Of a stretch of 64,000 nt of DNA, positions 1 to 64,000 are shown piece by piece; the stretch's first letter is position 1; every line of letters starts with the position of its first letter. Under the pieces are notes generated by a model, which searched no databases, was not told the origin of the DNA, and worked only from the letters and a program-made list of their open reading frames with translations. The translations under genes and the position numbers were made by a program. Location: assembly GCA_019136655.1 (NCBI GenBank), contig JAGVTU010000018.1:1-64000 (forward strand), written 5' to 3'. This stretch comes from Bacteroidota bacterium. GTDB taxonomy: Bacteria > Bacteroidota > Bacteroidia > AKYH767-A > OLB10.

Positions 1-555
1 GAATTTGATGTTTGCCGAGTCACCATTGTTTCTGTAATAATAAATAAAATAATTGTCGGATAAATACGATGCCTGAAAATTGGTGGTGTTTTGCAATACT
101 ATATTGGGCTTTTTTATGTTTGTGGTTGTATATACATTACTGTTTCCAGCTAAAAAGTCAGTGCCGTTATTGCTTGTAAAAGTCTGACTGAGATTTACCG
201 AACTGCTGTCTGCAAAATGACAGTCTATGAGTACGTAGTAACTGATTGTTGTTGCTCCGGTATTGCTCACTTCTACTGTCAGCGAACTACCATCAGCAAT
301 TAGCGTTGCATTGGTTGCATTTACATATTGAATGGCAATTCCATTGGTTGCAGGACAACTGCCTCCGGCTGTTACGTTCAGCGATGGAGTTATCTCAAGG
401 CGCGTCAATGCCGGTGCTCCACTAAAACTCAAGGTGTACTGGTTCTCTATACATGCTCCCACTTTAGATGGTGTTGTTACCGTTACATTTACCTGCGCAC
501 CTAATACTCCCGCTGTTATCAGTAACAGGCTAACGGTATGGTAAATCTTTCTCAT
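1..555 (-). CDS. Secreted surface protein, N-terminal part (runs off left edge)
   Basis: The open frame runs from ATG at 555 to the left edge of the window without a stop, giving 185 residues of a longer protein. It begins MRKIYHTVSLLLITAGVLGAQ, a signal peptide of about 20 residues with an AQ-type cleavage site usual in Bacteroidota. The mature part is rich in Thr, Ser, Asn and Val with beta-sandwich character and mentions no catalytic motif. I do not recognise a named domain in the visible part; such proteins in this phylum usually end in a T9SS sorting tail, which would lie outside the window. A -7 box lies 26 nt upstream of the start (582-589). Confidence 0.75.
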   Translation of the reverse strand, partial: MRKIYHTVSLLLITAGVLGAQVNVTVTTPSKVGACIENQYTLSFSGAPALTRLEITPSLNVTAGGSCPATNGIAIQYVNATNATLIADGSSLTVEVSNTGATTISYYVLIDCHFADSSSVNLSQTFTSNNGTDFLAGNSNVYTTTNIKKPNIVLQNTTNFQASYLSDNYFIYYYRNNGDSANIKF

Positions 556-581
556 GATTATTTTGGTTTTAAGAGTATCAC

Positions 582-589
582 CAAAGATA
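582..589 (-). promoter_or_regulatory. -7 promoter box TATCTTTG
   Basis: Exact match to the Bacteroidota -7 consensus TAnnTTTG on the minus strand, ending 26 nt before the ATG at 555. No clear TTTG -33 element at the usual 18-nt spacing. Confidence 0.55.
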
Positions 590-686
590 TAATAAAAAAT
601 ATATGAACGTATGCGATGAAGTAAAAAAAGGTAACCGATTGTCGCATATTCGCAACAACAAGAAATAATACATCTACAATTTTTTT

Positions 687-3065
687 TTAAAAATCAGCTA
701 CCAGCTGAACTGTATAGGTTCTTGGTGCTTCTATTTTAAGAGGGCGCAACGAATATTCCGTATTGGCCACATTATTTATCAGAAAGGATGCTTTAAAAGT
801 TTTGTTCAGTTTTACGGCAGCTCGCAAGTCATGAATCACATATCCCTTATCGTGTTTCTGGCGATACGATTTGATGCCTGTGGGCAATAAATAAGGCTGA
901 TCCAGGTCGTAAAAAGTTTTGTCAATATTTTTCATAAAACTGTAATAGCGTATGCTGTAGCCTATGGAAATAAATTTCCATGTAATCTCTGCATCTGCTT
1001 TTGCCAAATGCTGAAAACGGTATTTCAGAATATTGTCGGTAGTGTCGGTGCTGGTGTTGGAGTAGGTAAGTGGTGTAGGTGTAAAGTCTGTTGAAGGGTT
1101 ATCGGTTGCAAACACATAATCGGGGTCGAGCGACTGTGGCAGCAAGTAAGTGTAACCTGCAATAACCATCAGGTTGATATCGCGCACAGGCTTGCCTTCA
1201 CCCATCAGCGAAAACTCAAGCCCTTTTACTCTGGTGTTGCCGGTATTCACAAATTTAAATCCTGCCGAGTCGGGACTCCATATTGCATAAATATATTCAA
1301 TGGTATTCTGATACTGCTGCTGAAAAAAGCTTAAATCGGCAAAGCCCATAAAACTTCCAATCTTGAATCCTTGTTTTACGCCTGCTTCGGCATTCCAGCT
1401 GGTTTCGGGTTCCACATCAGGATTCGAAAATATGGTGATGCCTCCTGCACTGGTGCGAATATATTTTTCTGCAATTGTGGGGTAGCGGTAACCTTGTCCG
1501 TAAGAAGCGCGCAGAAAAGTTCCTTCCGATAATTTATAATTCAACCCCGCACGCAAAATTGGTTTCACCACCGATTCTCCGTTGTTCATTTCAAAATATT
1601 CTTCTCTGAAACCGGCTGACATGGTAAGTCTTTTAATCAGCTTTTTTTCGAGTTGCACAAATGCTGCATAGTTTTCAAGCGTGTTTTTGTCTTTGCCGCT
1701 GCCAGCGTAAAGTGTAGCTGATGAGAATGACTGATTGTAATAAGCACCTGCCGTTACATTCAGTTTGCCAAAGTTTACAAACTCTTTGTTTACGCGATAT
1801 TCTACCGTATATACATTTGTTTTGTTGGATTGGTTGTTGCCATTGTCGTTGTCGGAATAAAATGTACGCGCCCGCAAATGATGTGATACTCCGCCTTTGG
1901 ACAGGTAACTCACAAAAGGATCAAGATAAAACTGCTTAGAGTCGGTAAGCGTCATCGTTTTTGGAAAAGCACTGTAAATGCCTGAAGAGTCGTTGCCCCA
2001 CACGAGCGAAAAGTTGCTGTGCGACTGCATAAAATTTCCGTTCAGTCCAACGGCCAGGCCTTCCACTTTTTTGAAACGGTAGCGCATGTTAAAGTTCATT
2101 CGTCCCCATCGCGAAGCCACATCATTAGAGTTGATACTCGTATCCTGAAACGGAAGTGATGCCACATATACCGGTGGACCGATGTAGCCGTGGTCATACA
2201 ATCCGTTGCCTCCGATAACCAAATCAAAATTGTTTATCTTCTGGCTGTGCTGAAAGTTAAGTCCTGAAAAATTTGCAGGGCCGCTCCACCATTTGGCTTC
2301 TTTGTTGGCAGGAGTATCATACAAACCTCCGTAAGTGCGCAGATAGGTGTGATAGCGCTCTTTGGGATAAGCAGTGCGAAAGTTGATGGTTCCGCTCAAT
2401 GCAGACGAACCAAATAATACCGATGATGCACCTTTGATGATTTCTACCTGTTCAATATTTTCAATGGGAATAAACTGCCAGTCGGTGCGGCCTGCATCAC
2501 CGGTGAGTATGGGCAATCCGTCAATAAGCGTAGCCACACGGCTTCCTACACCAAAACTGAATCCGCTGCCTCCGCGTATCTGTGGTTCCTGATCCAGAAT
2601 ATTTACTCCGGGAGTTTGTTCAAGTACACTTGTAATGTTCACTGTATTGCGGTCTTCAATGAGTGTGGGCTTCAGCACTTCCATCGAAACGGTAATATCT
2701 TCCAGCCGTTGCTCATATTTGGAAGCAGAAACTACCACCACATCCAGGTTTTTGGAGTTGGAATAGAGATAAATATTTCTGGTGATGATTTCTCCTGAGC
2801 GTACTGTCACCTTAAAGGTGTCGGCTTTCATGCCAGTGATGGCACATACAATAGTTTGTTCACCTGCATTCAGTTCAAGCTCGTAGTGTCCGTCCATATC
2901 GGAGGCTGTGCCGCTGGTTTTGTCCGACAACGGATACACACCTGCACCTGCAATGGTTTCACCGTTTTTTTTGCTGCTCACCACTCCATTCAGTATTCCT
3001 TTCTGGGCAGTGGCTATGTGGCATGCCATCAGTAATAATACCGTAAGCGTATATTTCATGTTCAT
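687..3065 (-). CDS. TonB-dependent outer-membrane receptor
   Basis: This 792-residue protein imports a large or scarce substrate across the outer membrane using TonB energy. A signal peptide ends at about residue 20 (ATAQ). Residues ~22-110 form a carboxypeptidase-regulatory-like beta-sandwich, ~115-230 the plug with the short motifs IRGGSGF and LIDGLPI and the phrase VEIIKGASSVLFGSSALSG, and the rest a 22-strand barrel ending in an aromatic residue (QLVADF), as expected for BAM-inserted porins. The substrate cannot be read from the sequence. It lies 29 nt downstream of the T9SS protein at 3095-3976 on the same strand, so the two are probably co-transcribed. ATG at 3065 or 3059 are both possible. 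Confidence 0.93.
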   Translation of the reverse strand: MNMKYTLTVLLLMACHIATAQKGILNGVVSSKKNGETIAGAGVYPLSDKTSGTASDMDGHYELELNAGEQTIVCAITGMKADTFKVTVRSGEIITRNIYLYSNSKNLDVVVVSASKYEQRLEDITVSMEVLKPTLIEDRNTVNITSVLEQTPGVNILDQEPQIRGGSGFSFGVGSRVATLIDGLPILTGDAGRTDWQFIPIENIEQVEIIKGASSVLFGSSALSGTINFRTAYPKERYHTYLRTYGGLYDTPANKEAKWWSGPANFSGLNFQHSQKINNFDLVIGGNGLYDHGYIGPPVYVASLPFQDTSINSNDVASRWGRMNFNMRYRFKKVEGLAVGLNGNFMQSHSNFSLVWGNDSSGIYSAFPKTMTLTDSKQFYLDPFVSYLSKGGVSHHLRARTFYSDNDNGNNQSNKTNVYTVEYRVNKEFVNFGKLNVTAGAYYNQSFSSATLYAGSGKDKNTLENYAAFVQLEKKLIKRLTMSAGFREEYFEMNNGESVVKPILRAGLNYKLSEGTFLRASYGQGYRYPTIAEKYIRTSAGGITIFSNPDVEPETSWNAEAGVKQGFKIGSFMGFADLSFFQQQYQNTIEYIYAIWSPDSAGFKFVNTGNTRVKGLEFSLMGEGKPVRDINLMVIAGYTYLLPQSLDPDYVFATDNPSTDFTPTPLTYSNTSTDTTDNILKYRFQHLAKADAEITWKFISIGYSIRYYSFMKNIDKTFYDLDQPYLLPTGIKSYRQKHDKGYVIHDLRAAVKLNKTFKASFLINNVANTEYSLRPLKIEAPRTYTVQLVADF

Positions 3066-3094
3066 CTGCTCCGCAACAGTTTTATTCCGAAGTA

Positions 3095-3976
3095 TTATTT
3101 TCTGATAATCACTTTGCCGGATGTGATCAGATTATTCTGCATGCCGGTGATGGTGTAAAAATAAATTCCATTGGCAACTTCGTCAATGCCCACTGCGTTA
3201 TTGTCTGATGTAAGAGTGCGGTTCAGCACGGTGTTGCCCGTAACACTTATGAGTTGCAACTGATAACTTTGGTTGTCAGTACTGAAATACAGTTTGTCAG
3301 CAGCAGGATTGTTGAGTAGTTTCGCAGAACTGTTTGTCATCTCATGATTCAAACCTGTTGGGTTAAATACCATGGCAATATCATCCACAATGATGGAGCT
3401 GTTCACTACGGGATTGTCGCCTCTGCTGGAAGATAAAATCCAGATGGAGTTGGTAGGGTTGGAAGAAGAATAATACGTTACCGGAGCAGAGAAATAGGTG
3501 AATGAAGTTACTGCAGCATTTGGAGTTTCAACTTTTACAAAACCTATGGTGTCGGTAATGGATGATCCTGTCAGCATTAACTGAATAAACCCCTGATCGG
3601 CACCTTGCGGAGTATATTTATACCACCCTGTGATGCTGTCGGGACGCCCTGTAAAAGGTATTCCGCCTGTTACTCCATAAGGAGGAGTTGTTATCAGTGT
3701 TCCTGTGCTTGCAATGCCATTGGCAGTGATTCCAAAAACTGTTTTTGTGGTAAGTTTGATGGCATAGCTGCCACTGTGTGCATCAGCTCCCGAAGCCCGT
3801 GTGCAGGTAAGTACTCCAAGAATGGCAGTATTCGGATTCAGTGTATTCCAGTCTGCAGGGTCAACACGGTTTCCTATTGGATTCCAGTTTTCAAATCCCG
3901 CATTGGGAGTTGCATTTTGTGCCTGCAGGCTCAGTCCTGTTGCAATGAACAATAAGGTAGAGTAGAGAATTTTCAT
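3095..3976 (-). CDS. PCMD-like secreted protein with T9SS type A sorting tail
   Basis: A 293-residue exported protein. It has a signal peptide to about residue 19 (LSLQAQ), then a beta-rich domain starting NAGFENWNPIG and containing the stretch DSITGWYKY, the pattern of the putative carbohydrate-metabolism domain (PCMD) or similar jelly-roll domains. The last ~75 residues are a T9SS type A tail (LLNNPAADKLYFS ... GIYFYTITG ... KVIIRK), so the product should be carried across the outer membrane and anchored or released by PorU. It is the first gene of a probable operon with the downstream TonB receptor, which suggests a surface binding role for the same nutrient, but that is inference. A TATATTTG box lies 27 nt upstream. 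Confidence 0.85.
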   Translation of the reverse strand: MKILYSTLLFIATGLSLQAQNATPNAGFENWNPIGNRVDPADWNTLNPNTAILGVLTCTRASGADAHSGSYAIKLTTKTVFGITANGIASTGTLITTPPYGVTGGIPFTGRPDSITGWYKYTPQGADQGFIQLMLTGSSITDTIGFVKVETPNAAVTSFTYFSAPVTYYSSSNPTNSIWILSSSRGDNPVVNSSIIVDDIAMVFNPTGLNHEMTNSSAKLLNNPAADKLYFSTDNQSYQLQLISVTGNTVLNRTLTSDNNAVGIDEVANGIYFYTITGMQNNLITSGKVIIRK

Positions 3977-4003
3977 TCTGAATGTGGTTTAACGAGTATG
4001 GGG

Positions 4004-4011
4004 CAAATATA
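4004..4011 (-). promoter_or_regulatory. -7 promoter box TATATTTG
   Basis: Exact TAnnTTTG match on the minus strand, 27 nt before the ATG at 3976; it would drive the T9SS protein and the TonB receptor. Confidence 0.55.
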
Positions 4012-4051
4012 AGCGAATGTGCTTTAACCGCTTAGACCCTGAAAAAACAAC

Positions 4052-4711
4052 TTACACACAGTGGTTTTTAATAAGATAAAACCGGTTTTGTTCAATGTTC
4101 AGTTCCTGCATTAAAGTAAGTCCCTGTAAGTCTTTGTTTTTCAGTAATGATTCTTCCGAAGTCATACTTGCATTGAAAACAATTTCAGCATTCGGGTTGC
4201 AAGATTTTTTCAGCAATGAAAAAAATCCGGGAGTAAAGCAAAATTCAGGCACCTGCGTGTCGGAAAATAAATCAATCAGTATCAGATCATATTTTTTCGC
4301 ATCCGATTTCAAAAACTGAAAAGCATCAGCATGGTGAATGGTAAGGTGTTTATTGTTTTGTATTTCAAAATAAGTTGCAGCAATATGGATGACTTCTTCA
4401 TCCCATTCAACCGCTTCTGTTAAAGCATTTTTGTTTTTCTGCATCAGATAGGTGATGACACTTCCTGCTCCCATACCAAGCATGAGTATTTTTTTCTTTT
4501 CGCTGAATGAAATATCAAAGCGTTCCAGTGCTTTCACATAAACTCTGTATAAACTTCCGTAGCTGTAATTGGCATGTGCCGTATTGAGTACGGGATTTCC
4601 GTTTTCGAGTGTTACTTCCAGCACAGGATTTACGTCCGATTTACTTCGGTAAACCACTACCGGAAAAAAATAACTCCTGAAACGTTGCCATGCAGAAAAT
4701 TTTACCGCCAT
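4052..4711 (-). CDS. Spermidine synthase-like class I methyltransferase-fold protein
   Basis: A 219-residue Rossmann-fold protein related to polyamine aminopropyltransferases (SpeE). Motifs visible in order are the nucleotide loop LMLGMGAGS, the acidic residue after strand 2 in VEWDEEVIHIA, DAFQFL, and the catalytic-type segment YDLILIDLFSD. It is about 60 residues shorter than SpeE and lacks that enzyme's N-terminal beta domain; the lone-domain form is common and its substrate is uncertain, so a methyltransferase is equally possible. It is transcribed divergently from the yqeY-like gene. The -7 box TATCTTTG ends only 4 nt before the ATG, so the mRNA may have almost no leader. Confidence 0.8.
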   Translation of the reverse strand: MAVKFSAWQRFRSYFFPVVVYRSKSDVNPVLEVTLENGNPVLNTAHANYSYGSLYRVYVKALERFDISFSEKKKILMLGMGAGSVITYLMQKNKNALTEAVEWDEEVIHIAATYFEIQNNKHLTIHHADAFQFLKSDAKKYDLILIDLFSDTQVPEFCFTPGFFSLLKKSCNPNAEIVFNASMTSEESLLKNKDLQGLTLMQELNIEQNRFYLIKNHCV

Positions 4712-4715
4712 TACA

Positions 4716-4723
4716 CAAAGATA
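4716..4723 (-). promoter_or_regulatory. -7 box TATCTTTG, 4 nt from the start codon
   Basis: Exact TAnnTTTG match on the minus strand, only 4 nt from the ATG at 4711. If transcription begins about 4 nt after the box, as in mapped Bacteroides promoters, the transcript would start at or next to the ATG. Confidence 0.5.
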
Positions 4724-4724
4724 G

Positions 4725-4754
4725 TTTGAACTTTATTTGTCAGTATTAACTTTG
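4725..4754 (+). promoter_or_regulatory. Complete -33/-7 promoter (TTTG-N18-TAACTTTG)
   Basis: TTTG at 4725-4728 and TAACTTTG at 4747-4754 are separated by exactly 18 nt. The box ends 19 nt before the yqeY-like ATG at 4774. One of three complete two-part promoters with the same spacing in this window. Confidence 0.7.
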
Positions 4755-4773
4755 CATCAAATCATTTAACATT

Positions 4774-5229
4774 ATGAGTCTCGAACAAAAAATTATGGCT
4801 GAGTTGAAAACAGCCATGTTGGCCAAGGACGAAGCAGCTTTGCGTGCATTGCGTGCCGTAAAGTCAGCTATTCTTCTTGCCAAAACCAGCGGAACACACA
4901 CCGAGCTTGCAGAAGCCGATGAACTTAAACTGCTTCAGAAATTAGTGAAACAGCGCAAAGAGTCACTCGAAATTTATACACAACAAAACCGTGCCGACCT
5001 TGCAAAGAGTGAAGCAGATGAAATTGCTGTCATCGAAAAATTTTTACCGAAGATGATGAGTGAAGACGAAATCAAGGTGGAGATTCAGAATATCATTCAG
5101 TCAACAGGAGCTTCGCAACCTTCAGATATGGGCAAGGTAATGGCTGTTGCATCCAAACAACTGGCAGGTAAAGCTGATAATAAAATTGTAAGTCAGCTTG
5201 TAAAAACTTTATTGAGCGGAGGTGCTTAA
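4774..5229 (+). CDS. GatB/YqeY domain-containing protein
   Basis: A 151-residue, highly charged helical protein of the YqeY family, full length for the family (about 148). It begins SLEQKIMAELKTAMLAKDE and holds the family stretches KQRKESLEIY, EKFLPKMMSEDE and GKVMAV. The C-terminal part resembles the tail of GatB, the amidotransferase subunit that converts Glu-tRNA to Gln-tRNA, so a tRNA-related role is assumed for the family but is not proved. It stands alone between divergent and convergent neighbours and has a full TTTG-N18-TAACTTTG promoter. Confidence 0.93.
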   Translation: MSLEQKIMAELKTAMLAKDEAALRALRAVKSAILLAKTSGTHTELAEADELKLLQKLVKQRKESLEIYTQQNRADLAKSEADEIAVIEKFLPKMMSEDEIKVEIQNIIQSTGASQPSDMGKVMAVASKQLAGKADNKIVSQLVKTLLSGGA

Positions 5230-5250
5230 CTGCGTGGGAGCAATGTAAAA

Positions 5251-5799
5251 TCAGAGCGCATCAGCATGATGTGAAAGCCATTCTTTCCTGTTTATTTCAT
5301 AAACAAAATTCAGTTTGGGTTGCTCTCCGTGATAGGCAACTTCCTGTTCGCCTGTTTTTGTCACACCCAATCTGCTGATGGCAATTTGTGAGCGGATGTT
5401 GTTTGCACCAATGTGAAAAATCACTTTTGAAACATATTTGAAAATGTAGTTCAGCATCATTAATTTCACAGACAGATTAAATCCTTTTCCCCAGCAGTCA
5501 ACAGCATAAAAAGTGTAACCGATGAAAATGCTGTCATCCGTTTCGTTGTAATCATAAAACCGTGTGCTGCCAATGGTTTTTCCTGTTGCTTTGTCCACCA
5601 TTTTGAAAGCACCTTTGCTCTGCAATGCACCATTGAAAAAAGTAATAAACACTTCACGTTGGTACCGGTCCTTATTGGGATGTTGTTTCCAAATCTCAGG
5701 GTCAGATGCTACTTTGTAAAGATCTTCAAAATCTGTTTCCTGCAAGGGGAGGAGCAGTGCTTTGTCATTTTCCAAAACAGGCTGAATGCTGAAATTCAT
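5251..5799 (-). CDS. GNAT family N-acetyltransferase (RimJ/RimL type)
   Basis: A 182-residue acetyltransferase-fold protein. The N-terminal half has the RimJ/L layout (LLLPLQETDFEDLYKVASDP), followed by the GKTIGSTRFYD strand and the acetyl-CoA loop region around GYTFYAVDCWGKGFN. The C-terminal segment ANNIRSQIAISRLGVTKTGE is the usual helix-strand end of this subfamily. The acceptor may be a protein N-terminus or a small molecule; the sequence does not say. It converges on the yqeY-like gene with a 21-nt gap and no obvious terminator. Confidence 0.88.
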   Translation of the reverse strand: MNFSIQPVLENDKALLLPLQETDFEDLYKVASDPEIWKQHPNKDRYQREVFITFFNGALQSKGAFKMVDKATGKTIGSTRFYDYNETDDSIFIGYTFYAVDCWGKGFNLSVKLMMLNYIFKYVSKVIFHIGANNIRSQIAISRLGVTKTGEQEVAYHGEQPKLNFVYEINRKEWLSHHADAL

Positions 5800-5846
5800 T
5801 GATGCAGATTTAATTTTGCAGAGACAAAAAATCAGAAAGAAATTAT

Positions 5847-8800
5847 TTAACGTATCAGCGCAACAGTTCCGTTATAGGAATGGCTGTGACCAGTTTTGTC
5901 GGTAAGTTTAACAGTGTAAACATAAATACCCTGAGGCAAATCCTCTCCTGAGTTCATCTTTTTTCCGTTCCAGCTGAATGGCATCACCGATGATTCAAAC
6001 ACTTTCATTCCCCAACGGTTGAACACTGCAATATTTGCTGAAGTGATGTTAGTGCCATAAGCTTCAAACAAATCATTTTTGCCATCGGTGTTTGGTGTAA
6101 ACGAATTAGGAATGTAGAAAGAATATTGTTCTGTAACTTCAAGCGTGCGCAATGCCGTATCCTCACAGTACGAATTGGAAGCAGTAAGCAACACTTCGTA
6201 AGTGCCAATCAGGTTGTAGTGATGCAGAGGATTTTCTTCAGAAGAAGTGGAGCCGTCACCAAAATCCCAAACGTAGCTTGCTGCAAACTGCGACAGGTTG
6301 ACAAAAGAAACATACGGATTGAGAATGGTTGGTTCTTCAGGATCAAATTTAAAATCTGCAACAGGTAATTCAAGTGCCTGAATGCCGTCAGTCATTTTTT
6401 TAGTGGCAGTACAGCTTTCAGGAGCAGGGGTGGTTATGGTCAGTTCGGGATAATAAATTCCTGCCTGTGCATAGGTTATCTGAAAGTTTCCGCCTTGATG
6501 TGGCGGATTGCCTGCACCGGTATTCCAGGTGTAAACAGAGCCTGCCACTGCCTGCGAAGAGTCAGTAAAGTTTACGGTGAGCGGAATACATCCTGCAGTG
6601 TTTTCAGCAGTAAAAATAATCACCGGATTGGGTACTACATTTACAGGAACAGATGCTGAGGTGGTGTAGTTGCATCCATCACTTACCGTTAAACTGACTG
6701 TTGCCGATGCAGTGAAAAGTTTGGAATAAGTTTTATTTGAGGATGCACCATTGTCCCAGTTGTAAGTATAAACGCCATTACCACCACTTACATTTGCCGT
6801 CAGGCTTACAGTGCTGTTTTCGCACACAGAATAAGAGTTGAATGCAGCCAAAGTAAGTTGCGGATAAATATTGATGGCAGTTGTTGCAGAGGACGTGCAG
6901 CCATTGTCATCCGTTACCGTAAGTAAATAATTTGAACCTGTTGAAGGATTAATGCTCAGCGTATCCTGCGTACTGCCGTTACTCCACAAATACTGATAGG
7001 GTGCAGTGCCTCCTGTTATCTGTGGTGCAACAGTTGCATTCTGCAATTCGCAAACGGTTTGCGTTGCCGGAAGTGTTACAACTATTGCTGCAGGTTGTGT
7101 GATGGTGAACGAAGTTGTCTCCGTACATCCCTCCTGATCGGTAATGATTACCGTGTAACTTCCTGCATTCAGATTTTGAATGGATGCTGTGCTTTGTCCG
7201 CCTGTCCACTGATAGGTGTAAGGTGCAATGCCTCCTGATACTGCAACAGAGGCTGCACCGTCATTGCCGCCATTGCAGGTAACATTGCTCTGCGAAGTGT
7301 TTTGTATGGCTACTGCTGTTGATGGCTGCACCGTTGCTGATTGTGTAACCGAACAGTTTAAGAAATCAGAAACAATTACCGTATAAGTTCCCGATGCAAG
7401 ATTGTTAATTTGTGCTGCATTGGATCCTGTTGACCATAAATATTTATAAGGGGCTGTTCCTCCTGCAGGAGTGGTGAGTGCCGTTCCATTGTTCAATCCG
7501 CAGGAAGTATTGTTAGCAGTAGTCACTGATGAAAGCGCAGAAGCAGGCTGACTGATGTTATAGGTTTGTTGCGCAGTACAATTGTTCTGATCAGTAACCG
7601 TAACCGAATAACTGCCTGCCGTAAGTGCGGCAATGCCTGCACCGTTACCTCCGTTTGACCAGCTATAATTCAGAGTGCCTGTTCCTCCGCTCGCTGCAAT
7701 TTGCAATGCACCTGTTGCATCACCATAACAGTCAACATTCTGACTACTGATTAGCTGAACGGTAATATTTGCAGGCGAAGTAACACTGTAAGTTGCAGAA
7801 GTGGTGCAACCTGACTGATCCGTAATGGTAACGGTATAATTTCCTGCATTCAGAGAAGAGGCATTGTTGGTGGTACTGACATTATTGCTCCACTGATAGG
7901 TGTAAGGCTGAACACCTCCTGAAACCTGAATGGCAATGCTGCCATTGCCTGCTCCTGCACAGGTCAGATTCTGAATGTTTGTGTTTGCAATTGCGGGTGC
8001 TGATGACGGTGCAATGGAAGTACTTTGTGTGAGTGTACATTGATTGGCATCTGTTATGGTCACAGTGTAAGTTCCTGCTGCCAGTGCAGTTGCAGTGCCT
8101 GTTGTTGCATTGTTCGACCAAAGATAACTGTATGGAGGAGTTCCTCCTGCAACTGTAGCTGTAGCTGCACCATTTGAAAGTCCGCAGGTAGTAGCTGTTG
8201 CAGTAAACTGATTACTCAATGCTGCTGCAGGTTGCTGAATAACTACACTGCTGCTGACAGTACATGAGTTGGCATCGGTAATCAACACTGTGTAGGTTCC
8301 TGCAGATAAGTTTGAAGCTGTTGAGCCTGTTCCTCCTGATGGCGACCACTGATAGGTGAGTGCACCTGTTCCGCCTGAACCAACGTAGGTGGCACTGCCG
8401 CTGTTCTGCCCGAAACATTTTACATGCTGCACTGCTCCTGCAGTAAGCACAAGTTGAGGTGCATTGTTGATGGTTACCACAGTTGTAGTAGTACATCCCG
8501 CATTATCAGTTACCGTAACAACATAATTGCCCGGTGACAGTGTTGAGTTGGATGCTGCAGTTCCCATTCCTCCCGACCATAAATATGTGTAAGGAGCAGT
8601 TCCGCTCGTAACAGAAATGATGGCACTGCCATTGGCATCGTTATGACATAAAACTGTTTGGCGGATATAATTGATTGTTGCATTTGGATTTGTTGATGCA
8701 GCTACATTCACATTTCGAACTGCTGTGCAGCCATTGGCATCAGTCACCGTAATTACATACACTCCCGAAGCCAGCGAAGTTGCAGAAGTTCCCGAACCTG

Positions 8801-10484
8801 ATGGCGCCCACTGATAGCTCAGCGCTCCTGTTCCTCCTGAAGCATTTACAGTTATTGATCCGTTATTTTGTCCGCAGGTGGTAGCAGTAGCTGTTGTGCT
8901 GACAGATAATGCAGTTGCAGGTTCGGTAATCAGCAGATTGGGTATTACTGTCTGACATAAACCATCTGTAACTGTTACCGTGTAAATTCCTGCAGGTACG
9001 TTTGTCAAATCTTTTGTTGTTGCACCATTCGACCATAAATAAGTTACACCTGCTGATGCTCCATTTACATTCAGTGTAATTCCTCCGTCACTGCCGTTTT
9101 TGCAATTTACATTGTTGATACCGTTTACGCTTACAGCAATATTGTTTTTGTTATACACTGTAAAGGTCTGACTGAAATCGCAACCATTTGCGTCCGTTAC
9201 ATCAAGTGTGTAATTGCCGGGAGTAAGATTGTTGGCAGTAGCTGCAGTTCCTCCTGAAGGCGACCACAGATACTGATAAGGAGCAGTTCCTCCCGTCATC
9301 ACTACAGCGATAGAGCCGCTGGCACTACCACACATGGCAGAGTCTATATTCTGACTCTGAACAGACATAGCTGCTGGCTCGGTAATATTTATTGTTGCTA
9401 ATGCATTACATGCACCGTTGGAAGGAGTAACTGTGATGGTATAAGTTCCGGCAGCAAGATTGGATGCAGTGTTGGTAGTACTTACATTGGGCGACCACTG
9501 ATAAGTGAAAGGACCTACTCCTGCAGGCGTTAATGTGATGGAACCGTCATTATCACCATTACAATCGTTGTTGGTATGTTGTTCAGTAACGGTTGCTCCA
9601 TTGATTAAAATCGCTTTGTTGGTTGGCACTGAAATATTATTTCCACACAAATCCTGCACCGGACTAACGATTGCAAAATTGTACACTCCCGATACAGAAA
9701 TAGCAGGAGAAAAAGTTACTGTATATACTTTGCTATAGTCGGCACCGCTGGCACACCCTGTTGATGTAACTGATGTAATCGTATAAGGACCTCCCGGACC
9801 TGTAAGTACAAAATCGGTAGGTTGCACAGAGTTGCAGGTAATGTTTTCATTAAAAGTTAAAGTGATAGATGTGGAACCGCAGGTAATGGGTGTGGTAGTT
9901 AATAACATGGGAGGATACACATCAAAAATACTTCCGGTGGAGGCACTGAAATCTATGGTATATCCCGACTGTGTAGCAGAGTAATTGCTCACATTGATTA
10001 CATACGTCTGACCGGGAGTAACGGGGATACTCGGATTATTCTGTCCGCCACAGGGCCCTGCTGTGTTGTTGTTGGGGCCGGTTACACCACCACATCCCAG
10101 ATTGGGAGCATAATTACAACTCACTTCAATGGACGGATTCGTAAAAATATCGGCACACGTTGCAGTGGTAAGATTATATACAGCCCAGTCATAATCATCC
10201 AGAGGATTGTTGGGAGTGATGGTAAAATTCAGATTTCCGAAAAACGGAGTTGTAAAAGTGTACCACACATCATTTTTTTCACCGCTGAGCAAACACGATG
10301 AACCACTGTTGATTTCATTTGGAATATTTCCGGTTCCGCTATAAGAAAGAGTAGTGCTGTAAACCAGATTACAAATAGGAATGGCATTGGGGCAATCCTG
10401 ATTGGTAGGGGCCTGTGCGAATAGCGTGGTACTGAACAGAATACAGCATACGCAGAAGTTTAAAAATCTGGTAATGGGGTTCAC
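5847..10484 (-). CDS. Giant SprB-repeat / PKD surface adhesin with T9SS type B tail
   Basis: About 1545 residues. From the chosen GTG at 10484 it starts with an ideal signal peptide (VNPITRFLNFCVCC ... TLFAQ). Then come an N-terminal beta domain (~25-200), an Ig-like domain, eleven SprB-type repeats of ~75 residues each with two conserved Cys (first near the start, second in NGC or similar), two more Ig-like units, two PKD domains (second with WDFGDGSTS) and a CHU_C/type B tail (FIPNSFTPNTDGKND ... FNRWGMKVFE ... SWNGK). SprB is the gliding adhesin of Flavobacterium; a role in adhesion or gliding is likely but not shown. The frame extends upstream to a TTG at 10556, but a full promoter lies within that extension, so the upstream start is unlikely. 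Confidence 0.9.
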   Translation of the reverse strand: MNPITRFLNFCVCCILFSTTLFAQAPTNQDCPNAIPICNLVYSTTLSYSGTGNIPNEINSGSSCLLSGEKNDVWYTFTTPFFGNLNFTITPNNPLDDYDWAVYNLTTATCADIFTNPSIEVSCNYAPNLGCGGVTGPNNNTAGPCGGQNNPSIPVTPGQTYVINVSNYSATQSGYTIDFSASTGSIFDVYPPMLLTTTPITCGSTSITLTFNENITCNSVQPTDFVLTGPGGPYTITSVTSTGCASGADYSKVYTVTFSPAISVSGVYNFAIVSPVQDLCGNNISVPTNKAILINGATVTEQHTNNDCNGDNDGSITLTPAGVGPFTYQWSPNVSTTNTASNLAAGTYTITVTPSNGACNALATINITEPAAMSVQSQNIDSAMCGSASGSIAVVMTGGTAPYQYLWSPSGGTAATANNLTPGNYTLDVTDANGCDFSQTFTVYNKNNIAVSVNGINNVNCKNGSDGGITLNVNGASAGVTYLWSNGATTKDLTNVPAGIYTVTVTDGLCQTVIPNLLITEPATALSVSTTATATTCGQNNGSITVNASGGTGALSYQWAPSGSGTSATSLASGVYVITVTDANGCTAVRNVNVAASTNPNATINYIRQTVLCHNDANGSAIISVTSGTAPYTYLWSGGMGTAASNSTLSPGNYVVTVTDNAGCTTTTVVTINNAPQLVLTAGAVQHVKCFGQNSGSATYVGSGGTGALTYQWSPSGGTGSTASNLSAGTYTVLITDANSCTVSSSVVIQQPAAALSNQFTATATTCGLSNGAATATVAGGTPPYSYLWSNNATTGTATALAAGTYTVTITDANQCTLTQSTSIAPSSAPAIANTNIQNLTCAGAGNGSIAIQVSGGVQPYTYQWSNNVSTTNNASSLNAGNYTVTITDQSGCTTSATYSVTSPANITVQLISSQNVDCYGDATGALQIAASGGTGTLNYSWSNGGNGAGIAALTAGSYSVTVTDQNNCTAQQTYNISQPASALSSVTTANNTSCGLNNGTALTTPAGGTAPYKYLWSTGSNAAQINNLASGTYTVIVSDFLNCSVTQSATVQPSTAVAIQNTSQSNVTCNGGNDGAASVAVSGGIAPYTYQWTGGQSTASIQNLNAGSYTVIITDQEGCTETTSFTITQPAAIVVTLPATQTVCELQNATVAPQITGGTAPYQYLWSNGSTQDTLSINPSTGSNYLLTVTDDNGCTSSATTAINIYPQLTLAAFNSYSVCENSTVSLTANVSGGNGVYTYNWDNGASSNKTYSKLFTASATVSLTVSDGCNYTTSASVPVNVVPNPVIIFTAENTAGCIPLTVNFTDSSQAVAGSVYTWNTGAGNPPHQGGNFQITYAQAGIYYPELTITTPAPESCTATKKMTDGIQALELPVADFKFDPEEPTILNPYVSFVNLSQFAASYVWDFGDGSTSSEENPLHHYNLIGTYEVLLTASNSYCEDTALRTLEVTEQYSFYIPNSFTPNTDGKNDLFEAYGTNITSANIAVFNRWGMKVFESSVMPFSWNGKKMNSGEDLPQGIYVYTVKLTDKTGHSHSYNGTVALIR
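7095..9595 (-). repeat. Tandem SprB repeat array within the adhesin gene
   Basis: Eleven consecutive coding repeats of roughly 225 nt. Each encodes a Cys-containing entry strand (such as TTCGxNNGS), a GGTxPYxYxWS core and an exit TYTVTVTDxNGC. Variants recur with a period of three units in the later part: the TTCG/TSCG type returns as repeats 4, 7 and 10, hinting at duplication of three-repeat blocks. Confidence 0.75.
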
Positions 10485-10488
10485 AGCA

Positions 10489-10518
10489 CAAATGTACACT
10501 TTCACCAATAAAATCAAA
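10489..10518 (-). promoter_or_regulatory. Complete -33/-7 promoter (TTTG-N18-TACATTTG) next to GTG start
   Basis: On the minus strand TTTG (10518-10515) is followed after exactly 18 nt by TACATTTG (10496-10489). Only 4 nt separate the box from the GTG at 10484, so this promoter fixes the start of the adhesin and implies a leaderless or near-leaderless transcript. Confidence 0.65.
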
Positions 10519-10582
10519 ATACTCACCAATAATTTGTTGACATGATTTTTACACAATTCAGCTTTATTTAGGTTGATTTAAA

Positions 10583-10590
10583 TACTTTTG
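10583..10590 (+). promoter_or_regulatory. -7 promoter box TACTTTTG
   Basis: Exact TAnnTTTG match 33 nt upstream of the mdh ATG; no convincing -33 element. Confidence 0.55.
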
Positions 10591-10623
10591 CGATTTGAAA
10601 TTTGAACTGTAATAGAATTTAAA

Positions 10624-11565
10624 ATGAAAGTAACTGTAGTAGGCGCAGGAAATGTAGGAGCAACCTGTGCGAATGTAATTGCTCACAACGAAGTAGCCAA
10701 TGAAGTAATTTTACTCGACATTAAAGAAGGTGTTGCAGAGGGAAAATCACTCGATATGTGGCAGACAGCACCCATCAACCTTTATGATACTCGCATCAAA
10801 GGATCAACCAATGACTATGCAGCAACTAAAGATTCAGAAGTAGTTGTCATTACCTCAGGTTTACCACGTAAACCGGGTATGAGCCGTGACGATTTGATTG
10901 CTACCAATGCAGGTATCGTTCGCTCTGTGACTGAAAATATTGTAAAGTATTCTCCCAATGCCATCATCATTGTGGTTTCTAATCCGCTTGATGTAATGAC
11001 ATACTGTGCTTATCTTACTTCTGGATTTGACGCAAAGAAAGTTTTCGGTATGGCAGGAATTCTTGACACTGCACGCTACCGTGCATTTTTAGCTGATGCA
11101 CTCAACTGCTCTCCAAAAGATATTCAGGCAGTGCTTATGGGCGGACATGGCGATACCATGGTACCATTGCCACGTTATACCACTGTTTCAGGTATTCCGG
11201 TGACTGAGCTTATTGCAAAAGATAAACTGGATGCCATCATTCAGCGTACCAAAGTAGGAGGAGGAGAACTTGTGAATCTCATGGGCACCTCAGCATGGTA
11301 TGCACCCGGAGCTGCTGCTGCACAGATGGTAGAAGCTATTGTTCGCGACCAGAAACGTATTTTCCCTTGCTGCGCATGGCTGCAGGGCGAATATGGTTTG
11401 AAAGATATCTATTTGGGTGTTCCGGTTAAATTAGGAAAGAACGGTATCGAACAAATTATCGAACTTAAACTCAATGCTGAAGAGAAAGAACTTCTTGACA
11501 GCAGTGCAAAAGCTGTAAAAGAAGTAATGTCGGTGCTGGATAATATGCAGCAACCTGTTAAATAA
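10624..11565 (+). CDS. mdh: Malate dehydrogenase
   Basis: NAD-dependent oxidation of malate to oxaloacetate in the TCA cycle, cytosolic. The 313-residue length matches the LDH-like MDH family of Bacteroidota. Visible are the Rossmann loop GAGNVGATCA, Asp in LLDIKEG that selects NAD, the mobile-loop arginines in GLPRKPGMSRDD (an Arg-rich loop typical of malate specificity), VVSNPLDVMTY, the catalytic His in MGGHGDTMVP, and the substrate Arg in LDTARYR. A single-gene unit: -7 box 33 nt upstream and a perfect intrinsic terminator directly after the stop. Confidence 0.97.
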   Translation: MKVTVVGAGNVGATCANVIAHNEVANEVILLDIKEGVAEGKSLDMWQTAPINLYDTRIKGSTNDYAATKDSEVVVITSGLPRKPGMSRDDLIATNAGIVRSVTENIVKYSPNAIIIVVSNPLDVMTYCAYLTSGFDAKKVFGMAGILDTARYRAFLADALNCSPKDIQAVLMGGHGDTMVPLPRYTTVSGIPVTELIAKDKLDAIIQRTKVGGGELVNLMGTSAWYAPGAAAAQMVEAIVRDQKRIFPCCAWLQGEYGLKDIYLGVPVKLGKNGIEQIIELKLNAEEKELLDSSAKAVKEVMSVLDNMQQPVK

Positions 11566-11590
11566 TTCTTTTTAGTACGTATCGTATTGT

Positions 11591-11622
11591 ATTGCCACCT
11601 GCCATCAGGTGGCAATTTTTTT
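11591..11622 (+). terminator. Intrinsic terminator of mdh
   Basis: Perfect 11-bp stem (ATTGCCACCTG with CAGGTGGCAAT), CCAT loop, then a run of T, 25 nt after the mdh stop. Confidence 0.92.
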
Positions 11623-11655
11623 CAACATCATCACCATTATTCATAATCGAAAACT

Positions 11656-11663
11656 TACATTCG
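11656..11663 (+). promoter_or_regulatory. -7 promoter box TACATTCG
   Basis: Matches the TAnnTTYG variant used by several genes here; 46 nt before the ATG at 11710 and just after the mdh terminator. Confidence 0.4.
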
Positions 11664-11709
11664 CAGTGCATACTCAATCATACGAAAAAAGAAAATCTTA
11701 TTTCTGAAC

Positions 11710-12885
11710 ATGAACATCATCCTCGCTGATTATAACCGCAACAACCTGCTGCCATTTACATTTATGCGACCGGTAGCTGCCATCCGCTGCGGCATCCTTA
11801 CCATTGCCGAAAAATGGGAAAAACTTTCTGAGAATAGCTGTTCCTTTATTACGGAGAATTATCTCTCTGCAAAATTTCCACTTAAAAAAGCTGCGGATAA
11901 TCTTGTGGTAAACGGTGCTGTGCTCATCAACGAAAAACTCTATTCTGAAATAATGACTCTGGAAAATGGTCAGGTCATGGTGAAAGGTGACATGGTGCTT
12001 GCCATCAGAACTTCTTCGGCTGATATTGGCGACTTCAGCAAGATTGATTATGACGAAAGCATTGAAACCGATTTGGAAATTGATGTGCTCAGTTATCCCT
12101 GGGATATTTTCAGATTGAATGAGAAAGCTGTTTCGGATGATTTTGTTATGATAACAAAAGGACGGAAAAGTGCAGCCGTTGATGCTGACACTACACTGAT
12201 AAATCCATCACAGATATTTATTGAAGAAAGTGCAAAGGTTCAATGTGCTGTTATCAATGCTTCAGCAGGTCCTGTGTATATTGGTGCTCATGCCGAAGTA
12301 ATGGAAGGGTCTTTGATACGTGGTCCGTTTGCTCTGTGCGAACATGCAACATTAAAGATGGGTGCAAAAATTTATGGAGCCACAACCATTGGCCCGCACT
12401 GCAAAATAGGAGGAGAGGTGAGCAATTCAGTGGTGTTTGGTTATTCCAACAAAGCGCATGACGGGTTTCTGGGAAACTCTGTGGTGGCTGAGTGGTGTAA
12501 CCTCGGTGCCGATACCAATAACTCAAACCTGAAAAATAATTACGGCATGGTGAAATGCTACAACTATGCTAAGAAAGATTATATAAACACAGGCTTGCAG
12601 TTTTGCGGACTGATGATGGGCGATCACAGCAAAGCTGCCATTAACACCATGTTCAACACCGGTACAGTTGTAGGAGTTGCTGCCAATGTTTTTGGCGGTG
12701 GTTTCCCTCCGAAATATATCCCTTCATTTGCCTGGGGCGGATTTGGCGATGAACAGTTTCAACTTGACAAAGCTGTGGAACTGGCTCGCGAAGTTTATAA
12801 AAGACGAAATCTGGATTTCGACAAAACTGAAGAGGCCATACTGAATCATGTGAATGGCCTTGAACTGATTCTGCCATCAGAATGA
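11710..12885 (+). CDS. Bacteroidota-type GlmU-like sugar nucleotidyltransferase/acyltransferase
   Basis: A 391-residue protein with the N-terminal NTP-transferase variant seen in Bacteroidota (MNIILADYNRNNLLPFTFMRP, where the usual GxGTRxxP loop is absent) and a C-terminal left-handed beta-helix of hexapeptide repeats (from ~170: IFIEESAKV, GPVYIGAHAEV, GSLIRGPFAL, ATTIGPHCKIG). The family is annotated as an alternative GlmU, making UDP-GlcNAc for peptidoglycan and lipid A by uridylyl and acetyl transfer. Residues NSNLKNNYGMVK and the Asn-rich loop fit the acetyltransferase site. It lies between the mdh terminator and lon, 71 nt ahead of lon. Confidence 0.88.
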   Translation: MNIILADYNRNNLLPFTFMRPVAAIRCGILTIAEKWEKLSENSCSFITENYLSAKFPLKKAADNLVVNGAVLINEKLYSEIMTLENGQVMVKGDMVLAIRTSSADIGDFSKIDYDESIETDLEIDVLSYPWDIFRLNEKAVSDDFVMITKGRKSAAVDADTTLINPSQIFIEESAKVQCAVINASAGPVYIGAHAEVMEGSLIRGPFALCEHATLKMGAKIYGATTIGPHCKIGGEVSNSVVFGYSNKAHDGFLGNSVVAEWCNLGADTNNSNLKNNYGMVKCYNYAKKDYINTGLQFCGLMMGDHSKAAINTMFNTGTVVGVAANVFGGGFPPKYIPSFAWGGFGDEQFQLDKAVELAREVYKRRNLDFDKTEEAILNHVNGLELILPSE

Positions 12886-12956
12886 ATGGCACGACCATTG
12901 ACTATATAGTATTTCACTGAATTTTAGCCGAAAGGCTGACAACTTGACTTTAAAAT

Positions 12957-15437
12957 ATGTTTGAACTGGAAGATCATAAAAACCCCTTTTTAACCGGAAT
13001 AAATGACGATGAACCCGAGTTAATCCCCTTACTTTCAACCGAAGACGAGGAGCAACTCAATAAAGAAAGCATTCCGCAGGAACTGTCAATATTGCCGCTT
13101 CGCAATACCGTACTTTTTCCGGGTGTGGTAATTCCTATTACCGTTGGCCGCGATAAATCCATTAAGCTTATCAAGGATGCTTATAAAGGTAATAAAACCA
13201 TTGGCGTAGTGGCTCAGAAAGATACCAATATCGAAGACCCTTCTTTTGAAGACCTTAACAAAATCGGAACGGTAGCCAACGTGATAAAAATGCTCCGTCT
13301 GCCGGATGGAAATACCACCATCATCATTCAGGGTAAAAGACGTTTTTCATTGGTTGAGATGGTTCAGAGTGATCCTTATCTGAAAGCCAAAGTTGAACCA
13401 CTGAACGATTTAAGTCATAGTGTTAAAGAGAAAGAATTTAATGCAACAGTTGATTCGTTAAAAGATATTTCGCTGCAGATAGTGCAACATTCGCCACACA
13501 TTCCGAGTGAAGCAGGATTTGCCATCCGCAATATTGAAAGTCCAACGTTTCTCATCAACTTTATTTCGAGCAATATGCAACTTGAAGTTGCCAAGAAGCA
13601 GGACTTACTTGAGATGACAGACATCAAACAGCGTGCGCTTAAAGTGCTTGAATATCTCACACAGGAACTGCAATTGCTCGAACTGAAATCTCAGATTCAG
13701 AATAAAGTGAAAGTGGATTTGGACAAACAGCAACGCGAATATTTTCTGAACCAGCAACTCAAAACCATTCAGGAAGAACTTGGCGGCAATACGCCTGATC
13801 AGGAACTGGAGGAATTGCGTGAGCGTGCAAAAAAGAAAAAGTGGAGCAAGGAAGTGGCTGCTGTTTTTAATAAAGAACTTGAGCGATTGGGACGTATCAA
13901 TCCTGCTGCAGCCGAATATTCTGTCACACTCAACTATCTCGATTTACTGCTCGAACTGCCATGGGGAGAATTTACAGAGGATAATTTTAACCTGAAACAT
14001 GCGCAGAAAGTATTGGACAAAGATCATTATGGTCTCGAAAAAGTAAAGACACGTATTCTCGAATATCTTGCCGTACTGAAACTGAAGAAAGACATGAAAT
14101 CACCTATCATGTGTTTGTTTGGTCCTCCGGGTGTTGGAAAAACATCTCTTGGAAAATCAGTAGCCAAAGCACTTGGCAGAAAATATGTGCGCGTGTCGCT
14201 GGGCGGTTTGCGTGACGAAGCTGAAATTCGCGGCCACCGAAAAACCTACATTGGAGCAATGCCCGGACGTATTATTCAGAATCTGAAAAAAGCAAAATCG
14301 TCCAATCCTGTTTTTGTATTGGATGAAGTAGATAAACTCACCAACGATTTTCATGGCGACCCCAGCTCGGCATTGCTTGAAGTACTCGATCCTGAACAGA
14401 ACAATGCATTTTATGATAACTATGTGGAGATAGATTATGATTTGAGCAACGTGCTGTTTATTGCCACTGCCAATAGCCTGAGCACTATTCAGCCGGCATT
14501 GCGCGACCGTATGGAGATTATTGAAATTAACGGCTACACCGTAGAAGAAAAAATTCAGATTGCAATCAAACACCTGTTGCCAAAACAACTGGAAGCACAC
14601 GGACTGAAAAAACATCATGTGAGTTTCAGCAATTCCATTATTGAATATATAATTGAGTTTTACACCAGCGAAAGCGGTGTGCGCAGTCTTGAACGTAACC
14701 TTGCATCGGTCATCCGCAGCATTGCAAAAAAAGTTGCACTCAACGAAAAGTATGAAAAGAAAATTGACAAAGACGCTGTAGAAACAGCATTGGGTGCTCC
14801 GATATTTTTGCGTGATAAATTTGCCGACAACAGTGTGGCAGGAGTAGTAACAGGCCTTGCATGGACTTCAGTAGGTGGTGATATTTTATTTATCGAGTCC
14901 AGCCTGAGCAAAGGAAAAGGAAGCCTTTCACTCACAGGTAACCTCGGTGATGTGATGAAAGAATCAGCACAGATTGCACTTGCTTATCTCAAAGCTCATG
15001 CTGCAGATTTTGGTATTGACAACCGTGTTTTTGACCAGTGGGATATTCACATTCACGTGCCCGAAGGAGCAACTCCAAAGGATGGCCCTTCAGCAGGTAT
15101 CACCATGCTTACATCACTGGCATCAGCATTCACACAACGTAAAGTGAAACTCAAGCTCGCAATGACAGGAGAAATTACCCTGCGCGGAAAAGTACTGCCT
15201 GTTGGTGGCATTAAAGAAAAAATTCTTGCTGCCAAACGTGCAGGCATTACCGACATTGTACTTTGCGTGGACAACCAGAAAGATATCAAAGATATCAAGA
15301 GTGAATACCTGAAAGGACTTCGCTTTCACTATGTGTCAACCATGTCGGAGGTAATTGACCTTGCTTTAATGAAAGAAAAAGTAAAAAAGCCTCTCGATTT
15401 TACAATCAAACCGGTTGAGAAGAAAATTGTAGCCTGA
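12957..15437 (+). CDS. lon: ATP-dependent endopeptidase La (Lon)
   Basis: Full-length 826-residue LonA that degrades misfolded and regulatory proteins in the cytosol. The LAN substrate-binding domain spans ~40-245 ([18 protein letters not shown]), a coiled linker follows (~250-330), then the AAA+ module with Walker [10 protein letters not shown] near residue 388 and Walker [11 protein letters not shown]. The protease domain has Ser in PKDGPSAGI near 711 and Lys in [14 protein letters not shown] near 754, the Ser-Lys dyad. A TATGTTTG overlapping the start codon is probably chance. No heat-shock operator is recognisable; a palindrome ACTATATAGT lies at 12901-12910. Confidence 0.97.
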
Positions 15438-15647
15438 AAAATTCAGCTATAATTGCTGTTACTCTTTTCTGATGATAAATTTTCCGGTATGGGAATATCA
15501 TTTGTTATTTGCTTCAATTAGGCAGCTGCCTGTTGGTTGTCAGTTTTGTGAATCTTAAGCTTTTGAAATCGAGACAAAACTTGAAAGACAAATTCAAGGA
15601 ACAATTTGTTAGACTATTAAAATTATATAAGTCAGAAGAGTTAATCC
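15438..15647. other. Gap between lon and the ICMT-like gene
   Basis: A 210-nt intergenic stretch. It holds a 12-nt perfect palindrome AGGCAGCTGCCT at 15520-15531 but no U-tailed hairpin, -7 box or credible gene that I can see. Confidence 0.4.
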
Positions 15648-16130
15648 TCAAATCCATCTTCTCACTTTCTTTTTATAATTCAGATATTCCTCTCCAAACT
15701 CCTTTTCTAAATATTTTTCTTCTTTTTTGATAATATACTCTTGTACAAAGATGATGAGTAATGGAAAAATAATAATGTGCCACCAGTTGCCAAAGATGCA
15801 TGTAATTGCGAGATAAACCAATGCCAGACCCAGATACATAGGATTGCGTGTAAAAGCATAAATATTATTTGTTTGAAGCGCAGTGGCTCGTTTGATAAGA
15901 ATCACGGTGTTTTTTGTTTTAAAAAACTGAAACAGACTTCGCGCAATGAAATAAATTGCAGCAAGTAATAATATCACTGCAAAAAAATTAAGTACATTTC
16001 GGTTAAATAAATCTGAATGAACCGGAATATTCTTTTGAAGTATAATACCGATAAAATAGAATAATACATAAAACAATGGAGGAGGAATGTAAACCCCCGG
16101 ACCTTTGGATAAGTCAGTTTGATTTTTCAT
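15648..16130 (-). CDS. Isoprenylcysteine carboxyl methyltransferase-like membrane protein
   Basis: A 160-residue integral membrane protein with about four to five hydrophobic helices and the ICMT/PEMT signature: the cofactor loop TRNPMYLGL followed by the hydrophobic segment and the C-terminal EEKYLEKEFGEEYLNYKKKVRRW, in which the Glu-Tyr-Tyr pattern binds S-adenosylmethionine. Bacterial members methylate unknown, possibly lipid, substrates. The gene is A+T-rich and isolated; lon lies on the other strand with a 210-nt gap. A near-consensus TACTTTTA box lies about 20 nt upstream. Confidence 0.85.
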   Translation of the reverse strand: MKNQTDLSKGPGVYIPPPLFYVLFYFIGIILQKNIPVHSDLFNRNVLNFFAVILLLAAIYFIARSLFQFFKTKNTVILIKRATALQTNNIYAFTRNPMYLGLALVYLAITCIFGNWWHIIIFPLLIIFVQEYIIKKEEKYLEKEFGEEYLNYKKKVRRWI

Positions 16131-16342
16131 TTTGAAAATTCAATGAGTAAAAGTACTACTTGTTTTCAAATAGGGTTAAAATCAAAATTGTTTTTTTAAT
16201 TAACGCGCTACAGATTTTCTGCCATTATGATTTGTGACATTTTGTTTTTCTGATGATTTAATTTTTTGAAATTAAACATGACAGATGATGAATGTCATTT
16301 CAGAAATTAACATCTCTATCCTACATTTTTCCGAAAAATTTT

Positions 16343-16350
16343 TATATTTG
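16343..16350 (+). promoter_or_regulatory. -7 promoter box TATATTTG
   Basis: Exact TAnnTTTG match, 35 nt before the ATG at 16386; lies in a 255-nt A+T-rich divergent intergenic region. Confidence 0.5.
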
Positions 16351-16385
16351 TTGAGATAAAATAATCCTGATTAAATTTTAAGTTC

Positions 16386-17156
16386 ATGGTAAAAAGAAAA
16401 ATCAGAATTGGATTGATTGGTTTTGGTAAAACCGGGAAAGCAGTGGCGAGTGTATTATTGCAAAACAAAGACTTTCGTCTTGATTGGGTTTTGAGAAGAA
16501 AAAAGAATCTGAGCATGCGCAGTGCTTCTGAGTTTTTGGGTATTGATTCTCCTGACCCGGGAATGATTTATTCTACAGAGACGATGCCGGTAAGGGAATT
16601 ACTTGATAAGCATCCGATAGATATAATAATTGATTTTTCTTCAACAGATGGAATTTATACTTACGGTAAGCAAGCGGCAGAGAAAGGAATAAAAATTATT
16701 TCAGCCATTTCGCATTACAGCGATAAAGAAAAAAGATATCTGAAAATGCTTGCCGGACAAACCACAGTATTTTGGTCACCAAATATCACCTTGGGAGTCA
16801 ACTACCTGATGTTTGCTTCCAGATATCTTAAAAAAATTGCTCCCTGGGTTGATATCGAAATTGTTGAAGAGCATTTTAAGGGTAAGGAAGGTATATCAGG
16901 TACTGCCATGAAAATTGCAGGTGCACTGGAGCTTGAACAAGGACAAATCAATTCCATCAGAGTAGGAGGTATTGTAGGTAAACATGAAGTGATTTTTGGG
17001 TTTCCTCATCAGGTTGTACGTATCAGTCACGAAAGTATTTCGAGGGAAGCTTTTGGTAATGGAGTAGTTTTTGTTTCCAAGAATATTTTGGAAAAAGACA
17101 AAGGCTATTATGTCTTTGAAGATATTCTTGCACCATTTTTTGCTATGTCAGCTTAA
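16386..17156 (+). CDS. DapB-like (dihydrodipicolinate reductase family) oxidoreductase
   Basis: A 256-residue homologue of 4-hydroxy-tetrahydrodipicolinate reductase. It has the Rossmann loop IGLIGFGKTGKAVA, the DapB-type segment IIIDFSSTDG, SPNITLGVNYLM and the C-terminal RVGGIVGKHEVIFGFPHQ. The active-site loop reads EEHFKGKEGISGTA. With a one-residue gap, His163 and Lys167 can be aligned to E. coli His159 and Lys163, but the second His is Phe and the Asp-Ala-Pro before SGTA is shortened. A second, standard DapB is expected elsewhere in the genome, so this copy may act on another substrate. It overlaps the 3' end of the convergent T9SS gene by 4 nt. Confidence 0.78.
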   Translation: MVKRKIRIGLIGFGKTGKAVASVLLQNKDFRLDWVLRRKKNLSMRSASEFLGIDSPDPGMIYSTETMPVRELLDKHPIDIIIDFSSTDGIYTYGKQAAEKGIKIISAISHYSDKEKRYLKMLAGQTTVFWSPNITLGVNYLMFASRYLKKIAPWVDIEIVEEHFKGKEGISGTAMKIAGALELEQGQINSIRVGGIVGKHEVIFGFPHQVVRISHESISREAFGNGVVFVSKNILEKDKGYYVFEDILAPFFAMSA

Positions 17157-20100
17157 TCCTGTACCGAAAATTTTCCTGTGGCAGTCATTCCATCTCCTGT
17201 AATTTTCAGGAAATACAAACCGTTACTTACTCTGAAATTTTCAATTCTGAAAAATCCATTCTGATCACTCATTTGTTTTCTCAGAATCAAGGCGCCTTCT
17301 GTATTGTATATTTCTGCCGTGATGGCCGATTGGGTTTTATCACTGAGTTGTATAACTACATTTCCATTGGAGTAAGCAGTTAAAACTTTTTGTGTGGCAT
17401 ACTTTCCGATTTGTAATTTCACGGTATTGCTCCATTGGGTTTTGCCATCAAAATCTGTTTCTCTCAGCCGGTATAATGTTATTCCCTGTGACGGGTTCCG
17501 GTCTGTTTCGCGATACTGAAGTATGCTGTTGCTATAGCCTGCTGCTTTGGTTCTTATAATCGGCTCAAATGGTGCATTGCCATTTGATTTTTCTATTTCA
17601 AAATAATCACTGTTGTGTTCGCTTGCCGTTTTCCAGTTCAGATGAACCACTTTTCCGTCATATACCGCATCAAAATCCAACCACTCCACCGGCAGAGGAT
17701 TCTCTGTGCTGTTTGATGCCAGGGTGAAAGGACCGAATAAATTATCAGGTGCAGCCGTTGTTATTGTTCCTGCAGAAACATTTCCTGTGGTTCCGCCATT
17801 ACCTAAATCATTCCAGATAGTTCCAGCACTGCGCCAACGCGCAATACGTAGGTCAGGAAGTAAAGTGACTCCACAACTGGTATTATCCCAAGAAAGAGAT
17901 ACTGTTCGTGATGATGTGCCTGCATTCCGCTGAAGTGTCCAGTATTCGCACTGGCTGATATGATCCAGAGTAGGGTCAAGAATATTGCTGTATATCACCT
18001 GAGGATTTGCCCTGAAATATTCTGCCGTGAATATATCTGTTGATGCAACAGAAAGAGCAATGTCATCTACTGCAAAAGAGGGGTCTGTTCCTACTCCGTC
18101 ATCATTGTTCTGCCATTTAAAACCAATCTGAACATTAGCATTGTTATTGGCACTTGCAGGAAGCATGATTGTATAGTTAGTCCACTGACCCTGACGGAAT
18201 CCGTTGCAGGCACCGCCACAGCAATTTGTTTTTGGCATATCTGCAATCTGTGCCCACGTGCTTCCATCGTAATACCAAAGTGTAGCATTGTCATTCGTTC
18301 CTTCGCCAAATTCAATGTAATTAAAACTAAGTGTGATATTGGAACGACCGGTACAATTGATTACGGGCGATTGTGCTCTGCGGTTGGTTTGTGGACAGTA
18401 AAGAATTCCGCATAGCCCGCCTGCATCATACGCAGCACCTCCGGTTGGATTAAACACACTGGTAATATGCATGGTGTTATTGCCATTGTTGGCTACGCCA
18501 CATCCGGGAGGAGTAACGCCACCTTCATAGTCGGCAATGGTAAAAAAGTTTGGGTCTGAGCCTTCAGCCCCCGTCACATTGGCAAGCGACCATCCTGCTC
18601 CTGACGAAAAATTTTCTGTCCAGAAAGCAGAACCTCCCGCACCCGAAGCACCTATTCCAATTGAACGGTAATTCGTGTTTTTGCCTACAGGAAATGTAAA
18701 TGCTCCTGCACCGTTTTTCTGAACAGGACCATTTACAAAACTTGCATTAGAAGCATTGGTTGCAGTAGCACCATCTTCAACTATCATCAGATTGGCAGCA
18801 GTAGAATTAATAATTCCACTCAGCAGATTTAAGTTGTTATCAACTTTTACAGCCTTGCTCAATGTGAGGCTGCCCGAAGGTTTATTAACTTCTAATTTAT
18901 AAATCAGTTGTGATGCAAGAGGAGCACTGCCTGAAATATTTTGTGCACCGGTGCCACTGAAACGCAACATTCGTGCATTAGCAGTTCCGTATTGAAGTAC
19001 ACCATTTACTACCAGATTGCCTTTAATCTCAAATCCGGTTCCGTAATTGCGAAGTGTGCAACCTCCCTTAATGGTTACATTACCTAAAACCTGAACAGGC
19101 AGTGCGTTGCTATTATCATTCAGAAAATTTACGGTTCCTAAAAGTGGAGCAATAGGACCGCCAATATCCAGATTTCCTTTGATGGTGGCAGTAGCGGTAC
19201 TTCCTGTAAAAACTGAAGGCACACCCGTAGTCCATGCACCACTCGTTGACATAATGGTAAGGTTAGGATAATACATATTAAGGGTTGTAAGTGAGGGTGC
19301 TGTTACCGAAGATGCAGCTTTATGTAATATCCAGTTGGCAGTTGCGGGTATGGTGCTGATTCCTCCATCATAGTTATTCTGCCAGTTAACAGCATTGGTA
19401 CCTTCTGTTTTGGTATAAGTGCCTGATGCTCCCAGTGCCCACGTTGCACCTGCAACCCATGCAGCACTTGTCGAACTTCCGTCAGTGAACGAACCGTTCA
19501 CCTGCAAGTCAACACCGGAGCCGTTATTTATTGTCAGAAGCCTTGAGTTATAATTTACTGTACCGCCTGTATTGATGGTAGTTTCGTCAATTTTTACATT
19601 CTTTGTAATGCTTACCGTATGCGGACTTCTGACTGTAATTGTTTTCGCATAGAAGGTAGGAGGCATCACTGCCGGTGACCAGGTAATTAAATTTGGAGAA
19701 ATTTCCCATACATTAATATCAGACCAATCACCTGTGGCTTTACTCCTGTAATGATTTTGTGAATCATTGGCCTGAACAACCACATCATCAATTCGTGATG
19801 AACCTGTTGATGCAACAGTACCATTATTGACGCTGGTATTTGATGACATTATCCATCTTAAATAAACTGAAGGTTGATTTTCACAGGCAACTGGCAACAG
19901 AATATTACTTAATACAGCAACAGTAAAATTATCAGCCACTGTAATTGCAGGTGCGGCTACAGCTGTCCATATTCCTGCAACTCCTATTTTGTACTGCAGA
20001 ACAAAATTTTTTGGCCCTGTAGCTGAACTGCGCTGTCTTGATGATACTTCAAGATTGTAATAACCCGTTGTGTTGAATTCTATTTCCCACCATTTGGCAG

Positions 20101-20350
20101 CATTACCATTGTCCCAACCTGTAGTCCAGGCACTTTGAGTAGTATAACCACTGTTTGTTCCGTAAGCAACTGTTGCAGTGCCACCAACAGTATAAAGCGT
20201 TTTTGCAGCATTCAATGGTATTCCTGCATCGGCAATGGCATTATCAGGGTTATTCGGAAAATTCCATTCAACAAGAGTTAGCTGTGCTGTTGCATTCTGA
20301 TAAAAAAACAGTGACAGCGCAACTAAAATCAATGTAGCAACTCTCTTCAT
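17153..20350 (-). CDS. Large multi-domain T9SS-secreted protein
   Basis: A 1065-residue protein with a signal peptide (MKRVATLILVALSLFFYQ, cleavage after TAQ). The N-terminal ~170 residues are a jelly-roll (WWEIEFNTTGYYNLEVSSRQ). A parallel beta-helix-like central part follows (~210-520, many N and G turns), then a jelly-roll ending FAVDDIALS. Next is the domain LPVEWLDFDAVYDGKVVHL, typical just before the sorting tail, and finally a T9SS type A tail (GLYFLKITGDG ... GKFSVQD). No catalytic motif is seen; an adhesin or matrix protein is most likely. A -7 box TATCTTTG lies 24 nt upstream. It converges on the DapB-like gene with a 4-nt overlap. Confidence 0.85.
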   Translation of the reverse strand: MKRVATLILVALSLFFYQNATAQLTLVEWNFPNNPDNAIADAGIPLNAAKTLYTVGGTATVAYGTNSGYTTQSAWTTGWDNGNAAKWWEIEFNTTGYYNLEVSSRQRSSATGPKNFVLQYKIGVAGIWTAVAAPAITVADNFTVAVLSNILLPVACENQPSVYLRWIMSSNTSVNNGTVASTGSSRIDDVVVQANDSQNHYRSKATGDWSDINVWEISPNLITWSPAVMPPTFYAKTITVRSPHTVSITKNVKIDETTINTGGTVNYNSRLLTINNGSGVDLQVNGSFTDGSSTSAAWVAGATWALGASGTYTKTEGTNAVNWQNNYDGGISTIPATANWILHKAASSVTAPSLTTLNMYYPNLTIMSTSGAWTTGVPSVFTGSTATATIKGNLDIGGPIAPLLGTVNFLNDNSNALPVQVLGNVTIKGGCTLRNYGTGFEIKGNLVVNGVLQYGTANARMLRFSGTGAQNISGSAPLASQLIYKLEVNKPSGSLTLSKAVKVDNNLNLLSGIINSTAANLMIVEDGATATNASNASFVNGPVQKNGAGAFTFPVGKNTNYRSIGIGASGAGGSAFWTENFSSGAGWSLANVTGAEGSDPNFFTIADYEGGVTPPGCGVANNGNNTMHITSVFNPTGGAAYDAGGLCGILYCPQTNRRAQSPVINCTGRSNITLSFNYIEFGEGTNDNATLWYYDGSTWAQIADMPKTNCCGGACNGFRQGQWTNYTIMLPASANNNANVQIGFKWQNNDDGVGTDPSFAVDDIALSVASTDIFTAEYFRANPQVIYSNILDPTLDHISQCEYWTLQRNAGTSSRTVSLSWDNTSCGVTLLPDLRIARWRSAGTIWNDLGNGGTTGNVSAGTITTAAPDNLFGPFTLASNSTENPLPVEWLDFDAVYDGKVVHLNWKTASEHNSDYFEIEKSNGNAPFEPIIRTKAAGYSNSILQYRETDRNPSQGITLYRLRETDFDGKTQWSNTVKLQIGKYATQKVLTAYSNGNVVIQLSDKTQSAITAEIYNTEGALILRKQMSDQNGFFRIENFRVSNGLYFLKITGDGMTATGKFSVQD

Positions 20351-20374
20351 CGAAGTGAATGAATTAGATTATTT

Positions 20375-20382
20375 CAAAGATA
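20375..20382 (-). promoter_or_regulatory. -7 promoter box TATCTTTG
   Basis: Exact TAnnTTTG match on the minus strand, 24 nt before the ATG at 20350. Confidence 0.55.
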
Positions 20383-20498
20383 TAATACTTATACGATAAA
20401 AAGAATATTATTGATGAAAAAATTATAACAATTTTTAATGAAAAAACGGTTACTTACTTACAAATGAAGCAGCCCGGTTTGAAAATGAATCAAACTCT

Positions 20499-21425
20499 TC
20501 AATCATCAATTTTTTTGATCCCCGGCTTTAAACGTGCTTTTTCAATGGCATTGTTCAACTCAAACCCAATCAATAATTGCAAACAGTTAAAGTTGAGAAA
20601 AATGAGAATGACAATAAGAGTTCCAATGGAACCATAAATTTTGTTGTACTGCCCGAAATTCATGATAAAAAAATTGAAGGCGATAGAGGTGATGGCAATA
20701 AGAAAGGTTGCAAGAATACTTCCGGGCGAAAAGAACTGCCATTTTTTTGTTCCACCCGAAGGCCCAAAATAATAGAGTGATGAAATGGCAATAAAACTTA
20801 GCAACAGCAAAACCAGATATTTTCCTGCTAACAGTAGATACACTGAACTTTGACTCAGGTTAATCACATGAGTATTGATGTAATGCAAGGTTATTTCAGT
20901 AACGATAATCAGCACAATGGCAATTACCAGAAGTACAGCAATAAGCAAAGTAAGATAAAGAGCAACCAGCCGTTGCTTATAACCTTTACGTTTTTTATGT
21001 TCTACCGTTTTGTCGAATCCGCCAATCAGAGCAAACACTCCATTGGTAGAAACAATAAGTGCCAATAAAAATCCAAATGAAAGCAGGCCGCGGTTTTGTC
21101 TCACTATAATTTCTTCAATGGTCTGATAAGCGGTGTCGTATGTATTATATGGCAATACACTTCGGATAAGCTCAAGCAGCTTTGTTTGAAAACCTTCAAT
21201 CGGAACATAAGGTATGAGCGTAAATAAAAAGATGATGGTAGGGAAGAGGGCTAAAAAAAATGAAAAGGCAATAGCACGTGCTCTGATCTGAATATCTCCT
21301 CTGAAAACTTCTTTCGTAAAAAACACACCTACATCATAAATCGGAATTCCTTTAAATCCCGGAAATGAAAACTGTCGGGTATAAGCAATAATCTTCCGCA
21401 AATACGTAAACAGCAGTTTTTTCAT
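20499..21425 (-). CDS. YihY/virulence factor BrkB family membrane protein
   Basis: A 308-residue inner-membrane protein with six predicted hydrophobic helices. Family hallmarks are the N-terminal DIQIRARAIAFSFFLALFPTIIF, here with conserved Ala-Phe-Phe-Leu-Ala-Leu-Pro pattern, FGPSGGTKKWQFFSPGSIL, and the last helix pair YGSIGTLIVILIFLNF with FELNNAIEKAR. The family was once misnamed RNase BN; its real function is unknown. Its ATG overlaps the stop of nadC by 4 nt, so it is translated from the same message. Confidence 0.92.
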   Translation of the reverse strand: MKKLLFTYLRKIIAYTRQFSFPGFKGIPIYDVGVFFTKEVFRGDIQIRARAIAFSFFLALFPTIIFLFTLIPYVPIEGFQTKLLELIRSVLPYNTYDTAYQTIEEIIVRQNRGLLSFGFLLALIVSTNGVFALIGGFDKTVEHKKRKGYKQRLVALYLTLLIAVLLVIAIVLIIVTEITLHYINTHVINLSQSSVYLLLAGKYLVLLLLSFIAISSLYYFGPSGGTKKWQFFSPGSILATFLIAITSIAFNFFIMNFGQYNKIYGSIGTLIVILIFLNFNCLQLLIGFELNNAIEKARLKPGIKKIDD

Positions 21426-22258
21426 TTAAAAGCTTTTAAACTTAAATCAAGACTGCGTACGGAGTGAGTAAGTGCTCCGATAGAAATATAATCCACACCT
21501 GTTTCAGCATAGGCAGCTACATTGTCGAGAATAATTCCTCCTGACGCTTCTGTTTCATAACGGTGATTGATGATGCTTACTGCATCTCTCATCACTTCAG
21601 GATTGAAATTATCCAGCATAATGCGCTGTACTTTTCCTGTTTGCAACACTTGTTCTACTTCGGCAATACTTCGTGTTTCAATTTCAATTGGAATGGATAG
21701 ATTATTCTCTGATAAAAAACGGTTGGCAGCATTGATAGCTGCGGCAATTCCTCCTGCAAAATCTACATGATTATCTTTAATCATAATCATATCATACAAC
21801 CCAAAGCGATGGTTATGTCCTCCTCCGATTCTTACAGCCCATTTTTCAATATAACGGTTCAGCGGTGTGGTTTTGCGCGTATCTAAAATGCGTGCCGATG
21901 TATGTTTTATTTTTTCAACATAAGCTGTCGTTGTAGTGGCGATGCCACTCATGCGCTGCATGCAGTTCAGCAATAGTCGTTCTGCTTTCAGTATTGACAG
22001 CGATTTCCCTGACACAGTAAATACAATATCTCCTTTTTTAACGACACTGCCATCATTGATTAATACAGTTATTTCCAACTCCGAATCTATTTCCTGCATG
22101 ATTAGCATTGCAAGTTCCACACCTGCAATAATGCCGTCATCTTTTACCAACAGGCGGGCCTTGCTTTTTGCTGATGCACTGATGCAACTCATCGAACTGT
22201 AATCACCCGGGCCTACATCTTCCTTTATTGATTCGCGGATAAACTCAATTAATTCCAT
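21422..22258 (-). CDS. nadC: Nicotinate-nucleotide diphosphorylase (carboxylating)
   Basis: Quinolinate phosphoribosyltransferase, which makes nicotinate mononucleotide from quinolinate and PRPP in de novo NAD synthesis. At 278 residues it is full length. Signatures seen are the substrate-binding Arg/Lys run ILDTRKTTPLNRYIEKWAV, the GGGHNHRFGLYDMIMIKDNH block, ETRSIAEVEQ, IMLDNF, and EASGGIILDN with the final SIGALTHS. It is the first gene of an operon with yihY (4-nt overlap). A bidirectional-looking terminator separates it from the upstream DUF4783 gene. Confidence 0.96.
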   Translation of the reverse strand: MELIEFIRESIKEDVGPGDYSSMSCISASAKSKARLLVKDDGIIAGVELAMLIMQEIDSELEITVLINDGSVVKKGDIVFTVSGKSLSILKAERLLLNCMQRMSGIATTTTAYVEKIKHTSARILDTRKTTPLNRYIEKWAVRIGGGHNHRFGLYDMIMIKDNHVDFAGGIAAAINAANRFLSENNLSIPIEIETRSIAEVEQVLQTGKVQRIMLDNFNPEVMRDAVSIINHRYETEASGGIILDNVAAYAETGVDYISIGALTHSVRSLDLSLKAFK

Positions 22259-22340
22259 AATAAATGTGTAAAGTGCAAAAATCTGTTTTTTATATCAATT
22301 AAAAGTACCTTACCTGTTAACTGGCAGAATCGTTATAAAC

Positions 22341-22375
22341 AAAAAAGAGCCGTAATATTTTACAGCTCTTTTTTT
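22341..22375 (-). terminator. Intrinsic terminator between DUF4783 gene and nadC
   Basis: A 15-bp stem with one mismatch (arms 22341-22355 and 22360-22374), loop TATT, bordered by A and T runs so that it could work in both directions. It lies 17 nt past the stop of the DUF4783 gene on the minus strand. Confidence 0.88.
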
Positions 22376-22391
22376 GATGTCATACTTTTTT

Positions 22392-22778
22392 TTATTCTTT
22401 TTCGAAGCGTAATTCCTGAATGTAGGCCATTCCTCCTGATTCTTTAAAAAAGAAGTAGGTGCGGATATTCTGACCCTGTGTTGTAGTTAATGTACCTATG
22501 GCATAACGTGCTCCCTCTTTGGATACACCACGGTGAATAATGGTGAAACTTTTTGGAGAATTTTTACTGAAAAAATCTTTCAGTACCATTTCTGCCTGTG
22601 CTTTACTATATACTTCTTCCTGATTAAAGATAGTAAGGTCAACATTACTGTTGAAATAACGGGCAATCTGTCGTGCATCACCGGTTCGTATAGCCGAACC
22701 AATATCATCAAATACATCAGCTTTTGCAACCGCAAAAACCATCATCAGTGATAATAAAAGCTGCAGTGTTTTTTTCAT
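22392..22778 (-). CDS. DUF4783 domain-containing exported protein
   Basis: A 128-residue protein with a signal peptide (MKKTLQLLLSLMMVFAVAKA) followed by a small NTF2-like alpha+beta domain: DVFDDIGSAIRTGDARQIARYF and YSKAQAEMVLKDFFSKN, then strands ending IQELRFEKE. This is the DUF4783 family of Bacteroidota, of unknown function, commonly found beside nadC and rlmH as here. The start at 22778 is chosen over the in-frame codon at 22811 because it begins exactly at a signal peptide; the 11 extra residues (MPFNHHNCLKI) look like leader. A terminator follows the gene. Confidence 0.88.
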   Translation of the reverse strand: MKKTLQLLLSLMMVFAVAKADVFDDIGSAIRTGDARQIARYFNSNVDLTIFNQEEVYSKAQAEMVLKDFFSKNSPKSFTIIHRGVSKEGARYAIGTLTTTQGQNIRTYFFFKESGGMAYIQELRFEKE

Positions 22779-22987
22779 TATTTTTAAGCAATTATGGTGG
22801 TTAAACGGCAAATATCACGCCAACAAAATTTATAAATGAAATAACTGTGAACTAAAATAGGCATAAATCTTTCAGTCTTAAAATTAGTCATACCATTTAA
22901 TACGGAAACAATATTAGAGGATAAGAATGGTTTTTCAAAACTTTATTTCACATTTTTGCCTTCTGTTATCAACGTTAAAATGGTGAA

Positions 22988-23455
22988 ATGATTGTAAAAT
23001 TAGTGATGCTGGGTAAAAATAAGGATAGCTGTATAGATAATGGAATAACCGATTATCTGAAGCGCATGGGTATTTATACCGATACGGAAGTAAAGATTCT
23101 GAAAGGAGCCAAAATGGGGGAGAATCTTACATCAGCTTTGAAAACAGAAGCAGATCAGATTTGGGATGAACTGGGAAAAACCGATTATCTGGTATTGCTG
23201 GATGAGAAAGGGAAAGAATATACTTCTGTGGGGTTAGCCAATAAATTGGAAAAATGGCGGGAAATGAATCTTAAGCGACTGGTATTTCTTATTGGTGGGG
23301 CTTATGGTTTTGCAGATGATATTTATAAAAGAAGCAATGAAATGCTTTCGCTTTCAAAAATGACCTTGACGCACCAGCATGCGCGGCTTATTTTAGCCGA
23401 ACAACTTTACAGGGCTTTTACCATTATCCATAAACATCCTTATCATCATGTATAA
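22988..23455 (+). CDS. rlmH: 23S rRNA pseudouridine-1915 N3-methyltransferase RlmH
   Basis: SPOUT-class methyltransferase that modifies pseudouridine 1915 in helix 69 of 23S rRNA. The 155-residue length is standard. It shows LLDEKGKEYTS, the SAM-binding knot VFLIGGAYGF, the helix LSLSKMTLTHQHARLILAEQLYRAF and the family-specific C-terminus HKHPYHHV. Divergent from the DUF4783 gene across a 209-nt A+T-rich region in which only near-consensus -7 boxes occur (for example CATTTTTG). Confidence 0.96.
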   Translation: MIVKLVMLGKNKDSCIDNGITDYLKRMGIYTDTEVKILKGAKMGENLTSALKTEADQIWDELGKTDYLVLLDEKGKEYTSVGLANKLEKWREMNLKRLVFLIGGAYGFADDIYKRSNEMLSLSKMTLTHQHARLILAEQLYRAFTIIHKHPYHHV

Positions 23456-23496
23456 TTTTTTTTTCAGAAGTTATTCTATCTGAGAAAACTAAAATT

Positions 23497-23504
23497 TAAA
23501 TTTG
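23497..23504 (+). promoter_or_regulatory. -7 promoter box TAAATTTG
   Basis: Exact TAnnTTTG match, 27 nt upstream of the asnB ATG. Confidence 0.5.
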
Positions 23505-23531
23505 CACCCATTCTCAATCTGATACAACTAT

Positions 23532-25241
23532 ATGTGTGGCATTGCCGGTATTATCAGCTTTTCAGATAAACCCGTTTCTTCAGAGCAGCTAATTTCAATG
23601 TCAGAAGCACTTCGGCATCGGGGACCTGATGGCGATGGAGTTTGGATAAATGCTCAGAAAAATGTCGGATTGGTGCATCGCAGACTTGCCATTATTGACT
23701 TGTCGGATGCAGCTGCACAGCCCATGCATTACAACGACCGTTATACTATAGTTTATAATGGCGAAATTTACAATTACATTGAACTGAGAAAGAACCTTGA
23801 AAAACAGGGCTACCTTTTCAGAACCCAATCCGACACAGAAGTCATCTTGGCGTCTTATGATTTTAAAGGAGAGAAATGCCTTTCAGATTTTGATGGCATG
23901 TTTGCATTTGCCATCTGGGATAATAAGACACGCAGTTTGTTTGTAGCACGCGATCGTTTTGGCGAAAAACCTCTTTTCTATTATTACGATAAAGAACAAT
24001 TTGTGTTTGCTTCAGAAATTAAAGCACTCACCAAAACCGGAATAAATGCTGAAGTAAACAGGGCAAGTGTAGATTTATTTCTCCGTGAAAACAGGTCTAA
24101 CTTCGAGACGAATACGTTTTTCAGCAATATCCATAAAATACCAAGGTCGCACTACGGTATTTTGCATGCCGGCAAATTAAGTATTCACCGATATTATAAT
24201 CTGGAATACAAAACACAAATCCGTTATCATAACGATGAGGATTATGCCGGTCATTTCAGAGAGTTGTTTGAACTTTCACTCAAAAGGCGTTTGCGAAGTG
24301 ATGTGCCTGTTGCTACTTCATTCTCGGGTGGACTCGATTCATCAGGCATCGTTTGTATGTTGCACAAAATGCATCCTGAGTTAAACTACACTTTGTTTTC
24401 GGCAAGGTTTGACGACAGCGAAAAAGACGAAGGCAAATGGATGAAATATGTCACGGACAATGTGCATTTTCCGCAGGTAAACAAATGGATTGACCCGGAT
24501 GAAATTAGTGAAGTGATTGAGAAAATTGTTTATCACTGCGAGCTGCCTGTTGGTTCAACTTCTGTTTGTGCACAGTATCTGCTCATGGAAAACATCAACA
24601 AAAACGGTGTAAAAGTTATTCTTGACGGACAGGGTGCTGATGAAATGCTTGGAGGTTATGGTCATTATCGCTACCATTACCTGAACGATTGGCTCTATCA
24701 GTTTAAGATAGGTGCATATTATCGTGAGAAAGAAAGCTACAGGAATTTATACGGAAAAAAATTGCCTACCGGAATCATTCCCAAACTGAAGTTGTATCTC
24801 TCAAAAGTGATATACCCCGGAAAGGTTGATACACCATTATACAAATCTTTCAAAACAGCACTGAAAGATGATATGGTGAATGACCTCCAGCTGTTGCTGA
24901 CCTATTCTGACCGAAATTCAATGGCTCATGGCATCGAAACACGACTTCCGTTTTTGTTTCACGAACTGGTGGAGTATGTTTTTTCTCTTCCCAAAGAGCA
25001 GATTTACAGAAGCAGTATTACCAAATATATTTACCGCAATGCCATGAAGTCTGTCATCCCTGATGAAATACGTTTGCGAAAAGATAAACTGGGTTTTGCT
25101 CCGCCACAGGACAAATGGATGCATAAATTTTCGTTGCCTTCCAACAGCCAACTTCAAAAAGAAGGTTATGCATTGTCAGAAAACCCATGGCGCAACTACA
25201 TTGCAGAAGTTTTTCTGAAAGTAGCAAAAGAAAAATTCTGA
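23532..25241 (+). CDS. asnB: Asparagine synthase (glutamine-hydrolysing)
   Basis: A 569-residue two-domain enzyme. The Ntn-hydrolase glutaminase domain begins directly with catalytic Cys2 (MCGIAGII) and has YNGEIYNYIELR and SDTEVILASY. The C-terminal synthetase domain has the PP-loop SFSGGLDSSG near residue 260 and the Asp-rich GQGADEMLGGYGH. It makes asparagine from aspartate, ATP and glutamine, but related enzymes amidate sugars or peptides in surface clusters, so the exact acceptor is uncertain. The coding end abuts the convergent SDR gene with no gap. Confidence 0.9.
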   Translation: MCGIAGIISFSDKPVSSEQLISMSEALRHRGPDGDGVWINAQKNVGLVHRRLAIIDLSDAAAQPMHYNDRYTIVYNGEIYNYIELRKNLEKQGYLFRTQSDTEVILASYDFKGEKCLSDFDGMFAFAIWDNKTRSLFVARDRFGEKPLFYYYDKEQFVFASEIKALTKTGINAEVNRASVDLFLRENRSNFETNTFFSNIHKIPRSHYGILHAGKLSIHRYYNLEYKTQIRYHNDEDYAGHFRELFELSLKRRLRSDVPVATSFSGGLDSSGIVCMLHKMHPELNYTLFSARFDDSEKDEGKWMKYVTDNVHFPQVNKWIDPDEISEVIEKIVYHCELPVGSTSVCAQYLLMENINKNGVKVILDGQGADEMLGGYGHYRYHYLNDWLYQFKIGAYYREKESYRNLYGKKLPTGIIPKLKLYLSKVIYPGKVDTPLYKSFKTALKDDMVNDLQLLLTYSDRNSMAHGIETRLPFLFHELVEYVFSLPKEQIYRSSITKYIYRNAMKSVIPDEIRLRKDKLGFAPPQDKWMHKFSLPSNSQLQKEGYALSENPWRNYIAEVFLKVAKEKF

Positions 25242-26000
25242 TTACTCGGTTTTACGGAGCAGGTGAGAAGTGTTGGCCTGTGCAGTGGGTGTAACTATCA
25301 AATCATTGATGCAAACATGTGCCGGTCGTGTAGCCACAAAATACACAATCTCTGCAATGTCTTCGGCTACCAGCGGCTGAAATCCTTTATACACAGCCTT
25401 TGCTTTTTCAACATCGCCCTTCAGCCTCACCAGCGAAAATTCTGTTTCGGCAGCACCGGGATCTACTGAACTTACTTTTATTCCATGTTCGAGTAAGTCC
25501 ACACGCATACTTTTTGTAAGCGCATCCACTGCATGCTTGGTGGCACAATAAACATTGCCTTTCATGTAAGCTTCTTTGCCTGCAATGGAACTCATGTTGA
25601 TGATGTGCCCTTTTTTTGCAGCTATCATTCCGGGAATCACATTTTGTGTTACGTACAACAATCCTTTCACATTGGTGTCAATCATCGTATTCCAGTCGGC
25701 ACTGTTGCCATCCTGTATCAGGTTGGAACCTGCAGCAAGTCCTGCATTGTTTATCAGTACATCAATTTTTTTCCACTCCTGCGGAAGTTGTTGTATGGCA
25801 TTGTTTACCTCCTGTTCGTTTCTTACATCAAAGGGCAGACTCAATACTTTTGAGCCTTTAGCTTTCAACTCTTCTTCCAACTGCGCCAGACGCTCTTTTC
25901 TTCTTCCGTTGATGATGATGTCCCACTTTGCTTCTGAAAATTTCTGTGCTATCGCTTTCCCAAATCCGGCTGTTGCACCGGTAATAAATATTACTGACAT
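25242..26000 (-). CDS. SDR family NAD(P)-dependent oxidoreductase (YdfG-like)
   Basis: A 252-residue classical short-chain dehydrogenase. It shows the cofactor loop ITGATAGFGKAIA, Arg-rich NGRRKERL that favours NADP, NNAG after IDVLI, the catalytic Ser in NMSSIAGKEAY and the YCATK Tyr-Lys pair. The closest well-known group is YdfG, which oxidises L-serine, L-allo-threonine and 3-hydroxy acids. Only 3 nt separate it from the permease stop, so it is co-transcribed with an amino-acid transporter, which fits a role in hydroxy-amino-acid breakdown. Confidence 0.9.
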   Translation of the reverse strand: MSVIFITGATAGFGKAIAQKFSEAKWDIIINGRRKERLAQLEEELKAKGSKVLSLPFDVRNEQEVNNAIQQLPQEWKKIDVLINNAGLAAGSNLIQDGNSADWNTMIDTNVKGLLYVTQNVIPGMIAAKKGHIINMSSIAGKEAYMKGNVYCATKHAVDALTKSMRVDLLEHGIKVSSVDPGAAETEFSLVRLKGDVEKAKAVYKGFQPLVAEDIAEIVYFVATRPAHVCINDLIVTPTAQANTSHLLRKTE

Positions 26001-26003
26001 TAC

Positions 26004-27917
26004 TTAACTTTTTTGCTTATTGAGTTTGCTGTTTTTATATCCGTATAAAAAATAAATGACAAGTCCTATGGCAAGCCATATCGAAAATCCTATCCAGTTG
26101 CTCACACCGAGTTCGCTCATCATATACAGACAACAAATCAACCCAAGCAGCGGGATGAGTGATAAACTGTGTTTCCAGCTGAGCATAAGCAGATACAGGC
26201 AGGCAATGATAAAAATCCATGTAGGTATTTTATGTTTGAACAAACTGAAACCTGATTCATAAATTTCGTTTTTACTCAGACTGAGTGATTCAAGTTTTGA
26301 CTGATAAACATCCGGTTCCAAACTGCTCAGATAGGCTTCCACATCGTTGTCATGTGCAAGCAGTGCTTCGCCATCGGTAGTCATGAGCTGTTGTTTCAGC
26401 TCTGCTACTCTCTTTTCGCCAAGATGCGGAATAAGATCACCTGCTGCAAACAGCTGAGGAGTGTTGTAAATAAATGCATCTACTTTTTCTTTATTGAAAA
26501 CAAAACTCAGCACCATGGTCAGCACTAACATGATGGGGAAAATATATTTGGAGTTGATGTAGGGAGTTTTGAATTTTCCCTGAGGTGCATTGGGCGTAAT
26601 CTGAAGCTTGAGCACACCAGCGCACACCAGCACAAAGGCAAACAGTGTTCCTATGCTGCAAAGGTCTGTTACCATGGTAAGGTTCATGAACAGAGCAGGT
26701 ATTGCCACAACAAATCCCGTAACGATGGATGCAAACGAAGGTGTTTTGTATTTGGGATGTATGGTAGCAAATTTCTTAGGCAACAGTCCGTCACGGCTCA
26801 TGCTCATCCATATACGCGGCTGCCCCAACTGAAATACAAGCAACACACTTGCCATAGCCACAATGGCACTTACTGCAACTATTGCCGACATCCATTTAAG
26901 ATTAAGCTGACTGAATACAAATGCAAGAGGGTCGCCAACAGCAAGTGAATCATATTTCACCATACCGGTAAGCACCAGTGCAATGGCAATATACAGCAAG
27001 GTGCAGATGATGATGGCCCACATCATTCCGCGAGGTAAATCGCGTTGCGGATTTTTACATTCTTCGGCTGTGGTGCTGATGGCATCAAAACCGATGTAGG
27101 CAAAGAACACTGCCGACACACCTTTGAGCACTCCCGAAATTCCATTGGGCATAAACGGATGCCAGTTGTCGGTGTTGATGTAGAACAGCCCTACTGCAAT
27201 TACGAGCAATACCACCGACAGTTTGATAACTACCATGGCATTGCTTGCATTTTTTGATTCTTTAATTCCTTTGTAAACAATACGTGTGATGATGATGATA
27301 ATCAGCAAAGCAGGAATGTCGGCAATAAAATGCAATGAACCGATGACGGGAGCTGTTTGCCATGCAGTGTAAGCTTCTTTCACAGCTGCATCCAGATTGT
27401 CGAATGATTTGCCGCTTGCCATCAGTGTCTGCGCATGTTTAAATCCTTTAGATGCTGAGAGGTAATCCATCGTCATCCATTCAGGCAGATGAAACCCTGC
27501 ACTGCTGAGCAATCCCGTAAAATAATCACTCCAAGAAATGGCTACCGTAATGTTTCCAATGCTGTACTCCATAATCAGCGCCCAGCCTATAATCCATGCC
27601 ATAAATTCGCCAAAGGCCACATAACTGTAAGTGTAAGCGCTTCCGCTCACCGGCACCATGGATGCAAATTCGGCATAGGCAAAAGCAGTGAAGCCGCAGG
27701 CAATGGCCGTAAACAGAAAAAGAAAAACCACACCGGGGCCGCCCTGAGCACTTGCATTTCCTATGGTTGAAAAAATGCCTGCACCAATAATGGCTGCAAT
27801 GCCCATAGCCGTTAAATCGCGGACACCCAACTGCTGCGATAAAGAACCATGCATGGATGCATCTTCACCGTCACGTTTCATGATGTCATCCACCGATTTT
27901 TTTCTGAAAAGATTCAT
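26004..27917 (-). CDS. APC-superfamily amino-acid permease with soluble insert
   Basis: A 637-residue transporter of the cationic amino-acid transporter-like branch. The first helix carries the substrate/ion motif GIAAIIGAGIFSTIG, and about 14 hydrophobic helices follow, including FFAYIGFDAISTTAEECKNPQ. Between the twelfth and thirteenth helices is a charged soluble stretch of about 85 residues (near VDAFIYNTPQLFAAGD to SKNEIYESGF), longer than usual. ATG at 27917 (MNLFRKKSVDD) is chosen over the TTG at 27941 because the -7 box covers that TTG. It leads an operon with the SDR gene. Confidence 0.9.
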   Translation of the reverse strand: MNLFRKKSVDDIMKRDGEDASMHGSLSQQLGVRDLTAMGIAAIIGAGIFSTIGNASAQGGPGVVFLFLFTAIACGFTAFAYAEFASMVPVSGSAYTYSYVAFGEFMAWIIGWALIMEYSIGNITVAISWSDYFTGLLSSAGFHLPEWMTMDYLSASKGFKHAQTLMASGKSFDNLDAAVKEAYTAWQTAPVIGSLHFIADIPALLIIIIITRIVYKGIKESKNASNAMVVIKLSVVLLVIAVGLFYINTDNWHPFMPNGISGVLKGVSAVFFAYIGFDAISTTAEECKNPQRDLPRGMMWAIIICTLLYIAIALVLTGMVKYDSLAVGDPLAFVFSQLNLKWMSAIVAVSAIVAMASVLLVFQLGQPRIWMSMSRDGLLPKKFATIHPKYKTPSFASIVTGFVVAIPALFMNLTMVTDLCSIGTLFAFVLVCAGVLKLQITPNAPQGKFKTPYINSKYIFPIMLVLTMVLSFVFNKEKVDAFIYNTPQLFAAGDLIPHLGEKRVAELKQQLMTTDGEALLAHDNDVEAYLSSLEPDVYQSKLESLSLSKNEIYESGFSLFKHKIPTWIFIIACLYLLMLSWKHSLSLIPLLGLICCLYMMSELGVSNWIGFSIWLAIGLVIYFLYGYKNSKLNKQKS

Positions 27918-27938
27918 TCGTTGGTATTTAATGACCGT

Positions 27939-27946
27939 CAAAAGTA
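27939..27946 (-). promoter_or_regulatory. -7 promoter box TACTTTTG (excludes upstream TTG start)
   Basis: Exact TAnnTTTG match on the minus strand, 21 nt before the ATG at 27917. It overlaps the alternative TTG codon at 27941, which therefore cannot be the start if this promoter is used. Confidence 0.55.
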
Positions 27947-28029
27947 AAATAAATTCGACCCAAAACGGTTATAGTTTTAAGTTGTTAGTCATTTCTCAGA
28001 GCATTATTTATTATTCATTTGTTATTAAA

Positions 28030-28037
28030 TACTTTTG
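28030..28037 (+). promoter_or_regulatory. -7 promoter box TACTTTTG
   Basis: Exact TAnnTTTG match, 43 nt before the ATG at 28081. Confidence 0.5.
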
Positions 28038-28080
28038 CCGCCTTATTTATCAGAGAGTTCTGTAAGATATTTTTGTGATT

Positions 28081-30723
28081 ATGAAAAAAGGTTTTAAAAT
28101 TTTAATTGTAGTTATTGCAGTATTATTCGGTGCAGCCCTTGTTGCTCCTTATTTTCTGAAAGATAAAATTATTGCTGCCATCAAAAATGCAGCGAATGAA
28201 AATCTCAACGCCACATTCGACTTCAAAGATCTCGACATCAGCCTGATCAGAAGTTTTCCTTCTGTATATCTGGCACTGAACGATGTTTCCATTGTTGGCA
28301 AGGATGATTTTAAAGGCGATACACTTGCAGCCATAAAGGTGTTAAGCGTAAAAGCAAATCTGTGGAAACTGATTTCTTCGGGCAACACTGAGATACGTTA
28401 TGTAGGAGTTGGCGAGCCGCGCATTCATCTTATCGCTCTCAAAAACGGAAAAGTAAACTGGGATATCACCAAACCCGAAGAGCCTTCAGCAGCAAAAGAA
28501 TCTTCTTCGTCCTTTCATTTGTCTCTGAAAAAATATGAAATCACCAACGGTTGGATTTCTTATCGCGATGATGCCCTCGGCATGAGTACATTAATCAACC
28601 AACTCAACCATTCAGGAAATGGTGATTTTACACAGGATAATTTTCTGCTCAGCACCCTCACCACCATTGACGACCTTACTTATACTTATGGCGGTGTAAG
28701 TTATCTGCTGCATGCCAAAGCAAACCTCGATGCAGGGTTGAACATCAATACCAAAACATCAGTTTACACTTTTGCAGAAAACGAACTTAAGATAAACGAG
28801 TTTCCTGTAAAGTTTACAGGCTCTGTGGCAATGCCTGCCGATGACATTGTAATGGATTTAAAATTCAGCTCACCAAAAACAGATTTCAAATACCTGATGT
28901 CGTTGATTCCCGGAGTATATAAAAGCAATTTCAAAGATGTGCAGTCTTCGGGTTTGCTGGCGTTTAATGGTTTTGTAAAAGGTACTTACAACGACAATTC
29001 CATGCCCGGCTACGGAGTAAATCTGACTGTTGACAAAGGCAATTTCAAATATCCTTCACTGCCGGCAGCGGTGAGCAATGTCAACTTAAAACTTGCAGTG
29101 AACAATTCCGATGGCGACCCTGATCATACCATTATCAATCTTTCGCAGTTGCATGCCGAACTCGGTGCCGAACCTGTGGATGCACGTTTGCATGTGACCA
29201 CACCTGTGAGCAATGCTACGTTTGACGGAATGCTGAAAGCATCTCTCAACCTTGCCAACATAAAAAATTACATTCCCATGGATGATGCTTCGCTGACGGG
29301 AATTTTTAAGAGCGATGTTACCATGAGCGGAAACATGAAGGCAGTGGAAGCAAAACAGTTTGATAAAATTAAAGCTGACGGATGGATGTCGCTGGCAGGC
29401 ATGACCTATCAGACCAAAGGCAATCCGCTTACCAAAATCAATGAGATGAAACTGGTGTTTAATCCACGCACTGTACAACTCGAAAAATTAGACGGAGTAG
29501 TGGGCAAGAGCGATTTCAGAGTGAATGGTGTGCTGGATAATTTGTTTGGATATTATTTTAACAAAGAGTTGCTCAAAGGTTCTTTCACATTCAACAGCTA
29601 CATCATGGACCTCAATCAGTTTATGAGCGACAACTCAACCACTGCTGCTGCAGATACTGCTCCTGCTTCTGTGATTGAAATTCCGGAGAATGTGGACTTT
29701 ATGCTCACTGCTGCTATCGGAAAATTATTTTACGAAAACAAAGTGCTTGAATCAGTAAAGGGCAATGTGGCCATGCGCGACCGCACCCTCGGGCTGAATG
29801 ATATTTCGTTCAACATTGCAGGAGGCTCTGTGGTGATGAATGGAGTGTATCAGACCAAGGATGTGCGCTCACCTTATTTCAATTTCGATCTGGCATTGCA
29901 GAACTTCGATATACAGTCAACGGTGAAAACTTTCAGCACGGTGAAAACAATTGCTGCCATTGCCGAACGCTGCAACGGAAAATTCTCTTCAGGATTTTCT
30001 GTCAACGGACGTATGGATGATAAAATGGAACCTGTGATGCAGTCGCTCAATGGCGGAGGAAAACTCACTACACAGTCGGTGATGCTGAGCAACTTTGAGC
30101 CGGTGAACAAACTTGCCGATGCGCTTAAGATGGATCAGTATAAGCAGATGAGTCTTTCCAATGTCAATCTTTCATTCAAGTTTAAAGACGGAAGTGTTTT
30201 TGTGGAACCATTTGAAACATCTCTTGCAGGTACCAAAGCCACCATCAGCGGCTCCACCGGTTTCGACCAGAAACTGAATTACGACATCAACCTGGCTATT
30301 CCCAAAGCCATGATGGGAGCAGCTGCCACCGGTGTGGTGAACAATATGTTTGCAGGAATCAACAAGGCAGCAGGCACTTCCTTTGCCATGCCCGACCCTG
30401 TGAATATTAAAGTGAATATGCTTGGAACGGTGCAGAAGCCTGAGATAAAAACTTCGCTCAAAGATGCTGCGGGAAGCGTTGCTGCAGGCATCAAACAGGA
30501 ATTGCAGAATCAACTCGACAGCAAGCGTCAGGATTTGGAAGATAAAGCAAAAGCGGAAGCCGACCGTTTGAAGAGTGAAGCCGAAGCCGAGGCCGACAGA
30601 ATTAAGAAGGAAGCTGAAGCAAAAGCAAAAGCTGAAGCCGACCGCCTGAAAAAAGAAGCGGAAGACAAAGCGAAAAAAGCAGCAGAAGATCAGCTGAAAA
30701 ATCTGTTCAACAAAAAGAAATAA
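28081..30723 (+). CDS. AsmA-like inter-membrane lipid-transport/envelope protein
   Basis: An 880-residue protein with one N-terminal membrane helix (FKILIVVIAVLFGAALVAPYF) and a long periplasmic beta-groove typical of the AsmA family: N-terminal LKDKIIAAI ... DLDISLIRSFPSVYLALNDVSI, and the AsmA-C-like region around 560-790 (IAGGSVVMNGVYQ, KFSSGFSVNGRMDDKM, GGGKLTTQSV). Relatives carry phospholipid between the inner and outer membrane or help outer-membrane assembly. The final ~55 residues are an unusual Lys/Glu/Ala-rich helix with a repeated AEADRLKKEAE pattern. The start is ATG 28081, six bases inside an in-frame GTG. Confidence 0.88.
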   Translation: MKKGFKILIVVIAVLFGAALVAPYFLKDKIIAAIKNAANENLNATFDFKDLDISLIRSFPSVYLALNDVSIVGKDDFKGDTLAAIKVLSVKANLWKLISSGNTEIRYVGVGEPRIHLIALKNGKVNWDITKPEEPSAAKESSSSFHLSLKKYEITNGWISYRDDALGMSTLINQLNHSGNGDFTQDNFLLSTLTTIDDLTYTYGGVSYLLHAKANLDAGLNINTKTSVYTFAENELKINEFPVKFTGSVAMPADDIVMDLKFSSPKTDFKYLMSLIPGVYKSNFKDVQSSGLLAFNGFVKGTYNDNSMPGYGVNLTVDKGNFKYPSLPAAVSNVNLKLAVNNSDGDPDHTIINLSQLHAELGAEPVDARLHVTTPVSNATFDGMLKASLNLANIKNYIPMDDASLTGIFKSDVTMSGNMKAVEAKQFDKIKADGWMSLAGMTYQTKGNPLTKINEMKLVFNPRTVQLEKLDGVVGKSDFRVNGVLDNLFGYYFNKELLKGSFTFNSYIMDLNQFMSDNSTTAAADTAPASVIEIPENVDFMLTAAIGKLFYENKVLESVKGNVAMRDRTLGLNDISFNIAGGSVVMNGVYQTKDVRSPYFNFDLALQNFDIQSTVKTFSTVKTIAAIAERCNGKFSSGFSVNGRMDDKMEPVMQSLNGGGKLTTQSVMLSNFEPVNKLADALKMDQYKQMSLSNVNLSFKFKDGSVFVEPFETSLAGTKATISGSTGFDQKLNYDINLAIPKAMMGAAATGVVNNMFAGINKAAGTSFAMPDPVNIKVNMLGTVQKPEIKTSLKDAAGSVAAGIKQELQNQLDSKRQDLEDKAKAEADRLKSEAEAEADRIKKEAEAKAKAEADRLKKEAEDKAKKAAEDQLKNLFNKKK

Positions 30724-30776
30724 CAGCAGAGAACTTTTTCATCAGTCGTTTTCGTTTTTTCAGAGGTAAATAGTGC

Positions 30777-30784
30777 TATCTTCG
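30777..30784 (+). promoter_or_regulatory. -7 promoter box TATCTTCG
   Basis: TAnnTTYG match, 19 nt before the ychF ATG. Confidence 0.45.
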
Positions 30785-30803
30785 CAGCCTCAAAAAAATT
30801 GAT

Positions 30804-31904
30804 ATGGGTTTGAAATGCGGTATTGTGGGTTTGCCCAACGTAGGTAAGTCAACATTGTTTAACTGTTTGAGTAATGCCAAAGCGCAGGCTGCTAATTTTC
30901 CTTTCTGCACCATTGAGCCAAACATTGGCGTCATCACCGTGCCTGATGAAAGACTGAATAAACTGGAAGAACTTGTAAAACCTCAGCGCATAGTGCCTAC
31001 CACTGTGGAGATTGTGGACATTGCCGGTCTGGTGAAAGGTGCCAGCAAAGGCGAGGGTCTGGGCAATCAGTTTCTTGCCAACATCCGCGAAACAGATGCC
31101 ATCCTGCACGTAGTGCGCTGCTTTGACGACCCTAACGTTGTGCATGTGGACGGCAGTGTAAACCCCGTGCGCGATAAAGAAACCATTGACTTCGAACTGC
31201 AGATAAAAGACCTCGAAGCCATTGATAAAAAAATTCAGCGCATCGAAAAAATTGCCCGCGTAGGTAATGACAAAGACGCAAAGAAAGCTTACGATGTATT
31301 GCAGATTTTCAAGAAACATCTCGAGAGCGGACATGCTGCACGCAGCGCTCCCGTTCAGCCCGAAGATTTTCAGTACGTAGCCGATTTGTTTTTGCTCACT
31401 GCCAAACCTGTTTTGTATGTGTGCAATGTGGACGAAAAATCTGTGCTCACAGGAAATAAATATGTAGATGCCATCCGCGAAAGCGTGAAAAACGAAAATG
31501 CAGAAATTCTCATCATTGCTGCTGCCATCGAAGCAGAGATTGCACAGCTGGATTCGTTTGAAGAGCGTCAGATGTTTCTTGCCGACTTAGGACTTACCGA
31601 ATCAGGTGTTGCCAAACTTATCAAAGCTGCTTATCGTTTGTTGAGTTTGCAAACCTATTTCACTGCAGGCGAAAAAGAAGTGCGCGCATGGACCATCACC
31701 AAAGGAATGACTGCACCGCAAGCTGCAGGCGTCATTCATACCGATTTCGAAAAAGGATTTATCCGCGCTGAAGTAATCAGCTATGACGATTTTGTGCACT
31801 ATGGCTCTGAGCAGGCTTGCAAAGAAAACGGAAAACTGTCGGTAGAAGGCAAGGAGTACGTGGTGAACGATGGCGATGTGATGCACTTCCGCTTTAACGT
31901 GTAA
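30804..31904 (+). CDS. ychF: Redox-regulated ATPase YchF
   Basis: A 366-residue Obg-family P-loop protein that binds ATP rather than GTP and associates with ribosomes. It has G1 [11 protein letters not shown], switch region [12 protein letters not shown]3 [20 protein letters not shown], the altered G4 CNVDEKS (lacking the NKxD form, as in YchF), a helical coiled insertion near 130-200, and the C-terminal TGS-type domain ([17 protein letters not shown] and [11 protein letters not shown]). Length and order match the family. It converges on the flippase gene with a 4-nt gap. Confidence 0.96.
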
Positions 31905-31908
31905 AGCA

Positions 31909-33372
31909 TTACTGCTTCCATGGAAGCAGGTGGTGATATTCTTCCAGAATTTTAAAACGGTAAATCATCAGCAGATAAACGGCAGTAACAATTGCCGAAC
32001 GGTAAATCATATCCACAATTTTATTTTCGAGTGACGGCAGCAGAAAACTGATGCCATAACTCACTGCAATGGTCAGCAATACGAGCATCATTTTTTTCTG
32101 AAAAGGATGCAGTCCGTAAAACTTCCACACCACGGCAGTCATATACACATTATACACAATGTAGCCCGTCACTGTGGCAAGGGCAGCACCGTTAAGTCCC
32201 AACATGGGAATGAGCAGCATCTGCAGCACTACAGAAAATGCTGCAAGAAGAATTAAAAAGTATGCACCCCATTTATATTTTTCGGAGTTGAACAGAATTG
32301 GAGCATTGGCACCTGTTGCCATATTCACCAGCGTGCCTACACTGATGATGAACACCACTGATGCGCCCTGCTGATATCCTTCAGGCAAAAACGAAAGCAG
32401 GTTCACTATGTTGATGTTGATACCGGCAAACAACAGTCCGCCCAAAGCCATCATATACAGTGACGACTTGCGGTAAATTTCAAGAATTTCTTTTTTGTTG
32501 TTATCGGCCCAGGCAAAAGCAATGCGCGAAGCTGCAATTTTTTCGAGCGCAGTCAGTGGTGCTTCTATCACCGTAGGTATAAATGCAGCAATGGTATAAA
32601 CACCCACAAATGCCAGCGGAAGATATTTACCCAACATGATGCTGTCTAAATATTTCAGTCCGATGGAGGCAGCACCTGCAAACCACAGCAGCAAACCGTA
32701 GTTGATCAGCTTCAGAAAATTTTTCTCTCTGAAATATTGCCAGTCTATGCGCCACACCGGTTTGTCAAACTGCAGAATGTAAGCAGCCAACATCAGCAGC
32801 TGCAAACCATACATGGCCACATAGCACATGATAAACTGATCCAGCGTAATCCATTTCAGATAATACACCGTAATCACGCCAATCACCAGCAGCCGCGCCA
32901 CCACATCATTCAAAAAAGCCGGTATGGTTGACTTGTAGTTGGCATAACAGTAAACATTCAGGCAGGTGATGAGTGCAAGAATAAACGTAAGCGGAAAAAC
33001 ATAATAAAAGAAATCGGTAAACAGAGGCGACTCCTTAATGTACTGCGCAATGATAAAATTTTTGAGCAGCAGCAACACCATTGCCGACAGTACGAAACCT
33101 GCCAGCGGAAACAGCAGCATAAATGCCAGATAGCCGTGATGTTTTTTTTCAGGATTTTTAAACTGCGGAAAATATTTGGTAGTAGCATTGCCAATGCCCA
33201 ATGGCACAAACATGGCAATAAGTATTGAAAAAGAATACAGAATACGTGTAAGCCCCAGCTCTTCCTTGGTAAGAAATTGCGGCTGAATCACAATTAAGCT
33301 CACAAAACCAATGGCAATACCAAGGTAGGTAGTGATGGTGTTTTTAATGCCCTGCCGCTGAATGACGCCCAT
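31909..33372 (-). CDS. Oligosaccharide/polysaccharide flippase (Wzx/MATE-like)
   Basis: A 487-residue membrane protein with about 14 hydrophobic helices in the multidrug/oligosaccharidyl-lipid/polysaccharide superfamily. It starts with the family-typical amphipathic entry MGVIQRQGIKNTITTYLGIAIG followed by QPQFLTKEELGLTRILYS, and has the mid-protein LEKIAASRIAFAWADN linker. Such proteins move lipid-linked glycans across the inner membrane. A glycosyltransferase lies 7 kb away on the other strand; whether they share a glycan is unproved. It is divergent from the T9SS propeller gene. Confidence 0.88.
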   Translation of the reverse strand: MGVIQRQGIKNTITTYLGIAIGFVSLIVIQPQFLTKEELGLTRILYSFSILIAMFVPLGIGNATTKYFPQFKNPEKKHHGYLAFMLLFPLAGFVLSAMVLLLLKNFIIAQYIKESPLFTDFFYYVFPLTFILALITCLNVYCYANYKSTIPAFLNDVVARLLVIGVITVYYLKWITLDQFIMCYVAMYGLQLLMLAAYILQFDKPVWRIDWQYFREKNFLKLINYGLLLWFAGAASIGLKYLDSIMLGKYLPLAFVGVYTIAAFIPTVIEAPLTALEKIAASRIAFAWADNNKKEILEIYRKSSLYMMALGGLLFAGININIVNLLSFLPEGYQQGASVVFIISVGTLVNMATGANAPILFNSEKYKWGAYFLILLAAFSVVLQMLLIPMLGLNGAALATVTGYIVYNVYMTAVVWKFYGLHPFQKKMMLVLLTIAVSYGISFLLPSLENKIVDMIYRSAIVTAVYLLMIYRFKILEEYHHLLPWKQ

Positions 33373-33409
33373 TGGATGAAATACTATTCTGTTTTAACCG
33401 GAATAAGTT

Positions 33410-33417
33410 TATATTTG
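33410..33417 (+). promoter_or_regulatory. -7 promoter box TATATTTG
   Basis: Exact TAnnTTTG match 32 nt upstream of the ATG at 33450; it supports that start over an upstream TTG at 33372. Confidence 0.55.
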
Positions 33418-33449
33418 TGTGCAATTGTAATTATTTAAAGCTAATAGAC

Positions 33450-34850
33450 ATGAGAATAGTTTTAATTTGTTTCAACTTGCTTTTGGGTATAACATGTGTT
33501 GTAGCTCAGAACGAAAATAATATTTGGTATTTCGGAAACCATGCAGGTCTGGATTTTAATTCAGGAACTCCTGTTCCCATTCCTAATGGAACGCTTTTCG
33601 ATTATGATAATTCGAGTACTGTATCTGATATTGCAGGAAATCTATTGTTTTATACTAATGGCGAAACTGTTTGGAATGCAAATCATCAGCAAATGACAAA
33701 TGGCGCCAACATTGGCGGAAGTACTACCGGTGGGCAGGCGGCAGTAATCATTAAGCAGCCATTTCAGGATTCTTTATATTACATCTTCACTGCTGATGCA
33801 TTCGGGGCATCAGGTGGTTTAAAATATTCAATTGTCAACATGCAAGGCTCAGGAGGATTAGGTACTGTTACTCAGAAAGGAATAGTCCTGCATAATCCAT
33901 CAACAGAAAAACTGGCAGGTATTCATTATTGTATAGGAAAGTTTACATGGTTGATAACGCATAAAGCCAATTCCAATGAGTTTTACTGTTACAAAATAAA
34001 GGCGAATGGATTGGATACCGTTCCTGTTATCAGTGCAGTTGGGCAGATTCATCCTGCCGGCCCCTGGGGTGTAGTTAATAATACTGCCGGGCAAATGAGT
34101 GTCTCAAAAACCGGAAGTAAGATTGGCTGTGTACAGTTTCAGTCAGGTAAAATAGAAGTTTTCGATTTTGATTTGAATTCAGGAGTTGTATCAAATCCTG
34201 TTTTGATTAACAACACACATCCCGGCACATGGGGATTAGAATTTTCAGCAGATGGAACTAAAATGTATGTATCTGTTTATACAAATTCTTCTATCCTTCA
34301 GTATGATGTAAGTTTAGGTAATGCCGCAGCTATTTCCGCATCAGAAACAATTGTAGGAAATGTCAGTTTAAGCCCATGTCCCGGATATTCAGGTGCAACA
34401 GGTTATTTACAACGTGGGCCTGATGATAAGATTTATATTGCAAAGTGTAATTCTAATAATCTGAGTGTTATTGAATCCCCCAATATGTCTGGTGCTTTAT
34501 GTAACCTCGTTGATGTAGGCGTATCATTAGGAAGTGGAACATCACTGTTTGGGCTTTCAAGAGCAGTTGCCAATGAATGTAAAACAACAGGAATTAACAG
34601 TTTTCAAAATAGTATTTTATCTGTTTCACCGAATCCAAATAACGGAACATTTAGTATTGACATATCAAATGCATCAGAAATAAAATATTTAGACCTTAAA
34701 ATATTTGATGCATTAGGGAAATTGGTTTTTGCAAAAAAATCAGCATCGTCAGATTTTAAAATTATTAAAACCAATCTTGATCCCGGATATTACACAGTGT
34801 TGTTAGATGGAAATAATGAGAGCATCATTAAAAAGATGATTGTGTATTAA
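33450..34850 (+). CDS. Secreted beta-propeller-like protein with T9SS type A tail
   Basis: A 466-residue exported protein. The signal peptide is MRIVLICFNLLLGITCVVAQ. The mature domain opens NENNIWYFGNHAGLDFNSG, a start seen in many Bacteroidota surface proteins with WD40/YVTN-like propeller folds, and has repeated blades (YYIFTADAF, IGCVQFQSGKIEVFDFD, KMYVSVYTNSSILQYDVS). The C-terminal tail (LSVSPNPNNGTFSIDISN ... GYYTVLLDG ... IIKKMIVY) is a T9SS type A signal. The start is placed at the ATG that begins the signal peptide; upstream codons from a TTG at 33372 encode no leader. It overlaps the convergent ATP-grasp gene by 4 nt. Confidence 0.85.
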   Translation: MRIVLICFNLLLGITCVVAQNENNIWYFGNHAGLDFNSGTPVPIPNGTLFDYDNSSTVSDIAGNLLFYTNGETVWNANHQQMTNGANIGGSTTGGQAAVIIKQPFQDSLYYIFTADAFGASGGLKYSIVNMQGSGGLGTVTQKGIVLHNPSTEKLAGIHYCIGKFTWLITHKANSNEFYCYKIKANGLDTVPVISAVGQIHPAGPWGVVNNTAGQMSVSKTGSKIGCVQFQSGKIEVFDFDLNSGVVSNPVLINNTHPGTWGLEFSADGTKMYVSVYTNSSILQYDVSLGNAAAISASETIVGNVSLSPCPGYSGATGYLQRGPDDKIYIAKCNSNNLSVIESPNMSGALCNLVDVGVSLGSGTSLFGLSRAVANECKTTGINSFQNSILSVSPNPNNGTFSIDISNASEIKYLDLKIFDALGKLVFAKKSASSDFKIIKTNLDPGYYTVLLDGNNESIIKKMIVY

Positions 34851-35905
34851 CTTTTGATATTCATAATCCAATTACTCAAAACTTTACTTCTGATAGCGAA
34901 AACACAATCTATATAGAGTTTATCCCAAGATTCATTAAAGAGTAATTTCTTTTTAAATTGTCCATAAGAATATTTTTTATCTTTTAAAACAATAGGGGGA
35001 TTCGGTTGGTAACTTGGACTTACTTCCAGAATATAAGGTTCAGTATTTAAGTTGTCATTGTCCCAGGTTACATCAAAAGCTCCTGTGGTTAGTTTTAATT
35101 TTTTAAATGCTGTAATAATGTATTCGCGCCACTGCTCAGGAAAGGTGAAAAAATCAACTCCGCTGCCATGGCTGGTGCTTGTAGGCTTCCAGTCTTCGCC
35201 TTTGTTGATGCGCCAGTAGTGCAATAAAATTTCATCACCACTGAGTATCACCCTCAAGTCTTTTCTGATATTCAACAGTTCCTGAAGAATTATCTTAGGA
35301 TTTTTCTTTCTGAAATTCTCATCTGACAGCAACGTTTGCAGATGTGTTGCAGATTCGCACTTATGCACGCCTAAAGAAGCATGTGAGTGTAATTCTTTAA
35401 TCAGAAGCGGGAATTTCAGTTCTTTTATTTCAGGCTGCAAAGCGGTGTCATAAATTACAGTCTTTGGAGTTCGTATATTCAGTTCCTCAAACTTGCGGTG
35501 CATGAATTCCTTATTTTCCCAAAACTGAATTTCGTAAGACGAAAGAAAAACATGATTTCCTTTTTGTTCGGCTGCGGTTACTACTTCTGCAATGTATTCG
35601 GCATTGCTTTTTACAACATCAGGATTGAGCAACTGTGACGGGTTATAACATATTTTTCGTCCGGTAAATTTTGTAAAATCACTGCCTAAAAAGATTTTTA
35701 TTTTATGATTGTTTTTCAATAACGCTGCTATGTTCAGCAAGTCGAGCTCAAGATTATTGATGAAATAGTTTTTGATAATTCCGGGTATTACCACCACAAT
35801 ACCTTCCTTCGAAGAATAATTTCTAATGAATTTTATCCAGTTGATTTTGGTTATGCAATACCAGAAGCGGATAATTCTTTTTAAATTTCTGATAATAAAA
35901 TTCAT
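34847..35905 (-). CDS. ATP-grasp superfamily ligase (unknown substrate)
   Basis: A 352-residue protein with an N-terminal pre-ATP-grasp domain and an ATP-grasp fold from ~130: FPLLIKELHSHASLGVHKC (ATP-binding Lys and glycine-poor loop), ILQELLNIRKDLRVILSGDEI, and the metal-site region AFDVTWDN with YILEVSPSYQPNPP, where the usual ENxxPG is changed to EVSPSYQPN. Such enzymes join a carboxylate to an amine or thiol with ATP. It is the third gene of a tightly coupled operon; its ATG overlaps the HAD stop by 4 nt. The gene is markedly A+T-rich compared with the flippase. The product is not recognised. Confidence 0.78.
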   Translation of the reverse strand: MNFIIRNLKRIIRFWYCITKINWIKFIRNYSSKEGIVVVIPGIIKNYFINNLELDLLNIAALLKNNHKIKIFLGSDFTKFTGRKICYNPSQLLNPDVVKSNAEYIAEVVTAAEQKGNHVFLSSYEIQFWENKEFMHRKFEELNIRTPKTVIYDTALQPEIKELKFPLLIKELHSHASLGVHKCESATHLQTLLSDENFRKKNPKIILQELLNIRKDLRVILSGDEILLHYWRINKGEDWKPTSTSHGSGVDFFTFPEQWREYIITAFKKLKLTTGAFDVTWDNDNLNTEPYILEVSPSYQPNPPIVLKDKKYSYGQFKKKLLFNESWDKLYIDCVFAIRSKVLSNWIMNIKS

Positions 35906-36435
35906 GGTTTGGTACTGTTGATTTTTAAAATGGTGGAATAACCAATGTGTTTAAGTTTCAGTTTTTGAAGCATGTCTATTTCCTGTTGATAATATTTCAC
36001 AATGCCATGCTCATGGTTGTAGGTAAGGTCATCAATTACAATGGTTTTTCCTTTTACATAGTAATTTTGAATAAGTGATATTTTCAGTTGAGGAGTTTTA
36101 ACAATAATAGTATTCAGCAAATTTGCAGGTAAGCCTTGTTTTTTAAGCCACTCCACAGTGGTGAAATATTGCTTATAGCTGCGCGCAGATATAAAAACGT
36201 ATTTCCTTTTTGCATTGAAAGAATTTTTTAAGATGCGAATCATATTGTTGTGCGGTGGCAGATTCAGAAGCCTTTCGCGCTCTGAAGGATGCTGTTTCAG
36301 CAGAGAAGGGTAGGTGTCTGCAAGGGTATTGTCAATGTCAATAAAATACAGATATCTTTTGCCCGTGAATGCAGTATTGATAAACATCAGCCATTTAAAC
36401 CATGCAGCAAGAATATTTTCAATGAATGTTTTCAA
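35902..36435 (-). CDS. HAD-superfamily phosphatase-like protein
   Basis: A 177-residue protein with all HAD motifs: DIDNT (Asp33 nucleophile, Asp35 acid), motif II Ser in YVFISARSYKQY, a Lys in IIVKTPQLK and the acidic pair in TIVIDDLTYNHEHG. A hydrophobic stretch of about 20 residues (AAWFKWLMFINTAF) precedes the fold and could be membrane-associated. The start is uncertain: TTG at 36435, 8 nt after the aminotransferase stop, or ATG at 36387. It overlaps the ATP-grasp gene by 4 nt. Substrate unknown; polynucleotide-kinase-type and small sugar-phosphate HADs look similar. Confidence 0.75.
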   Translation of the reverse strand: MKTFIENILAAWFKWLMFINTAFTGKRYLYFIDIDNTLADTYPSLLKQHPSERERLLNLPPHNNMIRILKNSFNAKRKYVFISARSYKQYFTTVEWLKKQGLPANLLNTIIVKTPQLKISLIQNYYVKGKTIVIDDLTYNHEHGIVKYYQQEIDMLQKLKLKHIGYSTILKINSTKP

Positions 36436-36443
36436 AAGGTGTT

Positions 36444-37625
36444 TTATGAATTAAAGAAATCATTCAACGACTTTATGATGTAAGCGTTCTCGTCCTTGGT
36501 TCGTGATGCCAGCCGCACATATTCGCCCACTAATCCTATTTTATCGCTGCATGTTCTTACATAAATTCCATATTTAATCAGCAGAGTAGTCACAAAATCA
36601 TCAGCAGTCATTCCGTTGTTTAACTCCAACAAAACAAAATTTGCCATTGACGGGTAAACTGTAATGCCTTTAATTTTGTGAAGCTCATTGATAAATTCAA
36701 TGGTTTCCTGAATATATCTGACTCTTACTTTATTATAGTCACAGGCAAAATCAGGTCGTGCATAAAGTCTGAAAAAGTATTCACTCAAACCATTGCTGTT
36801 CCATAAAAATCCGTTTTTCAGCAGTGATGTTATTTTTTCAGGCGACATGATGGCATAACCCGCTCTGATACCGGCAATACCAAAATCCTTAGACATACTT
36901 TTGATGATAATAAGATTCTGATATTGCTCCAGCAGGTCTGAAGTGTTTATCGGGTTAAACGAATTATCCTCGTAAGCAAAGTGAATGAAGCTTTCATCAA
37001 TAATGACATTTTCAACCTCTTTAACCTGATCGAGAATAACTTTTACTTCATGGTGTTCGATATAACCACCATCAGGATTATTGGGATTGATGATGACAAT
37101 TGTATCAGGTTTATGTTTCTTGATAAATTCAATATAGCGTTTGGTGTTTAACCTGTACTGCTCACTTTTTTCAAGTTTATTGTAAACGACTTCAACACCT
37201 TCCTGCGCAAATTCGTAGTAAGATGAAAAAGTAGGGATGTTAATGACAATTTTTTTCTTTACGAAATTGTGAATCACTGCCTGAATAATTTCAATTGCAC
37301 CGTTTCCAATAAAAACTGAAGCAGGGTTTATTTTCAGAAAGTTTGCAATAATTTCAGCGATAACCTGATTTTGTGAAGGATAAAATTCAAGCAATTCTCT
37401 GATACGTCCGGTGTTTATTATTTCTTTTGTAAAATAATTCAGAAATAAATCAGTGGCATACGGGTTGGATAAAAAACAGGCATCAATTTTAATGGGCAGT
37501 TCAGGTAATTTTTGTTTTAAAGTAAATATACTTGGCGAATGCGAACCTGCATCTGTTTTTAACCTGAGAAACTTTTGTATTAATATTTCTTCTTCTTCGG
37601 TGAAGACCTTTGTCTTTTCAATCAT
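36444..37625 (-). CDS. PLP-dependent class I/II aminotransferase (HisC/CobD-like)
   Basis: A 393-residue fold-type I PLP enzyme. It has the phosphate-cup region GNGAIEIIQAV, NPNNPDGGYI, Asp210 in NVIIDESFIHFA, the Schiff-base Lys246 in SMSKDFGIAGIRAGY and the carboxylate-binding Arg in YVRLASRTKD. An N-terminal extension of ~45 residues precedes the body. Histidinol-phosphate aminotransferase and threonine-phosphate decarboxylase (CobD) are the closest well-known groups, but no his or cob genes are nearby. It is the first gene of an operon with the HAD and ATP-grasp genes. A TAATTTTG box lies 19 nt upstream. Confidence 0.85.
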   Translation of the reverse strand: MIEKTKVFTEEEEILIQKFLRLKTDAGSHSPSIFTLKQKLPELPIKIDACFLSNPYATDLFLNYFTKEIINTGRIRELLEFYPSQNQVIAEIIANFLKINPASVFIGNGAIEIIQAVIHNFVKKKIVINIPTFSSYYEFAQEGVEVVYNKLEKSEQYRLNTKRYIEFIKKHKPDTIVIINPNNPDGGYIEHHEVKVILDQVKEVENVIIDESFIHFAYEDNSFNPINTSDLLEQYQNLIIIKSMSKDFGIAGIRAGYAIMSPEKITSLLKNGFLWNSNGLSEYFFRLYARPDFACDYNKVRVRYIQETIEFINELHKIKGITVYPSMANFVLLELNNGMTADDFVTTLLIKYGIYVRTCSDKIGLVGEYVRLASRTKDENAYIIKSLNDFFNS

Positions 37626-37644
37626 TTAATGTAACTTTACATGG

Positions 37645-37652
37645 CAAAATTA
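37645..37652 (-). promoter_or_regulatory. -7 promoter box TAATTTTG of the aminotransferase operon
   Basis: Exact TAnnTTTG match on the minus strand, 19 nt from the ATG at 37625; it lies within the 45-nt divergent region shared with the Kelch gene. Confidence 0.5.
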
Positions 37653-37670
37653 ACTTTTATAAAGGAAGTT

Positions 37671-38864
37671 ATGAAAATTAAATTTTTAGGTATTTTCTTG
37701 CTGTTTTCAACATCAGCTTTTGCTGAATATGTTTGGACACAAAAGGCTTCATTTCCGGGAGATGCACGCTTCGAAACAGCATCTTTTTCTATAGGAAATA
37801 ATGGCTATATCGCCTGTGGAATTGCTTATTCAAATATAGTATATAATGATTGCTGGCAATGGAATTCAACTTCCAATACATGGTCACAAAAAGCATCTTT
37901 ACCGTCAACAGCTCGTTATGGATGTAGTGGATTCTCCATAAATGGGAAAGGCTATGTGGTTTGTGGTTGGGTGAGTAATCAAAATCAGCTTAATCAACTT
38001 TGGGAGTATAATCCTGATAACAATAATTGGACACAGAAAGCATTTTTCCCTGGTTCAAGTCGCTATACAGCTACTGTTTTTACCATAGATAATTTGGCTT
38101 ATGTTGGGTTAGGGTATAGTCCATATAAATCGGACTTTTACAGGTATAATGGCGTTTCAAATACATGGTCGCAGATAGCAGATTTTCCCGGAATACCCAG
38201 ACAGAATGCAAGTGGATTAAGTTTAAACGGAAAAGGTTATGTCATTGGCGGACATGTGGACCCTGATACAGATTATAATGATTGCTATGAGTATGACCCT
38301 GTCACTGATACATGGACACAAAAAGCAGATTTTACAGCCCTTGCCAGATTTGGTGCTACAGAATTTGTATTCAACAATACAGCATTTTTTGGAATGGGAG
38401 GATCGTATCAGGCAAACTATAATGATTTTTACTCTTACAATCCGGTAAATGATACCTGGAAATCAGTCACACCATTGCCTTCAGCATCACGTAAAAGCGG
38501 TGGCAGTTTCAGTATTGGAAATGCAGGATATGTTTATGGAGGAAATTTAATGAACAACTTGCAGTCCAGCGAACTTTGGGAATTCTCTGAGAAAAATACA
38601 CCTACGGACACAACAAAATTATTTTCAATAAATCCCTATCCCAATCCCTGTATAACTGAGTTTAGCATCAACACCACAGGCATTTTCAAAAGCGGAGCGC
38701 AACTGCTTATTTATGCCAGTGATGGCAAACTGATTCAGAAAGCTGATTTAACAGATGGCGTTAATGTCATAAAACTCAAACATGGAATCAGCACCGGAGC
38801 CTACCACGCAAGATATATTCAGGACGACTATAAAGCCTCATTCAAATTTGTGGTGATGAGGTAA
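37671..38864 (+). CDS. Kelch-repeat beta-propeller protein with T9SS type A tail (copy 1)
   Basis: A 397-residue secreted protein. From ATG 37671, preceded by AAAGGAAG, it begins with a signal peptide (MKIKFLGIFLLFSTSAFA). Six Kelch blades follow, each with a WxQKAxFPGxAR turn, GYV(I)xGG-type double glycine and a YxPxTDTWT strand. The C-terminal ~80 residues are a T9SS type A tail (INPYPNPCITEFSIN ... YKASFKFVVMR). It closely resembles the product at 41736-42914, including the start EYVWTQKAS, so the two are paralogues about 3 kb apart. Kelch propellers bind proteins or glycans; the ligand is unknown. Confidence 0.86.
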   Translation: MKIKFLGIFLLFSTSAFAEYVWTQKASFPGDARFETASFSIGNNGYIACGIAYSNIVYNDCWQWNSTSNTWSQKASLPSTARYGCSGFSINGKGYVVCGWVSNQNQLNQLWEYNPDNNNWTQKAFFPGSSRYTATVFTIDNLAYVGLGYSPYKSDFYRYNGVSNTWSQIADFPGIPRQNASGLSLNGKGYVIGGHVDPDTDYNDCYEYDPVTDTWTQKADFTALARFGATEFVFNNTAFFGMGGSYQANYNDFYSYNPVNDTWKSVTPLPSASRKSGGSFSIGNAGYVYGGNLMNNLQSSELWEFSEKNTPTDTTKLFSINPYPNPCITEFSINTTGIFKSGAQLLIYASDGKLIQKADLTDGVNVIKLKHGISTGAYHARYIQDDYKASFKFVVMR

Positions 38865-38900
38865 AGGGGTTGAGAAGATTGAAACTAAATCTTAACAGCA

Positions 38901-38992
38901 TCACTTTCCTCCGCTCACCCGTAGCCCTAAAGGGCGCTGACGCTCTTAAATACGTTGTGCGTTGTCACCCCTTCAGGGGTCGGGGGTGAGCA
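38901..38992. repeat. Structured dispersed repeat, full copy A
   Basis: A roughly 90-nt unit that recurs at 39581-39674. It has two internal hairpins, GCCCT-AA-AGGGC (38924-38935) and ACCCCT-TC-AGGGGT (38967-38980), and outer arms GCTCACCC (38913-38920) and GGGTGAGC (38985-38992) that are perfect reverse complements, so the whole unit can fold. A 28-nt stretch (38916-38943) is identical in the other full copy. Confidence 0.8.
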
Positions 38993-39042
38993 CGAGCTAT
39001 GATTCGTATTGAATTTAAGAACAACTTGTCCTCACGAATGCT

Positions 39043-39050
39043 TATCTTTG
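39043..39050 (+). promoter_or_regulatory. -7 box TATCTTTG, 3 nt from the DUF559 start
   Basis: Exact TAnnTTTG match. Only three bases separate it from the ATG at 39054, implying a leaderless message or use of the next in-frame ATG at 39066. Confidence 0.5.
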
Positions 39051-39053
39051 AAT

Positions 39054-39437
39054 ATGGAACGTAAAATGTTTTATGGAGCTAAGCCAGATATATTCTTTAA
39101 AGCTAAATGGCTTCGAGAGAATATGACAGCAGCTGAAAAACTTTTATGGAAACAGTTAAATAAGAATAAGCTGGGATTTCGGTTTAAACCACAACATCCG
39201 ATAGACGTTTACATTGTAGATTTTTACTGTCATACATTAAATCTTGCAATAGAGTTGGATGGGGAATCTCATAAAAACAGTAAAGAATATGATCAAGACA
39301 GAACTTTTGAGCTTGAAAATTTTGGAATTAGGGTAATCAGATTCAACAACTCCGAAGTTTTTCAAAATATCAATAAAGTAATAGCTCAAATTAAATATGT
39401 CATCAACGAGTGTAGAGTAAATAAAGACACTACTTAA
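39054..39437 (+). CDS. DUF559 (Vsr-like) endonuclease-fold protein
   Basis: A 127-residue protein of the DUF559 family, related to very-short-patch repair endonucleases. It contains the family order LRENMTAAEKLLWKQLNKN, GFRFKPQHPIDVYIVDFYC, AIELDGESH and the end IRVIRFNNSEVFQNI. The Asp in IVDFYC, Glu in AIELDG and following His are the expected metal and catalytic residues and are intact. Function in the cell is not established; the family is frequent beside repeats and is sometimes attached to mobile elements. Here it sits between copies of a structured repeat. ATG 39054 is preferred to a TTG at 39009; 39066 is also possible. Confidence 0.88.
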   Translation: MERKMFYGAKPDIFFKAKWLRENMTAAEKLLWKQLNKNKLGFRFKPQHPIDVYIVDFYCHTLNLAIELDGESHKNSKEYDQDRTFELENFGIRVIRFNNSEVFQNINKVIAQIKYVINECRVNKDTT

Positions 39438-39493
39438 GTTTAAATATTGATATTGAAAAAACAAGAAACTCTATTGTTCTTATATTTCGTAGC

Positions 39494-39530
39494 GCGTTGT
39501 CACCCCTTCAGGGGTCAGGGGTGAGCGCAA
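39494..39530. repeat. Structured repeat, right-half copy C
   Basis: Matches the right half of copy A: GCGTTGTCACCCC, the ACCCCT-TC-AGGGGT hairpin and GGGGTGAGC. The left half is missing, so the DUF559 segment may have been joined to a broken copy. Confidence 0.7.
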
Positions 39531-39580
39531 GCGATTTGAATCATTCTCGAATAGGTTTACTGTTTAGTTTTTAAGTACAG

Positions 39581-39674
39581 TTACTTTCCACCGCGCACCC
39601 GTAGCCCTAAAGGGCGCTGACGCGCATCAAATACGTTGTGCGTTGTCACTCTTTCAAGGGTAGGACCGCGAGCA
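39581..39674. repeat. Structured dispersed repeat, full copy B
   Basis: Second full copy of the unit at 38901-38992, same orientation. The left half, including GCCCT-AA-AGGGC, is nearly identical; the right half has decayed (ACTCTTTCAAGGGT in place of the perfect hairpin), and the outer arms no longer pair well. Confidence 0.78.
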
Positions 39675-39709
39675 ACCCCTCTTCCGTTGGGCGTATGACC
39701 TTTTTAATT

Positions 39710-39717
39710 TACTTTCG
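39710..39717 (+). promoter_or_regulatory. -7 promoter box TACTTTCG
   Basis: TAnnTTYG match with a TTG 20 nt upstream (39687-39689). It ends 5 nt before the ATG of a 12-codon frame and 56 nt before the methyltransferase ATG. Confidence 0.45.
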
Positions 39718-39722
39718 CATCC

Positions 39723-39761
39723 ATGAATTTGAAGAGTGAATTGGATAATACAGTCATTTAA
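39723..39761 (+). CDS. Possible 12-codon leader peptide (uORF)
   Basis: ATG at 39723 opens a 12-residue frame (MNLKSELDNTVI) ending in TAA, 12 nt before the methyltransferase ATG and in the same frame. Its start lies 5 nt after a -7 box, like other start codons here. It may be chance; there is no repeat of one codon that would suggest attenuation. Confidence 0.25.
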   Translation: MNLKSELDNTVI

Positions 39762-39773
39762 AACAAAATTTCA

Positions 39774-40496
39774 ATGGAAAAAAGTTACAAAGATGTAGCA
39801 GAATATTACGATAAAACTTGGGCTAAGCTTAAGAAAAAAGAAGGTGCAGGAATCAATAGCCGTCATCGCTATATTTTATATAAACTGAAAAAAGCTGGGC
39901 TAAATTCAAGTTCTACACTTCTGGAAATTGGCTGTGGTATCGGAGTACTATCAAGTTTTTTGGCAAAAAATATGCGGTCGGGCAGAGTAGATGCTGTTGA
40001 TATTAGTCCTGCATCTGTTGAAACTGCTTCAAAGAGATATGCTGACATGAAAAACCTCCACTTTCATGTTTCAGATATGACTGATTTTAAAATAGACCGT
40101 AAGTTCGATATCATTTTATTTCCTGATGTTTTGGAGCATATTCCTGTTGAAGCTCACGACAATATATTTAAAACCATCAGTGGTTTGGTTCATCAAAATT
40201 CAATTGTAGCTATCAATTTGCCTGATCCACGTTCTTTAAGATGGTTGCATAAAAATAATCCTGAAGTATTGCAGATTATAGACCAGGATATTGAAGCAAA
40301 TACACTTATTGAAAAATTATACAATCACGGATTTTACCTGCATACCTTCGAAACTTATGCACTTTATAACTATGAGCCTGATTATGGTTGGTTTGTTTTT
40401 AAGACAAAACAGGAGCTCGAAAAACTAAATAAAAAACCGCAATCATCAGTTTTGCTGAATAACTTGCGAATACGATTGTTGAATTTGTTTTCATAA
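39774..40496 (+). CDS. Class I SAM-dependent methyltransferase
   Basis: A 240-residue UbiG/Methyltransf_23-like enzyme. SAM-binding motif I is LLEIGCGIGVLSSFL, motif II acidic VDAVDISPAS, then FHVSDMTDF and FDIILFPDVLEHIP, where the VLEHIP form is typical of small-molecule and glycan methyltransferases. The substrate is not evident. It precedes a glycosyltransferase by 92 nt on the same strand, so methylation of a surface glycan is plausible. A hairpin lies in that gap. Confidence 0.86.
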   Translation: MEKSYKDVAEYYDKTWAKLKKKEGAGINSRHRYILYKLKKAGLNSSSTLLEIGCGIGVLSSFLAKNMRSGRVDAVDISPASVETASKRYADMKNLHFHVSDMTDFKIDRKFDIILFPDVLEHIPVEAHDNIFKTISGLVHQNSIVAINLPDPRSLRWLHKNNPEVLQIIDQDIEANTLIEKLYNHGFYLHTFETYALYNYEPDYGWFVFKTKQELEKLNKKPQSSVLLNNLRIRLLNLFS

Positions 40497-40509
40497 ACAA
40501 TGTGCACTG

Positions 40510-40544
40510 TTTCTTTCATATACGTTTCGTATGACAGAAAGAAA
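40510..40544 (+). other. Stem-loop between methyltransferase and glycosyltransferase genes
   Basis: TTTCTTTC (40510-40517) pairs with GAAAGAAA (40537-40544), and ATACG pairs with CGTAT around a TTT loop, with a small internal bulge. No U tail follows, so it is not a standard terminator. Confidence 0.4.
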
Positions 40545-40588
40545 GTCAGATTTGAATTATTGAATCTTAAAAGTGGGTAAATTAAAAG

Positions 40589-41653
40589 ATGAAAAATCAT
40601 AAACTGCTTTTCATTTTCCCCAACCGTTCATCCTTTGTAGAGCGCGACATTGCACTGCTGCAATCCCGTTACCGTGTTATTCCATTTGAGTTCAACCCTT
40701 CTCGCAAAATCTTAATCCCATTCCGTTTCATTGCTCAGTTTGTTTTTCTGTGCCGGCATATTTTTTCAACTGAACTTTTAGTTTGTCAGCTGGCAGCATG
40801 GCATTCGGTGCTGCCTGTTATTTTTTCAAAGCTGTTTCGCAAGCCTTCCGTCATTTTTTTGGCAGGCACCGACTGTGCTTTTTTCCCTTCCTTCCGCTAT
40901 GGAAATTTTTGTAAACCTGCACTTGCCCGTGCCACTGCTTTCAGCGCACGCAATGCCACACATCTCGCACCCAAACATATTTCACTCATTCGCGCCCCAT
41001 ACACTTATCATCCTTCAGGATTTCCGGAGCAGGGCATTGCCTGTTTTGTTTCAAACTTCGCAACTCCCCACACCGTTATTCCCAATGGTTTTGATGCTTC
41101 TGAATATATTACTGCAAATGTGAAAAGGCAGCCACATTCATTCCTTACTGTTGCAGCAGGTATTGGCACTTCCAATATCAATCAGCTGAAAGGGATTGAT
41201 CTGATATTGCAGACAGCAGCACGTTTTCCGCAATGTACTTTTACTCTGGCAGGAGTGGCAGAAGGAGTTCATTTTGCTGAATTGCCCGGCAATGTTTTTT
41301 GTTTGCCTGCACAGTCGCAGCAACAACTGAAAACACTCTATGCATCACATCAGTATTACTTGCAGCTTTCGCTGAGCGAAGGTTTTCCAAATGCCGTTTG
41401 CGAAGCAATGCTCAGTGGCTGTGTACCTGTGGTGTCTGACGTAAATGCATTGCCTGATATTGCAGGCAGTAGTGGTTTTGTTCTCAGAAAATATGGTGCA
41501 GAAGAACTTGAAACTCTCATCAGACAGGCTTTGGCTGCTGATGTGGAAGCATTGTCTGCTCAGGCAATACTGCATATCAGCAAAAATTATTCTGCGAAGC
41601 AACGGCAAACCAAGTTGTTTGACCTGTTCGACAAACTGAAAGGTGTTCAGTAA
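40589..41653 (+). CDS. GT4-type glycosyltransferase
   Basis: A 354-residue GT-B glycosyltransferase. The N-terminal domain carries LLFIFPNRSSFVERDIALL and FLAGTDCAFF. The C-terminal nucleotide-sugar domain carries VIPNGFDASEY, AGIGTSNINQLKGIDLIL, and the GT4 signature LSLSEGFPNAVCEAMLSGCVPVVSD with the paired acidic residues. It transfers a sugar from an activated donor to a glycan or lipid; donor unknown. A near-match box CAGATTTG lies 34 nt upstream of the start. More G+C-rich than the methyltransferase before it. Confidence 0.9.
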   Translation: MKNHKLLFIFPNRSSFVERDIALLQSRYRVIPFEFNPSRKILIPFRFIAQFVFLCRHIFSTELLVCQLAAWHSVLPVIFSKLFRKPSVIFLAGTDCAFFPSFRYGNFCKPALARATAFSARNATHLAPKHISLIRAPYTYHPSGFPEQGIACFVSNFATPHTVIPNGFDASEYITANVKRQPHSFLTVAAGIGTSNINQLKGIDLILQTAARFPQCTFTLAGVAEGVHFAELPGNVFCLPAQSQQQLKTLYASHQYYLQLSLSEGFPNAVCEAMLSGCVPVVSDVNALPDIAGSSGFVLRKYGAEELETLIRQALAADVEALSAQAILHISKNYSAKQRQTKLFDLFDKLKGVQ

Positions 41654-41703
41654 ACCATTTAAAAAGAAAGGTTGCAGCTATTCTGTATTGACAAAGTATT
41701 TTA

Positions 41704-41711
41704 TACATTCG
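41704..41711 (+). promoter_or_regulatory. -7 promoter box TACATTCG
   Basis: TAnnTTYG match, 24 nt before the ATG at 41736. Confidence 0.45.
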
Positions 41712-41735
41712 CAATAAATTAACAAGCCATTTACA

Positions 41736-42914
41736 ATGATGAAAAAACTACTTTTCTTATTGTTTGCAACAACAATAGCCCATGCACAGCAATATGTGTG
41801 GACACAAAAAGCGAGTCTCCCAGGCAGTTCTCGTCATTCTTCAATTGGATTTTCTATAGGCCAATACGGTTACATTGGTACAGGATATAGCAATGGAGTT
41901 TGCTTAAACGATTTATGGCGTTATGACCCTGTAAGTAATTCATGGAGTCAGATGGCAACGTTGCCCGGTGTAGGCAGATATGGTGCGAGTAGTTTTGTGA
42001 TTAATAACCAAGGTTATGTTGGAGTTGGTCAAACAACTTCCAACGCACTTTCAGACTTTTATAAGTATGATCCTGTGACCAATCAATGGACATCCATAGC
42101 AAATTTTATAGGCCTGCCAATTTATACTGCTGTTTCGTTTGCTCTCAATGGACTTGGATATGTTGCAACAGGATATGCTCCGATTTCCAATTATGTTTAT
42201 CAGTATAATCCTGGAACCAATACATGGCAGCAAAGAGCGAATTTTTCAGGAATAGCACGACAAAGTGCCACATCATTTGTAGTGCATGATACAGCTTATG
42301 TTACAACAGGCTATGATGGTATGTCAGGGTTAAATGATTTTTGGCGGTTTAATCAGTTGTCTGACACCTGGACTCAGTTACAATCAATTCCCGGTAATCC
42401 GAGATATGGTGCAATTGGTTTAACAGTAAATAATAATGGAATTATTACCAATGGAGGTGATGTGGCAGGAAATTATTATACCGATTGCTATCAATATATG
42501 CCGGCCATAAATCAATGGCTTACCATTGCACAGTTTCCGGGAGTTGGAAGAAGACATTCAGCTTCGTTCAATATTGGACCTGATGGTTATATTTCATGCG
42601 GTGTAAGTGCTGCAGGGGTTCTTAACGATCTCTGGGAACTATCTCAGGTAACATCAGTAAACAATCCATTGCCCGAGTTGCAAATAACATCTCAGTATTT
42701 TTCTGCTTCCAAAACATTGTTGGTAAAAAATCAATCTGCAACAGCAGCAGAGGTTACACTCTACAGTTTGTCGGGTAGCAAGGTTGCTGCACATTCAATA
42801 CCAGCTGGTGAGGAGTATTTTTTTCAGATGAACGACATGGCAAAAGGAATTTATCTGTGCAGAGCTGCTGCAGATAATTCACAACCTTTCGTTACTAAAT
42901 TCTCTGTCAATTAG
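41736..42914 (+). CDS. Kelch-repeat beta-propeller protein with T9SS-like tail (copy 2)
   Basis: A 392-residue secreted paralogue of the protein at 37671-38864. Signal peptide MMKKLLFLLFATTIAHAQ, then QYVWTQKASLPGSSR and six Kelch blades (SFVINNQGYVGVG, NDFWRFNQLSDTWTQL and similar). The last ~75 residues form a beta-sandwich tail (LLVKNQSATAAEVTLYSLSG ... GIYLCRAAADNSQPFVTKFSVN) consistent with a T9SS type A signal. A DUF4907 lipoprotein follows 55 nt later; Kelch and DUF4907 genes are often neighbours in this phylum, which suggests they act together at the surface. Confidence 0.86.
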   Translation: MMKKLLFLLFATTIAHAQQYVWTQKASLPGSSRHSSIGFSIGQYGYIGTGYSNGVCLNDLWRYDPVSNSWSQMATLPGVGRYGASSFVINNQGYVGVGQTTSNALSDFYKYDPVTNQWTSIANFIGLPIYTAVSFALNGLGYVATGYAPISNYVYQYNPGTNTWQQRANFSGIARQSATSFVVHDTAYVTTGYDGMSGLNDFWRFNQLSDTWTQLQSIPGNPRYGAIGLTVNNNGIITNGGDVAGNYYTDCYQYMPAINQWLTIAQFPGVGRRHSASFNIGPDGYISCGVSAAGVLNDLWELSQVTSVNNPLPELQITSQYFSASKTLLVKNQSATAAEVTLYSLSGSKVAAHSIPAGEEYFFQMNDMAKGIYLCRAAADNSQPFVTKFSVN

Positions 42915-42969
42915 CCGTAAGCTTACCTTGAGTTTGGCAGCTAAAGCGTAGCTTTGGAGAAAAAACAAC

Positions 42970-43308
42970 ATGAACAGATTGCTGCTGGTGGCACTGCTGA
43001 GTGTGACTGCCTGTGCCGGTGATAAAAATAATCAGTCGCAGAAGGAAAACACTCCTCAGCCGCTCAACAACATTACGTATAAAACATTTGCAAACGATTC
43101 TGCACCCGGAGGATTTGGCTACGACATTTATGTAGATGGCAGAATGATGGTTCATCAGCCCAACATTCCTGCAGTGATGGGCAACCGCGGTTTCAGCACA
43201 GAGGAAGAAGCTGCAAAAACAGCAAACCTGGTAATGTTTAAACTGAAAAACAACATCATGCCTCCCTCTGTTTCCACCAGCGAACTCGACAGTATAGGAA
43301 TTAAATAA
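42970..43308 (+). CDS. DUF4907 domain lipoprotein
   Basis: A 112-residue lipoprotein: short signal ending in the lipobox VTAC with Cys at residue 15, a Gln/Asn-rich linker, then the DUF4907 domain with GGFGYDIYVDGRMMVHQPNI, PAVMGNRGFSTEEEA and the end MPPSVSTSELDSIGIK. The family is small, specific to Bacteroidota and of unknown function. It follows a Kelch gene and precedes an overlapped operon by 19 nt, so it may be read together with either. Confidence 0.9.
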   Translation: MNRLLLVALLSVTACAGDKNNQSQKENTPQPLNNITYKTFANDSAPGGFGYDIYVDGRMMVHQPNIPAVMGNRGFSTEEEAAKTANLVMFKLKNNIMPPSVSTSELDSIGIK

Positions 43309-43327
43309 TCAGCATAAAAAAATATTT

Positions 43328-43867
43328 ATGGACGAACTTGGAATAGGCTCACGCATCCGTCACCCCGAATTTGGTGTGGGTGTCATCATCAACGTAAAAC
43401 CAAAAACCTACATCACCGTTTTTGCCGAGCGCGGAAAAATTGAAGTGGCAAAAAGCTATCAGAACATTGAAGTGATAGATGCACAACCCACTGCTGACGA
43501 TCAGATAAGTTATGCCGATGTGCAGAAAATGTTTACCGACATTATCAAAAAATATTCAGACCTGCAGGAGACTGTTCCGCTGCACGGCCGCTGGACAGGA
43601 GGGAAGGTGGTGCTGTATCCCGGCAACACTTCCATGAAACCCAAGGAAATTCCTATGGATGTTTTCTTCAACAAAATCATCATGACACGCGACCGCCTGC
43701 GTGTGATGGAACAGCGCATCAATGCCCACGACAAACTTTCAGAAGAAGATAAAATAAACCTGCAGCAGTATCTTACACGCATTTACGGAAGTCTTACCAC
43801 CTTCAACGTATTGTTTAAAGAGGATGAACATCACTTTGTGGGCGAGAAAGGAGCGAAGGAATCATGA
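43328..43867 (+). CDS. Conserved hypothetical protein with KOW/Tudor-like N-terminus
   Basis: A 179-residue cytosolic protein. Residues ~1-45 (LGIGSRIRHPEFGVGVIINV, then TYITVFAERGKIEVA) look like a small beta-barrel of the CarD/Tudor type, a fold used to touch RNA polymerase or nucleic acids. The rest is mostly helical and charged (RDRLRVMEQRINAHDKLSEEDK). I do not recognise a characterised family. It overlaps the DUF423 gene by 4 nt, so the two are translationally coupled. Confidence 0.75.
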   Translation: MDELGIGSRIRHPEFGVGVIINVKPKTYITVFAERGKIEVAKSYQNIEVIDAQPTADDQISYADVQKMFTDIIKKYSDLQETVPLHGRWTGGKVVLYPGNTSMKPKEIPMDVFFNKIIMTRDRLRVMEQRINAHDKLSEEDKINLQQYLTRIYGSLTTFNVLFKEDEHHFVGEKGAKES

Positions 43868-44247
43868 AAAAGCAACTGATGTTATTTTCTGCCGTATCCG
43901 GCCTTTGCGCAGTAGCATTAGGTGCCATGGGTGCACATCAGCTCAAAGGACTGCTAAGTCCCGAAATGATGGATGCCTTCAAAACAGGAGTGTATTATCA
44001 GTTTTTTCATACCCTTGCCGTGATGGTGATTGCCGTAATCAATGATGACAGCAAATGGCTGAAGCGAAGCTCATCGTTTTTCATTGCAGGAACAGTGTTG
44101 TTCAGCGGCTCCATTTACGGACTTGCATTGTCATCGCTCAGCGGCAACATCTGGAAATGGCTGGGCCCGATCACACCTCTTGGAGGTTTGTGTTTTATGG
44201 CAGGATGGTTGTTTTTAATTTTTTATACGTTCAATAAAAAATCATGA
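43864..44247 (+). CDS. DUF423 (YgdD-type) membrane protein
   Basis: A 127-residue inner-membrane protein with four hydrophobic helices. Family marks are GLCAVALGAMGAHQLKGLLS with the conserved Gly-Ala-His, YQFFHTLAVM, LFSGSIYGLAL and ITPLGGLCFMAGWL. The function of this widespread family is unknown. It overlaps both neighbours by 4 nt (43864-43867 and 44244-44247). Confidence 0.93.
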   Translation: MKKQLMLFSAVSGLCAVALGAMGAHQLKGLLSPEMMDAFKTGVYYQFFHTLAVMVIAVINDDSKWLKRSSSFFIAGTVLFSGSIYGLALSSLSGNIWKWLGPITPLGGLCFMAGWLFLIFYTFNKKS

Positions 44248-45737
44248 ATGAGTTGTACGCAAAGTATGTGGAGTATTTGCAAAAAATAGCTGACGTAAAT
44301 TACAGCAGTGCCATATTGCAGTGGGATCAGGAAGTGTATATGCCACCCAAGGGAGCGCATTACCGTGCGCGGCAGCTTGCTACGCTGGCAGGTTATGCAC
44401 ATGAACTGATTACAGATAAGAAATACGGAAAAATACTCGAAGAGCTTCGAAGTAAAACTGATGGACTCAGTCCTAAGGAATGTGCCAATGTGCTGGAGTC
44501 GTATCGCATTTATGCGCAACAAAAAAAATACACCACTGCATTTGTTACCGAACTGAACTTATGCATATCAGCAGCCTTCAATGCATGGCAGGAGGCAAAG
44601 CGCAAAAAAGATTATTCACTGTTCAGCCCACAGTTGCAAAAACTGATTGACCTGAAAAGGAAAGAAGCTGATGTGCTGGGATATGAAGCACATCCTTACG
44701 ATGCAAACCTCAACCTTTACGAAACAGGCCTGAAAACTTCGTTTGTAGAAAAACTTTTTGATGGAGTAAGAAAAAAACTTGTGCCCTACATACAGCAACT
44801 GATGCAAAAGCAGCAGCCGCAGGATGATTTTTTATTTCTGCATTACGACAAAGACAAGCAATGGAATTTTGGTTTGTACGTACTCAGGCAGCTGAATTAC
44901 GATTTTGATGCAGGAAGACAGGATATTTCCACCCATCCGTTTACTACCAGTTTTTCGGCAGATGATGTGCGCATCACCACACGCATCAGCGAAAATGATT
45001 TGTTTGAAATGATAGGCAGTTGCATCCACGAGTGCGGACATGCACTGTACGAGCAGGGACTTCCTTCTGACGACTACGGACTTCCTTCGGGCGAATACCT
45101 CAGCCTGAGCATTCACGAGTCGCAGTCGAGGTTGTGGGAAAATCATGTAGGCAAATCACACGAATTCTGGAAACTGAATTTCCCACATCTGCAGCAACAG
45201 TTTACTGAGCAGTTGGGAAATATTTCTGTTGAACAGTTTTATAAAGCCATCAACAGAATAAAACCTTCTCTCATACGTACCAATGCCGATGAGCTTACCT
45301 ATCACCTGCATGTGCTCATACGATTTGAAATTGAGAAAGACATTTTATCAGGAAAGCTCGATGCCAAAGCATTGCCCGAAGCTTGGAACAGCAAGTACAG
45401 GGAATATCTGGGCATTGAAGTGCCTTCGGCAGATAAAGGAGTGTTGCAGGATGTACACTGGAGTCATGGCAGCTTTGGTTATTTCCCTACTTATTCGATG
45501 GGAAGTTTTTATGCATCACAGTTTTTTCATGCAGCACGTAAAGAAAATCCACAACTGATGCATCAAATGGAAAACGGAAATATGATGCCTCTGCTGTTAT
45601 GGCTGCGACAAAATATACATCAGTACGGACGAACATTAATTTCTGACGAACTTTGTAAAAATATTACGGGAGAAGTTCTTAACTTTGACTACTTCTTTAA
45701 TTATGTAAAAACAAAATATGATGAACTATATGCTTAA
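44244..45737 (+). CDS. Carboxypeptidase M32
   Basis: A 497-residue metallo-carboxypeptidase of the Taq/Pfu carboxypeptidase family, mostly helical and cytosolic. The zinc site HECGH occurs near residue 262 (IGSCIHECGHALYEQG), followed by the third-ligand region SIHESQSRLWENHVG. Also visible are SLIRTNADELTYHLHVLIRFE and DVHWSHGSFGYFPTYSMGSFYASQ, which line the active cleft. Removes C-terminal amino acids from peptides. Full length. It overlaps DUF423 by 4 nt and a lipoprotein gene by 20 nt. Confidence 0.95.
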   Translation: MNELYAKYVEYLQKIADVNYSSAILQWDQEVYMPPKGAHYRARQLATLAGYAHELITDKKYGKILEELRSKTDGLSPKECANVLESYRIYAQQKKYTTAFVTELNLCISAAFNAWQEAKRKKDYSLFSPQLQKLIDLKRKEADVLGYEAHPYDANLNLYETGLKTSFVEKLFDGVRKKLVPYIQQLMQKQQPQDDFLFLHYDKDKQWNFGLYVLRQLNYDFDAGRQDISTHPFTTSFSADDVRITTRISENDLFEMIGSCIHECGHALYEQGLPSDDYGLPSGEYLSLSIHESQSRLWENHVGKSHEFWKLNFPHLQQQFTEQLGNISVEQFYKAINRIKPSLIRTNADELTYHLHVLIRFEIEKDILSGKLDAKALPEAWNSKYREYLGIEVPSADKGVLQDVHWSHGSFGYFPTYSMGSFYASQFFHAARKENPQLMHQMENGNMMPLLLWLRQNIHQYGRTLISDELCKNITGEVLNFDYFFNYVKTKYDELYA

Positions 45738-46173
45738 CCGAATGAACTGCTTTGCTGTAGTATTAGTTGTGACTATGGCTGGCGCTTGCAAGTCTTCAAA
45801 AAATACCGTTGCCGAAACCAAAACAGAAAGTGCGACTTTAACAGAAGCAAAAACTGTTGTGCACGAAGATGCATACCGTGTGATTGTGTCGTTTATAAGC
45901 ACAGGTGCAGGTACCGACAGCAAAGCTTTTGCGCTGCTTAAAGATTATATCAGCAGAAATGATGAGAAAGGAGTGGCCATCTCACATGAAACAATTAACT
46001 GGGGCAGGGAAGGAGAAGTAGATGTATGTTTTAAGCTGAAAGAAATGGATCAGCAGGATGCAGATACTTTTGTGAAGAATTTAAGAAAGTTGTTTGAAGG
46101 AAACAACCTGGTGCAGATAACAGAAAATTCTCCTGCATTGCATCAGCCACGTCCGGAGTTCAAGAGTGAATAA
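45718..46173 (+). CDS. Small lipoprotein, unknown function
   Basis: A 151-residue lipoprotein counted from ATG 45718; later in-frame ATGs at 45730 and 45742 are also possible. The hydrophobic segment CFAVVLVVTMAGAC ends in a lipobox with Cys24, then a Lys/Thr-rich linker and an alpha+beta domain (AYRVIVSFISTGAGTDSKAF, HETINWGREGEVDVCFKLKE). I do not recognise the family. It is the last gene of the overlapped operon and is followed by a strong terminator. Confidence 0.75.
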   Translation: MMNYMLNRMNCFAVVLVVTMAGACKSSKNTVAETKTESATLTEAKTVVHEDAYRVIVSFISTGAGTDSKAFALLKDYISRNDEKGVAISHETINWGREGEVDVCFKLKEMDQQDADTFVKNLRKLFEGNNLVQITENSPALHQPRPEFKSE

Positions 46174-46190
46174 TATTGGATGAACAGTCA

Positions 46191-46222
46191 AAAAAAAGAC
46201 GCTTTACGGAGCGTCTTTTTTT
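46191..46222. terminator. Bidirectional intrinsic terminator
   Basis: A 13-bp perfect stem (AAAAAAAGACGCT, 46191-46203, with the complementary arm 46210-46222) around TTACGG, with A and T runs on the two sides. It serves the + strand lipoprotein operon and the convergent minus-strand gene ending at 46239. Confidence 0.92.
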
Positions 46223-46238
46223 TATTATCGTTTTCGGA

Positions 46239-46586
46239 TTATGGATTGAATAACAATTCGTCTAAATCCACAATAAGTTCAAGCTCGTGAAAATAATCGG
46301 CAATCTGATTGATTAACTCTCGTTCTTTGGCAGTAATTTCAATGACTTTACTTTTTGCTGCACTTTGTCTGCCCGAATTATATTTGAATGCTTCTTTCGT
46401 AAGTGTGTCGTCAGACAAAACATAAGGTAACAAACCTTTGAAGAATTTTTTTCTTGATTCAGGATCCAATTTTTCTACCATCTGCTGAAGCAACTTCACA
46501 CGTTCAGCTTTTTTCAGTTGCAGATAGGTTTCGAAATCAAAATCTTTCACACGGTTTTTACTCATTACTTTTTTTGACTTGCTCAT
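46239..46586 (-). CDS. Small conserved hypothetical protein
   Basis: A 115-residue, charged, mostly helical protein (DFDFETYLQLKKAERVKLLQ ... LINQIADYFHELELIVDLDE) ending DELLFNP. No known domain. The frame is open upstream to a GTG at 46751 inside the kinase gene, but the ATG at 46586 is preferred because it lies after the kinase stop; ATG 46565 is another choice. It follows the histidine kinase by 67 nt on the same strand and may be co-transcribed. Confidence 0.6.
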   Translation of the reverse strand: MSKSKKVMSKNRVKDFDFETYLQLKKAERVKLLQQMVEKLDPESRKKFFKGLLPYVLSDDTLTKEAFKYNSGRQSAAKSKVIEITAKERELINQIADYFHELELIVDLDELLFNP

Positions 46587-46653
46587 TGCTGTACATTTTA
46601 AACTATCATACGCTGATTTTAGCGTTGATGTTTCGTACAAAAACGTAATTTTC

Positions 46654-48432
46654 TTACAGTTTAACGCCTTCTGCCTGTGCGTTTTTTCCGGTGATGAGGG
46701 CAGGGTCAATGTTGTTTTTGGGTGCTGTGAAACAAAATACGGAGCCTTCACCCGGTTTGGATGTCAACGTAATGGTTCCTCCGGCTTCTTCAATAATCTT
46801 TTTCACTATGGATAAACCAATTCCTGTTGACTCAAATTCATCTCTTGCCTTAAGGGTCTGAAAAATGACAAATATTTTTTCGTGATAGCGGGCATCTATT
46901 CCGGGGCCATTGTCAGCCACACAGAATTTCCAAAATTTATCATCTTCACTAACCGTAATATTTACCTCTTTCTGGGTTTTAGGATTATGTTTAAGTGCAT
47001 TACTGATAAGGTTCATAAATACTTGCTGGTACTTTACTTTATCACCGTAATAATCAGGAAATGCACCATTGACAGTTATTTTTGTATTGGCGTCAGGTGC
47101 TACGAGGTCAATGGCATCGTCAAGAATTTCTTTAAACGAAAACAACTCCTGAGTACCCTTACGCTTAGAGGCTTTTGAATATTCGAGGATGGCATTAATC
47201 AACTGTTCCATCCGCTTCACTCTGCCCTGGATAATATTCAGATTTTCTTTTGAGTTTTCAGGCAGTGTATCACCTGTTTCTTCAGAAATCCAGTCCGTAA
47301 GGTTACCGATGGCACGCAGTGGTGCTTTGAGGTCATGCGATACGATGTAGGCAAATTTGTCGAGTTCGGCATTGGTTTTTTCAAGGTCATGCAGATACTC
47401 CTCCATTTTGATTTCAGCATTTTTGCGCTCGTTGATATCGCGGATAATGAAAATAAACTTCCTCGACTTTCCGCTGTCATCGGTAATAGGTGTAATGCTG
47501 TGATGGGTCCAGAAGGTGTTTTTGTTTTTTCCATAACTGAGCATTTCGCTCTCGCACGATTTGAAATCCTGTAAGTCTGCAGTTAATTTCTGGTAAACTT
47601 CTTTGTCGGTATTGCTTCCTGTTATCAAAGGGAGCAGTTGCTTTTCGTAAGCTTCGTTAAATGTATATCCCGACATACGTGTAAATCCGTCATTCAGCCA
47701 TTCAATTTTTCCATTTGAATCGGTAATAACAACGGCATTGTCTGTCTTACTCGCCACAAGTGAAAGTTTCTTTAGCTCCTTGTTGATGATGGCTAATTTA
47801 TTTCGTGATTCAGTTATGGAAGCAATGACCACATTTTTGTTACTCTCCAGATTATTGATGAGGCTGCCGATTACTATCAGACTAATTAATCCGGTAAGCA
47901 GATAATCCTGATTGATGAGGGAAGAAGAGTAACCGATAAAATCGTAATTAACCCAGGAAGTATATTCAGTGATAAAATAAAAATAAACGGTATTAAGAAT
48001 ACAAAGTAGTGCGAACCATTTACCTGATCTGGAACCTAAGAGCATAAATGCAATCAGCATAAATGCAATCTGATAAAACATTCCTGAATTGCGTACCCCT
48101 CCGGCAAAATAGGAGTTATAATGAAGTGCAGCGAGACAAGCCAGCAGACTTATCCATACAGCCAGCTTTCTGTTATTATGAAAATTGAGTGAGAGATAAT
48201 TGATTATAAGAATTGCCTCTAAAGCAAATAAAACATTGCTTAGTACCGGGTTGATATTGAAAGCATAAATAGCCTGAAAAATAATGGCACCAATTCCTAA
48301 AACAGCAACGATATTAAATATCCTGAAAAGGTTAAAACGTTGCTTTGAGATGATATCGTCATCGGGAATGGCTCGATAAATATCTATTAGAAACAGTTTT
48401 CTGATAAGCCACTTTACTGCAGGTTTATTCAT
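46654..48432 (-). CDS. PAS-domain membrane sensor histidine kinase
   Basis: A 592-residue hybrid-free sensor kinase. Five to six membrane helices occupy ~35-200, then a short coiled linker, a PAS domain with PAC end (~225-345: AVVITDSNGKIEWLNDGF, FIIRDINERKNAE), the HisKA box YIVSHDLKAPLRAI with His near residue 366, the N box NLISNALKH, G1 DNGPGID and G2 GIGLSIVKK. There is no receiver or output domain. It is divergent from a single-domain response regulator, the likely partner. Only a near-consensus TATGTTTA box (48457-48464) lies upstream. Confidence 0.93.
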   Translation of the reverse strand: MNKPAVKWLIRKLFLIDIYRAIPDDDIISKQRFNLFRIFNIVAVLGIGAIIFQAIYAFNINPVLSNVLFALEAILIINYLSLNFHNNRKLAVWISLLACLAALHYNSYFAGGVRNSGMFYQIAFMLIAFMLLGSRSGKWFALLCILNTVYFYFITEYTSWVNYDFIGYSSSLINQDYLLTGLISLIVIGSLINNLESNKNVVIASITESRNKLAIINKELKKLSLVASKTDNAVVITDSNGKIEWLNDGFTRMSGYTFNEAYEKQLLPLITGSNTDKEVYQKLTADLQDFKSCESEMLSYGKNKNTFWTHHSITPITDDSGKSRKFIFIIRDINERKNAEIKMEEYLHDLEKTNAELDKFAYIVSHDLKAPLRAIGNLTDWISEETGDTLPENSKENLNIIQGRVKRMEQLINAILEYSKASKRKGTQELFSFKEILDDAIDLVAPDANTKITVNGAFPDYYGDKVKYQQVFMNLISNALKHNPKTQKEVNITVSEDDKFWKFCVADNGPGIDARYHEKIFVIFQTLKARDEFESTGIGLSIVKKIIEEAGGTITLTSKPGEGSVFCFTAPKNNIDPALITGKNAQAEGVKL

Positions 48433-48497
48433 AAACAGGCGGTGGAAAAATTGTGTTAAACATAGTAGGTTTTTACGTGATTTCCTAATAAAAGTTT

Positions 48498-48505
48498 TAC
48501 TTTTG
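48498..48505 (+). promoter_or_regulatory. -7 promoter box TACTTTTG
   Basis: Exact TAnnTTTG match, 30 nt before the response-regulator ATG at 48536; it excludes the in-frame TTG at 48503 as start. Confidence 0.55.
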
Positions 48506-48535
48506 CATGAAATATTTTATAAAAAGAGGGCAGGA

Positions 48536-48958
48536 ATGGGTAAGCAGTTGACGATACTACACATTGAAGATGACAAGGTGGACAGCATGGTGATAAAACG
48601 CGCCATTGGCAAGTTGGAATCACCTTATCAGATAGAAAGCGCACACAATGGTTTGGATGCGCTGATGTTGTTGCGTGGGTTGAGTGACATAAAAATTAAG
48701 CGTCCTGATATTATTTTATTGGATATAAACATGCCCCTGATGAATGGGCTGGAGTTTTTGAAAGAATTGCGCGAAGACCCTAATCTGAAAGATATTCATG
48801 TTTGTGTGCTCACCACTTCAGAAGACGAAGCTGATGTAAAAACAGCCTATGAATACAACGTTGCAGGCTATTTTATAAAGCCATTAAACATCAGCGATTT
48901 TGACGAGAATTTTCAATGTCTGGATGGCTACTGGCAACGGAACTGCTTTCCAAGTTAA
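48536..48958 (+). CDS. Single-domain response regulator (Rcp1-like)
   Basis: A 140-residue receiver: acidic pair in LTILHIEDDKVDSMV, phospho-acceptor Asp63 in ILLDINMPLMNGLEFL, Thr in CVLTTSEDE and Lys in YFIKPLN. The pattern with long alpha4 and no output domain matches the Rcp1 type that relays phosphate from PAS or phytochrome kinases. It sits back to back with the histidine kinase (103 nt between starts), so the pair is a candidate two-component system whose output must be another protein. Confidence 0.92.
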   Translation: MGKQLTILHIEDDKVDSMVIKRAIGKLESPYQIESAHNGLDALMLLRGLSDIKIKRPDIILLDINMPLMNGLEFLKELREDPNLKDIHVCVLTTSEDEADVKTAYEYNVAGYFIKPLNISDFDENFQCLDGYWQRNCFPS

Positions 48959-48986
48959 ATAATTTTTTTCTTGACATTTACCTGAG

Positions 48987-49018
48987 CAGTGATGTGTAAT
49001 CGTGAATTACGCTCACTG
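48987..49018 (+). other. Stem-loop downstream of response regulator
   Basis: CAGTGA (48987-48992) pairs with TCACTG (49013-49018), and GTAAT with ATTAC around CGTGA. A T-rich stretch starts about 8 nt later, so it may be a weak terminator. The rest of 48959-49172 shows nothing else. Confidence 0.45.
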
Positions 49019-49172
49019 AAATCAATTTTTGTTTATTAGATTTTTTTTCTCAAACTTATGTTGAATGGAATAACACATTTCATCACTGTCAGAAGTTGTA
49101 TAAAGGGTTGCGCTTTCAATTGCTGATAGCAACAAACAGAAATATTTCCTTAGCAGAGAGTGGATATTAATA

Positions 49173-50441
49173 TCAGGCAAAAAACTCGCGTACTTCGTCC
49201 ATATTGGTGTTATGGTTCTTAAGTACTACAGGAAGATTTTCAGCTAACGTTTCGAGCAAACTGTCAATATCTTCAATGGTAATGTGGTTGGTCAGCGTAA
49301 TTCTTAAACCGGTTTGTTTAATGCTCACCGCAGGGAATACAGAAAGATTAAAGAAGAAACCTCCCTTTTGCATCCGCAATACCAATTCATATCCAACTTC
49401 AGGTTTTCCTACGCCAATAAAAAATACAGGCGACTGTTCTTTGCCAATCAGCATCAGCCCAAGTGATTCAGCTTTGTTGTTGAAGTAATCTATTTTGCTT
49501 TTTAAGCTTGTTTGAAAACCTTTGATTTCGTCACTGAGGTGTATTTTGCACGAAGCGATAGTTGCAGCTAAAATAGCCGGAGGAAGCTGAACTGAAAAGA
49601 TAAATCCTTTGCCACATGTTTTCACTAATTTGAAATATTCTTCGTCAGGGAAGGTGAGTAGCCCGCCTGCAGTACCGAAAGCCTTGGTCATGCCTGTAGA
49701 AAGGAAAAGTTTACGGTGATAATATGGAGCTTCATTCATCACCATACCCGTGCCGTGAGGTCCTGTCCAGCTCATGCCGTGAATGTCGTCTATGTAAAGA
49801 TACAGCTGCTCATATTTGTCAGCTAAAGCATACAGTTCTTTTACGGGAGCAAAGTCACCATGCATGGAATATACACCGTCAGCAAGATACCATATTTTTT
49901 TATAGCGGTTTTTAAGGAATTTTATACGGTCTTCAAGCATATCCATCCTGTTGTGACGGATAACTTCCACTTTAATATTTCTCAGTTTAAGCATGGACGT
50001 AGCTGACTGAATACTGTCATGAGCCTGAATATCCATTACCACCACATCGTCATCACCAACTAAAAGCGGCAGCTGTGTGATGTGGCCCAGTGTAAGTGAT
50101 TGCAATACCAATCCGGGTCGGCCATACATTTGTTTGAACAATGACTCAGCCTCTTCGTAATAGCTGGAAGAAATATAAGCTCTGGAAGAAGCAAACTGAG
50201 CACCATGTGTACGCAAAGCTTCAATAGCTGCTTCAATAATTTTTGGATGTTTTTCTATACCCAGATATCCACACGAACCGAAATAAAGTTTCTTGCTGCC
50301 ATCTACTGTGACATGCCTTCCGTCTAATTCTTTATCCTCGGCTTTGCAGTGTACAATGCCTAACTTAGTTGTAACTTCAGCAACCTTGGTGATGGTATCT
50401 ATCGCCTGCTGAAATCTGCTCTTCGACTCTGTTTTTTCCAT
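49173..50441 (-). CDS. Alpha-oxoamine synthase family PLP enzyme
   Basis: A 422-residue PLP enzyme of the family that joins an amino acid to an acyl-CoA with loss of CO2 (BioF, KBL, serine palmitoyltransferase, CqsA). Motifs: YFGSCGYLGIEKHP, HDSIQSA (the substrate-site His), ADGVYSMHGDFAPV with Asp, YIDDIHGMSWTGPHGTG, and the Schiff-base Lys253 in LSTGMTKAFGTAGG. No bio, kbl or sphingolipid partner gene is adjacent, so the acyl donor and amino acid are unknown. A perfect TTTG-N18-TATTTTTG promoter lies upstream. Confidence 0.88.
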   Translation of the reverse strand: MEKTESKSRFQQAIDTITKVAEVTTKLGIVHCKAEDKELDGRHVTVDGSKKLYFGSCGYLGIEKHPKIIEAAIEALRTHGAQFASSRAYISSSYYEEAESLFKQMYGRPGLVLQSLTLGHITQLPLLVGDDDVVVMDIQAHDSIQSATSMLKLRNIKVEVIRHNRMDMLEDRIKFLKNRYKKIWYLADGVYSMHGDFAPVKELYALADKYEQLYLYIDDIHGMSWTGPHGTGMVMNEAPYYHRKLFLSTGMTKAFGTAGGLLTFPDEEYFKLVKTCGKGFIFSVQLPPAILAATIASCKIHLSDEIKGFQTSLKSKIDYFNNKAESLGLMLIGKEQSPVFFIGVGKPEVGYELVLRMQKGGFFFNLSVFPAVSIKQTGLRITLTNHITIEDIDSLLETLAENLPVVLKNHNTNMDEVREFFA

Positions 50442-50466
50442 TCTTTATACCTTACCGCAACGTTTG

Positions 50467-50496
50467 CAAAAATAAAAACTTCTTACCGCTTGCAAA
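50467..50496 (-). promoter_or_regulatory. Complete -33/-7 promoter (TTTG-N18-TATTTTTG)
   Basis: On the minus strand TTTG (50496-50493) and TATTTTTG (50474-50467) are 18 nt apart. The box is 25 nt from the oxoamine synthase ATG. It is third of the window's complete promoters with identical spacing. Confidence 0.7.
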
Positions 50497-50514
50497 GCAG
50501 CAAAACGAAAATTA

Positions 50515-51681
50515 TCACCGTGTTTTAAACAATGTTTTGTCTGCAATAACTTGCTTCAGCAAAGGTGACGGCCTGTAGCGGTCTTCGCCATACCACTCAA
50601 ACAAATGTTGAAGTGTTGCCAATACTTTTTCGGGGCCTGTGGTGTTTGCCCATTGCAGCAACCCCTGGGGATAATTTACGCCTTTCGTCATAGCCAGTTC
50701 AATGTCTTCAGCAGAGGCAATTTGCATCATCAGAGCATCGGCAGCCTCGTTCACCAGCATGGCAAAAATTCGGTCGAAGATGGACTGCAACAAAACCCCA
50801 TCATTTGACGGTTTTGATTCTGACGGATTTACGTAGTTGTAATATCCTTTTCCTGTTTTCCTGCCATAAAGTTTGCCTTCGAACAGTCGCTTTTGGGTGA
50901 TGGACGGTTTGTAACGTGGGTCGTAAAACATCTGCCCGAAAACAGTTTCGGTAACCTTGTAGTTGATGTCGTTTCCAATAAAATCCATCAGTTCAAATGG
51001 TCCCATTTTAAAACCTCCCATACTCTTCATCGCATGGTCAATGGTTTCAAAAGAGGCAATGCCTTCTTCGTAAATGCGCAATGCCTCACCATAATATGGG
51101 CGTGCAATACGGTTTACAATAAAACCGGGAGTGTCTTTGGCAATCACAGGCACCTTCCCCCAGTTTTTCATTAGTGTTTTGCAGCTTTCGGTAATGGCAG
51201 CTTTGGTGTTGAAAGTCGGGATGACTTCCACCAACTGCATCAGCACAGGCGGGTTGAAAAAATGCAACCCAATGATGCGTTCCTGATTATTGCAATTGCT
51301 TCCGATAGCAATAACAGGCAGGGAAGAAGTGTTGGTGGCAAGAATACACTGATCGCTGACTAATTTTTCAACTTCGCAAAACAGATTTTGTTTGGCCTCC
51401 AATTGCTCAATGATGGCTTCAATAAACAAATCACATCCCGAAACATCATTCAAATCGGTAGTGAATCTGATAGCTGCCATCGCTGAATTTGCTTTTTCAG
51501 CAGTGAGCTTGTCTTTTTCCACTGCTTTGTCAAGACTTTTTCTTACAGCCGATTTTGCTTTTTCAATCGCTGCAGGAAAACTGTCGTATAATGTAACAGC
51601 ATGACCACTGGTAGCTGCCACCTGCGCAATGCCTGCACCCATGGCACCGGCACCGGCCACTGCAATTTTTAAATCATTCAT
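50515..51681 (-). CDS. paaH: 3-hydroxyacyl-CoA dehydrogenase (PaaH-like)
   Basis: A 388-residue NAD-dependent dehydrogenase. The Rossmann loop is IAVAGAGAMGAGIAQVAA, catalytic His in IIGLHFFNPPVLMQLVE, and the 3HCDH C-terminal region GFIVNRIARPYYGEALR. A second C-terminal copy follows (LVNEAADALMMQ, GVNYPQGLLQWA), giving the two-module shape of PaaH, which oxidises 3-hydroxyadipyl-CoA in phenylacetate breakdown. Its ATG overlaps the paaG stop by 4 nt, which supports that assignment over a plain hydroxybutyryl-CoA enzyme. Confidence 0.87.
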   Translation of the reverse strand: MNDLKIAVAGAGAMGAGIAQVAATSGHAVTLYDSFPAAIEKAKSAVRKSLDKAVEKDKLTAEKANSAMAAIRFTTDLNDVSGCDLFIEAIIEQLEAKQNLFCEVEKLVSDQCILATNTSSLPVIAIGSNCNNQERIIGLHFFNPPVLMQLVEVIPTFNTKAAITESCKTLMKNWGKVPVIAKDTPGFIVNRIARPYYGEALRIYEEGIASFETIDHAMKSMGGFKMGPFELMDFIGNDINYKVTETVFGQMFYDPRYKPSITQKRLFEGKLYGRKTGKGYYNYVNPSESKPSNDGVLLQSIFDRIFAMLVNEAADALMMQIASAEDIELAMTKGVNYPQGLLQWANTTGPEKVLATLQHLFEWYGEDRYRPSPLLKQVIADKTLFKTR

Positions 51682-52457
51682 CGGCCTTTAAACTCTGGTT
51701 TTCTTTTTTCTAGAAATGCTTTTACTCCTTCCTGATAGTCGTAACTTGCTGCTGCATTCACCTGCTCCTGCAGTTCGCGTTCCAGTTGTTCGCTCAGCGA
51801 ATTGTTCATACTTTCATTCAGCAGTTTCTTTGTAAGCCACAAAGCTTTTGTGGGCATAGCTGCAAGACGTTCAGCCAGGGTAAGACTGTTTTCGGCTAAG
51901 GTAATATCGTCAGCAACTTTATAAATCATTCCCATTTCACAGGCTTCATTGGCACTTACTTTATCTCCTGTCATCATCAGCGCACCGGCACGCTGCAGTC
52001 CGATAAGCCGTGGCAAAAAGAAAGTTCCTGCACTGTCGGGTATCAAACCGATTTTGCTGAATGCCTGAATGAACGTAGCAGATGCTGCTGCCAACACAAT
52101 GTCGCATGCAAAAGCAATGTTGGCTCCTGCACCTGCAGCCACACCGTTTACTGCGCATACAACAGGTTTTTGCAAATTGCGGAGGGATGTGATGATTGCA
52201 TTGTAATGTTCGCGAACAATGGTTTCAATTCCGGGTCCGTTTTCGTCAATTGCTTCCGACAAATCCTGACCTGCACAAAATGCTTTGCCGCTGCCTGTCA
52301 ATAGCACAGCACGTATGTTATCGTCCTGGTTTGCTTTCTCTAATGCTGACAAAAGCAGCATTGCCATCTCTCTGTTAAAACTGTTGAATTTATCAGGTCT
52401 GTTTAAAGTGATTACCCAAACAGAGCCTTTCATTTCTGTTAAAATAGATTTGCTCAT
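51678..52457 (-). CDS. paaG: Enoyl-CoA hydratase/isomerase (PaaG-like)
   Basis: A 259-residue crotonase-fold protein that aligns along its whole length with E. coli PaaG (ring 1,2-epoxyphenylacetyl-CoA isomerase): LNRPDKFNSFNREM, LLTGSGKAFCAGQDL (oxyanion hole), CAVNGVAAGAGANIAF, FSKIGLIPDSAGTFFLPR with the Asp where simple hydratases have Glu, and the end YQEGVKAFLEKRKPEFKG. It is coupled to paaH. Other phenylacetate genes (paaABCDE, paaK) are not in the window. A TACTTTTG box lies 7 nt before the start. Confidence 0.87.
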   Translation of the reverse strand: MSKSILTEMKGSVWVITLNRPDKFNSFNREMAMLLLSALEKANQDDNIRAVLLTGSGKAFCAGQDLSEAIDENGPGIETIVREHYNAIITSLRNLQKPVVCAVNGVAAGAGANIAFACDIVLAAASATFIQAFSKIGLIPDSAGTFFLPRLIGLQRAGALMMTGDKVSANEACEMGMIYKVADDITLAENSLTLAERLAAMPTKALWLTKKLLNESMNNSLSEQLERELQEQVNAAASYDYQEGVKAFLEKRKPEFKGR

Positions 52458-52464
52458 AGTGATG

Positions 52465-52472
52465 CAAAAGTA
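52465..52472 (-). promoter_or_regulatory. -7 box TACTTTTG, 7 nt from paaG start
   Basis: Exact TAnnTTTG match on the minus strand, 7 nt from the ATG at 52457, implying a 2-3 nt leader. Confidence 0.5.
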
Positions 52473-52481
52473 GAGGAATAA

Positions 52482-52550
52482 ACCGAAAACGGAATCGTTC
52501 GGAATATTTCTCTGTGACTGAAAAATTCTGAAGATAATTCCGTTTCCGGT
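52482..52550 (-). repeat. Inverted repeat between HMA gene and paaG
   Basis: Arms 52482-52495 and 52537-52550 are complementary over 14 nt with one G-T wobble (ACCGAAAACGGAAT class sequence) and a 41-nt loop. It lies 8 nt past the HMA stop and just upstream of the paaG promoter, so it may end the HMA transcript or act as an operator. Confidence 0.55.
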
Positions 52551-52558
52551 AACTGAAA

Positions 52559-52900
52559 TTATTCTTTATGCCCGCCTTTTTTGCAGCAGTCGGGAAGTTT
52601 GTCATAAGCCTCCTTGTTTGCTTTTAGCGAATCGGCATCATAACCTGCTTCCGTAATGGTATGCATGATTTTATCCAGAGATGTTTTTGAGGTGTTGTAA
52701 GATACTGTCAGAATCTGAGTGTCTATATCCTGATTTGCAAACTTCACACCTTTGGAATACAACAAGGCATGTTCTATTCTTTTTTTGCAGTCGGAACACT
52801 CTGCAGAGGTATGAATTTTTACCTCTTCTACTTTTGATTTTTGTGCAATGGATGCCAGTGGCATCAGCATAATGCAGATTAATAACAAACGATTTATCAT
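52559..52900 (-). CDS. Periplasmic heavy-metal-associated (HMA) domain protein
   Basis: A 113-residue exported HMA-fold metallochaperone. Signal peptide MINRLLLICIMLMPLASIAQ, then the domain with the metal-binding pair Cys35-x-x-Cys38 in SAECSDCKKRIEHALL and the conserved AGYDAD turn. A C-terminal KLPDCCKKGGHKE adds two Cys and a His. It should bind copper(I) or a similar soft metal. It is the last gene of a probable operon with the TonB receptor and the HYC_CC_PP-type protein upstream. Confidence 0.9.
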   Translation of the reverse strand: MINRLLLICIMLMPLASIAQKSKVEEVKIHTSAECSDCKKRIEHALLYSKGVKFANQDIDTQILTVSYNTSKTSLDKIMHTITEAGYDADSLKANKEAYDKLPDCCKKGGHKE

Positions 52901-52915
52901 GATGTAAAGATTTAA

Positions 52916-55123
52916 TTATTTAATGGTAAAACGAAATCCTCCGTAAAACATTCTTCCTGTGAGTGGCCCCCAGATGAGTGATGCATCAAAATGATCACTG
53001 AATGGTTCACCTGCTGCAATGATCGGATTTTTCTGAGTGTAATTGGTGATGTTTTCACACCCTGCATACACCGAAAACTTTTTAAAATTCTTAGTCAACT
53101 GTGCATTCAGTGTTATAAAACTTTTTGAGTGCGCTGGAATTACATGTCCGTTGTCATTTGTTCCTCCTCCGGGAATCCTGCTCAGTCCCGTATATTTTGC
53201 TGTTGCATCCAGGTTCCATGATTTGTCGTTGAATGAATAGGCAACATTCACCAGTGCTTTGTCCTTTGGGGTAAGTGCTTTGTCAACCAGCTTATCCGAA
53301 ACAGTAGTTCTTACCTGATTGTATTTGTAAGAAAAACGCATCAGCAAATTCTGCACGGGCTCAATATTTATCTCTGCCTGAACATAGTGAGAATATGAAC
53401 GACCGTCAAGATTATAAAACTGAATTTTATGAATGTCTTCCAGGTCAACAATTACCTGATTCATAAAGGTGGTGTAATAATAATCTGCATTAAAGGAAGC
53501 ATCATGCGCAAACAGCTGAAACTTTTTTGTGAAGTTGATTCCGCTGTTCCATGCGCGTTCCGGTTTCAGATTATCGGCAATGATTACCTGACGTGATGAT
53601 GCAAATACAGAAGTGTTTTCTGCAAATACATGTGCCGTGCGCCATCCTGTTCCTGTTGAAAGACGAAGGGAGGTAAGCTGGTTGAAATTATATTTGAAGT
53701 GAATACGAGGAGTGATAAACAAACCGTATGTGTTGTGATGATCGGCTCTTATTCCTGCAACAAACGAAACAGATTTGGTATCGTTGTAAGAATATTCAGT
53801 ATAAATTCCAGGAATAATTTCATTGGTGTAATAAGCATGTTCATTTGTTTTTTCAGAGAAGTGATTGTATCTGAAACAAAGTCCTGAACGAATGTACTGT
53901 CGTGTGTCATGAATGATGGTCTGATAAATGGTGTTGGCATAAAAACTTCGCTGATCGCCTTTGTAAGTTTTTAATCCGTAAAAATTATCCATCTGATGCA
54001 GCCTTGACGAAGTGAGCAGTGCTATACTTTTGTATGGCTTACCCGGATTGATGGTGCCGGTTTTTGTAGAAACTTCAAACAATTTATTTTCTATACCTAC
54101 ACCATAGAAAGTTGGTTTGCCATAATCTCTGTCGTAGTCGAAATCTTTTTGTCCGCCAATACGGTTATCATACATCGCATGAATTTTCAATTGCCCTTCG
54201 AGTTTGCCGGGGATAGCCACATGCCATGCATTGTATAAATTAATTTGTTTGGCCAAAGGCTGATTCAGAAATCCGTCTCCGTCATCATCCATTTTTAGAT
54301 TGTTCATGCTGCCATGAGCAAGCAGTTCAGTACTTATGTGATGCTTGAAATTATGAGCTGTTTGCAGATTCAGCTCCATTCGCCCTTCATTGTTGCCATA
54401 ACCGTTGATGAAAAAACGTTCTGCTGTCTGAGGTTTTTTCAGTTCAATGTTCAACTGTCCGGTGATAGATTCATATCCGTTAATCACTGAGCCTATTCCT
54501 TTGTTGATTTGAATGGATTCAATCCACGGCCCCGGAGTAAATCCTAAACCATAGGCTGATGACAATCCATAAATCAGTGGAAGATTTTCAGTTTGTATTT
54601 GCGTATAAATTCCATCCAGTCCCAGCATCTGAATTTGTTTTGCACCGGTTACTGCATCACTGTAGTTAACATCCACAGTAGGGTTGGTTTCAAAACTTTC
54701 ACTCAGGTTGCAACAGGCTGCTTTGAGCAATTCATCCTGTGTAATGGTGGTGGTGTTGATGGTGGATATGGTAGAAATAGAAGTGGACTCTCTTCTGCTT
54801 TTAATATCTACCTGTTTCAATTCAACAGACTTTGAAAGCTTAATGGTTAATTCCTGATCGGGAAGGTCAGAAATTTTTAAAGTATCTGTTTTATAACCTA
54901 TGAATGACGTAATAATGGTTACGGGCATAGGCTCATTATACTGAATTTCGAAATGACCGTTTATATCGGTTATCGCATTCTGACCTGACGGTTGCAAAAT
55001 GACTGCAGCTCCCGGCAGGGTTTCGGATGATTTGTCTTTTACCACACCGCGTATCATCAGCTGCGACATTGCAGATGTGGAAATGCCAATCATCAATATG
55101 GTTGTAGTTATTTTTTGTATCAT
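52916..55123 (-). CDS. TonB-dependent receptor, probable metal uptake
   Basis: A 735-residue outer-membrane receptor. Signal peptide MIQKITTTILMIGISTSAMSQ, carboxypeptidase-regulatory domain (~22-105, GVVKDKSSETLPGAAVILQ), plug (~110-230) containing an unusual ACCNLSESFETNPTVDVNYS, and a barrel ending GGFRFTIK. The ACCNLSESFE segment with two adjacent Cys marks the group of receptors linked to HMA and HYC_CC_PP proteins, thought to handle copper. ATG 55123 is preferred to 55168 since the signal peptide begins there. Gap to the HMA gene 15 nt. Confidence 0.88.
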   Translation of the reverse strand: MIQKITTTILMIGISTSAMSQLMIRGVVKDKSSETLPGAAVILQPSGQNAITDINGHFEIQYNEPMPVTIITSFIGYKTDTLKISDLPDQELTIKLSKSVELKQVDIKSRRESTSISTISTINTTTITQDELLKAACCNLSESFETNPTVDVNYSDAVTGAKQIQMLGLDGIYTQIQTENLPLIYGLSSAYGLGFTPGPWIESIQINKGIGSVINGYESITGQLNIELKKPQTAERFFINGYGNNEGRMELNLQTAHNFKHHISTELLAHGSMNNLKMDDDGDGFLNQPLAKQINLYNAWHVAIPGKLEGQLKIHAMYDNRIGGQKDFDYDRDYGKPTFYGVGIENKLFEVSTKTGTINPGKPYKSIALLTSSRLHQMDNFYGLKTYKGDQRSFYANTIYQTIIHDTRQYIRSGLCFRYNHFSEKTNEHAYYTNEIIPGIYTEYSYNDTKSVSFVAGIRADHHNTYGLFITPRIHFKYNFNQLTSLRLSTGTGWRTAHVFAENTSVFASSRQVIIADNLKPERAWNSGINFTKKFQLFAHDASFNADYYYTTFMNQVIVDLEDIHKIQFYNLDGRSYSHYVQAEINIEPVQNLLMRFSYKYNQVRTTVSDKLVDKALTPKDKALVNVAYSFNDKSWNLDATAKYTGLSRIPGGGTNDNGHVIPAHSKSFITLNAQLTKNFKKFSVYAGCENITNYTQKNPIIAAGEPFSDHFDASLIWGPLTGRMFYGGFRFTIK

Positions 55124-55197
55124 ATTATTTTTAAAATTTTGTGAATAGAAAAAAGTTCCCTTCTGCATGGAGAGGGTACATTACAAAATTTCAAAAA

Positions 55198-55593
55198 TCA
55201 AATACTGAACTTGGATATCAGCACAAGAAGATTTCCACCGGAGACTATTAATGGCGGAATATCGGTGAAAACACCTGTAAAGGGCTGCACTATATCACTT
55301 ACCTGCAAGGATTGATATGCAGGCAGGAAAAAACTGAATGGTGCTAAGGTAATTTTATTGTTTTCATGCGTAAGCTGATTGGCTTTAATGGTTGCTGTTG
55401 TAAGCTCACAACATTTTCTTTTAAACTCACTTTTGTTTTTTGCAGGGCAACAGTTTTTAATGGATTCCAGAGTAACAATAGTTTTGTTTTTCTGAAAACA
55501 CACCATCTTAAAAATGGTAGTTTCGTTAGCCGACACCAACACTGCAAGTACCAGCAACAAACTGAATGTAAAACGAAATACCTTTTTAAACAT
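55198..55593 (-). CDS. HYC_CC_PP-type small Cys-rich protein
   Basis: A 131-residue exported protein with signal MFKKVFRFTFSLLLVLAVLVSA, single Cys32, paired Cys48-Cys49 and paired Cys61-Cys62, and the segment LPAYQSLQ further on. Cys pairs and neighbourhood (TonB receptor then HMA protein) match the HYC_CC_PP family of Bacteroidota, although the HYC motif itself is changed to MVCFQ here. The role is presumed to be binding a soft metal. The -7 box TATCTTTG is 5 nt before the ATG. First gene of the three-gene module. Confidence 0.78.
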   Translation of the reverse strand: MFKKVFRFTFSLLLVLAVLVSANETTIFKMVCFQKNKTIVTLESIKNCCPAKNKSEFKRKCCELTTATIKANQLTHENNKITLAPFSFFLPAYQSLQVSDIVQPFTGVFTDIPPLIVSGGNLLVLISKFSI

Positions 55594-55598
55594 GGGCG

Positions 55599-55606
55599 CA
55601 AAGATA
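55599..55606 (-). promoter_or_regulatory. -7 box TATCTTTG, 5 nt from the start codon
   Basis: Exact TAnnTTTG match on the minus strand, 5 nt from the ATG at 55593; the implied transcript would begin at or one base before the ATG. Confidence 0.5.
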
Positions 55607-55645
55607 GAATTTGTTCATGAATTGATTCTGAAACAGTTCATCTGA

Positions 55646-55653
55646 TAATTTTG
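55646..55653 (+). promoter_or_regulatory. -7 promoter box TAATTTTG
   Basis: Exact TAnnTTTG match 18 nt before the ATG at 55672; it covers an in-frame TTG at 55651 and so excludes that start. Confidence 0.5.
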
Positions 55654-55671
55654 TGCCAAATATTTCCACAC

Positions 55672-56313
55672 ATGAATTTTATTGATGAAAAGATAGAAGA
55701 CTATTGCAGACATCATACGAGTGAAGAGTCTGCGTTGTTGCAAAAAATTAACCGTGATACATTTGCAAAAGTTCTTAACCCCCGAATGTTGTCAGGCCAT
55801 TTTCAGGGAAGGCTGTTAAGTATGATAAGCAGCATGATTCAACCCGAGCATATTCTTGAAATAGGAACCTATACCGGTTATTCTGCTTTATGTCTTGCCG
55901 AAGGACTCACTCCAAATGGCAAGCTAATCACCATTGAAAAAAATGCAGAACTGGAAGACCGAATTCTAAACAATTTTTCACAGTCGGAACACCAACATAA
56001 AATCAAACTGATGATGGGCAATGCACTTGAAATAATTCCTGCACTGAATGAAACGTTTCAGCTTGTTTTTATTGATGCGGATAAAGAAAATTATCTGAAC
56101 TATTACAATCTGGTGTTTGAAAAGGTAGAGAAGGGAGGATATTTTCTTGCAGATAATGTATTGTGGAGTGGAAAAGTTCTCGAAAAACCTGCAAAGGACG
56201 ATTTAGATACACAAAGAATAATGGCATTCAATGACCATGTTGTGAATGACAGCCGTGTGGAATGTATTATGCTCCCCTTCAGAGACGGGCTAACACTGAT
56301 ACGAAAGAAGTAA
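55672..56313 (+). CDS. Class I SAM-dependent O-methyltransferase (catechol type)
   Basis: A 213-residue Methyltransf_3 enzyme, related to caffeoyl-CoA and catechol O-methyltransferases. SAM loop LEIGTYTGYSALCLAEGL, acidic LITIEKNAELED, metal-binding FIDADKENYLNYY and the second metal site DNVLWSGKV, with the closing MLPFRDGLTLIRKK. These Asp and Asn residues hold the divalent cation at the phenol group. The substrate may be a dihydroxyaromatic compound. The start at 55672 is chosen by the -7 box; no operon partner. Confidence 0.92.
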   Translation: MNFIDEKIEDYCRHHTSEESALLQKINRDTFAKVLNPRMLSGHFQGRLLSMISSMIQPEHILEIGTYTGYSALCLAEGLTPNGKLITIEKNAELEDRILNNFSQSEHQHKIKLMMGNALEIIPALNETFQLVFIDADKENYLNYYNLVFEKVEKGGYFLADNVLWSGKVLEKPAKDDLDTQRIMAFNDHVVNDSRVECIMLPFRDGLTLIRKK

Positions 56314-56335
56314 ACTGTTTTCGACTCAATAAAAT

Positions 56336-58063
56336 TTACCTCACCATGATTTTCTGAGTGAGCACACCTGAATCGCTGCGAATGATAAGTATGTAAGCTC
56401 CTTTTGCCAATCCGGATGCATCAAAAAATTTGAACTGTTGCCCCTGATGAACTGTGCCTTCAAAAACAGATTGCACCATTTTACCTGTGATATCCGTTAA
56501 TTCAATAGAAATATTTTGTGTTTGCGAAACATGCAACGGTAAACACGTAATTGTACTTGCAGGATTTGGAAATGCAGGCTCTGCTGTAACTGATGAAGCA
56601 AATTCATTCAATCCTGTTGTGCCCAAAACATTAAAGAGGAAATAAGCTGCCGGTGCAGGCATTGGCCTTACCTGTTGCTTGCCGCTGTTGGCTTCAGCAT
56701 GAATGTAATAATAAACGTGACTTCCTGCAGGCTGAGCAGGTATCAGTCCGCTGAAATAATCATTCTGTCCGCTTACAGGCGACATTGGTGTTGAAGTGTA
56801 TGGCATCAAAGTATCGGTCCGATAATAGATGGTAGCATTCTGAATGCCACTGCGGTGTTTTATAAAAGCAGTAACGGTGTAGGGATTTACGCTGTCGTAA
56901 GTGTCGCTGAGCTGCTGATGCGAAATCACCAATGGATCATTCGTTCCGATATCTTTGGTGATGCAATGCAATGCACCTAATGAACCAATACTTGCATTGG
57001 AGTTGATGCCGACTATCGTATATCCCGGCAATGCTTCTCTGTAAATACGCAGTGCTGTTGTGTCCTGCGGAATATTGTAAGTAGGCACAATCACTGTGTT
57101 GTTGATGAATGATGAATTGGTATAAGTCAGATAATCTCCCGTAGTATTGGGGTAAGCACCATTATCTGCAGGCATGGGTATGCGGATAATTTTATAAGGA
57201 GTTCCAAACACCGAATTGAAATTGGAAGTTACATAAAGTAAGTTGGCTTCAATCTGCGGACCATCAGCAACACCCTGCGGATATTGACCCATGAGAAGCG
57301 TTTCCTCATTGAGCAATTTCATGTGCATGTCAATATGATGTATGGCATCGTAGGGGAGAACAGGCATTTTGATATAACGGTCAATCCCCATAAATTTTTT
57401 CATGATGGTGTCAATCTCGGCAATGCTATGATTTGGGTTTTCGTTTACAATCAGGTTGCTCGAAAATCCGGTGCCAAATCCGTCACACATAAAATTTCCT
57501 CCTGTATGTACCAAATCATACGGTGACGATGTAGTCTGATAAAGCGGTGTGTTAATCAGTCCGGCAATGGTAACAGGTACCTGATCATCATCAGGTCGTG
57601 GGCGGTTATAAATCCAGTCAATCGTTAACAGTGAATCAACATCATTGGTATAGGCACTCCATGGACCATAATCACGCGACCAAACTGAGTTGAATGGAAT
57701 GTCAACAAACGTAATATTTGTAAGTGTATCAATGCCTGCATTGTTAAGTGTATTATAAACTGAAATTCTGTTATTGGTAAGAATGTACACCATACATTCT
57801 ATTTTTGCTTCGCGAACAATTTCTGTCAGCATAGAAGAGAATTGTTTCCATCCGATTAAGATTCCCTGCAGTTCTTCCCACTCTGCCATGGTGCGCACAG
57901 GAGATGAAGGAGGAACAACAGCAGAAGAATTTATTCTGCTTTGCAGATAAGCGGGCATCTTCAGTTGCTCATCTGCAGTCATTCTGTGAGGAAGATTATT
58001 TTGTGCAAAACCGTTAACAGTAATCAGAATAACGGGAATGATACTAAGTAGAAATTTTTTCAT
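56336..58063 (-). CDS. Secreted PPAD-like peptidylarginine/agmatine deiminase with T9SS tail
   Basis: A 575-residue exported member of the porphyromonas-type deiminase family (PAD_porph), which converts guanidino groups to ureido groups. After the signal peptide (NGFAQ) the catalytic residues appear in order: Asp in VWSRDYGPW, the GGN in VHTGGNFMCDG, His-x-Asp in AIHHIDMHMKLL, Asn-rich loop, and Cys367 in SLGALHCITKD. An Ig-like domain (~405-480) and a T9SS type A tail (GAYILIIRSDSG ... QKIMVR) follow. The layout parallels PPAD of Porphyromonas gingivalis; substrate preference is not certain. Confidence 0.9.
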   Translation of the reverse strand: MKKFLLSIIPVILITVNGFAQNNLPHRMTADEQLKMPAYLQSRINSSAVVPPSSPVRTMAEWEELQGILIGWKQFSSMLTEIVREAKIECMVYILTNNRISVYNTLNNAGIDTLTNITFVDIPFNSVWSRDYGPWSAYTNDVDSLLTIDWIYNRPRPDDDQVPVTIAGLINTPLYQTTSSPYDLVHTGGNFMCDGFGTGFSSNLIVNENPNHSIAEIDTIMKKFMGIDRYIKMPVLPYDAIHHIDMHMKLLNEETLLMGQYPQGVADGPQIEANLLYVTSNFNSVFGTPYKIIRIPMPADNGAYPNTTGDYLTYTNSSFINNTVIVPTYNIPQDTTALRIYREALPGYTIVGINSNASIGSLGALHCITKDIGTNDPLVISHQQLSDTYDSVNPYTVTAFIKHRSGIQNATIYYRTDTLMPYTSTPMSPVSGQNDYFSGLIPAQPAGSHVYYYIHAEANSGKQQVRPMPAPAAYFLFNVLGTTGLNEFASSVTAEPAFPNPASTITCLPLHVSQTQNISIELTDITGKMVQSVFEGTVHQGQQFKFFDASGLAKGAYILIIRSDSGVLTQKIMVR

Positions 58064-58082
58064 TGTTATTGCAACTTTCAGT

Positions 58083-58090
58083 CAAAGGTA
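58083..58090 (-). promoter_or_regulatory. -7 promoter box TACCTTTG
   Basis: Exact TAnnTTTG match on the minus strand, 19 nt before the deiminase ATG at 58063. Confidence 0.5.
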
Positions 58091-58162
58091 TTGGATTCTC
58101 AAACATAAAATGTTGGCCGAAATGAAATAATCTGTTTATTTTGCACATTAAATACCTATATT

Positions 58163-59014
58163 ATGAAATGGACAGGTCGCAGAGAAAGCGGTAACGTTGA
58201 AGACCGCAGAAGACTATCAGGAGGAAAAATTGCTCTTGGTGGCGGTGCCATAGGCATCATCATATTGCTGATAAATTTATTCATGGGTGGCGATCCTAAT
58301 CAACTGCTTGAGCAAATGCAACAGGTAAATGCCGGGCAGGAGCAACCGGCAAACATCAGCCCTGAAGAAGATGAAATGGCCAAATATGTATCGGTAGCTT
58401 TAGCTGATAATGAAGATGTATGGCATCAGATATTTAAAGAAAATGGCATGGAATATAAGGAGCCAAAGGTTGTGCTTTTCAGAGGTGCAACGCAATCAGG
58501 TTGCGGCAATGCTAGTTCAGCCATAGGACCATTTTACTGTCCAGCTGATGAAAAAGTATATATTGATCTCACATTCTTTGATGAGTTGAAAAACAGATTT
58601 GGTGCTGAAGGTGGTGACTTTGCAATCGCCTATGTACTTGCACATGAAATCGGGCATCATGTTCAGCATTTGCTTGGAACGTCTGATAAAGTGCATGAGC
58701 AACAGCAACAGTTGTCGGAAAAGCAGGGTAATAAATTATCAGTTGCACTTGAGTTACAGGCTGATTTTTATGCCGGAGTGTGGGCCAATCGCAACAATAA
58801 AATGAAAAATGTAATTGAAGAAGGAGATATTGAGGAAGCGTTGAGTGCAGCCAGTGCAGTGGGTGATGATAAATTACAAAAACAGGCGCAGGGTTACGTT
58901 GTGCCTGATGCTTTTACACACGGTACATCAGAACAAAGAATGTATTGGTTTAAGAGGGGATACACCACTGGCGATATAAGAAACGGAGATACATTTTCAG
59001 AAGTCAACTCATAA
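58163..59014 (+). CDS. Neutral zinc metallopeptidase (YpfJ family)
   Basis: A 283-residue predicted metallopeptidase. It opens MKWTGRRESGNVEDRR, has a membrane helix (~22-42), an acidic Gln-rich linker, then the catalytic domain with CGNASSAIGPFYCPADEKVYID, the zinc site HEIGHHVQHLLG near residue 160 and LELQADFYAGVWA that gives the third ligand. The end carries TFTHGTSEQRMYWFKRG-type helix. Full length for the family; biological substrate unknown. Divergent from the deiminase across 99 nt. Confidence 0.94.
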   Translation: MKWTGRRESGNVEDRRRLSGGKIALGGGAIGIIILLINLFMGGDPNQLLEQMQQVNAGQEQPANISPEEDEMAKYVSVALADNEDVWHQIFKENGMEYKEPKVVLFRGATQSGCGNASSAIGPFYCPADEKVYIDLTFFDELKNRFGAEGGDFAIAYVLAHEIGHHVQHLLGTSDKVHEQQQQLSEKQGNKLSVALELQADFYAGVWANRNNKMKNVIEEGDIEEALSAASAVGDDKLQKQAQGYVVPDAFTHGTSEQRMYWFKRGYTTGDIRNGDTFSEVNS

Positions 59015-59103
59015 TTAAATTTACATTCATTCAATTTTGCATCGCAACTGAACCATTGAGTAAAAATATTGTTAGAGAATAAATCAAATAATTAAATAAA
59101 AAA

Positions 59104-59946
59104 ATGAGAAGAATCACAACATTAGTTTTGGCTACAGGGATAGCCTTCACGTCACAGGCGCAGTTAAAAACTCCGCAGCCTAGTCCGTTTCAATCAGTAA
59201 CTCAAGCTTTCGGTTTGGGCGAAATTAAAATTGAATACTCCAGACCTTCTGTGAAAGACAGGGTGATATTCGGAGACCTGGTGCCTTATAATAAAATGTG
59301 GAGAACAGGTGCCAATGCTTCAACAAAAATCACCATTGGCGATGATGTTAAAATTGCCGGTAATGCTTTATCAGCGGGAACCTATGCATTATACACTATA
59401 CCATCAGAAACAGAATGGCAGGTAATGTTTTATAAGGACCTTACACTTGGTGGAAATACAGATGAGTATAAAAAAGAGAACGAAGCTTTAAGTATTAAAG
59501 TTAAGCCTACAGTTATGGCTGACAAGATGGAGACATTTACTATCAATGTAAACAATGTAGCTTCAACTTCGTGTACTGTTGATTTGCTTTGGGATAAAAC
59601 CAAGGTGTCAATTCCTGTAACAACAGATATAGATGCCAAAATCATGAAAAATATTGACAAGGAGATGTCTGATAACAAACCTTACTATCAGGCTGCTTCT
59701 TATTACTATGAAAATGGAAAGGATTTGAACAAAGCTTTAGAATGGATAAACAAAGCCGCAGAAAAGAACCCAAATGCATATTGGGTTTTGCACACTAAGG
59801 CAAAAATTCAGTACAAGCTAAAAGATTATTCAGGTGCAATAAAATCAGCCGAAGCAAGTCTTGCAAAAGCAAAAGAGAGTGGAGATAACAGCTATATCAA
59901 ACAAAACGAAAAACTGATAGCTGACGCTAAGAAAATGGGAAAGTAA
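59104..59946 (+). CDS. DUF2911 domain-containing exported protein
   Basis: A 280-residue protein: signal peptide to residue 19 (AFTSQAQ), then the DUF2911 beta domain (IEYSRPSVKDRVIFGDLVP, WRTGANASTKITI, AGTYALYTIPSETEWQV) and a C-terminal TPR-like helical region (AAEKNPNAYWVLHTKAKI, KDYSGAIKSAEASL). The family is typical of Bacteroidota and of unknown function. Near-match box CAATTTTG lies about 70 nt upstream. A stem-loop terminator follows. Confidence 0.9.
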   Translation: MRRITTLVLATGIAFTSQAQLKTPQPSPFQSVTQAFGLGEIKIEYSRPSVKDRVIFGDLVPYNKMWRTGANASTKITIGDDVKIAGNALSAGTYALYTIPSETEWQVMFYKDLTLGGNTDEYKKENEALSIKVKPTVMADKMETFTINVNNVASTSCTVDLLWDKTKVSIPVTTDIDAKIMKNIDKEMSDNKPYYQAASYYYENGKDLNKALEWINKAAEKNPNAYWVLHTKAKIQYKLKDYSGAIKSAEASLAKAKESGDNSYIKQNEKLIADAKKMGK

Positions 59947-60020
59947 AAAGTTATTAACAATTCCGCAGGCATAAATGGAATAATTTACATTTGTGCAGGG
60001 TTTATTGTTTTTAGGTTAGA

Positions 60021-60052
60021 GGGGAACAACAGCAATGTTGTTTCCCTTTTTT
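60021..60052 (+). terminator. Intrinsic terminator of DUF2911 gene
   Basis: An 11-bp stem with one G-T wobble (arms 60021-60031 and 60036-60046), GCAA tetraloop, then six T. It lies 75 nt past the stop. Confidence 0.88.
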
Positions 60053-60071
60053 CCTTTATGCCTGCCGATGT

Positions 60072-60956
60072 TTAATCCGGTTTCTTTGCAATTACCGTAT
60101 AAAATGTTGGGTTGAAAGCTTCAAAAATTCCGATTCCTCCGTTGATATTTGTGGGTATTTCTGCTGTTGATCCAAAAGGCCCACCACTGCCTGTTGACTG
60201 TGATTCGGCTTGACGCCAGAATTTATATCCCTCTTTGGTTATGGTGCAGAATTTTACTTCAATTGTGTCGCCTGCTTTAAAAAATCCTGATTCATCATTG
60301 TTGTCATCTTCGGCAGTACTGTTGGGTACCTTGCCTCTGTTGAATGCAAAGTTGAAGTCTTTGCCATTAATAAAACGATCATCAAATACTGAACCGGGAG
60401 GAGGAATAAATGATTTGTCTTTGCCTAATCGTTTGGCAAACCAGCGATAACAGTTGCCAAGCGTATCAGGGTCGGTGAGATGTGCCCACACAAATCCAAG
60501 GCTGTCTTTTCCCTCCTGAATTTTAAACCAAACACTGTCAAGCGGAACGGCAGGCAGCATGTATGTTTCTGCAGTTATTGTTTTATTGTCGGAAGTAAGA
60601 ATTTTTAATGAATAAGTTTTTCCTGTTTGACCAATGATATTTGTTGAGAAATAAAAGTAACCTATAGAAGGGTCAGCCATCATTAATGTGTCGGTAATAG
60701 TACCATCCGATATAATTACAGTTGCGTCTTTCACCATGTAGTTCATGAGCGAAACAGAATCTACCGGAGCAAAATAGTCTGCTGTTTTTGATAACAAAAC
60801 ATAGGCAGGCAAACCGTTTTCAATATATCCTTCCACAACGTATTTCTGCTCCTGAATTGGGAGGTCAACGGTAATATCTTTTTCACACGAACTGAAAAAC
60901 AGAACAACAGTTATCAGTGCTGAGCAGGTAAGTAAAATGAATAAATTTTTTTTCAT
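60072..60956 (-). CDS. DUF4249 domain lipoprotein
   Basis: A 294-residue lipoprotein with signal MKKNLFILLTCSALITVVLFFSSC (lipobox FSSC, Cys24). The DUF4249 domain is Ig-like: VEGYIENGLPAYVLLSKTADYF, VIISDGTITDTLMM, KTYSLKILTSDNKTITAET, LDSVWFKI. The family accompanies TonB-dependent receptors in Bacteroidota, as here, where it starts 4 nt after the receptor stop. It probably sits on the outer membrane and works with the receptor in nutrient uptake; the ligand is unknown. Confidence 0.92.
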   Translation of the reverse strand: MKKNLFILLTCSALITVVLFFSSCEKDITVDLPIQEQKYVVEGYIENGLPAYVLLSKTADYFAPVDSVSLMNYMVKDATVIISDGTITDTLMMADPSIGYFYFSTNIIGQTGKTYSLKILTSDNKTITAETYMLPAVPLDSVWFKIQEGKDSLGFVWAHLTDPDTLGNCYRWFAKRLGKDKSFIPPPGSVFDDRFINGKDFNFAFNRGKVPNSTAEDDNNDESGFFKAGDTIEVKFCTITKEGYKFWRQAESQSTGSGGPFGSTAEIPTNINGGIGIFEAFNPTFYTVIAKKPD

Positions 60957-60960
60957 GTTC

Positions 60961-63387
60961 TTAGAATTTAAAATTATAAGTGATGGATGGTATCACCGGA
61001 AACAGTGAAACCTGCTTGGCCTGTATGGTATAGGTGCCGGTTTTAGAATCTACTTCGTTGTTGAAATAAATAAAGTACGGATTCATTCTGTTGTAAACAT
61101 TATACACACTGAAATTCCAGCTCGACTCAAAACGTTTTCGTTTAGGTCGGTTGTAGGTTGCTGAAATATCCAAACGATGATAAGGCGCCATACGGAATGA
61201 ATTACGATCACCATAAACATCATATATCTGTCCGCTGGTCATATTGGGTAAACCATTGTAAACGATTCCCTGCAGATCGAGTGGCCCAAACATAAAGTAT
61301 CTTGAAACGGGAAGTGTAGTTGCATTGCCTGTCGCATAAACCCATGTAAGTCCGAATGTCCATTTCTTATTCATGTTGTAGGTCAGTACAACAGATATAT
61401 CATGTCGTCTGTCGTATTTTGCAGGAAATGTTTTTCCGTTTTTAATGTCAGGAAATTTTCTGTTGGTATAGGCGAGGGTATAGCCAATCCATCCGTTCAG
61501 TTTGCCTTTGGCTTTTTTGATAAAAAATTCTGCACCATAGCTCCATCCTTTTCCAAAAACAAAGTTGTTGTCAGTATTATTTTTTACATCATCATCAGGT
61601 TGCGAACCATCACGGTATTCAATCTGATTTTTCATGGTTTTGTAATACACTTCAACAGATGTCTCAAACATATTATCTTTGAAATTCTGAAAATATCCGG
61701 CAGCATACATTTTGCCATCCTGCGGTTTCACTCGGTCGTTGCTGGGCACCCACACATCCGTAGGCAGCGTTACCGAAGTAAAGGATGCCAAGTGTACATA
61801 CTGATAATTCTGAGTGAAGGATGCTTTGAAAGAAGCATTTCGAGTGATGGAATACTTTGCTGAAATACGTGGTTCCAGTCCATGATAAAATGCAACTTTT
61901 TCATTGGTTCCATAATGGATGGAGTCAATGGTTTCAAAATCTCCGTTTTTTACATAACGTGTAAAGGGCCCGACAAAATCAAACATAGAATAGCGAAGTC
62001 CCGGGCTTACGGAAAATTTATCACTTACAGTCCATTCATCATTGATATACACTGCACCTTCATGAGCATATTGATGATTCACACCACCCAAATCAAATTC
62101 AGTAGAGTCCTGTCTGGCTTCTACGCTGGTTGGAGTAAAGCGATGATAAATATAGTTGATACCAAATTTCACATTGTGAGTGATTACAGGGAACCAGGTA
62201 AAATCTGTTTTCACATTAAAATCTCTGATGCCTGAAAAAATATTCAGCTGCATACTTTCCTGTTTGGCCCCGAACGAAAATTTATAATCAGAATAAATCA
62301 GAGAAGTGTTCACAAACAATTTATCACTGAACAGGTGATTCCATCTCAGCGAAGTGGTGGCATTTCCCCAGGGAATACGAAATCGAAAACCTGTGTCGGC
62401 ACTTTTGAAATTAAACACATCTCTCCCGAAATATCCGCTCAGAAAAATACGGTCACGATCTGAAATATGGTAATTGATTTTTGTATTCAGGTCATAAAAA
62501 AAGTAAGTGTTGTTGGCAGCATTGGAGCCTTTCTTAACAAAAGGTGGTCGCTGAAATAAATCAATAAAAGTTCTCCTTCCGGAGATAATAAAAGATGATT
62601 TGTCTTTTTGTATCGGTCCCTGCAGAGTAAGCCGTGATGCAATGGGTCCCAAGCCACCTTCTGCTTTAAACTCTTTATTGTTTCCTTCCTTGAGCGAAAT
62701 ATCCAGTACTGATGCAAGCCGTCCGCCATAATTGGCAGGCATTCCTCCTTTGATAAGTGAAACATTGTTGATGGCATCTGAATTAAAAACAGAAAAAAAT
62801 CCGAAAAGATGCGAAGCATTGTAAACCACAGCTTCATCCAATAGAATAAGATTTTGGTCAGGACCTCCGCCACGAACATAAAATCCTGTATTACCTTCTC
62901 CTGCTGATTGCACTCCCGGCAAAAGTTGTATAGTTTTCAATACATCCACTTCACCCATAAATGCAGGTAATGATTTTATCTGTTCAATATCGAGTTGCAC
63001 CTTGCCCATCTGGGGTTGACTTACATTCTGATCTTCTTTTTTACCGGTTATCACTACTTCCTTGGTCTCGATAAATTTATTTACCAAATCAATATTGATG
63101 CGGTAATCCTTATTGGGAAGCAGTCGTTTTGCAAAGTCGTTGTACCCGATAAAAGATGACATCAGTGATACCGAATCACCTGCATCCACTGTAAAAGAAT
63201 AAAAACCATAGGTATTGGTTTGAACTCCTTTCATGGTTTCTTTCAGATATACATTGGCACCAATCAATGCTTCGCCTGATGAAGCATCTTTGACGTATCC
63301 GCTTAATGTGTAGCGAGTGGGTTTTTCCTGAGCGTAAATTGTAACAGATAACAGTAGAAAAACAATGGCGATTAATTTTCTGTGCAT
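60961..63387 (-). CDS. TonB-dependent receptor paired with DUF4249 lipoprotein
   Basis: An 808-residue receptor: signal peptide (LLLSVTIYAQ), carboxypeptidase-regulatory domain (~25-110, GYVKDASSGEALIGANVYL), plug (~125-235, FYVRGGGPDQNLILLDEAVVY) and barrel ending in Phe (ITYNFKF). The order receptor then DUF4249 with a 4-nt gap is a standing pair in this phylum. A -7 box TAAGTTTG with a TTG 19 nt upstream precedes it. Confidence 0.93.
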   Translation of the reverse strand: MHRKLIAIVFLLLSVTIYAQEKPTRYTLSGYVKDASSGEALIGANVYLKETMKGVQTNTYGFYSFTVDAGDSVSLMSSFIGYNDFAKRLLPNKDYRINIDLVNKFIETKEVVITGKKEDQNVSQPQMGKVQLDIEQIKSLPAFMGEVDVLKTIQLLPGVQSAGEGNTGFYVRGGGPDQNLILLDEAVVYNASHLFGFFSVFNSDAINNVSLIKGGMPANYGGRLASVLDISLKEGNNKEFKAEGGLGPIASRLTLQGPIQKDKSSFIISGRRTFIDLFQRPPFVKKGSNAANNTYFFYDLNTKINYHISDRDRIFLSGYFGRDVFNFKSADTGFRFRIPWGNATTSLRWNHLFSDKLFVNTSLIYSDYKFSFGAKQESMQLNIFSGIRDFNVKTDFTWFPVITHNVKFGINYIYHRFTPTSVEARQDSTEFDLGGVNHQYAHEGAVYINDEWTVSDKFSVSPGLRYSMFDFVGPFTRYVKNGDFETIDSIHYGTNEKVAFYHGLEPRISAKYSITRNASFKASFTQNYQYVHLASFTSVTLPTDVWVPSNDRVKPQDGKMYAAGYFQNFKDNMFETSVEVYYKTMKNQIEYRDGSQPDDDVKNNTDNNFVFGKGWSYGAEFFIKKAKGKLNGWIGYTLAYTNRKFPDIKNGKTFPAKYDRRHDISVVLTYNMNKKWTFGLTWVYATGNATTLPVSRYFMFGPLDLQGIVYNGLPNMTSGQIYDVYGDRNSFRMAPYHRLDISATYNRPKRKRFESSWNFSVYNVYNRMNPYFIYFNNEVDSKTGTYTIQAKQVSLFPVIPSITYNFKF

Positions 63388-63409
63388 AAAACAGATGTGA
63401 ATGAGGGTG

Positions 63410-63440
63410 CAAACTTATCAAAAGTGTCTGTCCGTTCAAT
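63410..63440 (-). promoter_or_regulatory. Promoter ATTG-N19-TAAGTTTG
   Basis: On the minus strand TAAGTTTG (63417-63410) is an exact -7 box with a TTG (63439-63437) 19 nt upstream; it lies 22 nt before the receptor ATG at 63387. Confidence 0.55.
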
Positions 63441-63575
63441 TGAAATTATAAGTTAAATAATGTTAGAAAAGATTGAATACAGGATTTAATTTTTGTTGAA
63501 AACAAAGAAAATTTTTTTAAAGTTGATGAATCTTTTTTACTAAAATTGTTTACTGATATATTGATTAAAGAAAAT

Positions 63576-64000
63576 ATGATTAAACATAAATGGCTATTGA
63601 GCTTAATTATTGTCCTTCCGTTAAAATTTTATGCACAGGATTTGTCTAAGGCAAATTTTTCGCTGGTGCAAAAACTTTATTCGGAACATGCATCACAAAA
63701 GCCGGTGGCACTGTTTGTTCAGGGAGATGTAAATGCAATTCGTGCATATACTACTGAGCATGGCGGATATGTAAAATTTGTTGCAGGCGATATTGCTTCT
63801 CTTGTTTTACCACTGTCGGCAGTGAACGGACTTGCCGCCATGAAAGAAGTAACTGCATTGGAAGATAATTCCATGAAATTAACTCCGCTTGACGATTCCA
63901 TGAGGGTACGTAATAATATCAACCCCGTTCAGAATGGAGCTGCACCTTTGCCGCAAGGTTATGACGGAACCGGTGTGGTGATGGGATTTATTGATTCCGG
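63576..64000 (+). CDS. Subtilisin-like (S8) serine protease, N-terminal part (runs off right edge)
   Basis: The frame opens at ATG 63576 and continues past the window. The first ~20 residues are a signal peptide (LLSLIIVLPLKFYAQ), followed by an inhibitor-like propeptide region, and the last visible residues YDGTGVVMGFIDSG contain the catalytic Asp of the subtilase family. The His and Ser motifs lie beyond the edge. A T9SS tail is likely for such a protein in this phylum but cannot be seen. Confidence 0.82.
   Translation, partial: MIKHKWLLSLIIVLPLKFYAQDLSKANFSLVQKLYSEHASQKPVALFVQGDVNAIRAYTTEHGGYVKFVAGDIASLVLPLSAVNGLAAMKEVTALEDNSMKLTPLDDSMRVRNNINPVQNGAAPLPQGYDGTGVVMGFIDS

Follow-up and report, generated by a model that had tools for sequence, protein, structure and literature searches.

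Palindromic repeats around a DUF559 nuclease gene in a Bacteroidota genome, and a proposed homing-type element

REP/BIME sequences with their RAYT enzymes combine many short palindromic intergenic repeats with few copies of one linked enzyme, Rickettsia palindromic elements are palindromes that sit in coding genes without breaking the reading frame, and BoxC/triplex repeats were already known in the 1990s. We know of no nuclease gene inside the Rickettsia elements. For the triplex motif, Holder et al. described 23 copies in MG1655 and its presence in more than 260 genomes (PMC4666352); in that 2015 study the origin of the BoxC/triplex repeats remained unclear and no mobility genes were seen nearby (PMC4666352). 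A cyanobacterial genome paper has already placed a DUF559 gene in the EDxHD homing endonuclease family (PMC9403480), and the recombination hotspots found in Legionella experimental evolution include three segments that carry a DUF559 gene together with a transposase (PMC12308824). We found no paper tying DUF559 or ycjD to palindromic repeats, in a literature coverage that left out most subscription journals and bioRxiv preprints.

The window analyzed here, a 64,000-nucleotide stretch of a Bacteroidota genome, carries two full copies and one right-half copy of a foldable repeat around an intact DUF559 gene (38901-39674), all on the forward strand, and the sequence bears out the earlier note's description of this arrangement, including its hairpins, outer arms and common orientation. 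Copy A (38901..38992, +) is a solo-type unit in which a left end is joined to a right end: a left outer arm, GCTCACCC (38913-38920), is followed after 3 nt by the hairpin GCCCT-AA-AGGGC (38924-38935), a linker, the hairpin ACCCCT-TC-AGGGGT (38967-38980) and, after a further 3 nt, the right outer arm GGGTGAGC (38984-38991). The nuclease gene (39054..39437, +; longest ORF 39009-39437) matches Pfam PF04480 with an E value of 1.7e-33 and 115.2 bits, against a curated cut-off of 20.6. The ATG at 39054 is likely its start, and, numbered from there, the protein keeps the family-invariant residues E28, D56, E67, D69, H73, R83, R96, and N99. Copy B (39478..39526, +) is a right end only, with 88% identity to the right half of copy A, and comprises a hairpin (39502-39515), a 3-nt spacer and the arm GGGTGAGC (39519-39526). 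Copy C (39583..39674, +) shares 89% identity with copy A across 82 nt and has an intact left end, with arm GCGCACCC (39593-39600) and hairpin (39604-39615), and, as had been noted, a decayed right end; the 28-nt core CACCCGTAGCCCTAAAGGGCGCTGACGC does not differ between copies A and C. Each half-repeat pattern matches twice in the window and never in 100 shuffles. The 92-nt unit had been located correctly but drawn too short, as about 35 nt more on the right are common to several copies. Nothing in the window reached the Rfam gathering score. In PADLOC, the window protein had no more than a weak mREase_II match, and the second DUF559 copy described below had none. Two similar Kelch-type proteins, which look like paralogues, flank the region (37641-38864 and 41736-42914).

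A genome-wide search excludes one of the two outcomes that would have refuted the earlier note, namely a repeat found only here. At E<=0.001 the genome has 25 copies, of which many consist of just a left or a right half, alongside two DUF559 genes, and 21 of the 22 copies tested lie outside any ORF of at least 100 aa, agreeing with an intergenic placement. At several loci (L002, L007, L011, L012, L013, L016, and L019) the repeats stand in mosaics with the palindromes GGCTAAAGCC, CTCCGCCATAAATGGCGGAG, CCCGGCAAGAGCTTGCCTCTTGCCGGG, and CCGCAGTACTGCGG, which are possibly further repeat families. The second DUF559 gene (L029) sits in frame inside metH, the methionine synthase gene; in its product the Met_synt_B12 activation domain gives two separate match stretches, the larger of which is preceded by DUF559 as an additional domain, and the left junction reads CCTCACCCCCAACCCCTCTCC-AAA-GGAGAGGGG, an end built like those of the repeat. 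MetH is uninterrupted in three genomes of the same genus, one of them 97% identical in protein, and at the window locus the sister genome G021 has the same Kelch gene and then two repeat copies, including the orthologue of copy C, without DUF559. None of the three sister genomes yielded a DUF559 match at E<=1e-5, and their repeat counts were 21 (G021), three (G023), and none (G022).

The association of gene and palindromes recurs far beyond this genus. Eighty DUF559 loci from Bacteroidota, Pseudomonadota, Chloroflexota, Nitrospirota, Planctomycetota, Spirochaetota, Patescibacteria, and others were set against 136 shifted windows and against 30 GIY-YIG nuclease loci, the latter from the same phylum as a second, Bacteroidota set of 29 DUF559 loci. 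Across the 80 loci, GC-rich hairpins occur at 3.46 per kb within 250 bp of DUF559 and at about 0.25 per kb beyond, an approximately 14-fold difference, and at least one hairpin lies within 350 bp at 62/80 loci compared with 24/136 shifted controls. GIY-YIG genes also have some hairpins nearby (1.28/kb). More discriminating is a three-block end, defined as an outer arm, exactly 3 nt, and a hairpin, the arm being mirror-related: 78 hairpins near DUF559 score with a 3-nt spacer and at most 10 with any other. This motif was found within 350 bp of 46 of the 80 loci and 18 of the 29 in the Bacteroidota set, against none of the 30 GIY-YIG loci and 6 of the 136 shifted windows, and literal CTCACCC/GGGTGAG sites give a concordant result. 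The strict motif is missing from 34 of the 80 loci. The window repeats have the arm and the 3-nt spacer, with stems of 5-6 bp and a mirror match below the strict threshold, and look like short-stemmed members of the same architecture. In relatives and in other phyla the link between DUF559 genes and repeats of this design is strong, and the second outcome that would have refuted the earlier note, DUF559 genes in relatives without such a link, did not occur either. Of 393 Bacteroidota genomes, 166 have DUF559 and 227 do not; the pattern YCACCCCNNNCCCYCTCC is present in 31 of the former and 12 of the latter (p=3e-5), and its reversed form is nearly absent. One Bacteroidota genome, G045, has the pattern 20 times and no DUF559 match at E<=1e-15; together with G021 it shows that repeat copies can outlast, or do not need, a resident DUF559 gene.

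In E. coli the DUF559 gene is ycjD (b1289), located between sapF and fabI, and approximately 200 bp from it lies CCCCTCGCCCCTCTGGGGAGAGGGTTAGGGTGAGGGG, which fits the BoxC/TMECO triplex motif. The gene is present in about 3,365 of 5,426 E. coli genomes, and in 60 genomes spread over the ranking the median number of BoxC-matching places was 18 in strains with ycjD and 5 in strains without it (p=2e-9, uncorrected for phylogeny). The DUF559 element family apparently includes the BoxC repeats. At ypfG-tktB (L246-L249), three strains lacking BoxC have REP-like sequence there instead, and the two seem to replace one another at this site, by exchange rather than clean insertion. No target-site duplication is visible at metH or at this BoxC site, short replacements being seen instead, and no clean insertion boundary was found. 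The sapF-fabI interval was considered as a clean empty site and set aside as uninformative, because the ycjD-negative strains examined (L141-L143, compared with L140) have an MFS transporter gene in place of ycjD.

The residence in metH is one case of a common arrangement. Among the 150 best Bacteroidota DUF559 matches by score, 51 lie in stop-free frames of at least 290 aa and 39 in frames of at least 800 aa. Hosts identified by Pfam or NCBIfam are MetH, LeuRS, a class I tRNA synthetase (ValRS by eye), methylmalonyl-CoA mutase, Lhr helicase, TatD, and alpha-xylosidase, with HisF, IspF, IspG, HsdM, and HsdS among those read by eye only. Hairpins mark the N-side junction in 34 of 48 cases and the C-side junction in 25 of 48, compared with 12 of 180 control windows, and the palindromes are translated in the host proteins, for example as the peptide PHPQPLSKGEG. 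In four genomes that are at least 99% complete, an interrupted LeuRS without a stop is the sole copy detected, and it is therefore presumably functional. To judge from sequence, the element often resides in frame within essential genes and seems to leave them working. An intein was considered as its identity and rejected, since Pfam scans of seven DUF559 host proteins, at E<=1e-10, detected DUF559 without any splicing domain. In one genus 185 genomes have a MetH match; most of these are uninterrupted at this site and roughly 30, counted from weak or split matches, are not. In the MetH of G382, the element replaces a linker that reads EAQKDGKSSS in relatives. Linker sequence at the common LeuRS site is hypervariable. 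Where MetH and LeuRS homologues are uninterrupted, their linker has no palindromes, which indicates that the palindromes come with the gene. In the linker of the uninterrupted G328 LeuRS (L238), KVLSPNVQ stands where occupied copies read KVLSPTLSEGKG, possibly the scar of a lost element.

DUF559 copies from the same insertion site mostly cluster in the tree across host families, as for MetH (5 rows, 99/90), the mutase (3 rows), and an HsdR-like group (3 rows from 3 families, 100/100). Copies at the LeuRS site need several origins; some of the site sharing may therefore mean no more than that certain linkers tolerate insertion. The site-specific lineages could also still be due to vertical inheritance with many losses. 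Whether in frame or stand-alone, the copies keep catalytic residues that are invariant or nearly so. An AlphaFold model of the window protein (pLDDT 88) matches 3hrl, itself a DUF559 protein, followed by I-Bth0305I (Foldseek E 2.7e-4, TM 0.69 by target length) and, more distantly, Vsr, whose fold had been attributed to the family from the outset. On this model, the closest predicted fold of known function is that of the homing endonuclease I-Bth0305I. We saw no intron or intein around DUF559.

We propose, with a probability of roughly 0.6, that these loci represent a homing-type, palindrome-bounded DUF559 nuclease element with non-autonomous solo repeats. In this model, the DUF559 nuclease, of Vsr/EDxHD fold, would be the sole protein of the element, whose ends would be three-block palindromes made up of an arm (CTCACCC/GGGTGAG), usually 3 nt, and a hairpin. 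Gene-less repeats such as the 92-nt unit would be non-autonomous derivatives made of a left end fused to a right end. As a mechanism, we propose that DUF559 recognizes either the ends, folded or triplex-prone as they are, or an allelic site that lacks the element, and then cuts, the break being repaired from an element-carrying copy with replacement of a short stretch of the target; break repair of this kind, which copies the element, would account for replacement with no duplication of the target. In coding genes, ends and ORF are read through in frame, and copies in flexible linkers may survive as inserted domains without splicing. Cleavage, end recognition, mobilization in trans, and repair are all inferred in the absence of cleavage or transposition data, and the action of the nuclease on the hairpins, which the earlier note had suggested, is likewise an inference that remains to be demonstrated. 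Further points against the proposal are the repeats in genomes without DUF559 (21 in G021, and the pattern in 12 Bacteroidota genomes), the 34 of 80 loci without the strict motif, the window's own repeats below its threshold, the absence of a target-site duplication or clean boundary, the E. coli correlation left uncorrected for phylogeny, and the several origins at LeuRS sites. Of its two proposals, a REP/RAYT-like or a homing-type system, the latter is supported by the predicted fold, the in-frame insertions with uninterrupted sister alleles, and the site-specific lineages, whereas the former survives only as an analogy, with no tyrosine transposase linked.

The same observations bear on explanations that separate the gene from the repeats. 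The palindromes could be an independent family spread by other means, into which DUF559 inserts as a homing endonuclease; repeats that outnumber DUF559 genes and occur in genomes lacking one, and the homing-endonuclease fold, would all be accommodated. We regard this as unlikely, as in relatives whose MetH and LeuRS alleles are uninterrupted the site lacks a palindrome, indicating that the palindromes arrived with the gene, and we detected no further gene with a link to the repeats. DUF559 might also be a Vsr-like mismatch-repair enzyme that is carried or retained in unstable palindromic regions and does not drive their spread. The DUF559 domain of Caulobacter CCNA_02930 (VsrA), a protein proposed for very short patch repair (PMC12907096), speaks for such a role, as does the presence of Vsr among the fold matches, but it leaves unexplained the in-frame copies in many unrelated genes, the site-specific lineages and the 3-nt-spaced ends in many phyla, and is improbable for us.

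Still less credible is a RAYT as the agent of repeat spread, with DUF559 merely incidental. The repeats are REP-like in copy number and in lying between genes, but the link to DUF559 recurs across phyla, and a RAYT driver was rejected in the window genome, where a single Y1_Tnp gene exceeds the cut-off and no repeat copy was seen in its flanks. We give scarcely any weight to the remaining possibility, that the hairpins merely represent ordinary transcription terminators, or palindromes of a kind common between genes, in the vicinity of small genes. Some hairpins do lie near GIY-YIG genes, but the three-block motif is confined to DUF559 loci in the comparison with GIY-YIG and rare in shifted windows, and a large number of DUF559 copies are located within coding genes, where terminators are unexpected and where junction hairpins nevertheless exceed the control frequency.

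If the homing-type reading is correct, the insertions in LeuRS, MetH and similar enzymes would be explained by a non-splicing homing-type element, and a function would be found for a widespread family still named for its "unknown function". We can advance only tentatively, at somewhat below even odds, the broader claim that DUF559 elements form a separate, phylum-crossing mobile class, with a bare nuclease and triplex-type ends, spreading by replacement and not by clean insertion, residing in frame in essential enzymes, and giving rise to E. coli BoxC and to the widespread CTCACCCC/CCCTCTCC palindromes. Should DUF559 prove to be the BoxC enzyme, the long-open question of BoxC origin could be put to the test in E. 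coli K-12, a strain that has ycjD as well as BoxC.

Compared with known systems, the DUF559 elements resemble REP/BIME-RAYT in their many intergenic short palindromes and few genes for a linked enzyme, and differ in that this enzyme is a PD-(D/E)XK/Vsr-fold nuclease rather than a Y1 tyrosine transposase and is also found in frame in genes. Rickettsia palindromic elements are similarly in-frame palindromic insertions, a likeness drawn without sequence comparison, but are not known to contain a nuclease gene. The ShiLan domain (PMC11855218) is likewise an insertion readable in frame with its host, with no splicing and a homing-like pattern; there, however, an HNH endonuclease is read out of frame in a phage methylase, whereas DUF559 is in frame and palindrome-bounded. 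The BoxC/PIT/TMECO intrastrand-triplex repeats (PMC4666352; BoxC also PMC2267715) have been described as DNA-structure motifs with no mobility gene recognized, and the window repeat differs from BoxC in sequence and has shorter stems; BoxC and the ends near many DUF559 genes have in common the arm-3 nt-hairpin palindrome, and further likenesses are the intergenic position, multiple copies and sometimes inverted pairs, and one BoxC adjoins ycjD. Finally, the EDxHD homing endonucleases, including I-Bth0305I (PDB 3r3p; PMC3943268), have a catalytic fold in common with DUF559, but where I-Bth0305I has an added DNA-binding region (PMC3943268), DUF559 is a bare nuclease with palindromic ends.
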